Source: Natronococcus amylolyticus DSM 10524
Lineage (GTDB): Archaea; Halobacteriota; Halobacteria; Halobacteriales; Natrialbaceae
Direction: 5' to 3'
DNA length: 36,275 nt
NCBI RefSeq assembly: GCF_000337675.1
Contig: NZ_AOIB01000030.1
Location: forward strand, 34,492-70,766
Positions 1-36,275 of the stretch are shown in pieces. Below the pieces are notes generated by a model. The model did no database searches. It had not been told where the DNA came from and worked only from the letters and a program-made list of their open reading frames with translations. The position numbers were made by a program, and so were the translations under genes. Numbering within the stretch: position 1 is the first letter of the stretch; each line of letters starts with the position of its first letter.

Positions 1-778
1 CGGAAATTTCATTTGGTGTTGTATGACCAAGCGCGACGGCCTCGAGGATGCTCATGTATCGAGCAGGATTGCGCAGTTCCGTTCGTAAGAGAAATTCCGG
101 CTCATTGTAGAGGACAGCCGTTGGCGAGAGGATTCGTGTTTGAATGTTTGTAGCGAGCGGGTCGTCGTAGTCAAAGAGCGTGAGATACATCGGTGTCCCA
201 CCGGTCACCGAGTACGATCGAATTGCATCTCCAAGATTGTATCCGATGGCTTCTCTGGCCTGCTGGAACGAGAACGGCTGAAGATCGAGCTGCCCCGTTC
301 GTCGACCGTACAGTGGACTTTCATGACCAAGCACCTCTGACTCCATCGTACTCACGCTCGATCCACAGAGAACGAGCATCGAGTCTGTATTCTGGAGGTG
401 TTCGTCGACAAACGACTGAAGGTACGATGGGAGTGAGTCATTTTCGCCGACTAAATAGGGGAACTCGTCGATAACCACCACGACGGTATCTGTCGTGAGC
501 TTCTCGCCAAGGTATTCGAAGGCATCGTCCCAGCCATCGATCCGAGGGATGCGATCGTCGAAAGCATCTGCGACTTGTTCGACGAATTTCTCCCGCTGAC
601 GGTGTTCGGCCTCCTGGGCTGCGAGAAAGTATATGTGGTCCTGTTCAGAACAGAATTCTTTGAGCAGCTCTGTTTTCCCAACTCGACGTCTGCCATATAC
701 GACATAGAAGGCATGACCGGACGATTTGAAGGCGGTGTTTAATGCGGTGAGTTCGTCGTCTCGATCGTAGAAGGTCAT
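1..778 (-). CDS. Archaeal P-loop ATPase, 3' end outside window
   Basis: The gene starts with ATG at 778 and runs leftward off the window, giving 259 codons without a stop. Near the N-terminus is a Walker A motif (G29-R-R-R-V-G-K-T36) after a short beta strand, and about 90 residues later a Walker B strand of four valines followed by I-D-E-F. A region around CGSSVSTME fits sensor 1 of the archaeal ATPase_2 (PF01637) group, whose members often continue into a DUF234 nuclease-like domain; that part would lie outside the window. The role of this family is not well defined; members are common in archaeal accessory regions. Its start lies only 15 bases from the HTH-gene remnant at 793-1320. The family call is good, the function unknown. 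Confidence 0.85.
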   Translation of the reverse strand, partial: MTFYDRDDELTALNTAFKSSGHAFYVVYGRRRVGKTELLKEFCSEQDHIYFLAAQEAEHRQREKFVEQVADAFDDRIPRIDGWDDAFEYLGEKLTTDTVVVVIDEFPYLVGENDSLPSYLQSFVDEHLQNTDSMLVLCGSSVSTMESEVLGHESPLYGRRTGQLDLQPFSFQQAREAIGYNLGDAIRSYSVTGGTPMYLTLFDYDDPLATNIQTRILSPTAVLYNEPEFLLRTELRNPARYMSILEAVALGHTTPNEIS

Positions 779-792
779 ACGCTACATAATGA

Positions 793-1320
793 TTACTGCG
801 GTAATGACTTGTCTGTTTTGCCTTTCGGAACTGGAATTGCTAACCGTTGGTGGGAGGTAGAGAGTAACTGCTCGGGCTCGAGCGTTCCCAGTGTATAGCG
901 GAGTTCATCCGGCCGAAGCTCTCGACAGTCGTCTTCGGTAGCGAGTTGCTGCAAGGCTCGAGCAGCGGCGTAGGGTGAGCCAGCCAATCCGTGAAGCAGC
1001 GAAATGACACCTCGAGTCGGTCGGAGGTTCTTAGACTGGAGGATTCGCGTCGCAGCTGCTGCATAGGCCGTCCGGTCGGCCGTCGAGAGGGAGACGTGGA
1101 CTGCGAACTCGGGAGCGTCCTCAGCGAGTGCTGCTGGCGTCTCGAGCGAGTGCTCGAGCTTGGGGCGGAGTCGGTGGACGTCATCTCCACGAACGACCAG
1201 GGAGCCGATGAGCGTCCCCAGCGGCTCATCGGCGTCAACGGTTGGCGAGAGTGCAGTCTGTCGCTTCTCTTCTCGAGACTCGAACAGCTGCCGGTAGCAG
1301 GCGAATGCACCGTATTTCGA
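793..1320 (-). pseudogene. Remnant of the 844-aa HTH gene (both ends lost)
   Basis: Read on the minus strand in one frame from about 1320, this matches the full-length gene at 28502-31036 from SKYGAFACYRQL through the ALGTLEPEQLLS segment. Upstream of SKYGAF the similarity stops abruptly and an in-frame stop follows at 1339-1341. At the other end the reading frame leaves the family sequence after EQLLS: a one-base loss relative to the full copy (near 838-850) shifts the frame, and nucleotide similarity ends near 835. The helix-turn-helix and the C-terminal half are missing, and no conserved hairpin follows. It abuts the 3' end of the carboxypeptidase gene (61 bases away). Confidence 0.8.
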
Positions 1321-1381
1321 CGTATCACTCGGCGACCGTCACTTGGAAAAAAGTCTAAACCGTTCCGTCTCCGCGGCGGGG

Positions 1382-2572
1382 CTAGTGCGAATTCAGGTGT
1401 TCTTCCCAGTACTCCTCGACCTCTTCGTCCAGGTCTGCCGAGGGGAGATCCCGCCAGAACCAGTCCCGACCGACATCCCAGAGCCCGTCGGCGTAGTCCG
1501 GATCCCGCTCAGTTAGGTCCCCGCTGGCAGCCTCCTCGTGAAGCCGCTCGTACATGTTCAGCGAGTGGCGGATGATGCGACCGTTGGAGGCGTTGTTCAG
1601 TTCGGGTGCCTGGCCGCGCTGTTCGACCAGGACGCTGCCGCGGCCGGCCACCCCGTATGCGTTGCGGCAGATGTTTGCTGTCGTACCGCCGGGGAAGATC
1701 GAGGCGTTGCCGTTCGCGCGGCCCTGGACGCCGTCCCAGAACGCGCCGGCGACCTGCTTCGAGAGGTTGACTGCGTCGTCGGGCGCGTGCGGGTTGAACG
1801 GCCAGGCTAGTGATACGTTGACCATGTCGCAGTTCTGGTCGTGGTAGGTGAACTGCGTATGCCAGTCGACAATAAGGTCAGCGTCGACCTCCTCAACCTT
1901 GTCGATCATCGCCTGGGTCTCTGGAGAGGGGTTCTCGTCCGGAATGCCGATCTCCTCGTCGAAAGCGTCCCCGTCGACCTCGGCGAGGGTCTCCTCGTTG
2001 AACTGGAAGTAGTGCTGGCGGTTCGGGTCGGACGGGCCGCACTGGTTCCGTCCGAAGTAGGGGCCGTCGTGACAGATGTCATCCGGCCGGCCGTTGCTTC
2101 GCGTGGGCGTCTCGTTGTCGTCGGCGGGTGCCCAGCCATCCGGGTTGTGTCGAACGAGGAAGTGGATCGTCAACTCGTCCAGAATGTCGGAGCGACCCTG
2201 TCCGTTGCCAAGATCTCGCAGCACTCGGAGTGCGGCCTCGGTGGCCGGCTGCTCGTCGCCGTGTTGCTGGTTAGTGTGAAAGATGTGGAAGTCGCCGCTG
2301 CCCACCTTCGCGTACGGGATCGGTCGACCCTGCCAGGTCTCTCCGAGCTCCTCGTACTCGACGTTCGTCCGGTTCTCAAGCTGGTGAAGCCGGTCGTAGA
2401 GCGTCTCGTTCGAGGTGAACGCCTCGTAGTTCTCCTCGGCGGTCTCTGGAGGGAAGGGACCATTCGGCGTGACCACGTCACAGTCTGCCGCCGCCGTTCC
2501 GGTGATAGTCGTGCCGAGGACGCCTGCCGCAGCGATTCCACTAGCGGTCCTGAGTACATGCCGTCGCTTCAT
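1382..2572 (-). CDS. Tat-exported M14 zinc carboxypeptidase
   Basis: 396 aa. The N-terminus (MKRRHVLR, then a hydrophobic Ala/Gly-rich stretch ending near TAAAD at 26-30) is a twin-arginine signal, so the enzyme is probably exported folded. The M14 zinc site is visible: H104-G-D-E107 (HxxE), the third ligand H238 in VDWHTQ, and a candidate catalytic glutamate E317 in VLVEQRG; the NPDG segment near 143-146 is also typical. M14 enzymes remove C-terminal amino acids or cleave related amide bonds; the substrate cannot be told. A second, larger M14 gene starts 3.3 kb to the right on the same strand, so the two may act together on extracellular peptides. The 3' end is followed at once by HTH-gene debris. 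Confidence 0.92.
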   Translation of the reverse strand: MKRRHVLRTASGIAAAGVLGTTITGTAAADCDVVTPNGPFPPETAEENYEAFTSNETLYDRLHQLENRTNVEYEELGETWQGRPIPYAKVGSGDFHIFHTNQQHGDEQPATEAALRVLRDLGNGQGRSDILDELTIHFLVRHNPDGWAPADDNETPTRSNGRPDDICHDGPYFGRNQCGPSDPNRQHYFQFNEETLAEVDGDAFDEEIGIPDENPSPETQAMIDKVEEVDADLIVDWHTQFTYHDQNCDMVNVSLAWPFNPHAPDDAVNLSKQVAGAFWDGVQGRANGNASIFPGGTTANICRNAYGVAGRGSVLVEQRGQAPELNNASNGRIIRHSLNMYERLHEEAASGDLTERDPDYADGLWDVGRDWFWRDLPSADLDEEVEEYWEEHLNSH

Positions 2573-2768
2573 GATACACTCAATAAATCATTAATCAATA
2601 TCAAATAGTTTACGGCGTTTCTCAGAAATATCTATTACAATTCTGCTACATACTAATGTCCAGTCGTACGCTAAGGGCTCGGCGACGAGCTGCTTGAGGA
2701 AAACAAACACAATCCCTCATAGGAGCCCCCGACCGCCCTCGTCTTTGCTCCGAGAAAGCGATCAGGCC

Positions 2769-2975
2769 ATGAATGACGACGTCGAGACGTACGACTGTCC
2801 GTCTCTTGACTGCTCGAGGACCTTTGGTACTCGAGAGGAGTTCACGGAGCAAATCAACACTGAGCATCCTGGCGAGTACCGGCGCGACCCGGCATCGATT
2901 CAGTCATCCCCGAACCGCACGCTGGTACGACCGACCCATTCGGCCCTGCGAACTCGACACATCCGAGATCACTAG
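2769..2975 (+). CDS. Small zinc-finger-like protein, uncertain
   Basis: A 68-aa frame starting at ATG 2769 (an in-frame start at 2694 is also possible). The first half reads like a C2H2 finger: C10-x4-C15, an F at the usual hydrophobic place, then Q28 where the first histidine should be and H33 in the place of the second, followed by PGEY. With one ligand replaced it may be degenerate. The second half is Arg/Pro/Thr-rich with no recognisable motif. Small C2H2-like ORFs are common in haloarchaea, but no promoter or ribosome site was clear here, so this may be a remnant. Confidence 0.35.
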   Translation: MNDDVETYDCPSLDCSRTFGTREEFTEQINTEHPGEYRRDPASIQSSPNRTLVRPTHSALRTRHIRDH

Positions 2976-3029
2976 CTGCCTGCGGATGTCAGTCGAAAAA
3001 TCGATTGGCAGGTCCCCGAAACCGGAGCC

Positions 3030-5882
3030 CTACCGAACCTCCCCGTACGTCCCGACCAGTTCGCCATCGACGTACCGGCGCTGTTGGAACCCGAGAGCGT
3101 TACAGAGCAGCGTGTGACCCATGAACGAGACGGCATAGTCGGCCATGCCGAAGGGGTGGAGCTCAGTCTGCTGGGCCGGCGGGAGCACGCTTCCGAGGAC
3201 TGTGATCTCGGCGTCGCCGGCGGCGAGCCGGCCGGCGCCGACGCCCTCCCCGCCGATCGTTCCGGCGACCTCGCCGTTCGCCTCTCGGAAGACGTCCTCG
3301 TCGACCACGGTCGCGGGCTGGTCGACGCCGGTCGTGTAGCCGAGTTGTGATCCCTTCCACATCTCCTGTTGCCGGGGACGGATCCCCGCGAGGAGGTCGT
3401 GGTCGAAGTCTCGATCCTCGAGGTTGGCGAAGTTGACCTCGATGTCGCTTACGTCATCGCCGTCGATGTCGGCGGCGTCACCGACATCGAGGACTCCGAG
3501 AAGGTTGACGCCGCTGTCGGTCAACACGAGGTCGCCACCGGCCTCGACGAACCCCTCGATGGCCGAGATGTAGCGGTCGTCGTCGATCCCGTCGTCGTGG
3601 GAGACGACCAGCTTGTCGTAGTGGCGCCTACCGGACTGGCCGCGGAGCAGTCGCCCGTTTCGGACGTCGTGGACGCGCAGCCCGTTCACGTCGCCGTCCT
3701 CGACGAACGGCTCGAGGTCGTCGAAGAACTGCATCGGGTTGACGACGTACTCGGTCTGTTCGTAGCCCAGGGTGTCTCTGGGATCGGGGGCCCCCTCCGA
3801 CTCGATGAGGGTCGTCTGGACGTCGACGTCGGCGTCGGTATTGATCTCGACGTTCCAGTCGCCCGTCTCGGGACGGCGGACGAACCAGTCCTCGAAGTCG
3901 TGCCTGCGGACGTCCCGATCCGCGAGATCAATCTCCTTGACGACGTTCCCGGCGGGATTGACGAGCCGAACCGTTCCCTGGGTAGCGGTCGAGAGTCCCT
4001 GGAAGTGTACGAACAGCGAGTGTGCCGACTCGCCGGCGGACGTGTTGACGCTCGATCTGCCGTCGGGGCCGGGCTGGACGGTCTCGTGGCGCCGTCGCAC
4101 CTCGGTTGCCCGGTCCTGCCCGGGACCCTGGCCCTGGCCAGGGCTCTCGTTGGTATGTGGGAGGTCCGCAGACCGGCGCGTCAGCTCGTCCGAGCTAACG
4201 TAGGCCGTGTCCTGTCCATCGGTCGCCACGGTTGCGTCGGTCTCCGCGGCAGTCATTCGGGCGTACTCGCGCATCGAGAGTCGGTAGGCGGTCTCGTAGT
4301 GACGCGACCAGTACGGCTTCCACACCTTGATCGCGTCGCCGAAGTGATTCGAGATGATGACCTCCGGGGCGACGGTGACCGCACCGAGGCCGCCGAACTC
4401 CTCGGGTTGACCGGCCCACCCGAGGAACGCGCCCGTGACCTGGTAGGCGAGCGAGTCGTAGATCGTCCCCCAGTCGAGCAGGCCATCGTAGCTGTCGCCA
4501 CCCGGCAGAGACGGGGACCCATACTCCGTCTCCGAGGCCGCTATGATGTCGGACGCGAGCGGTTCAGCCTCGATCGAGCCCCACTCGTCGGCCATCGCCT
4601 CGCCGATCTGGATGCTCACCTCGTCTAGGTCATGAGTCTTGTCGTGGGTGAACGGAGCGTTCGTCTCGAGGTTGAACACCATGTGATCGGCGGTGTACAT
4701 CCCGTGGTAGTCACAGAGGAATTCCACGTTGTCGTAGTCGCGGAAGTGCTCGACGATGGCCAGCGAGTCGGGGACCATCTCGTGGTAGCCCCGACCGTCG
4801 GGATCGTCGGGGCGCACGTCGGGCGTGTCCACGGGTTCCGCAGGCCAGAACGACGGATCCGTCCAACCCATCGTCGGGTACTGCCGATTCGTGTCGAGAC
4901 CCGACGCGCTCCCCCGCTGGAAGTTCCAGTTGTGGTCGGCCACCCACGGGATCTCGGTTTCGGGCTTGCGCGAGACCCATCCGTCCGGGTTCGTAAACAG
5001 GAAGAGGAGGACGACATCGTCGAGTAGTTCCTCGAAGTCGGGGGCCTCGCCGTAGGCGATGTCCTCAATGATCCGACAGCCGGCCTCAGTGCCGGCTCGC
5101 TCGTCGCCGTGGATGTTAAGCGAGTACACCACTTTGTCCTTCTCGTCGAAGGACGCCTCGTCGTCGACGTCATTCGTGACCTCCGTGACGTAGACGTCGT
5201 TCGGGTCGGGGTCCTCACTGGTGAACTGGTTGTTCCAGCCGGGAGATTCTCCGATCGAGTAGAAGTTGATTCGGTCGGGAGCGACCTCCTCTTCCAGGTA
5301 CCTGATACCCTGAACGGATTCCTCGAACGAGAGCCAGTCGCGAGACTCCTCGACCGGTGGAAAGACGCCATCCGCGTAGGGGTCCTCCAGATGCCACCAC
5401 GGATTGGCGCCCATGGAATAAGCGACCGCTTCGACGTAGTCATCGAATTCATCGAGTACCGATCCGAGTTCGTCGGCGTCGAGGCGGGCGTGGGCCGCCG
5501 GCGTCGGCTCGCTTCGCGTCACCGCGGTCGGCGGGGCAGTCTGGTCGTCGACGCCCCAGTCCGGGTCGGTGTACTCCGTCTCGAAGTCCTCCGGGACGCC
5601 GGCTGCCGCATCGAACTCGATAACGACTGGTACCTCGTAGTCGTCCGGCGTAGCGTTGACGACGAACGCGGCTCGGTCGGTCAGCGCGGGGTGCTCGACC
5701 TCCGCAGCAACCGCGTTCGGTAGCGCGAGCGCCGCGCCGGTCGCCGCGGCGACGCTCAGGAACGTTCGCCGGTCGATCGAACTCCCCTTGAACGCCTCAT
5801 CGTCGAGCGCCACTGCCTCCGCTTCAGTATAGCGCTCGCTCTCCTCTTGTGATTCGGTCCGCTCGTGATGTCTGCTGCTCAT
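3030..5882 (-). CDS. Large Tat-exported M14-type metallocarboxypeptidase
   Basis: 950 aa from ATG 5882; a TTG six codons further upstream is less likely. A Tat signal sits unusually far in, with R38-R39-T-F-L after a 37-residue acidic/polar N-tail, then an Ala-rich core ending near VAA 58-60. The M14 domain (about 180-540) shows H258-G-D-E261, TNPDGW near 297-302, a DTNRQYP segment, H393 in CDYHGMY and a candidate catalytic E507. Residues of about 540-690 contain a Gly/Pro/Gln-rich linker and a beta-rich region like pre-peptidase C-terminal domains. The last 260 residues (EYVVNPMQFFDDL onward, with a GGDLVLTDSG strand-turn) resemble a class-I glutamine-amidotransferase-like/ThuA-like fold. 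Twice the length of ordinary M14 enzymes. Family assignment firm, C-terminal fold tentative. Confidence 0.9.
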   Translation of the reverse strand: MSSRHHERTESQEESERYTEAEAVALDDEAFKGSSIDRRTFLSVAAATGAALALPNAVAAEVEHPALTDRAAFVVNATPDDYEVPVVIEFDAAAGVPEDFETEYTDPDWGVDDQTAPPTAVTRSEPTPAAHARLDADELGSVLDEFDDYVEAVAYSMGANPWWHLEDPYADGVFPPVEESRDWLSFEESVQGIRYLEEEVAPDRINFYSIGESPGWNNQFTSEDPDPNDVYVTEVTNDVDDEASFDEKDKVVYSLNIHGDERAGTEAGCRIIEDIAYGEAPDFEELLDDVVLLFLFTNPDGWVSRKPETEIPWVADHNWNFQRGSASGLDTNRQYPTMGWTDPSFWPAEPVDTPDVRPDDPDGRGYHEMVPDSLAIVEHFRDYDNVEFLCDYHGMYTADHMVFNLETNAPFTHDKTHDLDEVSIQIGEAMADEWGSIEAEPLASDIIAASETEYGSPSLPGGDSYDGLLDWGTIYDSLAYQVTGAFLGWAGQPEEFGGLGAVTVAPEVIISNHFGDAIKVWKPYWSRHYETAYRLSMREYARMTAAETDATVATDGQDTAYVSSDELTRRSADLPHTNESPGQGQGPGQDRATEVRRRHETVQPGPDGRSSVNTSAGESAHSLFVHFQGLSTATQGTVRLVNPAGNVVKEIDLADRDVRRHDFEDWFVRRPETGDWNVEINTDADVDVQTTLIESEGAPDPRDTLGYEQTEYVVNPMQFFDDLEPFVEDGDVNGLRVHDVRNGRLLRGQSGRRHYDKLVVSHDDGIDDDRYISAIEGFVEAGGDLVLTDSGVNLLGVLDVGDAADIDGDDVSDIEVNFANLEDRDFDHDLLAGIRPRQQEMWKGSQLGYTTGVDQPATVVDEDVFREANGEVAGTIGGEGVGAGRLAAGDAEITVLGSVLPPAQQTELHPFGMADYAVSFMGHTLLCNALGFQQRRYVDGELVGTYGEVR

Positions 5883-6041
5883 GGTTACTGACCGTGGCAA
5901 TTAGCCACAAGATGGCCGACGAAAGAATATTATAATACTATGACTTTCATTTTCAGAAATCACGATGGGTGACAATGTTTAATAGGAATAAAATAATTTG
6001 ATGCTGATGAATCGGATAAGTGCGTAGACTTCGATTGTTAG
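5883..6041. other. AT-rich spacer between divergent genes
   Basis: This stretch separates the large M14 gene (leftward) from the DoxX remnant (rightward). It is clearly richer in A and T than the flanking genes, for example around 5924-5940 and 5985-6000, and probably holds the M14 promoter. No ORF or repeat was recognised. Confidence 0.4.
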
Positions 6042-6341
6042 AACTTAAATGTTGTCCCGATCATGCAGGTGCTGATCGGCGTGGCACTCATTGCGGGCGC
6101 ATTTGTCCGGTTGGCCGCCCTCGGCGGCGCGATCCAGATGAGCATGTTCTACCTTGGCGGGTGGGACGGTGCTTGGCTCGCACTGTTTGGCTCGACGCTG
6201 ATCTACGCCGTCGTCTTTCTGGCCATCGCGGTCTTCGGCGCCGGCCGGATCCTCGGTCTCGACCGCTGTATCGAACAGATCGAAGTTAGCGGGCAGACGC
6301 CCGTCGAGCGCCTCTCAAAGCTTCGATACGTACTGAGCTAA
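6042..6341 (+). pseudogene. DoxX-family membrane protein, 5'-truncated
   Basis: The open frame begins after a TAG at 6039-6041 and runs NLNVVPIMQVLIGVALIAG and onward to a stop at 6341; the first ATG is at 6063 (92 aa). The pattern of a P-I-M-Q-x-L-I-G helix, then F-V-R-L-A-A-L-G-G and an M-x-M-F-Y-L helix matches the C-terminal half of DoxX/SURF4-like quinone-associated membrane proteins, which normally have four helices and about 130-190 residues. The N-terminal half is absent and the sequence upstream is AT-rich and unrelated, so I read this as a broken gene. If translated from 6063 it would give a two- to three-helix membrane peptide. Confidence 0.6.
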
Positions 6342-6534
6342 CCCCAGTTGTTTTTATCTGAAAACCAGGAGAACATCCGCAGCTTCAGCTGTGACAACTC
6401 GATTACTGCCAATTGGTCCTGTTGGAACCCTTAGTCGGTGATGGATTTTGAGAGACGTGCAAGATACACAGCGAATATCTTGCAAAACCGGACCAAAATG
6501 TAGATTTATTATTACGCCACAAAAAATGCGTTCT

Positions 6535-6969
6535 ATGGATGAGATCGTAACCGAAATCGAAATTGATGCCTCTCCTGACGCTGTGTGGACTGTCTTGACC
6601 GATTTCGCGTCATATCCTGAGTGGAATCCCGTACTAGAGATAGATGGTGAACCGACCGAAGGCGAGCGTTTGGAAGTGACAACGGTCTACGAGAACACGA
6701 GACCGATGACGTTCCGCCCGACGGTACTCGTCGCAAATGAACCGACCGAATTTCGGTGGCAAGGACGGTTGTTTGTCCCCGGCTTATACGATGGTGAACA
6801 CCGGTTCGTCCTCACCACATCAGATGATGGTGAACGGACACGGTTGACGCACGCTGAAACGTTTCGTGGGGCGCTAGTCGGGTTCATCAACCGTCGAATT
6901 GGGGACGATGTCGAAACTGGCTTCAAGCAGATGAACGAGGCGCTGAAGCAGCGAGTTGAAAGCGAGTAG
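6535..6969 (+). CDS. SRPBCC/START-like domain protein
   Basis: 144 aa from ATG 6535 (ATG 6526, three codons upstream, is an alternative). The sequence opens with EIVTEIEIDASPDAVW, has the TDFASYPEWNP motif of polyketide-cyclase/Bet v1-like SRPBCC domains at about 22-32, a central series of beta strands, and ends with a long amphipathic helix (MNEALKQRVES). Such proteins bind hydrophobic ligands in a cavity; the ligand is unknown. A TATA-like tract at about 6505-6512 lies 27 bases before 6535, which favours this start and a leaderless message. The gene stands alone between remnants and appears intact. Confidence 0.85.
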   Translation: MDEIVTEIEIDASPDAVWTVLTDFASYPEWNPVLEIDGEPTEGERLEVTTVYENTRPMTFRPTVLVANEPTEFRWQGRLFVPGLYDGEHRFVLTTSDDGERTRLTHAETFRGALVGFINRRIGDDVETGFKQMNEALKQRVESE

Positions 6970-7067
6970 TTCCAGCCCTGAACCGTCCTGCATCCATCTT
7001 CTATATTCAGCAAGTTGTTCTTGCCATATCTCGTGAGATCGATTGTTACTCCGGCACCTACTCCACC

Positions 7068-7148
7068 TGTACAGAACTGATTGGTATCGATAATAAGATT
7101 GCCTGCTTAACCAACACTGAGTACAACAGAGAGGTCTTCGTTGGTTAG
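7068..7148. repeat. Hairpin repeat unit, copy A
   Basis: The unit starts with TGTACA at 7068-7073. The hairpin itself is 7107-7148: left arm TTAACCAAC at 7107-7115 and right arm GTTGGTTA at 7140-7147, with a purine-rich loop containing AGAGAGG. The right arm ends 43 bases from the stop codon of HTH-gene fragment A. The same layout occurs in five other copies (8525, 12925, 15213, 18926, 21851). Confidence 0.85.
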
Positions 7149-7191
7149 TTGACTGTGGTAGAAGATCGGAGATAGAACGATGGTCCAGATG

Positions 7192-7578
7192 CTACGAAGT
7201 TGTGCGAGAAAGTGGCTGTTGCTCGAGCGCTGATCCCATCTGAACGGCCTGATTGTCCTCGGTGAATTCTGTGGCTGTGAGTATGGCGGCTAGTCGCATC
7301 CATGGGCCGACCGTCGGATGCTCAAGTACTCGCGATGGGTTCGGTGGCCAGAACAACGCACTCCCAAGCAGGTCATTGGGGTCGCCGTAGCGATTGGGTG
7401 GAAGAATCGTTCCAAGGAGTGAATCGGCAGCGTCGAGTAGCGTCTGACTCTCCTCGAGGACAGCCGGAACAACAGGATCGTGGCGTTCGGTGGCTGTCTG
7501 GAACGACAACGCCAGTCGATACCCGTTTTTGTCGACGCGAATGAGATCGAGCGCCTTGAGTCAACCGCGGTGGTTCCA
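7192..7578 (-). pseudogene. HTH-gene 3' fragment, copy A
   Basis: Reads LKALDLIRVDKNGYRLALSF from about 7562 and continues to the family C-terminus (LEQQPLSRTTS) at 7192, so the 3' end is intact. Nucleotide similarity to the full copy at 28502-31036 continues to about 7578 within the recognition-helix region and then stops; everything upstream (about 700 residues) is missing. The break lies 14 bases from the 3' end of the TFB fragment. Without a start or DNA-binding helix it is unlikely to be functional. Confidence 0.8.
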
Positions 7579-7592
7579 CTGGCAGAAAGCGA

Positions 7593-8057
7593 CTACTGGA
7601 GATTTAGTACTTCGATTTGCTCCTGATAGCGGTTCCGAATCGTCATTTCGGTCACTTGTGCAACTTCTGCGATCTCGCGTTGTGTTTTCTTTTCATCGCA
7701 GAGGATGCTTGCAGCATAGATTGCAGCGGCGGCAAACCCTGTCGGAGATTTCCCAGAGAGTAACCCCTGCTCTGTGCTAGTATCAATAATTTCTCTGGCT
7801 TTCGACTGAACTGCTTTACTCGAACCCAGCTCAGAGCAAAACCTGGGGACGTACTTCTTTGGATCAGTTGGGTCCACTTCGAGAGAGAGTTCGTGGGCGA
7901 TATAGCGGTAGGTCCGCCCAATTTCTTTTTTCTCGACCCGTGAGATGTCCGTAACCTCCTCTAAGCTGCGTGGAATGTCTCCCTGTCGGCAGGCAGCATA
8001 CAGACAGCTTGTTGCGACCCCTTCAATCGACCGACCGCGGATAAGATCCTCGTTCAA
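7593..8057 (-). pseudogene. Transcription factor B (TFB) C-terminal fragment
   Basis: About 154 residues, starting ALNEDLIRGRSIEGVA and ending EVAQVTEMTIRNRYQEQIEVLNLQ, match the two cyclin-like repeats of archaeal TFB (TFIIB homologue), including the YAACRQ and TGFAAAAIYAA helices. A complete TFB is about 300-330 aa and begins with a zinc ribbon and B-finger; these are absent and an in-frame TGA lies three codons upstream of the TTG at 8057. The 3' end is intact. Haloarchaea carry several TFB paralogues, so this is most simply a truncated paralogue left by rearrangement; a short translated cyclin-fold protein cannot be fully excluded. Confidence 0.8.
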
Positions 8058-8154
8058 TGCCTGTCAATAGACAGCGCTGGCGACTTCACAAACTGACCGT
8101 GGTACAGCCGGTACAGAGGACCTTTGATCGATCTCACTGAGTGCGCTTACTTTC

Positions 8155-8280
8155 TCACGGGGGACCCCGGCCGTAGCCTATGGGTAGGTTTTCCGGCGGC
8201 CCTCTTCCTCTCCCTTGCTTCGTTATCTCCGTTATGCTACCAAATGTGGTCACCTGTGGTGGCTCGTAATCTTTTGCCAT
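8155..8280 (-). CDS. Candidate lasso-type RiPP precursor peptide
   Basis: A 41-aa gene from ATG 8280 to TGA at 8155-8157. The N-terminal part has the lasso leader pattern YxxPx[LV]xxxGxxxxxT: Y5, P8, V10, G14, T20, with G14-S-I-T-E-I-T20 closely resembling the GSVEELT box of lasso RiPP leaders. The C-terminal part (from G23) is Gly/Arg/Pro-rich, with a single acidic residue, E30. If the core starts at G23, E30 is position 8; if it starts at Q22, position 9; both are allowed for the macrolactam ring of lasso peptides. RGPP occurs twice in the core. Codons include ATA, AGA and GGG, unusual beside its neighbours. No lasso cyclase, protease or RRE gene is visible in the window. An upstream in-frame start exists at 8355 but the leader motif begins at Y5 of this form. 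Confidence 0.65.
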   Translation of the reverse strand: MAKDYEPPQVTTFGSITEITKQGRGRGPPENLPIGYGRGPP

Positions 8281-8321
8281 ATAATCACCATCTTCCGTAC
8301 AATGATTGACACTGAATCCAC

Positions 8322-8327
8322 ATATAT
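8322..8327 (-). promoter_or_regulatory. TATA-like box before the precursor peptide
   Basis: ATATAT centred 44 bases upstream of ATG 8280 on the minus strand. With the usual archaeal spacing, transcription would start near 8297 and leave a leader of about 17 bases; a GGTGAT resembling a Shine-Dalgarno lies at 8284-8289 but only three bases before the ATG. Confidence 0.4.
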
Positions 8328-8524
8328 CACTATTCCACGACCTTGTGTAATTCACTTCTCTTATCGAAACTGATTGTAAATATCAAGGAATCGGAGTTTG
8401 CCAAGATTGCGATCGGATCGAACTCGGTACTTCATAGAGATCTTCCTGTATAGTCAAGTGCTCTCTGAATATTATAGTAGCAGATCTCTCCTAAATTGTC
8501 TCCAAACAACCGCGATCAGCTTGG

Positions 8525-8565
8525 TTAACCAACACCGTTACAGTAGAGGGGGTTCCGTTGGTTAC
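8525..8565. repeat. Hairpin repeat unit, copy B
   Basis: Left arm TTAACCAAC at 8525-8533, right arm GTTGGTTA at 8557-8564, loop with AGTAGAGGGGG. The right end lies 43 bases from the stop of HTH fragment B. The outer TGTACA end seen in other copies is not recognisable here; only a weak TAGTAGCAGAT remains near 8476-8486. Confidence 0.8.
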
Positions 8566-8608
8566 CTAGACGTGATTGATAGTCGGAGACAGAACGACGA
8601 ACCAGAAA

Positions 8609-9387
8609 TTACGGCGCTGCGCGAGAAAGTGACTGCTGCTCGAGCGGGGGTCCTATCTGAACGGCCCGATTGTCCTCGACGGATTTTGTCGCTGTGAGTG
8701 TAGCTGCTAGTTGCATCCATGAGCCGACCATCGGATGCTCGAGTAATCGCAATGGGTTCGGTGGCCAGAACAGTACACTTCCAAGCGGATCATCAGGATC
8801 GCTGTAGCGATCTGGCGGGAGAATCGTCTCGAGGAGTCTGTCAGCTACCTCGAGGAGCGTCTGACTCTCCCTGAGGACAGCTGGAACAACGGGGTCGCGT
8901 CGCTCAGTGGTTGTCTGAAACGACAACGCCAGACGATACCCGTTCTCGCCGACGCAGATGAGATCGAGCGCTTCGAGTCGATCGCGATAGTTCCGGATCG
9001 TCCGTGTTGAGACATCCGCTCGATCGGCGAGCTCACGCTGTGAGAGACGGTCTTCTGCTGTGAGAAGCGTCTGAACGATTTGACCAACTGTCGGCGACAG
9101 ATCGGAAAGCAACTGCTCGGGTTCGAGTGTTCCCAGCGCATAGCGGAGTTCGTCTGGCCGAAGTTCTCGGCGTTCGTCTTCGCCGGCGAGTTGCTTCAGT
9201 GCTTGAGCAGCGGCGTACGGTGAGCCAGTGCGTGGAGCAACGAGATAGTCTCTCGAGTCAGCCGCAGGTTCTTGGACTGTGGGACTCGTGTCGCAGCTGC
9301 GGCATGGTCTGTCCGGTTGCCCGTCGATAGAGGTGGACCGCGAATTCGGGAGCGGCCCCAGCGAGTGCTGCTGGCGTCTCGAGCGAT
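8609..9387 (-). pseudogene. HTH-gene 3' fragment, copy B (frameshifted)
   Basis: From TGSPYAAAQALKQLAG through the helix-turn-helix (RLSQRELADRADVSTRTIRN) to the family C-terminus this is in one frame and well preserved. Upstream, the family sequence is in other frames: a four-base loss near 9230 relative to the full copy breaks the LHALAGSPY segment, and further changes scramble the part before it. Nucleotide similarity ends near 9387. The residual frame gives 261 codons but the first 55 or so are out-of-frame, so I treat it as a pseudogene. The intact C-terminal 200 residues, including the HTH, could in principle still be made. Confidence 0.75.
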
Positions 9388-9582
9388 TGCCCATCCTGTA
9401 CAGGCTTTGGTTGAGTTGCTTTGTCAGTTCAATGCAGTCAGAACTCTGTTCTATTCACAATACTCAGAAGGCAGGATAGTCAACATTGGCTAACTAACTA
9501 CGGAGAAGCGATAGACCTTGACCTTCTCCATGCCGGACAAATAGAGTGGTGACAGAATACGAACGATCAACAAATCTCTGTG

Positions 9583-10026
9583 TTACCGCTCACCCATCAA
9601 ATCAATAATTCTCCTTTCGAACAAGCCATCGAGAGCACTCCAGAGTATTTCTGTTGGGACATCCTTCTCAAAGCTTGCAGACTCGTGCTGACTACGATCG
9701 GCTCTCGGCATCCCATATTGGAAATGGACTGGTCCTAACTCAGGATGGTCTCCATCGCGGTGCCAGCCGCAATTGAACCCCGTATTTGGGTCTGCATAGT
9801 GAATCCGATAGAATTGTTCGTTCTGAGTGAACCGCCATTCGACGTCCACACGAGGTTGTTCTGGACCAGTTGGTGGGACAACACGGGCGGGATCAATCTG
9901 CGCCCGGAGAAACTTTTTGACGATGCTGTCTGGTTGATACGCGACAGTTGTTACAACTGGGTATCGCTGCAAGACGTCCTTGAGACCCTCGTAAACCGCA
10001 CTATCGATCGTTCCGGAAAGTCCCAT
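9583..10026 (-). CDS. TumE-like (DUF6516-like) putative toxin
   Basis: 147 aa from ATG 10026. The central part has a run of H, D and R residues (YRIHYADPNTG, then WHRDGDHPELGPVHFQYG) that resembles the basic/His motif of TumE/DUF6516 toxins. It starts three bases after the stop of an HTH gene, the usual antitoxin-first order of a toxin-antitoxin operon, and lies among mobile debris. No nuclease motif can be named with certainty. Alternative: an uncharacterised partner protein of the HTH regulator without toxicity. The gene looks intact. Confidence 0.6.
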   Translation of the reverse strand: MGLSGTIDSAVYEGLKDVLQRYPVVTTVAYQPDSIVKKFLRAQIDPARVVPPTGPEQPRVDVEWRFTQNEQFYRIHYADPNTGFNCGWHRDGDHPELGPVHFQYGMPRADRSQHESASFEKDVPTEILWSALDGLFERRIIDLMGER

Positions 10027-10029
10027 TCG

Positions 10030-10533
10030 TCACGCTGAGATGGTGTCGCGTTTGGTAGCCCAGTCATATTCATTGAGGGCGGCGCGGATGACTGGCAATC
10101 GATCGGCGAGATGTTCCCATTCGTTGGCGATCTCGCGGCGGTCTTTCATCTCGTCGGTGTCTTCGAGGTCAGCGATGCTCGCTCGAAGTTCCCCTGGCGT
10201 CTCGACATCGTACGAGGTTTTCCACTCCGTGATCTGCGTTCGCATCGACTCGAGAGCAGCCGTGAGTTCCTCCTGATCGTGCTCCCGCTGGAGTGTTGCC
10301 ACCTCACGGTAGGTTGCCATGAGCTGATCGATACCGTAGAGAGTCTTGTTTCCCTGTTCGACCTTTCGGAGAACATTGTCCTCGACGAGTTGCTCGAGGT
10401 ACTTCTGTGCAGTTTTCACTGAGACCTCCGTTTCATCAGCAACCCATTGAGCAGTCCGAGGTGTACGCAATGTTCGCGCTGCAGCACGAACACGCTCCCC
10501 GCGGGTCATCGATTGTCGGCTCTCCTCAGGCAT
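10030..10533 (-). CDS. Winged-HTH regulator, probable antitoxin
   Basis: 167 aa from ATG 10533. Residues of about 12-65 form a winged helix-turn-helix (RGERVRAAARTLRTPRTAQ, then VSVKTAQKYLEQLVED as recognition helix, and a wing ending TLYGI). The rest is a charged helical region (about 80-160) suitable for dimerisation or toxin binding. The layout and sequence resemble the haloarchaeal DUF7342 HTH family. A TATA-like box 27 bases upstream of the ATG suggests a leaderless message covering this gene and the next one; autoregulation is expected but not shown. Confidence 0.75.
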   Translation of the reverse strand: MPEESRQSMTRGERVRAAARTLRTPRTAQWVADETEVSVKTAQKYLEQLVEDNVLRKVEQGNKTLYGIDQLMATYREVATLQREHDQEELTAALESMRTQITEWKTSYDVETPGELRASIADLEDTDEMKDRREIANEWEHLADRLPVIRAALNEYDWATKRDTISA

Positions 10534-10555
10534 GTCTGCGACTACGGCTTACTAG

Positions 10556-10564
10556 AATATATAT
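10556..10564 (-). promoter_or_regulatory. TATA box of the HTH/TumE-like operon
   Basis: AATATATAT on the plus strand, centred 27 bases before ATG 10533 on the minus strand. This is the spacing expected for a leaderless archaeal transcript. Confidence 0.55.
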
Positions 10565-10815
10565 CCGTGGTAGTGGAAATATGTTTTTAGGTGCTGTGAG
10601 AACTCGAGTTGGTAACAGAGCATGGGTTCAGCAGGATAGCTTCATTTGTTTCCTAGTAAAACCAATGAATCAGCTGTTCAGTGGATATGCGAACCTACCG
10701 CTGTGACTTCTATCAAATACCGGTGGTGCTAGCAGAATCGTGTTGACACAGGGCGCGTATGTCGTACGGGTCAAGGACAGTCGGCGGAGGATAGTGAACG
10801 GGCAGGACAGGCCGC

Positions 10816-12822
10816 TTACTCAGCCGGAAGTGTAAACGAGAACGTCGATCCCTCGTCCAGTTCTGATTCCACCCAAATCTCACCGCCGTGACGTTCGATA
10901 ATCCGTTCACAGATTGCAAGACCGATCCCAGTACCGTTACCATCGCTGTGACTGTGACCTCGCTGGAACACCTCAAAGATCTGCTCCTGTTCCTCTGAGC
11001 CGATCCCGATTCCTTCGTCCTCAATGGAGATAACCCAATCTGTGCCGTTCCGCTCTGCAGTTATGTGGACCATCGGCTGGTCGTCGCTGTATTCGATAGC
11101 GTTGGCGAGCAAGTTTTGGAATACCTGCCGCAACTGATCAGGATCGCCTTGAATACACGGAAGTGGCTCTGCCTCAATCGTCGCGTCGCTCTCTTCGATT
11201 GTCATCTGTAGGTTCTCGCGAGTATCCGCAAGAATATCTTCCAACTCAATTGACTCTGCTGGGTCGCCCTGTGTTTCGACGCGCGAGTACTGGAGAAGTC
11301 CGTTGATCATCGACTGCATCCGCTCGGCTCCGTCCACGGCGAACTCGATGAACTCTTCTCCCTCCTTATCAAGTTCGTATCGACTATCGATAAGCTGGAG
11401 GTACGACGAGACCATCCGCAACGGCTCTTGCAGATCGTGTGAGGCAGCATACGCAAACTGCTCTAACCGTTCGTTCGATTCTTCGAGCTCAGCGACCAGT
11501 TGTTCTAATCGTTCCTCCCGCGCTTTTCGTTCGGTGATATCGGCAACTGTACCGTATAATTCGACCGGCTCGCCACCCTCGTATTTAACCTCTCCTCGAG
11601 CTTCGACCCAGATGATGTCACCGGTCGTACTCCTAATTCGATACTCGGTATTGAGTCTGCCCGTCTCCTCGACAGCTTGCTCGAGAGCCTCCCATGTCTG
11701 CTCCGTGTCGTCTTCGTGGATTGGTTCGTAAAAGACCTCCATTGAAGCACCGCCCGCTGTATCTGCCGGTTCCATCTCATACATCTCGGTGAGATACACA
11801 TCTGCAGTAACAACGTCCTCCTGGATATCCCACGTCCAAGTGCCGATTGACGCAGCATCGGTCGCTAGATCCAGCTGTGCCTTCCGTTCCCTCAATTGGC
11901 GTTCTTTTTCCGTACGTTCGATCGCCTCCGCGAGTACGTTGGCGACACTTTGGACGAAGTTAGCGTCTTCCTCGGTGAATTCTTGCCGGTCAGTATCGTG
12001 TGTTCCCAGAATCCCCCACGGCTCGTCGAACGGTCCGATGATAGTGCTGATGCCGCTGCGGACGTCGTGGTTCGTCAGCAGTTCCGGCCCGCTAAACCGC
12101 GTCTCCGTCTCGAGGTCTTCGACAACGATCGGATGGGTATTGGCCAGCGTATACGCTGCCTGCGAATCCGCTTCAACGGGCGAGGTTGTCGCCTCTCCGA
12201 CGATCCCGTCTTTCCATCCGACGCCCTGGCGGAGTAGCAACTCCTCGTTCTCAACGTCGAGGTCGAGCACTTTGCAGTAGTCAGTGTCGAGTATATCCGA
12301 GACCTTGCGGGCCGCTTCATGCATGAGTGAGTCGAGGTCCTCAGTTTCGAGCGCAAATTGACCGAGGTCGGCCACCGTCTCTTGCTGGTTGGCTCGTCGC
12401 TTGAGTTGTCGAGTTCGCGTCTTGGCTCGGCCATCATAGACACCGACACCGAGCCCCCCAAGACTACCTAGTGCCGTGAGAATCGGAATCCCGGCTAGTG
12501 GCTCAGAAATACCACCTTCAGGCTGGAGGTGATATAAGATGAGCACACCCGCCACTGCCCCGAATCCGGTGAGAGCCCATCCGGCGATGTCGGCGTAGAA
12601 CTCGGCGTCGATATCGCTCTGAGGAAGCCAGTATGCGCCATAAAGGAGGAAGAAGCCGGGAACGGAAATTAACAAGATTATGATGAAGATGCTACTGATC
12701 GGTTCACCAATATTAAACCCAATGAATATCCGAAGAACGGCAAATGCGACGTAGAACGCCCCAAGAGCACCGACTATACGCCTTCCTCCGATTATAGACA
12801 CGAGGCGTCGCCAGTATGCCAT
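10816..12822 (-). CDS. Membrane sensor histidine kinase (GAF-PAS)
   Basis: 668 aa from ATG 12822; a longer frame to 12972 starts inside a repeat and is rejected. Four hydrophobic segments at about 16-36, 42-66, 76-98 and 106-129 form the membrane part. A GAF domain follows (about 150-305), then a PAS/PAC domain (about 320-435, ending YGTVADITERK), a short coiled coil, and the HisKA dimerisation helix with phospho-acceptor H462 (AASHDLQEP). The ATPase domain shows N570/N574, DEGIGIG at 602-608 and the GTGIGLAICERI G2 box at 630-641. Such haloarchaeal kinases sense redox, light or small molecules; the signal is unknown. No response regulator is adjacent; the nearest is at 21329-21787. Confidence 0.92.
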   Translation of the reverse strand: MAYWRRLVSIIGGRRIVGALGAFYVAFAVLRIFIGFNIGEPISSIFIIILLISVPGFFLLYGAYWLPQSDIDAEFYADIAGWALTGFGAVAGVLILYHLQPEGGISEPLAGIPILTALGSLGGLGVGVYDGRAKTRTRQLKRRANQQETVADLGQFALETEDLDSLMHEAARKVSDILDTDYCKVLDLDVENEELLLRQGVGWKDGIVGEATTSPVEADSQAAYTLANTHPIVVEDLETETRFSGPELLTNHDVRSGISTIIGPFDEPWGILGTHDTDRQEFTEEDANFVQSVANVLAEAIERTEKERQLRERKAQLDLATDAASIGTWTWDIQEDVVTADVYLTEMYEMEPADTAGGASMEVFYEPIHEDDTEQTWEALEQAVEETGRLNTEYRIRSTTGDIIWVEARGEVKYEGGEPVELYGTVADITERKAREERLEQLVAELEESNERLEQFAYAASHDLQEPLRMVSSYLQLIDSRYELDKEGEEFIEFAVDGAERMQSMINGLLQYSRVETQGDPAESIELEDILADTRENLQMTIEESDATIEAEPLPCIQGDPDQLRQVFQNLLANAIEYSDDQPMVHITAERNGTDWVISIEDEGIGIGSEEQEQIFEVFQRGHSHSDGNGTGIGLAICERIIERHGGEIWVESELDEGSTFSFTLPAE

Positions 12823-12844
12823 GGTACTGTTTGTGCAGCAGAAA

Positions 12845-12851
12845 GATAAAG
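12845..12851 (-). promoter_or_regulatory. TATA-like box of the histidine kinase
   Basis: CTTTATC on the minus strand, centred about 26 bases before ATG 12822. The spacing fits a leaderless transcript and supports this start codon. Confidence 0.45.
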
Positions 12852-12924
12852 AGCTACTGGGACTCAGCATGTTGCTCTTGGCAGCTATCAGGGAGTCAAT
12901 TACTGCTCTGTTATCTACTTGACT

Positions 12925-13003
12925 TGTACAGAGCAGATTGGCCGATCGCAAGATTTGCTTCTTAACCAACAACGGGTGTACTAGAGGAGGTCTCGTTGGT
13001 TAA
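12925..13003. repeat. Hairpin repeat unit, copy C
   Basis: TGTACA at 12925-12930 followed by GAGCAGATTGG; hairpin 12962-13003 with arms TTAACCAAC (12962-12970) and GTTGGTTAA (12995-13003), loop with CTAGAGGAGG. It ends 43 bases from the stop of HTH fragment C. Confidence 0.88.
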
Positions 13004-13046
13004 CTACATGTAACAGTAGATCGAAGAGAGAACGAGACACAGTTTG

Positions 13047-14374
13047 CTATGGAGTTGTGTGAGAAAGCGATTGCTGCTCGAGTGATGACCCCATCTGAAC
13101 AGCCCAGTTGTCTTCGGTGGATTCTGTGGCCGTGAGTGTGGCGGCTAGTCGCATCCATGAGCCGACCATCGGATGCTCGAGTAGTCGCGATGGATTCGGT
13201 GGCCAGAATAGCGCACTCCCAAGTGGGTCGTCGGGGTCGCCGTAGCGATTGGGTGGGAGAACCGTTTCGAGGAGTCTGTCAGCTACCTCGAGGAGCGTCT
13301 GACTCTCCCTGAGGACAGCTGGAACAACGGGGTCGCGTCGCTCAGTGGTTGTCTGAAACGACAACGCCAGACGATACCCGTTCTCGCCGACGCAGATGAG
13401 ATCGAGTGCTTCGAGTCGGTCGTGATAGTTCCGGATCGTCCGTGTCGAGACATCCGCTCGATCGGCGAGCTCACACTGTGAGAGACGCCTTTCAGCTGTG
13501 AGCAGTGTCTGAACGATTTGACCAACTGTCGGCGGCAGATCGGAAAGCAACTGCTCGGGTTCGAGTGTTCCAAGCGCATAGCGGAGTTCATCCGGTCGAA
13601 GCTCTCGACGTTCGTCTTCGCCGGCGAGTTGTTGCAAGGCTTGAGCAGCGGCATACGGTGAGCCAGCCAGTGCGTGGAGCAACGAAACGAGAGCTCGAGT
13701 CGGTCGGAGGTTATTGGACTGGAGGATTCGCGTCGCAGCTGCGGCATGGGCTGTCCGGCTGCCCGTTGAGAGAGGTGGACCATGAGCTCGGGAGCGGCCT
13801 TAGCGAGCGCTGCTGGCGCTTTGAGCGCTTGCTCGAGTTTGGGACGGAGTCGGTGGATATCGTCTTCAGGACCGTTGGTATCGACTGTTGGCGAGAGAAT
13901 ACTCTGACGCTTCTCTCCTCGTGCCTCGAACAGTGCCGGTAGCAGGCGAACGCACCGTATTTCGACTGAATTGCCGTCGCAATGCCGACCGAGGTTGCGA
14001 GTTCGTTCAGTGAGTTCGTGTCGAGTCCAGCCGGCACCCGAAGTTCGCGAACGACGTCGATCTCGAGAGCATCGAACAGATGGATGATTGAGCCAGCAAG
14101 GCCGTGAATCGACCGCATGATCGAACTCCGGAACCGATTGCGCTCCTCGTACTCGCCGGTCGAGAGTTTTGCTGCGAGATCCTCGAGCTCAGTCCCCCAC
14201 TCGATGAACATCTCTCGGAGTGTTTCCGGATTTTCGAGGGCTTCATCTGAGAGCTCGCCAATACAGTGAGCTTCCCTTAGAATGGCCGGCGGATCCTCCA
14301 GGGGCTCGAGGCGACTGTTAGTTAGAATTCAGTTGAGCAAACGCGGAGAGGCTAACGCTGTCGCGAAACTCACT
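13047..14374 (-). pseudogene. HTH-gene 3' fragment, copy C (longest remnant)
   Basis: The longest degenerate copy, about 440 codons. The part from LHALAGSPYAAAQ (13682) to the C-terminus LSHTTP (13047) is in frame and includes the HTH. Further upstream the FIEWGTELEDLAAKLS to QSKYGAFACYRH section (about 14211-13930) is recognisable in another frame, and ILTNSRLEPLEDPPAIL-like sequence continues to about 14374, where similarity stops inside the segment equivalent to SLATALASP. Frameshifts lie near 13690 and 13925. Exactly at the break an ornithine-cyclodeaminase fragment begins. Confidence 0.8.
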
Positions 14375-14500
14375 CGAGCGGGGCTGGGTCGGCGCACCCT
14401 CACCGCGCTGGTGGTACCCCTCTCGGACGACGTCGACGTACTCGGTCGGCGAGGTGAGGCCGACGACGTCGGTACTGGTGAGAAACAGCGTGTCTGTCAT
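14375..14500 (-). pseudogene. Ornithine cyclodeaminase family N-terminal fragment
   Basis: From ATG 14500 the frame reads MTDTLFLTSTDVVGLTSPTE and then YVDVVREGYHQRGEGAP, matching the first 40 or so residues of haloarchaeal ornithine cyclodeaminase/mu-crystallin/alanine dehydrogenase proteins (about 330 aa when complete). After TQPRSS the sequence passes directly into antisense-frame HTH-gene DNA, and the frame ends at 14318. The N-terminal 42 residues are therefore all that is left of a metabolic gene cut by the junction. Confidence 0.7.
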
Positions 14501-14558
14501 CTCGTGTGACAACGACGTCGAATGGAAAAAAGATGAGGAGGGAGAAGGTTCGGTCGGC

Positions 14559-14774
14559 TCAGTCGGCGTTGACCGGCGGGTACGTCGCGGTCGGCTCGTC
14601 GGTGATCTCGCCGGGACTGTTGACGAACATCGCGTGTCCCATGATTCCGATCGCGACGAACGCACCGACGGGCACCGCTGCGGTCAGCGAGATACCCACC
14701 AACATCATCGCTGCGGTGATTCCGAGGAGTGCAACCGGGATTAGGCCGAGAACAATGTCGTAGTATCCAGTCAT
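14559..14774 (-). CDS. Small two-helix membrane protein
   Basis: 71 aa from ATG 14774. Residues of about 6-28 (DIVLGLIPVALLGITAAM) and 30-52 (SLTAAVPVGAFVAIGIMGHA) form two membrane helices, followed by a short acidic, proline-rich tail. It resembles small haloarchaeal membrane proteins of unknown function ending in a GHAxFVN motif. It lies 58 bases upstream of the cyclodeaminase fragment on the same strand, so the two may have been an original chromosomal pair. A TATA-like TTATA at 14804-14808 lies about 32 bases before the ATG. Confidence 0.75.
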   Translation of the reverse strand: MTGYYDIVLGLIPVALLGITAAMMLVGISLTAAVPVGAFVAIGIMGHAMFVNSPGEITDEPTATYPPVNAD

Positions 14775-14803
14775 AATCTATTCTATTCTATGTAGGTTAG
14801 TGG

Positions 14804-14808
14804 TATAA
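14804..14808 (-). promoter_or_regulatory. TATA-like box of the small membrane protein
   Basis: TTATA (in ACTTATACCA) on the minus strand, about 30-32 bases upstream of ATG 14774. This would leave a leader of only a few bases. Confidence 0.4.
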
Positions 14809-15212
14809 GTGTTTCCCATAATTAGCCGATGATGGATATGTTTCTAACGCGTAACTGGGTGAGTGGGTTTTCGTAACTTATGAGTTGGTTACACGGCGAA
14901 GAACTCACGGGGCTGACTTGTCTGTCGGAATCGTTCCGTCCTCAAAATATCGGCTGAATCGGTTGATTGACTCATTCTATCTATCATAGCTGGATTTTAA
15001 GTCGGAAATAGTGAGAAACACTCCACCATCAGAACCATCTCGGTTGTTCATTTCTCGGCTTGGATGAACACGGTGTGTTCGTCCACGGAAAAGTCAGTGT
15101 GGTGACTGAAATGCTACAGAGGGAGGTTACGATCGTGAACGGACGTACACCGCGTAACCGGTCGGCCAACCGACGAACGTGAGCAGCCCCAGTTCGGTAA
15201 TCACGATTCTTC
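14809..15212. other. 404-base stretch without a supported gene
   Basis: No frame here has family features. On the minus strand a 30-codon frame from ATG near 15220 (MYRRIVITELGLLTFVGWPT, then YAVYVRS) looks like one membrane helix and ends in a stop; it might be a remnant but could be chance. Otherwise nothing was recognised. Confidence 0.3.
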
Positions 15213-15293
15213 TGTACATAGCAGATTGGCCCCAATTACAAAATCAGCTACTTAACCAACAGCGGGCACAGTAGAGGGGGTCCCGTTGGTTAA
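15213..15293. repeat. Hairpin repeat unit, copy D
   Basis: TGTACA at 15213-15218 followed by TAGCAGATTGG; hairpin 15252-15293 with arms TTAACCAAC and GTTGGTTAA, extended by GGG/CCC pairing beyond a three-base bulge, loop with AGTAGAGGGGG. The right arm ends 46 bases from the stop of HTH fragment D. Confidence 0.9.
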
Positions 15294-15339
15294 CCATGCC
15301 CGGCAGTAGATCGGAGATAGAACGATGATCCAGATACTA

Positions 15340-16245
15340 CTACGGAGGTATGTGAGCAAGTGATCGCTGCTCGAGCATTGGTCCTATCTGAATGGCCTGG
15401 CTGTCTCTGGTGAGTTCTATCGCTGTGAGTGTGGCGGCTAGTCGCATCCATGGGCCGACCATCGAATGCTCGAGTAATCGCGATGAATTCGGTGGCCAGA
15501 ATAGCGTACTCCCAAGCGGATCATCAGGATCGCCGTAGCGATCGGGTGGAAGAATCGTCCCGAGCAATGCATCGACTGCGTTGAGGAGCGTCTGGCTCTC
15601 CTCGAGGACGGTCGAAATAACAGGGTCGTGGCGTTCGGTGGCCGTCTGGAACGACAACGCCAGGCGATACCCGTTCTTGTCGACACGGATAAGATCGAGC
15701 GCTTCGAGTCGGTCGCGGTAGTTCCTGACCGTCCGTGTCGAGACGTCTGCCCGATCAGCAAGCTCTCGTTGTGAGAGCCGACTCTTAGCGGTGAGCAGGG
15801 TGTGAACGATTCGGCCAACTGTCGGTGGGAGATCGGAGAGTAGCTGCGCAGGCTCGAGTGTTCCCAGCGCATAGCGGAGTTCGTCCGGTCGAAGCTCTCG
15901 GCGGTCGTCTTCGGTAGCGAGTTGCTGCAAGGCTCGAGTAGCGGCGTACGGTGAGCCAGCCAGTGCGTGGAGCAACGAAACGATTTCTCGAGTTAGTCGC
16001 AAGTTCTTCGACTGGAGGATTTGCGTCGCAGCCGTTGCGTAGGTGGCCCGGTCCCCTGTCGAGAGGGAAACGCGGACCGCGAATTCGGGAGCATCCTCAG
16101 CGAGCGCTGCTGGCGTCTCGAGCGAGTGTTTGAATTTCGGACGGGAGTCGGTTGATGTCTTCACCACGAACGACTACGGAACCAATGAGCGTCCCTAGCG
16201 GGTCGTCGGCATCGACGGTCAGCGAAAAAGCAATCTGTCGCTTCT
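15340..16245 (-). pseudogene. HTH-gene 3' fragment, copy D
   Basis: An open frame of 275 codons (GTG-type start at 16167) covers the family from the SLETPAALAEDAPEFAV region through the HTH (RLSQRELADRADVSTRTVRN) to the C-terminus LAHIPP. Just upstream, the EKRQ to LTVDADDPLGTLIGSVVVRG section is in a different frame, and similarity ends near 16245, directly before the carotenoid oxygenase gene. This is the best preserved remnant and a truncated protein with an intact HTH is conceivable, although about 560 N-terminal residues are missing. Confidence 0.75.
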
Positions 16246-16298
16246 CCGGTCGGTGCCGCCTCCCGCGGATTGATCGTCCGTCCATCCGATGTGAGAGT

Positions 16299-17717
16299 AT
16301 GTCGAACGCAACCGATTGCGCCTACGAACTCGGCTTTCGAACGGTCGACACCGAGTACGCCGACCGACAGCTGCCGATCGATGGTACCGTTCCGTCGTGG
16401 CTATCCGGGGCATTGATCCGGAACGGACCGGGACGGTTCGAGTTCGGCGGCGAGCGCGCGACCCACTGGTTCGACGGCCTGGCGATGCTCCGCCGCTACG
16501 GGTTCGCGGACGGCACCGTTTCGTATACGAACCGGTTCCTGCGGACCGACGCGTACGCGGCCGCTGACTCCGGCCACGGCGCTACGGAGTTCGCAACCGG
16601 CGGCGATTCGTTCCGCCGAACCCTACGGTGGCTCCGGTCGCTCGGACCGCCCGAACCGACGGACAACGCGAACGTCCATGTCGCCCAACTCGGCGAGCAC
16701 TTTGTCGCTCTCACCGAGGCACCGCGGCGGATCGCGTTCGACCCAGTAACGCTCGAGACCCGCGGCGAGTTTCGCTGGCGCGACGACATTCCGGAGCATC
16801 TGGCGACAGCCCACCTCCAGGTCGATCCCAATCGCGAGGAAACGATCGGCTACAGTACGGAGTTCGGGCGCTCTCCGAAGTATCACTTCTACCGGATCCC
16901 GCCCGGGCGTGCCGGGCGAACCCACGTCGCTACCGTCCCGGCTGCCGGCCCCGGATACGTCCACGACTGTTCGATCACCGACTCGCATATTGTCATCGTG
17001 GAGACACCGCTCCGGATCGCGATGGCGAAGGTACTGGCCCCGTGGAATAAAGGATTCCTCGATCTCCTCGAGTACGACGAAGGGACCGCAAGCAGGATCA
17101 TCGTCGTCGATCGGGACGCCGAAACGCTCGTCGGGACGCTGGAAACGCCGCCGTTCTTCACGTTCCATCACGTCAACGCCTACGAGGACGGCAACGAGCT
17201 GGTCCTCGATCTCGTCGCGTTCGACGACGACGAGATCGTCCAGGCGCTTACCTTCGACGCCCTCTCGGAGAACGCCTTCAGCGCGGCTCCCGACGGCCAG
17301 CTAATTAGATTCCGACTCCATCCCGACGAGGGACGCGTCCGACGCTTCGAGCGGTACGACGGTGGGATGGAGCTCCCGACGGTTCCGAAACCGGTTCGGG
17401 GACGACGGTACCGGTACGCGTATGCACAGGCGACCGACAGGAAGGGCGCGAACGGACTGGTCAAACTCGACATTGAACGAGGAACGGCGACGGAATGGTG
17501 GGAACGGGGCGTCTACGTTGAAGAGCCGCGGATGGTTCAGCGCCCCGGTGGGACCATGGAGGACGACGGTGTCGTGATCGCGACGGCGCTGGACACCCGA
17601 CGGGAGCGATCGATGCTGCTCGTGTTCGATGCGGAAACGTTAGTCGAGAGAGCGCGTGCACCCCTGCCACACGCCGTTCCGTTCGGCTTCCACGGTCGAT
17701 TCTTTCCGGAGGTGTGA
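16299..17717 (+). CDS. Carotenoid oxygenase family protein
   Basis: 472 aa from ATG 16299; a longer in-frame start at 16152 lies inside the antisense HTH remnant and is rejected. The N-terminus (LPIDGTVPSWLSGALIRNGP, GRFEFGG, HWFDGLAMLRRY) is diagnostic for the RPE65/carotenoid cleavage dioxygenase family. Candidate iron ligands are the four histidines in TAHLQVD, YVHDCSIT, TFHHVNAYEDG and the C-terminal GFHGRF. These iron(II) enzymes cleave a double bond of a carotenoid or apocarotenoid; haloarchaeal members may supply retinal or degrade C40/C50 carotenoids, but the substrate cannot be read here. The gene appears complete, ending five residues after the last histidine motif. Confidence 0.92.
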   Translation: MSNATDCAYELGFRTVDTEYADRQLPIDGTVPSWLSGALIRNGPGRFEFGGERATHWFDGLAMLRRYGFADGTVSYTNRFLRTDAYAAADSGHGATEFATGGDSFRRTLRWLRSLGPPEPTDNANVHVAQLGEHFVALTEAPRRIAFDPVTLETRGEFRWRDDIPEHLATAHLQVDPNREETIGYSTEFGRSPKYHFYRIPPGRAGRTHVATVPAAGPGYVHDCSITDSHIVIVETPLRIAMAKVLAPWNKGFLDLLEYDEGTASRIIVVDRDAETLVGTLETPPFFTFHHVNAYEDGNELVLDLVAFDDDEIVQALTFDALSENAFSAAPDGQLIRFRLHPDEGRVRRFERYDGGMELPTVPKPVRGRRYRYAYAQATDRKGANGLVKLDIERGTATEWWERGVYVEEPRMVQRPGGTMEDDGVVIATALDTRRERSMLLVFDAETLVERARAPLPHAVPFGFHGRFFPEV

Positions 17718-17814
17718 TACGGGTCCGGTCGAACGAGGACGTTCTGTTTCTCGAGTAATTCGAATCGACGGCGGCGGCTTATTTTCCTCTACCCTAACCC
17801 GCGCTCCGTACAAG

Positions 17815-17990
17815 ATGGAACGACGGGGTCGTGGCGTTCGGTGGTCGTCGGGAACGACAATGCCAGTCGATACTCATTCTCGTCGATACGAATGAAATTG
17901 AGCGCTTCGAGTCGATCGCGGTAGTTCCGGATCGTCCGTGCCGAGACAGCCGCTCAGTCAGCAAGCTCGCGTTGTGATAGACAACTTTCT
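17815..17990 (-). pseudogene. Short HTH-gene fragment without hairpin
   Basis: About 58 codons match the HTH and following segment (SQRELAD, stop, AAVSARTIRNYRDRLEALN, then DENEYRLALSF and TTTERHDPVVP). A TGA replaces the Arg codon after ELAD (near 17955), and both ends are cut. It lies between the carotenoid oxygenase and VapBC. Confidence 0.75.
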
Positions 17991-18054
17991 GCCGAAGCCG
18001 TCTATGTCTGCTAGTTCTATGAGGACTGAATATCTGTTCCATCCACGATCAGAG

Positions 18055-18062
18055 TTAAGTAT
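18055..18062 (+). promoter_or_regulatory. TATA-like box of vapBC
   Basis: TTAAGTAT centred 26 bases before ATG 18084, consistent with a leaderless vapBC transcript. Confidence 0.45.
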
Positions 18063-18083
18063 GAACAGAAAAAAGTATTACCT

Positions 18084-18395
18084 ATGTCAAGTAATACCCA
18101 TTCTAACGGTGAGGAACGAGTTGTTTCTGTCACCGAAAAGGGCCAAGCAACGATCCCGAAATATCTCAGAGAAAAGCACGGAATTCCCGCCCCTGGTCGC
18201 GTCAAGTTCATCGAAAATGAGAATGGAGAAATCGTGATCCGACCAGTTGGATCGATGCGCGAGTTTCGTGGTATCGAACGAGACAGTGATGACAGTCGGC
18301 CTGCAACGGCACTTCTCCGTGAAGAGCGAGAGCGTGATAAAAAACGCGTCGATGAGCTAGTTGAGCGCTTTTCCGACGAAGCAGAGGAGAAATGA
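18084..18395 (+). CDS. vapB: VapB-type antitoxin, AbrB/SpoVT fold
   Basis: 103 aa. Residues of about 12-55 carry the swapped-hairpin AbrB/SpoVT/MazE-like DNA-binding pattern (VVSVTEKGQATIPKYLREKHGI, then PGRVKFIENENGEIVIRPV). The C-terminal half is a highly charged helix that would wrap the toxin. The stop codon overlaps the ATG of the PIN toxin gene (ATGA), so the two are translationally coupled. The pair would repress its own promoter and neutralise the toxin. Confidence 0.9.
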   Translation: MSSNTHSNGEERVVSVTEKGQATIPKYLREKHGIPAPGRVKFIENENGEIVIRPVGSMREFRGIERDSDDSRPATALLREERERDKKRVDELVERFSDEAEEK

Positions 18396-18805
18396 CGGAC
18401 ACAGTTGTCTTTGACACGGAACCACTCATTGCCTACCTGGATGACGAGCCAGGCAGTGACGTCGTTGAGGAATGGATCGATCAGGTTGCGTCCGGTGAGA
18501 TTGATGGATACATTAGTCCAGTGACTAAGACTGAAGTGCTATACGTTGGTTCTCGAGTAGGGTTTCGAACTGACAAGGTTCGAGCCAGCCTCAAACGTCT
18601 TGAGGAGATCGGCGTCACAGTCTATGACCCACGGGACTGTTGGGAGGCCGCAGCCGCGTTCAAAGAAGCCTATCCAATGGCGCTTGGGGATGCATACGCC
18701 CTGGCAACGGCTAACGCGGTTGATGGAACACTCCTTGTTGGTGCTGATAACGACTTCGATGAGTTAGAGGATCTTGTTGAGCGATTTCGCGACGACCCAG
18801 CTTGA
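18392..18805 (+). CDS. vapC: VapC-type PIN-domain ribonuclease toxin
   Basis: 137 aa. The PIN acidic residues are present: D8 (VVFDTEPLI), the glutamate in TKTEVLY, D in LGDAYALATA and D in GADNDFDEL. The length is standard for VapC toxins, which cleave specific RNAs (often tRNA or rRNA) and depend on Mg2+. Coupled to VapB by a four-base overlap. It looks complete and lies in a mobile setting, as expected for a stabilising toxin-antitoxin module. Confidence 0.92.
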   Translation: MTDTVVFDTEPLIAYLDDEPGSDVVEEWIDQVASGEIDGYISPVTKTEVLYVGSRVGFRTDKVRASLKRLEEIGVTVYDPRDCWEAAAAFKEAYPMALGDAYALATANAVDGTLLVGADNDFDELEDLVERFRDDPA

Positions 18806-18925
18806 GGTCTTATGATACCGGGGGGTAGCGAGCCATGCGAACGCGCTCCTCCCCTCCCTACCGCTCCCACTGGTCGCTCGCGGGTGCTGCGCTTGTGGCG
18901 CTACCGCAGCGGTATCTGTTCCGCC

Positions 18926-19005
18926 TGTACTGAGCACATGGCCCCGATCACAAGATTGTCTGCTTAACCAACAGTGGGTGCTAAAGAGAGGCATATGTTG
19001 GTTAA
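18926..19005. repeat. Hairpin repeat unit, copy E
   Basis: TGTACTGAGCACATGG at 18926 is a slightly diverged outer end; hairpin 18964-19005 with arms TTAACCAAC (18964-18972) and GTTGGTTAA (18997-19005). It ends 43 bases from the stop of HTH fragment E. Confidence 0.87.
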
Positions 19006-19048
19006 CCTCGCCCAGTAGTAGATTGGAGATCGAACGATGATCCAGATG

Positions 19049-19570
19049 CTACGGAGTCGCGCGAGAAAGTGGCTGCTGCTCGAGCGAAGACCCCATCTGA
19101 ACGGCCCGGCTACCTTCGGTGGGTTCTGTCGCTGTGAGTGCAGCCGCTAGGCGCAACCATGAGCCGACCATTGGATGCTCAAGTACTCGCAACGGGTCCG
19201 GTGGCCAGAACAGCACATTCCCGAGCGGATCGTCGGGATCGCCGTAGCGATCTGGTGGGAGAATTGTCTCGAGCAATGCATCGGCCGCGTCGAGGAGCGT
19301 TTGACTTTCCTCGAGGACGGCTGGAGCAACGGGCTCGCGGCGTTCGGTGGTCGTCTGGAACGACAACGTTAGGCGATATCCGTTTTCATCGATACTGATG
19401 AGATCAAGTGCCTCGAGTCGATCACGGTAGTTCCGGACCGTCCGTGTCGAGACGTCCGCTCGCTCAGCAAGCTCTCGTTGTGAGAGCCGACTCTCAGCGG
19501 TGAGAAGTGTTTGAACGATTCGGCCAACTGCTGGTGGGCAGGCGGAGGGCAATTGCTCGGGCTCGAGCGT
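19049..19570 (-). pseudogene. HTH-gene 3' fragment, copy E
   Basis: From TLEPEQLPS through the HTH (RLSQRELAERADVSTRTVRN) to the C-terminus LSRATP in one open frame of about 174 codons. Similarity stops at 19570, right after the CTCGAGCGT that encodes TLE in the family. The 5' two-thirds of the gene are missing; the HTH and C-terminal domain are intact, so a short DNA-binding protein is possible but no start signal was seen. Confidence 0.75.
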
Positions 19571-19747
19571 CACGGTGTAACTGATTCCAGTGGACTCGAG
19601 ACATCTACATTCGTGAATCTCTACAGGCCGGTCTGAGGGCGTGGAGAACGAACCGTTATTTCGATACTGCAGTCAGCCTTCACCAAGCTTCTCATAGAGG
19701 TGTTTCCTCATTTGCATGTTTTCATCTGCGAGTTCAGCAAGCACGGC

Positions 19748-21103
19748 TCAAAGCTCTTTGGCGGCCGCTTCCTCTAGAAGAGCGTCTACCGATTGACCAT
19801 CGCCGACGGCCTCAATATCACCGCTAGCCAATACGGCAGCGACGATATGCTTGCAGGGGACTGTATCATCTGGGCAGCTACACTGACCGCTAACGTAGCT
19901 CCCCTCTGAGAGAGTGACCTGGACCTCGTATGGACGACTCCCCTGGACTGTCGCCTGAAGAGAATCGTCGACGAACTCGATACCGGTTACTGAGCCTTGT
20001 TCGTAGTAGCAGCTTCCTCGCTCATAGCGGCCTGGCTCGGTCACTTGTCGCAGTGTCTCGAGGTCAACTGAGTTAGCTGGTGTTTGTGTCTGGAGGCGGG
20101 GAAACGCATCTACGACAGGCTCATCTCCTGGGATAGCGGGATCAGCTGATCGGCGGTGGATCCATCCTTGCTCTGGCCATCCAATCGGGAACCACTTGGT
20201 CGGATCGCTCACGATGTCCCAACACGATCCAATCATTGGCGAGCTATCCTCAGGGAATATCCCCTTAATCGTTATCGTTCGTGGAGTCACACCGACCTCG
20301 AGTGTGACATCAGTCTGGTGTGTGTTGTCATCAGCGACTTGGGTGGCGTAGTTCGAGCGAATTTCGTCGAGTGCAGTGATCCCCTCGGCTGAGAACCCAT
20401 GGCCAGTCCGCTCGAGTTCGAGCACCAGCTCAGCATATTTGTGCTTGTCGCGGTATTTGATCAACGGCCGATTGCTTCCGACTAATTCGGTCGGATCGTA
20501 GTCTGGGAGTCCTGTTCCAAACACGATCGGTGCGACTGGTTCGGTTGGAGTATTCGGCAAGCGGTTAGCTTCTGGCTGATTTTCGGCAGTTGACTCCCCA
20601 AATGGTGTCTCGAAGAGTCGGCCACAGGCTGGACAAACTGTACAGTTGAGTTCCTCAGTGTGCCAAGTGGTGTGTTCATGAGCCCGACACCAATCACAGG
20701 GGCGTCTCGTATCCTGCTCGGCCGTATTCCAGTCCCCGTCCCGAATCGGCGTCACTTGCTTGAGCTGAGTGATGACTCGTGATCGTCGCTTCTGGTGGCG
20801 TTCTAGTTGCAACCGGCATGAACGACACAGTTCAGAGTCACTCTCGCGAACAGTGGATGGCAGAACGAGGCGCTGAGTCTCCTTTTCGCCCTGCAGAAGG
20901 GACCCTTCTCTTCCGGTGAGTGATATTGGACGAGATTGGCTGTTGCCTGATGAGTCAGGGGGCTCATAGGCAACAATATCTGTTGCTGTGACCGACTCGT
21001 CTGGCACGTTCTCGGTCTCGTCAGCGAAGGCTCGTCCATATCGGCACCCATCGGGACCGATGATGTGCCACTTCCCAGATTCTGTTCGGCCAAATGTAGG
21101 CAC
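19748..21103 (-). CDS. SWIM zinc-finger protein
   Basis: 451 aa with a GTG start at 21103. The C-terminal region (about 385-425) has a SWIM finger: YEVQVTLSEGSYVSGQCSC, then about seven residues, then C-K-H (CxCxnCxH). The N-terminal half has further paired cysteines: CRSC near 93-96 and CDWC followed by CTVCPACG near 136-160, suggesting one or two zinc ribbons. SWIM domains bind DNA or protein partners; no helicase or transposase domain is attached. It is followed by HTH fragment E and preceded by a receiver protein on the same strand. Function unknown. Confidence 0.8.
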   Translation of the reverse strand: MPTFGRTESGKWHIIGPDGCRYGRAFADETENVPDESVTATDIVAYEPPDSSGNSQSRPISLTGREGSLLQGEKETQRLVLPSTVRESDSELCRSCRLQLERHQKRRSRVITQLKQVTPIRDGDWNTAEQDTRRPCDWCRAHEHTTWHTEELNCTVCPACGRLFETPFGESTAENQPEANRLPNTPTEPVAPIVFGTGLPDYDPTELVGSNRPLIKYRDKHKYAELVLELERTGHGFSAEGITALDEIRSNYATQVADDNTHQTDVTLEVGVTPRTITIKGIFPEDSSPMIGSCWDIVSDPTKWFPIGWPEQGWIHRRSADPAIPGDEPVVDAFPRLQTQTPANSVDLETLRQVTEPGRYERGSCYYEQGSVTGIEFVDDSLQATVQGSRPYEVQVTLSEGSYVSGQCSCPDDTVPCKHIVAAVLASGDIEAVGDGQSVDALLEEAAAKEL

Positions 21104-21328
21104 GGTTGGTCGAAAGAACGAGCCGATTTCTCATAGAGTCTTCCAACCAGAACTGCTGACCATGGCCAAGCGTATCAGTAGATAGTAGTGCGGTTTCTTT
21201 ATTCAGTATCGTCCGTGAATCTGAACTGGTCGATTCGTTATGTGCAGATGCGAATTGAACGCGGTATAGTTCGTACTTGTCTTCGAGTCGTGCTCAAAGA
21301 CTCGTATATCGAGTCAGCAGTAGGAAAC

Positions 21329-21787
21329 TCAGTTATCTGTCGACTCCTCTTGAACGAGCGCCATCGAAAACCCCTCGATTTCCTGTGCGAATTCGATATA
21401 ATCCTCTGGTTCGACTGGTTTTTGGACGTAGTGATCCGCATCAAGCCCGTGCGATTTGACGATGTCCTCGCCCATTTTCGAACTCATGAGTACGACGACA
21501 GGAATCTCACGCAATGTGGGCTCATCATCCAGTTCGGTCAATACGTCTATGCCGCTTTTTCCGGGTAATTTCGGCTCGAGCAGGATGAAGTCAGGACGCG
21601 GATGATCCGTATACTCGCCACGCTGGTTGACGAAATCAAGGGCGGCGTCAGCATCGGAGACGGTGTAGAGGTCGTTCTTCAGTTTTGCGTCCTTGAATGA
21701 TTCCGTAAAGAGGCGCGTATCCCCGGGATTTGGCTCAACCAGTAAAATTGTGACCAACTGATAGTTCTGCTCATCGTCTGAAGCCAC
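21329..21787 (-). CDS. Single-domain response regulator-like protein, atypical
   Basis: 152 aa with a GTG start at 21787. The fold is that of a receiver domain: TILLVEPNPGDTRLF at 13-27, the LLEPKLPGKSG turn, a VVVLMSS strand and the conserved K in YVQKP. Two key positions differ from the family: the phospho-acceptor aspartate is E71, and the first acidic pair is E18-P19 instead of E-D. Glu at that place can mimic phosphorylation, so the protein may be constitutively active or not phosphorylated at all. It resembles the free-standing Rcp1-like receivers of haloarchaea. The histidine kinase at 10816-12822 is not adjacent. Confidence 0.82.
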   Translation of the reverse strand: MASDDEQNYQLVTILLVEPNPGDTRLFTESFKDAKLKNDLYTVSDADAALDFVNQRGEYTDHPRPDFILLEPKLPGKSGIDVLTELDDEPTLREIPVVVLMSSKMGEDIVKSHGLDADHYVQKPVEPEDYIEFAQEIEGFSMALVQEESTDN

Positions 21788-21850
21788 TGTGAGCTATACT
21801 CGGTGAGCAGGTAAAGAACCATGGACAATGAGATTGGTCTGTCTTTTGTC

Positions 21851-21931
21851 TGTACATAGCAGATTGGTACCAGTCACAAGATTGCCTGCTTAACCAACAA
21901 CGGATGCAGTAGAGGGGCTCCTGTTGGTTAA
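21851..21931. repeat. Hairpin repeat unit, copy F (no gene fragment)
   Basis: TGTACA at 21851-21856 followed by TAGCAGATTGG; hairpin 21890-21931 with arms TTAACCAAC and GTTGGTTAA and loop AGTAGAGGGG. About 28 further bases of the unit (AGTAGATTGGGGATCGAAC) remain, then at 21961 an IS1595-type transposase frame starts, so the HTH part was lost or replaced. Confidence 0.87.
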
Positions 21932-21960
21932 TTACGCCGGTAGTAGATTGGGGATCGAAC

Positions 21961-22695
21961 TTCTACGATGCGGAACTCACCCCCGGTGAGTTCCTCATCG
22001 TTTCCATCCTCTACGCTGATACGTTGTTCAGCATCAACCAAATTGCCGCTCTCCTCTCGCCGTGCTACAAGACGCTTCACAATCAGCTCAGAGACCTGGA
22101 GACCGCGTTTCTTCGAGGCTTCCCGACTGTCTGGGAGCGCATCTCCCAGACAGTCGATGGCCCAACACAGGTCGATGAAACACAGCAGGTCTGTTCCGGC
22201 TTCAAGGGCCAAGAGCCGCCGCGGGAGGGTCTCGACCGCGGCGGCTCGTCCGAGGGTGGACGAACGCGCTGGACCGGAGAGCAGGGGGATGAGATGACGC
22301 TCGTCGCGGCCTGCCGCGACGTGCTTCGCGTAGTCTCGGCCTAAGAGGGAAGTGACTACGAGGATGATTTAGGCCCAGTTATCAAGGAGGCGGACGACCT
22401 CTCCCAGCCACTGGGAGAGGTCTGGACTGATGGACTGCCAGCCTACCGAGGCATGGAGTACGATCACCGGTACGTTGTCCACGACGAGGGATATGTTTCC
22501 GAAGACGGCGTTCATACGAACCAAGCAGAGTGTCTCTGGTCGCTGCTCCAGCCGTGGTTAGCGAAGTTTTGCGGCCTCTCCAAGCAGGGCTTGGAGCAGG
22601 CCGCTCGCACCTACGGCTTCCTCCGGTCACTGAACCTTACTGGAGCACCGATTCACGGACTGGTTGACTGCATCGCCGTCAACGTATTCCGCTAG
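21961..22695 (+). pseudogene. IS1595-family transposase, truncated, in-frame stop
   Basis: One frame from 21961 reads FYDAELTPGEFLIVSILYAD through INQIAALLSPCYKTLHNQL and VDGPTQVDETQQ to an in-frame TAA at 22342-22344, then continues (VWTDGLPAYRGME, YVVHDEGYVSEDGVHTNQAE, LWSLLQPWLAKFCGLSKQGL) to a stop at 22695. The VHTNQAE-x3-S-L segment is the C-terminal glutamate region of ISXO2/IS1595 DDE-type transposases. The N-terminal zinc ribbon is missing. Both defects argue for an inactive copy. No terminal inverted repeats were identified. Confidence 0.75.
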
Positions 22696-22715
22696 ATTAC
22701 GGAAGAGCGAGCCAA

Positions 22716-24746
22716 TTAGAGTCTACTGCGGAGTTCTTCGAACTCATCGTAGGTAAGTAGGCCGCTATCAAGGAGTCCACGAAGATCTTCCAATTGTGTT
22801 GTTTCCTGTGGTTCTATCTCGATGTCTGACCCTGTGTCTTCTTCTGCACAACTGTGAATTGTTTCTCGATATAGCGTAGAGTAGGCAGAAAGCTTCCTGA
22901 AGAGCATAACCATTAGTATTGGAATGAAGATAATCCCGAAAATGAGAAGTGCGTCTATCTGAGCGCTAAATACGATCCCAGTCTGCTCTGCGGGGATTCT
23001 TGCTTGAATGAGGTCTACCGCAATATCATAGAAACTGCGAAGTACAATAACGATAAGTAGACCCTTAGTAACGATTGGACCAGCGTTCTCTGGGTTGAAT
23101 TTCGCAAGGCCAAGATAATAGCCGGCAAATGCCGAAAAAAGGACTTGAAGGGGTGCTATAATGAGTGTAAATCTTACTATTTGTTCTATTAAAATTCCGC
23201 TTTCACTGAATTGCTGGCCGAGCAGAAGAAGGAAATTCATTACGACCGCAAATCCGAGTCCAGCGGCGGCTCCGTATACAGCTCCGTCAATCACAGAATT
23301 GAAAAAACGACTTCGGTAAGCATAGATCCAAACAGCAAGCAGTTTACTTATTTCTTGGATTGGTACCCATATTAGAACGAAAAACAGTATGATACCAGCA
23401 GTCCCAACTTCATAGATCGGCATAAACATCAAGAAAAAGTTAATCGAGAGTGTAGCAAATGCCATTCCAAGGACAAAAGTAATCATAACGGTCCTAAACG
23501 GGGTTCGCTGAGTCCCATACCGGTGCCAAATGTATCCGGTGAGAAGGAACGCTGAAGCAAACGATAGTGGGAACAGAGGCTGAACTGCAGTCAAATAGGC
23601 AATGAAGACAACTAGGGTTGACGCCTGGATAAGCACCAATGTTATGAGATACAGGGATAACCACACTAGCGGATTACTTTTTATCCCCTGGTAGAGCCGT
23701 ACAGCAAGCCGATCAATCCGTGTCCGAATTTTCCAACTCGAAATTTCATCAAGATTTACATGAGGTACGTCATCAAAGGCCTCTGCAATTGGATCAGCCT
23801 GAGAAGAACGGTCCCTCATAACGTCTAACTCTGGTATCTGATTGGGGGATCCAGATGAGTCGCTTATTTCCTTCCAGATAGAACCAGTAACATAGTGTAT
23901 CGATAGCAGGAAATAGAAGAAAATTGGACCAATAACAATAACTGAGATAAATTCGAAGAGTTCTATTGCTACCTGAATCATCACGACTGCAGTCATAAGC
24001 AGAGTTATTATTACCAGGACACCTCTCAGATAGCTCCGGTTGAAAAATACTGACGGACCAGTCAAACCATCTATGCTTTCCCATAGCCGCCCTTGTTCTG
24101 TGAAATTTCCAATCGCTGCAGGATAGAAATATATCAAAATAACCGCAGGAAGTAGATAAGCGCTTGTAGCAGAGTCAAAATCGATGACCTGCGTAAATGC
24201 TCGTCCCGTAATTCCTCCAAGAGTAGACGAGAGAACCACAAGCGGAGCGACAAAACAGATAATCGAAATTATCAAACCTTTGAATCCTACTACGCTTAAC
24301 TGTTTCCAACGTCCCCAATCAGTGAACTCTGGAAATCCTGACGGGTCATGCTTTTCGTTGATAGTTTTTTGAACAACGTATATTAAATAACCGTTGACAG
24401 GAATTGATGCGAGTAGAAGTGGAAGCAAGTACTCTTGCTGGACGCTGATTGGAACAACTCCAAGTCCTGGAAGAGTCATTTCTCCCTCGTAACCGAGTTC
24501 CGGATACTGAAGATAATTCATCGAGAGAGTGTCAATACCGATTACGAGCGGGAATAGTAGATACCCTCCGAGTAGAATTGTTTTGAGAGGATCGTTACTC
24601 GTCAGCGGATAGCGTAATCCAGCACCAAGCAACTGTGTGAACCGCTCGTTAAGAATTCTTCCAAGTGTCTCCTCAACCGCCTGGATAGACACTATCTTGT
24701 CCAATTCCGCTTCTTTATTCGAGTCTGATTCTTTGTTCGTGTCCAT
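22716..24746 (-). CDS. DUF4013 + PrsW-like membrane protein with SHOCT tail
   Basis: 676 aa, about 14 membrane helices. The N-terminal half (about 55-290) follows the haloarchaeal DUF4013 layout (GGYLLFPLVIG, NGYLIYVVQKTIN, FPEFTDWGRWKQL). The C-terminal half (about 355-620) is PrsW-like (VPIQEISKLLAVWIY, DGAVYGAAAGLGFAVV, AFAGYYLGLAKFNPENAGP). Expected catalytic residues are changed: the EE pair is Q464-E465, the Glu of the GFAxxEN motif is M503, one expected His is Q534 and the His of the HxxYN motif is R570. Residues 652-676 (LEDLRGLLDSGLLTYDEFEE) form a SHOCT-type motif. It starts 31 bases after the HtrA-like gene and is probably co-transcribed. Probably a non-catalytic partner or sensor. 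Confidence 0.8.
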   Translation of the reverse strand: MDTNKESDSNKEAELDKIVSIQAVEETLGRILNERFTQLLGAGLRYPLTSNDPLKTILLGGYLLFPLVIGIDTLSMNYLQYPELGYEGEMTLPGLGVVPISVQQEYLLPLLLASIPVNGYLIYVVQKTINEKHDPSGFPEFTDWGRWKQLSVVGFKGLIISIICFVAPLVVLSSTLGGITGRAFTQVIDFDSATSAYLLPAVILIYFYPAAIGNFTEQGRLWESIDGLTGPSVFFNRSYLRGVLVIITLLMTAVVMIQVAIELFEFISVIVIGPIFFYFLLSIHYVTGSIWKEISDSSGSPNQIPELDVMRDRSSQADPIAEAFDDVPHVNLDEISSWKIRTRIDRLAVRLYQGIKSNPLVWLSLYLITLVLIQASTLVVFIAYLTAVQPLFPLSFASAFLLTGYIWHRYGTQRTPFRTVMITFVLGMAFATLSINFFLMFMPIYEVGTAGIILFFVLIWVPIQEISKLLAVWIYAYRSRFFNSVIDGAVYGAAAGLGFAVVMNFLLLLGQQFSESGILIEQIVRFTLIIAPLQVLFSAFAGYYLGLAKFNPENAGPIVTKGLLIVIVLRSFYDIAVDLIQARIPAEQTGIVFSAQIDALLIFGIIFIPILMVMLFRKLSAYSTLYRETIHSCAEEDTGSDIEIEPQETTQLEDLRGLLDSGLLTYDEFEELRSRL

Positions 24747-24777
24747 GATCTTTATGCGCTGAGCTCGTTCAGGTAGG

Positions 24778-26328
24778 TCACCTTACTTGGAATGAGGAGA
24801 GGATTGTGTGTACTGCTTCTATATCTTGCTCAGTTACGAGTCGCATCTGTATAACAACGACGTACGATCGATCAACTGCGACTCCAACGATGTTGATCAG
24901 AGAGGTCTCTGTTCCACCACACCTACCAAGCTCCTGATATTGGTAGCCATATCGCTCATCTTCAAATGAACCCCGTCCAAGATCAGTACAATCTGCATCG
25001 ACAAGCTGATCCAGAATACTGTCTGGCTCAAGTTTGAGTGTACTTGACGCTAGGATCTCGACACCTGGCGTATCGAATCCCTGGTGGAACTCCCTCAGAT
25101 CAGGAGCTGCCCGCAGATACGGACCGACGTCAAGTGGGTCTCCGGCGACATCACCCCACTCTACCGGAACATCAACTTGAATGAGTTCAGTCTCATCGAC
25201 AATCGTTTGATACTGACTGTAGCCGGTCTCAACATCTGGTTCTTCAGACGGTTCCTCGATCAGTGTTTCTGCCGCAATCGGTTCCAGTTCGCGACCGTTG
25301 ATTTCACCGATCAGTGTCTCAACTGTCTCTAATCGGAGCACCTGAATGGCTAATACATCATCAGAATAGCGCGAACGGAGAATCTGACAGTATTCGGTTA
25401 TCAAACCGTCCCGTCCCAGTGAAAGACCCTCCATTTTGACAATTATATCACCAGGCTGAACACCTGTTCTACTGGCTGGTGAACCCGACGCCACTGACAC
25501 AACCCATATCCCGGACAGCGACCCATCCTCACTTCTGTACCCTAGACCATTGATTCCAATTGAATGGAGACTCTCTCCTTCCTGTAGGCGTGCAATGATT
25601 CTACGGCCCCGATCAACACTGACAGCCAAATTACGATTTAGGTCCGGATTCCCGCCGTAATTAACGCCGACGACACGACCGTCCTCGGCCACAAGCGGTC
25701 CACCAGAATTCCCAGGGTGAGTTGTAGCGGTATGTACTATTGCTGATCCGACCGATGCCCACTGATGTTCGTACGGAATATTTGCCTCCACTACGGAACC
25801 ATCCGTAACTACGTATTCTGGATCAGACGGATCGGCGAGCGGGTACCCAAGCGACCAAACATCAAGACCTTCTGTGACTTCGTTCTCATACCACTCAAAA
25901 TATGAGAAATCCTCGCCATCAAGTTCAATCACAGCGAGATCTGAGCAGGGGGCAACGCCTATGACTCTGGCATTGAATCTGTCGTCGGTGGCACCACCAA
26001 TGTACGCTCGAAGTGTTGCCATACCCGTTACGACATGATCGTTGGTAACCGCAATCCCGGCAGGATCGATAAGGAATCCAGAACCAGTTGCAGCGAACTC
26101 CCCTTCTTCTTCGGGGTAAACGTACGCACCCTCAATGTTAATGAACACCGTCGCAGACTGTGCCTCTTCGACACTCGCCACTGCGGACTGAGCGGCGACC
26201 GGCGTACTGCTCCCCGTCATCGCAACCGCAGCTGCGCCCCCGCCAATCCTAACGAATCGACGACGGGACACCCCTGATGCTATCTTATTTTTTGTTACTC
26301 CTTCACTTGGCTCATTAGTAGCTGGCAT
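24778..26328 (-). CDS. Tat-exported HtrA-like serine protease with PDZ
   Basis: 516 aa from ATG 26328 (a TTG two codons upstream is less likely). Tat signal S21-R-R-R-F-V-R with a core to about residue 47 (VAAQS). The trypsin-like domain shows H98 (TNDHVV), D130 (CSDLAVIEL) and S208 (PGNSGGPL), so the triad is complete. A PDZ domain lies at about 262-340 (GSPASRTGVQPGDIIVKMEG). The last 150 residues, after an acidic linker (IEEPSEEPDVETG), form a domain ending VVVIQMRLVTEQDIEAVHTI that is similar in layout to PsbP/LpqN-like sensor domains; this last assignment is tentative. It acts outside the membrane and precedes a PrsW-like membrane protein gene in the same operon. Confidence 0.9.
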   Translation of the reverse strand: MPATNEPSEGVTKNKIASGVSRRRFVRIGGGAAAVAMTGSSTPVAAQSAVASVEEAQSATVFINIEGAYVYPEEEGEFAATGSGFLIDPAGIAVTNDHVVTGMATLRAYIGGATDDRFNARVIGVAPCSDLAVIELDGEDFSYFEWYENEVTEGLDVWSLGYPLADPSDPEYVVTDGSVVEANIPYEHQWASVGSAIVHTATTHPGNSGGPLVAEDGRVVGVNYGGNPDLNRNLAVSVDRGRRIIARLQEGESLHSIGINGLGYRSEDGSLSGIWVVSVASGSPASRTGVQPGDIIVKMEGLSLGRDGLITEYCQILRSRYSDDVLAIQVLRLETVETLIGEINGRELEPIAAETLIEEPSEEPDVETGYSQYQTIVDETELIQVDVPVEWGDVAGDPLDVGPYLRAAPDLREFHQGFDTPGVEILASSTLKLEPDSILDQLVDADCTDLGRGSFEDERYGYQYQELGRCGGTETSLINIVGVAVDRSYVVVIQMRLVTEQDIEAVHTILSSFQVR

Positions 26329-26570
26329 GATCAATTCCGGATCAACCAGAACACCACGCTACCCGATTCAATCACTTGAATTATCATCTTTCATCAATCT
26401 CCTGAGGATCACTTCTCGTACACTTACCGAGGTATTAAATGTAGATTTGAAGACAATTGCTAAGTCTACTGGGTAATAGTGTCGGCCACCATCCAGCTTA
26501 GTACCGTCCCAAGTTTACTCTGAGCGTGTCATAGAAAGCGTCACGTACGAAGCAGCAGGATGCGGAAAGT
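26329..26570. other. Upstream region of the protease operon
   Basis: Non-coding. AT-rich tracts at about 26380-26395 and 26430-26460 probably include the promoter of the protease operon. The transposase remnant begins at its right edge. No clear inverted repeat was found. Confidence 0.3.
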
Positions 26571-26938
26571 GTGTCCAGCACCAGCGCAACCCTGCAAGAC
26601 GTAGCTTCGGTAGACGATTTCTTGAATGTCGCGGCTACCGAGACAGTACCGCTGTTCGAGCACCTTGAGTTCGAGTTTCTACTGGAGTACGACGTGTTCG
26701 CCCCCGCTTCGAGGGGGCGAACACGAGTTCACCAGCCACCAGACCTGTTTCGCGGCTTTCTGCACTGCTACTACAAGGACATCTACGGCACACGACCGGT
26801 TGCACGAGAACTCCAGCACGGCCTCGTTTGGTACTACTGCGGACTCGACAAACCACCTTCCAGAGACACGATCGAGCGGTTTCTCACCGACCTCGAACAC
26901 GTCATTGACGATGTCTTCGACATTCTCGTCGAACGGTG
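26571..26938 (+). pseudogene. Transposase N-terminal fragment, IS5/IS1182-like
   Basis: The frame from GTG 26571 reads ASVDDFLNVAATETVPLFEH, then QPPDLFRGFLHCYYKDIYGT, RPVARELQHGLVWYYCGLD and DTIERFLTDLEHVIDDVFDI. The order of a PP-x-LF helix, an R-x-L-x-x-x-L helix and an S-x-x-T-I-x-R-F helix is that of the N-terminal (DUF772-like) part of IS5/IS1182-type transposases. After about 122 codons the sequence changes to the antisense of a Tat-signal gene, so the catalytic domain is gone. Confidence 0.7.
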
Positions 26939-26939
26939 G

Positions 26940-27089
26940 TACTTCTTGCACGTTCGTGATGAGTGCGATAGTATCATCAGATTTGTTCCTTCCGATTGCG
27001 ATTGTTGGCTGGCTGAAAATGCCGGCGACGGTAAAGAGGAGCCCGCCACTAGTCGCAAGTAGCTGGCGTCTGGATCGATCTAGACTCAC
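26940..27089 (-). pseudogene. Tat-secreted protein, N-terminal fragment
   Basis: From GTG 27089 the minus strand encodes SLDRSRRQLLATSGGLLFTV, then AGIFSQPTIAIGRNKSDD and ITNVQEVPP: a clear twin-arginine signal followed by the first residues of a mature protein. It then runs into the antisense of the transposase fragment near 26940. The rest of the gene is not seen on the other side, so this is the stump of a secreted-protein gene cut by an insertion plus deletion. Confidence 0.6.
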
Positions 27090-27234
27090 ACTAGATACAT
27101 AGCATTCGTCGACAAAGCACAAGGTGATCGTCTCACCTGGAAAGCAGTTCCTATAATATTACTTAGAATCGAGGCGAACCGCCTCAGTACATCACTAGCG
27201 GGAATTTTCCTATTACTGGAAGAAGAGAATAGAT

Positions 27235-27933
27235 TCACTGTTGACGAGTGGCGTTCACCTCACAGATGAACGGCCGGTTCATGCTGGTCACATCGCCTTG
27301 AACCGTGATGCTCAGAGACCCATCTTGGAAAACTCCTCTTAATGCAGTACCTTCGACAATTGCTGCTGGCATCGGGAGCGAAATCCCGGGTGCGATTTCG
27401 GTTTCGGTATTGATTAGATTTAACGCTGCTGCCTCGGCCGTGTGACTATTGGTCAGTTCTCCCTGTAATTCATTCCCGTCAGTCCGTAACTCCCAGTACT
27501 GGAACAATATTTCTCTTCCGTCAGCCGAGTCTACTGCCGGGTAAGATGACCACAGATCTAACGCCCCCTCAGCTCCTGGATCCGCTGAAAACAAATAAAA
27601 ACTGAACGGATTGTTCTCAGTTACACCTCCAGCACTTTTTGGAGCATCAAATACTACCCTTGCGGGGAATTGGTATTCACGAGCTCCCTGTGTCTGTCCA
27701 TACGGATCACGGTACTCAACTTGGGTCACAGCTGTACCCTCGTAGATCTCCTGCTGAGACTGCGCTGCAATGGGATTAGTCGTTATCCCAGCTAACGCCA
27801 TTACAGCCGCAGCTGTCCCTCCAGCCCTGAGGAACGTTCGACGCGATAGTCTCGTTTCGAGACCGCCAGATCTGTGACTGGCAGTGGGTATTGTTTTGAT
27901 TCCCGTTTCGAGCTTCGTTGATGAATTTGACAT
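27235..27933 (-). CDS. Tat-exported beta-rich protein, function unknown
   Basis: 232 aa from ATG 27933; an AT-rich TATA tract at 27962-27973 lies about 27-35 bases upstream and supports this start over the longer frame. The signal is S-R-R-T-F-L-R with a core ending near IAAQS. The mature part (about 170 aa) has alternating polar/hydrophobic strands, few lysines and no cysteine apart from one near the C-terminus (FICEVNATRQQ). No known motif was recognised. It is likely a cell-surface or secreted protein of beta structure; it could act with the nearby protease operon but nothing proves this. Confidence 0.75.
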   Translation of the reverse strand: MSNSSTKLETGIKTIPTASHRSGGLETRLSRRTFLRAGGTAAAVMALAGITTNPIAAQSQQEIYEGTAVTQVEYRDPYGQTQGAREYQFPARVVFDAPKSAGGVTENNPFSFYLFSADPGAEGALDLWSSYPAVDSADGREILFQYWELRTDGNELQGELTNSHTAEAAALNLINTETEIAPGISLPMPAAIVEGTALRGVFQDGSLSITVQGDVTSMNRPFICEVNATRQQ

Positions 27934-27961
27934 ATCTCCCACAGCAATCCATGCCCTCCAC

Positions 27962-27973
27962 AATAATATATTT
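27962..27973 (-). promoter_or_regulatory. TATA tract of the Tat-exported protein
   Basis: AATAATATATTT on the plus strand, 29-40 bases upstream of ATG 27933 on the minus strand; would give a leader of a few bases. Confidence 0.45.
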
Positions 27974-28305
27974 CACACAATCCGATCCTGTATAATTGAA
28001 ACTACTATATGTCACACTCAACGTTGTGGCAATGACCTATTCATAAGCATCTTAGCCATTTTGAGTTACGCTAACCCGTTGCTCCAAGGTTAGTGGGTTG
28101 CTTCTCGGTTGTCGATCAGCCGACGAAGACGTCAGCATAACTCTCGTCACCGCAGCTATTTTGGTCACTAGACGGATGCATTGCTAGCCTAAACGCCTGT
28201 TCCTGAGAATGCGCCAGGAAACGGCGACAGCGACTCAACGAATGGATTTGCGATTCAAAAAGTTGGCTGGCGCTCAAACTGGCTGGTGTTCTCGGAGAAC
28301 CCTGA

Positions 28306-28490
28306 TTCGATCTCACCTACTCCCTCGGTGAACTCATCGATGCTGGGCTGATCGCACGAACGGGAGCACCAGAGAATGGAGACGGTCGGCAAACGTTCTA
28401 TCGGATCACCCACATCGGTCGTCAGGGGTCGCGGCAGATTATCGAAATATCACCGGAGCAGATCCACAGTAACTCCAGAGAGGGGAGAGG
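28306..28490 (+). pseudogene. Winged-HTH regulator fragment
   Basis: After a TGA at 28303-28305 the plus strand reads FDLTYSLGELIDAGLIARTG, then ENGDGRQTFYRITHIGRQ, the turn, wing and last strand of a winged-helix regulator (the GDGR-x-x-FYRIT wing is characteristic). No start codon or first helices are present and the frame runs on into the antisense of the 844-aa gene. This fragment stands where the hairpin unit would be expected downstream of the full-length HTH gene. Confidence 0.5.
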
Positions 28491-28501
28491 TGGTCTGAAT
28501 C

Positions 28502-31036
28502 CTAGTCGACTGTACACCAAAGCGCTTGCTGCTCGAGCTGTGGACCCATTTGTACGGTCTGGTTATTTTCATTGACCCCTCTTGCAGTGAGCGCAGCGGC
28601 TAACCGCATCCATGAGCCGACCATTGGATGCTTAAGTACTCGTAACGGATCCGGTGGCCAGAACAGCACATTCCCGAGCGGATCGTCGGGATCGCCGTAG
28701 CGATCTGGTGGGAGAATCGTCTCGAGCAATGCATCGGCTGCATCGAGGAGCGTCTGGTTCTCCTCGAGGAGGGTCGGAACAACAGGGTCGTGACGTTCAG
28801 TAGCCGTCTGAAACGACAGCGCCAGACGGTATCCGTTTTCGTCGACACAGATGAGATCGAGCGCTTCGAGTCGGTCGCGATAGCTCCGGACCGTCCGTGC
28901 CGAGACGTCTGCTCGGTCAGCAAGCTCACGTTGTGAGAGCCGACTCTCAGCGGTGAGAAGAGTGTGAACGATTCGGCCAACTGCTGGTGGGAGATCGGAG
29001 AGTAACTGCTCAGGCTCGAGCGTTCCCAGTGCACAGCGGAGTTCGTCCGGCCGGAGTTCTCGTCTCTCGTCCTCGCCGGCGAGTTGTTGCAGTGCTCGAG
29101 CAGCGGCGTACGGCGAGCCGGTCAACGCGTGGAGCAACGAAACGATCTCTCGAGTCAGTCGCAAGTTCTTGGACTGCAGGATTCGCGTCACAGCCGATGC
29201 GTAAGCCGCCCGGTCGACCGTTGAAAGGGAAACACGGACTGCAAATTCTGGAGCGCCCTCAGCGAGCGCTGCTGGCGTCTCGAGTGATTGCTCGAGTTTC
29301 AGGCGGAGTCGGTGGACGTCTTCTCCGCGAACGACCATGGAGCCAATGAGCGTCCCCAGTGGGTCATCGGCGTCGACGGTTGGCGAGAGTGCGCTTTGGC
29401 GCTTCTCTTCGCGAGCTTCGAACAGCTGGCGGTAGCAGGCGAACGCACCGTATTTCGACTGAATTGCCGTCGCAATGCTGATTGTGGTAGCGAGTTCCTT
29501 CAGCGAGTTCGTGTCGAGTCCGGACGGTACTCTGAGTTCGCGAGTGACGCCAATCTCGAGAGCATCGAAGAGATGGATAATCGACCCGGCAAGACCATGA
29601 GCCAACCGCATGATCGATCCACGGAACCGATTGCGATCCTCGTACTCGCCGGCTGAGAGTTTCGCCGTAAGGTCCTCGAGCTCAGTTCCCCATTCGATGA
29701 AGGCTTCACGAAGCGTTTCGGGATCCTCGAGAGCCTCATCCGAGAGCCCGCCGATACAGCGAGCATCCCGAAGAATCGCCGGCGGATCTTCCAACGACTC
29801 GAGGCGACTATCGGTGAGGACTCGGTTGACCAACCGCGGCGAGGCTAACGCCGTCGCGAGACTCACCACGTACTGCAGGGGCCCACTGGCCCGAACCGCG
29901 ACCACGGTTTCCTCCCGATCGCCGTCGAAGCTCACATACCGAGTGTGATCCGGAGCGTCTGCTTGATCCTCGAACGGCGCTTCGACGAGAGTGATATCGC
30001 CGGCTTCCCCACAGCCAACGGCGCCGGCGTGCCCTGGACGGTCAAGGTAGGCCGTCCGGTAGGGGTTGCTGTCTGTACTGCCGTCATCCCCCTCCCCTCG
30101 TGTGCGCGGGGTTACACGGCACTGTTGGTCGGATGTTCCGGTGTCGCTCACGGCCTCGGTCAGTTCCTGCTGCCGACCGATTTGGGCGTCGAGCGTGGCG
30201 AGTAGCTGTCGGCCAGCCTCGAGCAACTCGACAGTCCGATCGTCGGCGGGGCCGAACTCTGCGATGAGTCCAAGCTCGGTGAGTGAGTTCTGCTCGGAGA
30301 CCAGCAGTTGGGAGATTCGACTGCGGTCGACGTCGTGCATCGCTCGCAGGGCGTGCCTCGAGAGCGTCTGGGCGGGTTCATCCTCAAGTTGTCGGAGGAG
30401 TTCGACCTTGCGGCCGTCTGGGTCCAGTACCTCGAGTGCTCGCTCAACTTGGTCCCCACTTGGATGGTGTGTCTCTCGCCACTCGCTCACGCCGGGCAGT
30501 TCTTCGCGGTGCTCTCGAGCGAGCCAGTGCTGAGTGCGGCCACTCGCGACGACGCGGATATCGAAGCCGGTCGCAAGGACGGCCAGCAGTCGACAGACCG
30601 ACTCGCGTTTTCGTCGTGGGGCGTCTTCGAACGCGCGGTCGATTGTGATTGTGAGCGTCGGTGGCTGGTCGTCGGCAACGTTGGTGGCGAAGAACTCGGC
30701 AGTCGCGAACAGGTCCTCGAGACTCGCATGCCCCTGCCCGAGGTTTGGCACGAGGTCGGCCGCGAGTCGCCAGGCTTCTCGTCGGTTGCCGCGGGCGACC
30801 TCGAGTATTCGTGAGCGCAACCAGTAGGGGATTTGCTGGTCCTCGAGTGCCCCGTAACACTCGGGGACAGTCCGGCCGTCGGCGAACCGACGGACGGCGC
30901 GGATGAATCGATCTCGAATCGACTGCTGGTCGAACAGCTGGGCCCAGAGTTCGGAGACTGGGTCGGTATCGATCTCGAGGCTGGCCGCTGGTGAGAGCGG
31001 CGGCTGTTGTGTGGGTGTGAGTCCCGCGTCGGTCAC
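28502..31036 (-). CDS. 844-aa HTH protein, only full-length family copy
   Basis: GTG start at 31036 preceded by GAGGTGA at 31044-31050 (seven-base spacing), a strong Shine-Dalgarno. Residues of about 125-290 have an ATPase-like rhythm (PTLTITIDRAFEDAP, IRVVASGRTQHWLAR, then helical segments) but no Walker A is seen. A variable Gly/Asp/Ser-rich stretch lies at about 300-350, and a helical middle part at 380-650. Residues 697-740 form a helix-turn-helix (RLSQRELADRADVSARTVRS), followed by a C-terminal helical domain (FWPPDPLRVLKHPMVGSWMR). I do not recognise a named family. It is the third gene of a tight operon. A plasmid- or element-maintenance regulator is my best guess. Eight partial copies of it occur across the window. 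Confidence 0.85.
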   Translation of the reverse strand: MTDAGLTPTQQPPLSPAASLEIDTDPVSELWAQLFDQQSIRDRFIRAVRRFADGRTVPECYGALEDQQIPYWLRSRILEVARGNRREAWRLAADLVPNLGQGHASLEDLFATAEFFATNVADDQPPTLTITIDRAFEDAPRRKRESVCRLLAVLATGFDIRVVASGRTQHWLAREHREELPGVSEWRETHHPSGDQVERALEVLDPDGRKVELLRQLEDEPAQTLSRHALRAMHDVDRSRISQLLVSEQNSLTELGLIAEFGPADDRTVELLEAGRQLLATLDAQIGRQQELTEAVSDTGTSDQQCRVTPRTRGEGDDGSTDSNPYRTAYLDRPGHAGAVGCGEAGDITLVEAPFEDQADAPDHTRYVSFDGDREETVVAVRASGPLQYVVSLATALASPRLVNRVLTDSRLESLEDPPAILRDARCIGGLSDEALEDPETLREAFIEWGTELEDLTAKLSAGEYEDRNRFRGSIMRLAHGLAGSIIHLFDALEIGVTRELRVPSGLDTNSLKELATTISIATAIQSKYGAFACYRQLFEAREEKRQSALSPTVDADDPLGTLIGSMVVRGEDVHRLRLKLEQSLETPAALAEGAPEFAVRVSLSTVDRAAYASAVTRILQSKNLRLTREIVSLLHALTGSPYAAARALQQLAGEDERRELRPDELRCALGTLEPEQLLSDLPPAVGRIVHTLLTAESRLSQRELADRADVSARTVRSYRDRLEALDLICVDENGYRLALSFQTATERHDPVVPTLLEENQTLLDAADALLETILPPDRYGDPDDPLGNVLFWPPDPLRVLKHPMVGSWMRLAAALTARGVNENNQTVQMGPQLEQQALWCTVD

Positions 31037-31043
31037 GGTGGGC

Positions 31044-31050
31044 TCACCTC
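31044..31050 (-). promoter_or_regulatory. Ribosome-binding site fixing the GTG start
   Basis: GAGGTGA on the minus strand, complementary to the haloarchaeal 16S rRNA 3' end, seven bases before GTG 31036. Most other genes here look leaderless, so this site supports translation from an internal cistron of an operon. Confidence 0.6.
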
Positions 31051-31194
31051 GAGTGAGAGTCCGAGTGTGTGCTGGGAGCGTGCTGACTGGCGAGTGGGGT
31101 GGCGTGCCATCGAGTCCTGGAGGCGACGGTGGAGAGTGCGGACAGCCGAGCGCAGTGGCTCAGGGGCTGTCGGCGCGAGTGTGTGGCAGGGATC

Positions 31195-31560
31195 TCACCG
31201 AGATGGGACGGGCATCGCCCGTGGGTCGGTGGCCCTGTTGGTCGGGGGACTCGAGTCAGTGAGTTCGGGCTCGAGGACGACCAGTCGGGTCTGCTGGGTG
31301 GCCAGATCAGCGCGGGTGCCGAGTCGGCACTGTGCGAGGAGTTCCGTACAGCCGATTGTTGGGTGACGGATGGTATCGGGACTGCAGGTCGGACAGTAGG
31401 GGCGATGGATCGCCCACTGGTCTGCGTCGGCTGGGCGGGCGGCGAAGACGGTCGCGCGGTCGCCTTCTTGGAGGGTGTCCCCGCAGTGTTGGCACGCAGT
31501 GGGTTGGGGACCGACTGGGAATCCTTGAAGAAGTTGGATGGGGGTAGTGGCGACTTTCAT
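31195..31560 (-). CDS. Zinc-ribbon-like small protein of the HTH operon
   Basis: 121 aa. Two CxxC pairs (CQHCGDTLQEGD near 23-26 and CPTC near 55-58) suggest one zinc ribbon; a further cysteine pair (GCTELLAQC) follows. The C-terminal 40 residues are Pro/Ser/Arg-rich and probably disordered. Its ATG overlaps the stop of the upstream gene (ATGA), and the 844-aa gene follows after 158 bases. Function unknown; co-conservation with the HTH protein would suggest a shared complex. Confidence 0.75.
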   Translation of the reverse strand: MKVATTPIQLLQGFPVGPQPTACQHCGDTLQEGDRATVFAARPADADQWAIHRPYCPTCSPDTIRHPTIGCTELLAQCRLGTRADLATQQTRLVVLEPELTDSSPPTNRATDPRAMPVPSR

Positions 31561-31847
31561 TGGTCGTCACCGTTGGAGAATGCAGAGGAGAGGCTCGAGT
31601 AGAGGTGTTGTGTGGTGAAGCCGCGTTCGGCTTTGACGTACTCGATCCAGTCGTAGATGCGTTGGTTGTGGGTGCCGAGGTCGTAGCGGCAGGTTCGGTC
31701 GGCGTCGTGGATGACGTGGACGGTTTCGTCAGTGGTTCGGTAGACGTGGTGTGCGTCCTTGGTGTCGATACCGACGAGGAGGTAGTTGGGGTGGTCGGTG
31801 CGACTGCGAGCCGAAACGGTTTCGGGTGTGCGTGGTTGAATTGACAT
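31557..31847 (-). CDS. Small first protein of the HTH operon
   Basis: 96 aa from ATG 31847. No known domain. The central part is rich in His, Asp and Thr (IDTKDAHHVYRTTDETVHVI, then HDADRTCRYDLG) and looks like a small beta sheet; a helix (IYDWIEYVKAERG) follows and a Ser-rich tail ends it. Coupled to the next gene by a four-base overlap. The operator-like repeats at 31928-31987 lie 81 bases upstream, so it is the promoter-proximal gene. Confidence 0.7.
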   Translation of the reverse strand: MSIQPRTPETVSARSRTDHPNYLLVGIDTKDAHHVYRTTDETVHVIHDADRTCRYDLGTHNQRIYDWIEYVKAERGFTTQHLYSSLSSAFSNGDDQ

Positions 31848-31927
31848 TGGTCTGTAGGCTCAGACCGAGGTCGGCTGTTGGCGCAGCCGGCCAAGCGTTT
31901 CTCGGCTACCCTCGATCTCTATCAGAA

Positions 31928-31987
31928 GTTACTACATACGGTCACATAAAGGTAACTGTATCCAGTCACGATACTGCATCCAGTAAC
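31928..31987. promoter_or_regulatory. Three 18-base palindromic repeats, probable operators
   Basis: Unit 1 is GTAACTGTATCCAGTCAC (31952-31969) and unit 2 GATACTGCATCCAGTAAC (31970-31987), tandem and alike at 14-15 of 18 bases. A more diverged unit, GTTACTACATACGGTCAC, is at 31928-31945. Each is an imperfect inverted repeat of the form GTNACTG-N4-CAGTNAC, as expected for a dimeric regulator. They sit between the leftward HTH operon (start 31847) and the rightward gene at 32020, so one protein could control both. Confidence 0.6.
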
Positions 31988-32019
31988 TATTTGGAGGTAG
32001 ACACTGAGTACAGTAATGA

Positions 32020-32271
32020 ATGGCGACGAAAAACCAACAGCCAGAGATGGCTGATGACCAATATCGAGGACTGCTTACCGAGCGTGAGCGTGAGATCCTT
32101 TCCGGAGATGCCGACGTCTCGGATAATTACCGATATCGAGTCGTGAGTCGTATCCGGACAAAATTAGAGACACTGGAAAAAGACGTCGCTGTTCTCGAAG
32201 AAAATCATCCGGGTCTACATAGCGAACTCCTGGAAATCGTGTGTGAAAATAGTAACTCTGGACGAGAATAA
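32020..32271 (+). CDS. Small helical protein divergent from the HTH operon
   Basis: 83 aa from ATG 32020; ATG 32047 (MADDQYRGLL) is an equally good start. The sequence DQYRGLLTEREREILSGDAD, then VSDNYRYRVVSRIRTKLETL and EKDVAVLEENHPGLHSEL is almost all helix, charged, with a coiled-coil-like second half. The LTEREREIL-x-G segment is a haloarchaeal small-protein signature I have no function for. It faces the operator repeats 33 bases away and may be co-regulated with, or regulate, the operon on the other side. Confidence 0.7.
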   Translation: MATKNQQPEMADDQYRGLLTEREREILSGDADVSDNYRYRVVSRIRTKLETLEKDVAVLEENHPGLHSELLEIVCENSNSGRE

Positions 32272-32613
32272 AACTACTAATAGCCACTTGGACTTTAACC
32301 ATTAGAATTTCGACGTTTGATTGCCTTAGGGGGAAACGAGTAAGCACCTTATCCCTCAATCGTTACGTGCCATTGATGAGAATACCGGATTAAATAAATC
32401 ACTTCACCAGTTTTCCCACCGGAGCAAAATCGCGACTACAAACGTGGCCTAAGAAACGACTGCGCCGAGATTGCCCAAGTGATAGATGCGCGGTCCAGCC
32501 TGTTGTGAACCGTCTTGAAATATCATCGCTACACATTTCATCCAATTGCCAATTTCTGGAAACACGATGTTCAGAAAACATTATGCCCCAGCTCTGATTT
32601 GTTGGTTATATCC
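32272..32613. other. 342-base intergenic stretch
   Basis: Mostly AT-rich. Around 32445-32512 the plus strand reads RGLRNDCAEIAQVIDARSSL, then a stop, then TVLKYHRY in one frame, which could be a decayed helix-turn-helix. An AT-rich tract at 32385-32397 (ATTAAATAAAT) is promoter-like. Nothing else was recognised. Confidence 0.3.
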
Positions 32614-34236
32614 ATGGGTCAAACTCGCATCGCCAATACCGATCCAGACCCTGTTTATCTTCGCTACAAAGAGGTTCAGGGCACTGAGATTACTGAGCGG
32701 ACGCTTGACAGCGAGGTGAGGGCACGGAACGTCCTTGATGTAATAAAGGGTCTCGATCGCCAGACTAAATCTAGTTCTGTAGAATTCGATCTCGACTTGG
32801 ATGCCAACCCGGATATGTGGGTTTCACACCTCCTTGAAAACTATCCTGATCCACCGGAGGTGTTCGACTCGTCGCTCATAAACAACTTCTGTGATAGCCT
32901 TTATACTTCGGCTCGTAAGCCCGGAAAGTACGCTATTCTTATTGTCGTGGCCAACTCGGTCATTATCTGTCATACTGATTCCAAAGAAAAGACAATAACG
33001 ACGGAAGCAGATGTTCTTGAGCGTTTGCTGGATACGGATAATGTGGACAAGTACGTCCGGTTCAAGAGAGAGCGCGATGGCCTCACTGCCTATCACTTTG
33101 AGCGTAACCAGAACACGAAGTCCTTTTCCGAGTGGCTGGGGCTTCAACCGGAGGAAATCGCTTTTGAGGAAGCGGGTGATATAAAAATATATACCCATCA
33201 AAAAGATGCAACTAGTATCTTCCAGTATTCCCGTGATGAATTTGTACATAAGTTCCTACTGGAGGAGTCACATACCCTCGTTTCGGACATTCTACGGTTC
33301 CCGGACGGGGACGAGTTCCCGGTTAACCAAGTGAAATTGGGCCGCCGCTCATACGAGACTGTAGACGAGTTCTTACAAACATTCTACAATATCTACTATG
33401 ACCTCCAGACTTACCGGACAAAGTACGCGGACCTCACTGAGTCACTGGGGTTGTGGAATGGGGGCATCACCGACTACAATTCGAAGGTAACGAGAGGGCT
33501 AGACAGCGAAATCCTTCTAAAGAAAGAACACGACAGACTCAACATCATTTTCGCGGACAATTTCATCGACCTTTCGGCGGGCTGGCGACTGGAACTCCTC
33601 TCGAATTTCATCAGCGGTGATAAAACTCGGCTGTACCACGTCGGATCCGGATTCACTGAAGAGCCACAGACCATTGGCCCGTTCCTCATATATAACAAGG
33701 CTAGTGGCGATTTTGAGCGTCTGAACGAACTCTATGATATCATCTCGAATTTCAACACGGGGGATACGATGGCGAATATCATCTCGCACGTTATTTTCGA
33801 CACCGCTGCTGAGTGGTTTGATGGCCCCGAAGCACACTTCTTCGACCAGTTGGGCGAAAAATGTGTTGAAAACCTCGATGCAGAAGGTGTAGTCATACCA
33901 GAAGAAGGAAACATCATTGAGTACAAGTCACGAGACTGGTTTAGCGGCATCGACAACGACGAGTTGGCCGATAAAATCACTAAAGAGATACAAAACGATA
34001 CGACGTTGCTAATTGGCGGGATTGAGGACCAACAGACGATTCGTCCTCTTTCGCGAAACCGTTTCGATCCTGACCGAGACAACGACATTCGGGAGACACT
34101 ACTCAGCAAAAACGGCAATCACTCTACCATCAACTTCTCCACTCTCCCAGTTCGAGAGGACGAATGTCTGACTGTCGTTTTCAGCATAAAGAGCGATATG
34201 GAGACCGATTTCAGCTTTATCGAGACTCCTTCCTAA
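32614..34236 (+). CDS. 540-aa protein, unknown, possible AlbA/Schlafen-like end
   Basis: 540 aa from ATG 32614; an in-frame TTG at 32515 gives a 33-residue extension that looks unlike the rest. The first 150 residues form an alpha/beta region (GKYAILIVVANSVIICHTDS), the middle is mostly helical, and the C-terminal part has IIEYKSRDWF, a helix, and TLLIGGIEDQQTI. An E-Y-K strand followed by a hydrophobic LLIGG-x-x-D strand recalls AlbA_2/Schlafen-type nucleic-acid-binding domains, but the similarity is short and may be chance. Codon use is less GC-rich than the left half of the window. It is intact and stands alone next to mobile debris, a typical position for defence genes. No catalytic function can be assigned. 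Confidence 0.7.
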   Translation: MGQTRIANTDPDPVYLRYKEVQGTEITERTLDSEVRARNVLDVIKGLDRQTKSSSVEFDLDLDANPDMWVSHLLENYPDPPEVFDSSLINNFCDSLYTSARKPGKYAILIVVANSVIICHTDSKEKTITTEADVLERLLDTDNVDKYVRFKRERDGLTAYHFERNQNTKSFSEWLGLQPEEIAFEEAGDIKIYTHQKDATSIFQYSRDEFVHKFLLEESHTLVSDILRFPDGDEFPVNQVKLGRRSYETVDEFLQTFYNIYYDLQTYRTKYADLTESLGLWNGGITDYNSKVTRGLDSEILLKKEHDRLNIIFADNFIDLSAGWRLELLSNFISGDKTRLYHVGSGFTEEPQTIGPFLIYNKASGDFERLNELYDIISNFNTGDTMANIISHVIFDTAAEWFDGPEAHFFDQLGEKCVENLDAEGVVIPEEGNIIEYKSRDWFSGIDNDELADKITKEIQNDTTLLIGGIEDQQTIRPLSRNRFDPDRDNDIRETLLSKNGNHSTINFSTLPVREDECLTVVFSIKSDMETDFSFIETPS

Positions 34237-35023
34237 CTAATTTTTTCGGAAGAAACACCGCGACCACGAGCACAGTTCCGAAGATAACAGCGTCCACATC
34301 GGTATTTTCTAGGGTTGGCCATCAGTATGTGGCTACCGCTGCGAGCTACTTGTTTTTGTCACTGTCGGGTCATAGGGTATGATACGACCAACCCCAAGTT
34401 CATCGGCTTCGCTTACGGAAGTCGAAGAGTATGTACCGAAGAGCCAAAGCCCCTCGTTAGGTGTGCTCTTGACCGCGTCTCAATACCGTTGGGTTCTTTC
34501 TCACCAGGGATTATAGTACTCTCCAGAAGTCTTTGCTCACAGCTACTAATGAGCTAATACTGACCGACAGATAGCGGCTTGTTCTGTTAGTCCGTAGTGC
34601 AAAAACTTCCAGATTCTACTACAATCAGTGGACCCGGATTTGGGTCAGATACCCATTAGCCACTCTTAGAATATCCCATACGGCGCGAACTTTAAGCCAA
34701 TTCCAGTTTCGAAGTCCGCTAATAGCCTGTTCTTTCGGCGGCGAGCCTCTGGTGGAATAACTTGGAACTGTACTCTCTCCCCTTCACAGACTTCAAATGA
34801 TGAAATCGACAAACGGTGAGAGCTACCTTCCTGACTACGAGTCCAACTATATTACCCCTGTTTTCCTGGAAAACCTCAATAACGGCACGTACGCTTCACC
34901 TCTGAATACATGGCTTCCAGCAGATTGTAATTACAAACAAAAATAAAGTCACAACGATCAATAAGGGAAGAATGCATCGCCTTAGTAGCCCTTGTTCCAT
35001 AGGCTTGATGAAAGGCAACTTCA
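34237..35023. other. 787-base stretch without a supported gene
   Basis: Short frames occur on both strands, none with a recognisable domain, start context or length above about 80 codons. Base composition is intermediate and several stops lie in each frame. It may contain decayed genes. The right edge holds the promoter of the following membrane protein. Confidence 0.4.
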
Positions 35024-35031
35024 TATAAATA
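35024..35031 (+). promoter_or_regulatory. TATA box of the membrane protein
   Basis: TATAAATA about 22 bases (centre) before ATG 35049; fits a leaderless message and argues for that start rather than the upstream frame start at 34992. Confidence 0.5.
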
Positions 35032-35048
35032 GTTATCAAACTAGAGTT

Positions 35049-36272
35049 ATGTATTGGAGTACCTTTCTCAATAACAGATACTATGTAGCGATTCTTGTGC
35101 TTGTTGTTGCAGCAGGAGTCCGTTTCAGCCGTTGGGTACTAGAGCTTCTCTCGTATGTTGATTTTCTTGGTCCGATAGCTCTTGTAATTCTAGGAACTGT
35201 ATTGACACCTCTGCTGGATGCGGTCCTTCTCGCTATAGAGATCAGTGTGTTATTTTATTTGGGTATCTGGGTTACTCCAAGACTTACAAAAGCACCTCAA
35301 TGGGCCCAACCAATAGCCGCTCTTAGCACTGGATCTGTCGCTCTTGGTTATGTTCTGAGGGATTATGCCTTTCCGGGGGGAGACCCAATCGTTCTACTCT
35401 TGGGGGATGCTACCATGATTGTCGGCTTACTTTGTGCCCTTATTTACACTTTGTTCGCATACGGTGAATCAGGAAAAGAACGGATAGCTATCATGCCTGT
35501 ACTGACTATTTTTGGCATTTTAACAGGATATGTCATCACACTGATTTTGCGATTCTCTCCTCTTCTGGAGATTTTGATCTTCATAGCTGGTGTGTATCTC
35601 CTTGTTTCGGAATCAGGAGGAAGACAGTCTGACGTTCAGATTGTGGATTTATTTGATGAACATGTGATCGGGCTCGGCACTGCACTTCGTGAAGGCAAAG
35701 GAATGATTATTCTTATTACCTGTATCATTGGAATGGCGATAGGATCGGTTAGTATAGTTGGCCCAGTATTCGTAGGGGACTTCACTACTCTTGGGTTCGC
35801 TGCAACAAATATCCAGTCACTTTACAGTAGAGTGTTCATGATTTTCACAGGTCTCTACTGGCTTCGAACACTCCAACGACTATCATATTGGGGGCAATAC
35901 AGGCAAGGGAAGGGACCAGCGGGAACACCTCCAAGACGTTTTGGTGGCGTCTTAGCAATTCCTTCTATCATCTACGCCTTCACAAAGTTCCTCATCCCTG
36001 TGTTTCCTGGTGGCGCTGAGGTTATTCCTTCACTGGTTTCAGTAATAGTCATAGTCTGTGTGAGTATAGGATTCCTTTATTTTGCTCATGCACTGTTCTT
36101 TCAGCAGCCGTTTCACGCGTTGCTACCCATTGTCGGAGAGCCGAATAATATTCAAAATGAAATGAGAACTGCTAGTATTGCCTTCGTGGCACTGTCTAGT
36201 TCTGCACCTCCTCGATCGGCGTCTTTCCGTCGAGAGCTTGGTGCGGTCTCTGGCGGTTGTAGTAGTGCATGA
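35049..36272 (+). CDS. Polytopic membrane protein, 3' end cut by IS
   Basis: From ATG 35049 about 375 native residues form roughly ten membrane helices (VAILVLVVAAGVRF, IALVILGTVLTPLLDAVLLA, and others to VIVIVCVSIGFLYFAHALFF) with short loops. No transporter family motif was recognised. Codon use is clearly less GC-rich than the left half. After about 36185 the frame runs antisense through the end of a transposase gene (residues SSSAPPRSASFRRELG and on), so the original C-terminus is lost and a short foreign tail is added. Probably a damaged gene, although most of the membrane part is intact. Confidence 0.65.
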   Translation: MYWSTFLNNRYYVAILVLVVAAGVRFSRWVLELLSYVDFLGPIALVILGTVLTPLLDAVLLAIEISVLFYLGIWVTPRLTKAPQWAQPIAALSTGSVALGYVLRDYAFPGGDPIVLLLGDATMIVGLLCALIYTLFAYGESGKERIAIMPVLTIFGILTGYVITLILRFSPLLEILIFIAGVYLLVSESGGRQSDVQIVDLFDEHVIGLGTALREGKGMIILITCIIGMAIGSVSIVGPVFVGDFTTLGFAATNIQSLYSRVFMIFTGLYWLRTLQRLSYWGQYRQGKGPAGTPPRRFGGVLAIPSIIYAFTKFLIPVFPGGAEVIPSLVSVIVIVCVSIGFLYFAHALFFQQPFHALLPIVGEPNNIQNEMRTASIAFVALSSSAPPRSASFRRELGAVSGGCSSA

Positions 36273-36275
36273 ATT
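36196..36275 (-). mobile_element. Integrase-core transposase C-terminus, partial IS
   Basis: Minus strand, entering from outside the window: HYYNRQRPHQALDGKTPIEE, V-Q-N and TAG at 36196-36198. The YYN-x-x-RPHxAL-x-x-TP motif is the C-terminal end of rve-type (IS3/IS481-like) transposases. Only about 25 codons are present. The insertion-sequence edge should lie just left of the stop, within about 36175-36195, inside the membrane protein gene. Confidence 0.75.

Follow-up and report, generated by a model that had tools for sequence, protein, structure and literature searches.

The window analysed here, 36,275 nucleotides of Natronococcus amylolyticus DSM 10524, contains a small open reading frame whose product begins like a lasso-peptide precursor. 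The question raised by this locus is how such a gene came to lie in a haloarchaeal mosaic region and what kind of peptide it would encode. A preceding sequence-only reading had proposed a lasso core closed at E30 and offered three options for the gene, namely machinery elsewhere, a stranded remnant or a variant system.

The precursor gene and its leader

The ORF occupies positions 8155..8280 of the minus strand, with an ATG start and a TGA stop, and its 41-aa product is MAKDYEPPQVTTFGSITEITKQGRGRGPPENLPIGYGRGPP. The sequence-only reading had given these coordinates exactly and left the strand unstated; the residues that it listed (Y5, P8, V10, G14, T20, the GSITEIT box, E30 and the repeated RGPP) are all present. 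The check by leader model that it had suggested returns a narrow pass for NF033521, lasso_leader_L3 (19.7 bits, cut-off 19), and a score below the cut-off for NF033528 (20.9 bits, cut-off 33). Since the NF033521 match has an E value of just 0.0097 in a search across the whole genome, which is weak when taken alone, a separate profile was built from 23 haloarchaeal precursors, with the ORF and its congener siblings left out. This haloarchaeal leader profile gives the ORF 29.1 bits, with E = 5.8e-8 when 2,230 small ORFs are searched. In 303 kb of the host genome no other small ORF exceeds 8.1 bits, and shuffled windows, which supplied 57,740 ORFs, peak at 11.2 bits. Judged from its letters, the ORF is a real RiPP precursor gene with a genuine lasso-type leader.

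This leader (residues 1-21, 8218..8280, minus strand; YEPPQVTTFGSITEITK) contains DYEPP and FGS, and it combines a YxxPxL-type RRE motif with a threonine, T20, at -2 of a putative leader/core boundary placed by the penultimate-Thr rule (PMC10368454). Residues D4, Y5, E6, P7, P8, T11, T12, F13, G14, E18, T20 and K21 are invariant among four homologues. The region upstream (8281..8387, minus strand) is homologous to the sequence upstream of the congener precursors, and the TATA-like box attributed to the gene is indeed there, as an ATATATG some 45 bp upstream of the ORF that is kept in the congener copies. The AT-leaning codons also attributed to it amount to a mild tendency only, with a GC of 56% and a GC3 of 55% against a window average of 54.7%.

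Partner genes in the host and in a congener

The host assembly is 99.8% complete in 44 contigs, and the window ends at a contig end. As had been noticed for the window, it contains no cyclase, protease or RRE gene, and the same applies to the remainder of its 70.8-kb contig. A search of the whole assembly turned up neither a B2 nor a lasso-type cyclase, and no convincing match to an RRE; the best cyclase match is a generic AsnB-like protein at 88 bits, and the kinase and the NTP-transferase were looked for by DNA similarity to the congener cluster only. The gene is therefore an orphan in its genome, as had been claimed, and the option of machinery elsewhere is not supported in an assembly of this completeness.

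Several candidates were tried and rejected. Host AsnB-like genes (C5, C14, C33, C26 and others), considered as hidden lasso cyclases, have low profile scores and no flanking lasso partners. An ABC exporter gene on C36, whose DNA matches that of the cluster exporter at 69%, was considered as a second cluster and belongs to a polysaccharide locus with no RRE, B2 or precursor; this lasso-cluster exporter homologue (L133/L134, G000:C36:64524-66329) has no RiPP genes around it. On C13, a weak RRE match of 19 bits, limited to the C-terminal half and lying in a 248-aa frame, was judged to be chance. Remnants of B2 or cyclase at 8390-8700, upstream of the ORF, gave nothing above noise, searches of plasmid, phage and IMG/VR sequences yielded no real relative of the precursor, and further matches from one candidate search were mostly alternative reading frames of ordinary genes.

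When 125 genomes of the family were searched at the DNA level, a single relative covered the ORF, Natronococcus sp. A-GB7 (G410, contig NZ_JARUKV010000013.1), which carries three tandem sibling precursors: p1 (MGDDYEPPRLTTFGSITEVTKQGKCNGKGSPSELSVGY), p2 (MRDDYEPPRLTTFGSVTEITKRGKGKGRGPPDELPIGYGRGPP) and p3, whose core is poly-Gly. Homology to the three copies covers window 8368-8144, promoter region included, with 73% DNA identity between 8368-8211 and G410:C5:10642-10801, and the alignment reaches ~8387. The window peptide is 78% identical to p2 in amino acids; 16 synonymous changes on 31 sites and 12 nonsynonymous changes on 92 give a dS of 0.87 and a dN of 0.14, that is, a dN/dS of ~0.17. 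The siblings are accompanied by an RRE (PqqD, 60 bits), a B2 leader peptidase (NF033537, 81.7 bits, cut-off 33), an HprK-like kinase, an NTP_transf_5 protein (174 bits) and an ABC exporter. The proposed search for maturation genes came out differently for the host, which yielded none, and for related genomes, in which RRE (B1) and B2 are found, adjoining the siblings in the congener. No lasso cyclase lies in the 20 kb around these siblings and no convincing one occurs genome-wide in G410, where AsnB-like matches reach 46-87 bits on a haloarchaeal cyclase profile; haloarchaeal lasso cyclases score 765-1065 bits on a comparable profile, and two of them pass the curated NF033535 cut-off. Among the genes listed for these 20 kb of the congener, B2 is seen and no SipW-like signal peptidase.

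The G410 cluster may itself be decaying, because its B2 is without the usual C-terminal GDxxDL stretch and, within the cluster, gene fragments are duplicated and one precursor is shortened; the RRE, kinase and p2 reading frames are intact. At L114:10515-12422 of this genome, B2-precursor-kinase fragments are repeated in tandem and the core of the third precursor is now a glycine run.

A cyclase-less layout and its core peptides

Among 392 genomes of the order, 28 are B2-positive, and ~20 kb around each B2 was read. A lasso cyclase is nearby in 15 of the 28 (in G003 ~20 kb away), and 13 have RRE, B2, kinase and NTP-transferase (NT) with no cyclase: 11 species of one genus (g43), G043, and G030, whose contig ends 2.9 kb from its B2. 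Together with G410, the cyclase-less loci number 14, in four genera and three families; absence of the cyclase was assessed genome-wide for the window's genome and G410 and within ~20 kb for the others. Their shared layout is ABC(-), then RRE-B2-precursor-kinase-NT. The 32-aa precursor of the 11 same-genus species, MKEYETPSVETYGTVEEKTNWWDHDDGYGKWS, is near-invariant, and active-site residues (B2 Cys/His, kinase P-loop/DD) are kept in most cyclase-less loci.

Thirteen cyclase-less loci form a single clade in the exporter tree, with a local support of 1.0, and all 14 do so in the tree of NT proteins (support 0.999). Agreement is partial in the kinase tree, where the clade takes in five sequences from other locus types, and in the RRE tree cyclase-less and cyclase-bearing loci are not set apart. 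The B2 tree also agrees in part: the Natronococcus B2 groups with cyclase-bearing G137 and G003 and not with the other cyclase-less loci, so the cyclase of the Natronococcus cluster may have been lost separately.

Other arrangements were seen elsewhere. Haloarchaeal clusters L055 and L087 encode a pair of differing lasso cyclases together with two or three kinases, and in them QNK...D8-type precursors lie next to Gly/Asn-rich ones of the GxHFSxVD8 form. At L096:9987-11126, an HprK-like kinase is the only companion of a precursor that has a lasso leader and a repetitive core rich in Asp and Trp (DDDGWDWGWGDDDH...); a full lasso cluster lies ~33 kb away in the same genome (G199). The sole precursor of cyclase-bearing L054 (9865-10933) has a (GR)n core with a single acidic residue at 21, outside the ring range.

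By the -2 Thr rule, the predicted core of the window peptide (QGRGRGPPENLPIGYGRGPP, Q22-P41, 8158..8217, minus strand) would start with Gln and have its Glu at core position 9. The acidic residues of the sibling cores stand at 11/12 in p2 and at 12 in p1, and p3 has none. Conservation had been expected of both T20 and E30; T20 is invariant across the four homologues, whereas the position of E30 is not kept, and no Asp/Glu is conserved at core positions 7-9. The acidic residue of cyclase-bearing haloarchaeal precursors is mostly at core position 8, and no ring position is kept in the cyclase-less set. These results go against E30 as a ring acceptor in a dehydrated lasso core. Nor is a Gly/Arg/Pro-rich core as unusual for archaea as had been supposed, since Gly/Arg-rich cores recur in G137, G365 and G174.

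A tyrosine is found in every core of the cyclase-less set, and it is the sole core hydroxyl side chain in the window peptide (Tyr36, codon 8173-8175, minus strand), p2, p3, two genus-g43 variants and G030. The target of paeninodin kinases, a Ser conserved at the C terminus (PMC9266682), is not conserved among the cyclase-less relatives, and BsfK accepted Tyr at its site (PMC10368454). For these reasons, we propose that the tyrosine is most likely the modified residue of the core. A conserved GYG motif did not hold up as a marker of the class: G030 has HHY instead and p1 only part of the motif, so that only the tyrosine is claimed as a common feature.

Origin of the gene and relation to known systems

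The fragment homologous to the congener cluster, ~250 bp with promoter and ORF, ends at ~8144 against a broken TFB gene. The breakpoint at which RiPP-cluster homology stops and the TFB remnant starts lies at 8144..8157, around CCCCCGTGAGA; the TFB (TFIIB) fragment (7593..8153, minus strand; PF00382, 143 bits) is missing its 5' part and has an in-frame TGA at 8064-8066. Precursor and TFB fragment share a 0.9-kb segment edged by two 5'-truncated copies of the gene for an 844-aa HTH protein (8515..9390 and 7067..7629, both minus strand), of which a full copy lies at 28502-31036. The array of this gene further occupies 860-1320, 12925-14415, 15212-16250, 17804-17995 and 18920-19570, and comprises at least seven truncated copies on one strand that are ~77-85% alike. 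Most copies have differing start points, reach the 3' end and share ~140 bp past it; the cargo between copies is unrelated (TFB fragment and RiPP precursor, histidine kinase, RPE65-like oxygenase, AbrB/PIN pair). Relatives of the HTH gene are found in 62 plasmid records, some of which match at 5-8 places. The array is best read as a plasmid-type mosaic gathering fragments, in which the precursor gene would have been stranded.

We propose, with a probability of about 0.68, that the ORF is a precursor from a haloarchaeal cyclase-less, B2-retaining lasso-leader RiPP system, stranded in its own genome, because this genome is without maturation enzymes and the clusters of relatives have leader-cutting machinery without a ring-closing enzyme. 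The options of a stranded remnant and of a variant system are thus both supported. In such a system, the YxxPxV/L leader would be the docking site of the RRE, modification of the core, most likely at its tyrosine, would fall to the kinase and NTP-transferase, B2 would cut one residue past the conserved Thr, and a linear peptide would leave the cell through the ABC protein. The promoter and ORF would then have been joined to the broken TFB gene inside the mosaic. Because its genome has no partner enzymes, the window gene is probably transcribed at most, not matured, and would have no function in this host. It can be suggested more tentatively, with the balance somewhat against it, that haloarchaea hold an established class with lasso leaders, RRE and B2 and no cyclase, making short linear peptides whose conserved Tyr (usually in GYG) would be the kinase/NTP-transferase site, and of which the window gene would be a stranded member.

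The Natronococcus cluster could instead be an ordinary lasso cluster in decay, the cyclase having been deleted between B2 and precursor together with the end of B2, and the window ORF a fragment of that decaying system. This is unlikely, though it deserves serious consideration: cyclase-bearing clusters are often ordered RRE-B2-cyclase-precursor (L094), the G410 B2 is cut short just where the cyclase would begin and groups with that of G137 and G003, and kinase and B2 fragments and uneven precursors accompany it. However, cyclase-less clusters conserved in three other genera have the same layout, the exporter and NT trees place G410 with cyclase-less loci, and intact RRE, kinase and p2 frames with a dN/dS well below 1 are at odds with decay. 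We consider it rather improbable that the ORF is a live orphan, processed in trans by an RRE and B2 on DNA missing from the assembly. Intact ORF, promoter and native stop, the low dN/dS against p2 and a 44-contig draft in which the window ends at a contig end would suit this idea; against it, the assembly is nearly complete with no B2 or RRE found, and the next-best relic is the C36 exporter in its polysaccharide locus without partner genes.

The canonical lasso precursor first proposed, with a nine-residue ring closed by E30, has very little probability left. A single acidic residue at core position 9 speaks for it; it is not supported because E30 is off the ring position in siblings, the p3 core has no acidic residue and the cyclase-less layout, that of the sibling cluster included, recurs, and a core beginning with Gln also counts against it. 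That a chance ORF imitates the leader is scarcely conceivable: the modest per-genome E value of the NCBI model would allow it, yet the distance between 29.1 bits and the null maximum opposes it and the full-length congener siblings with matching enzymes refute it.

Archaeal lassopeptide clusters have been given only as predictions (PMC12144867), and the archaeal RiPPs made and studied so far are only lanthipeptides and a few others. We found no description of a cyclase-less, B2-retaining haloarchaeal class in the open-licence literature. Such a class would offer a testable case for the role of the kinase and NTP-transferase without a ring, and a match to a lasso-leader model alone does not imply a lasso peptide.

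The clusters of the relatives resemble paeninodin-type lasso clusters (A, C, B1, B2, K, N, ABC) in their YxxPxV/L leader with Thr at -2, discrete PqqD-like RRE (B1), cysteine leader peptidase B2, HprK-like kinase, NTP_transf_5 and ABC exporter. Unlike these, they have no cyclase, no conserved ring acceptor and no conserved C-terminal Ser, the usual kinase target, and the window retains the precursor only. Cyclase-bearing haloarchaeal clusters (L094, Halopiger xanaduensis SH-6 plasmid NC_015658) have the same leader family and shared enzymes, but differ in their NF033535-type cyclases and in the placing of the core acidic residue. The linear polyphosphorylated peptides (LPPs) of Bacillota (PMC13381572, 2026) are made by RRE, HprK-like kinase, NTP transferase and ABC exporter with no cyclase, a gene set present in the congener's cluster and not in the window; an MsbA-like exporter, a lasso-like YxxP leader and 1-3 precursors per cluster are likewise common to LPP and haloarchaeal clusters. 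The LPP leader YxxPxVLxHQxIxFETxxS is not matched by that of the window, haloarchaeal leaders having Thr(-2), and LPP leaders are cut by a SipW-like signal peptidase (PMC13381572), whereas haloarchaeal clusters keep B2. If the proposed class is real, lasso leader machinery would serve linear peptides in archaea too, in parallel to, yet distinct from, the bacterial LPPs.
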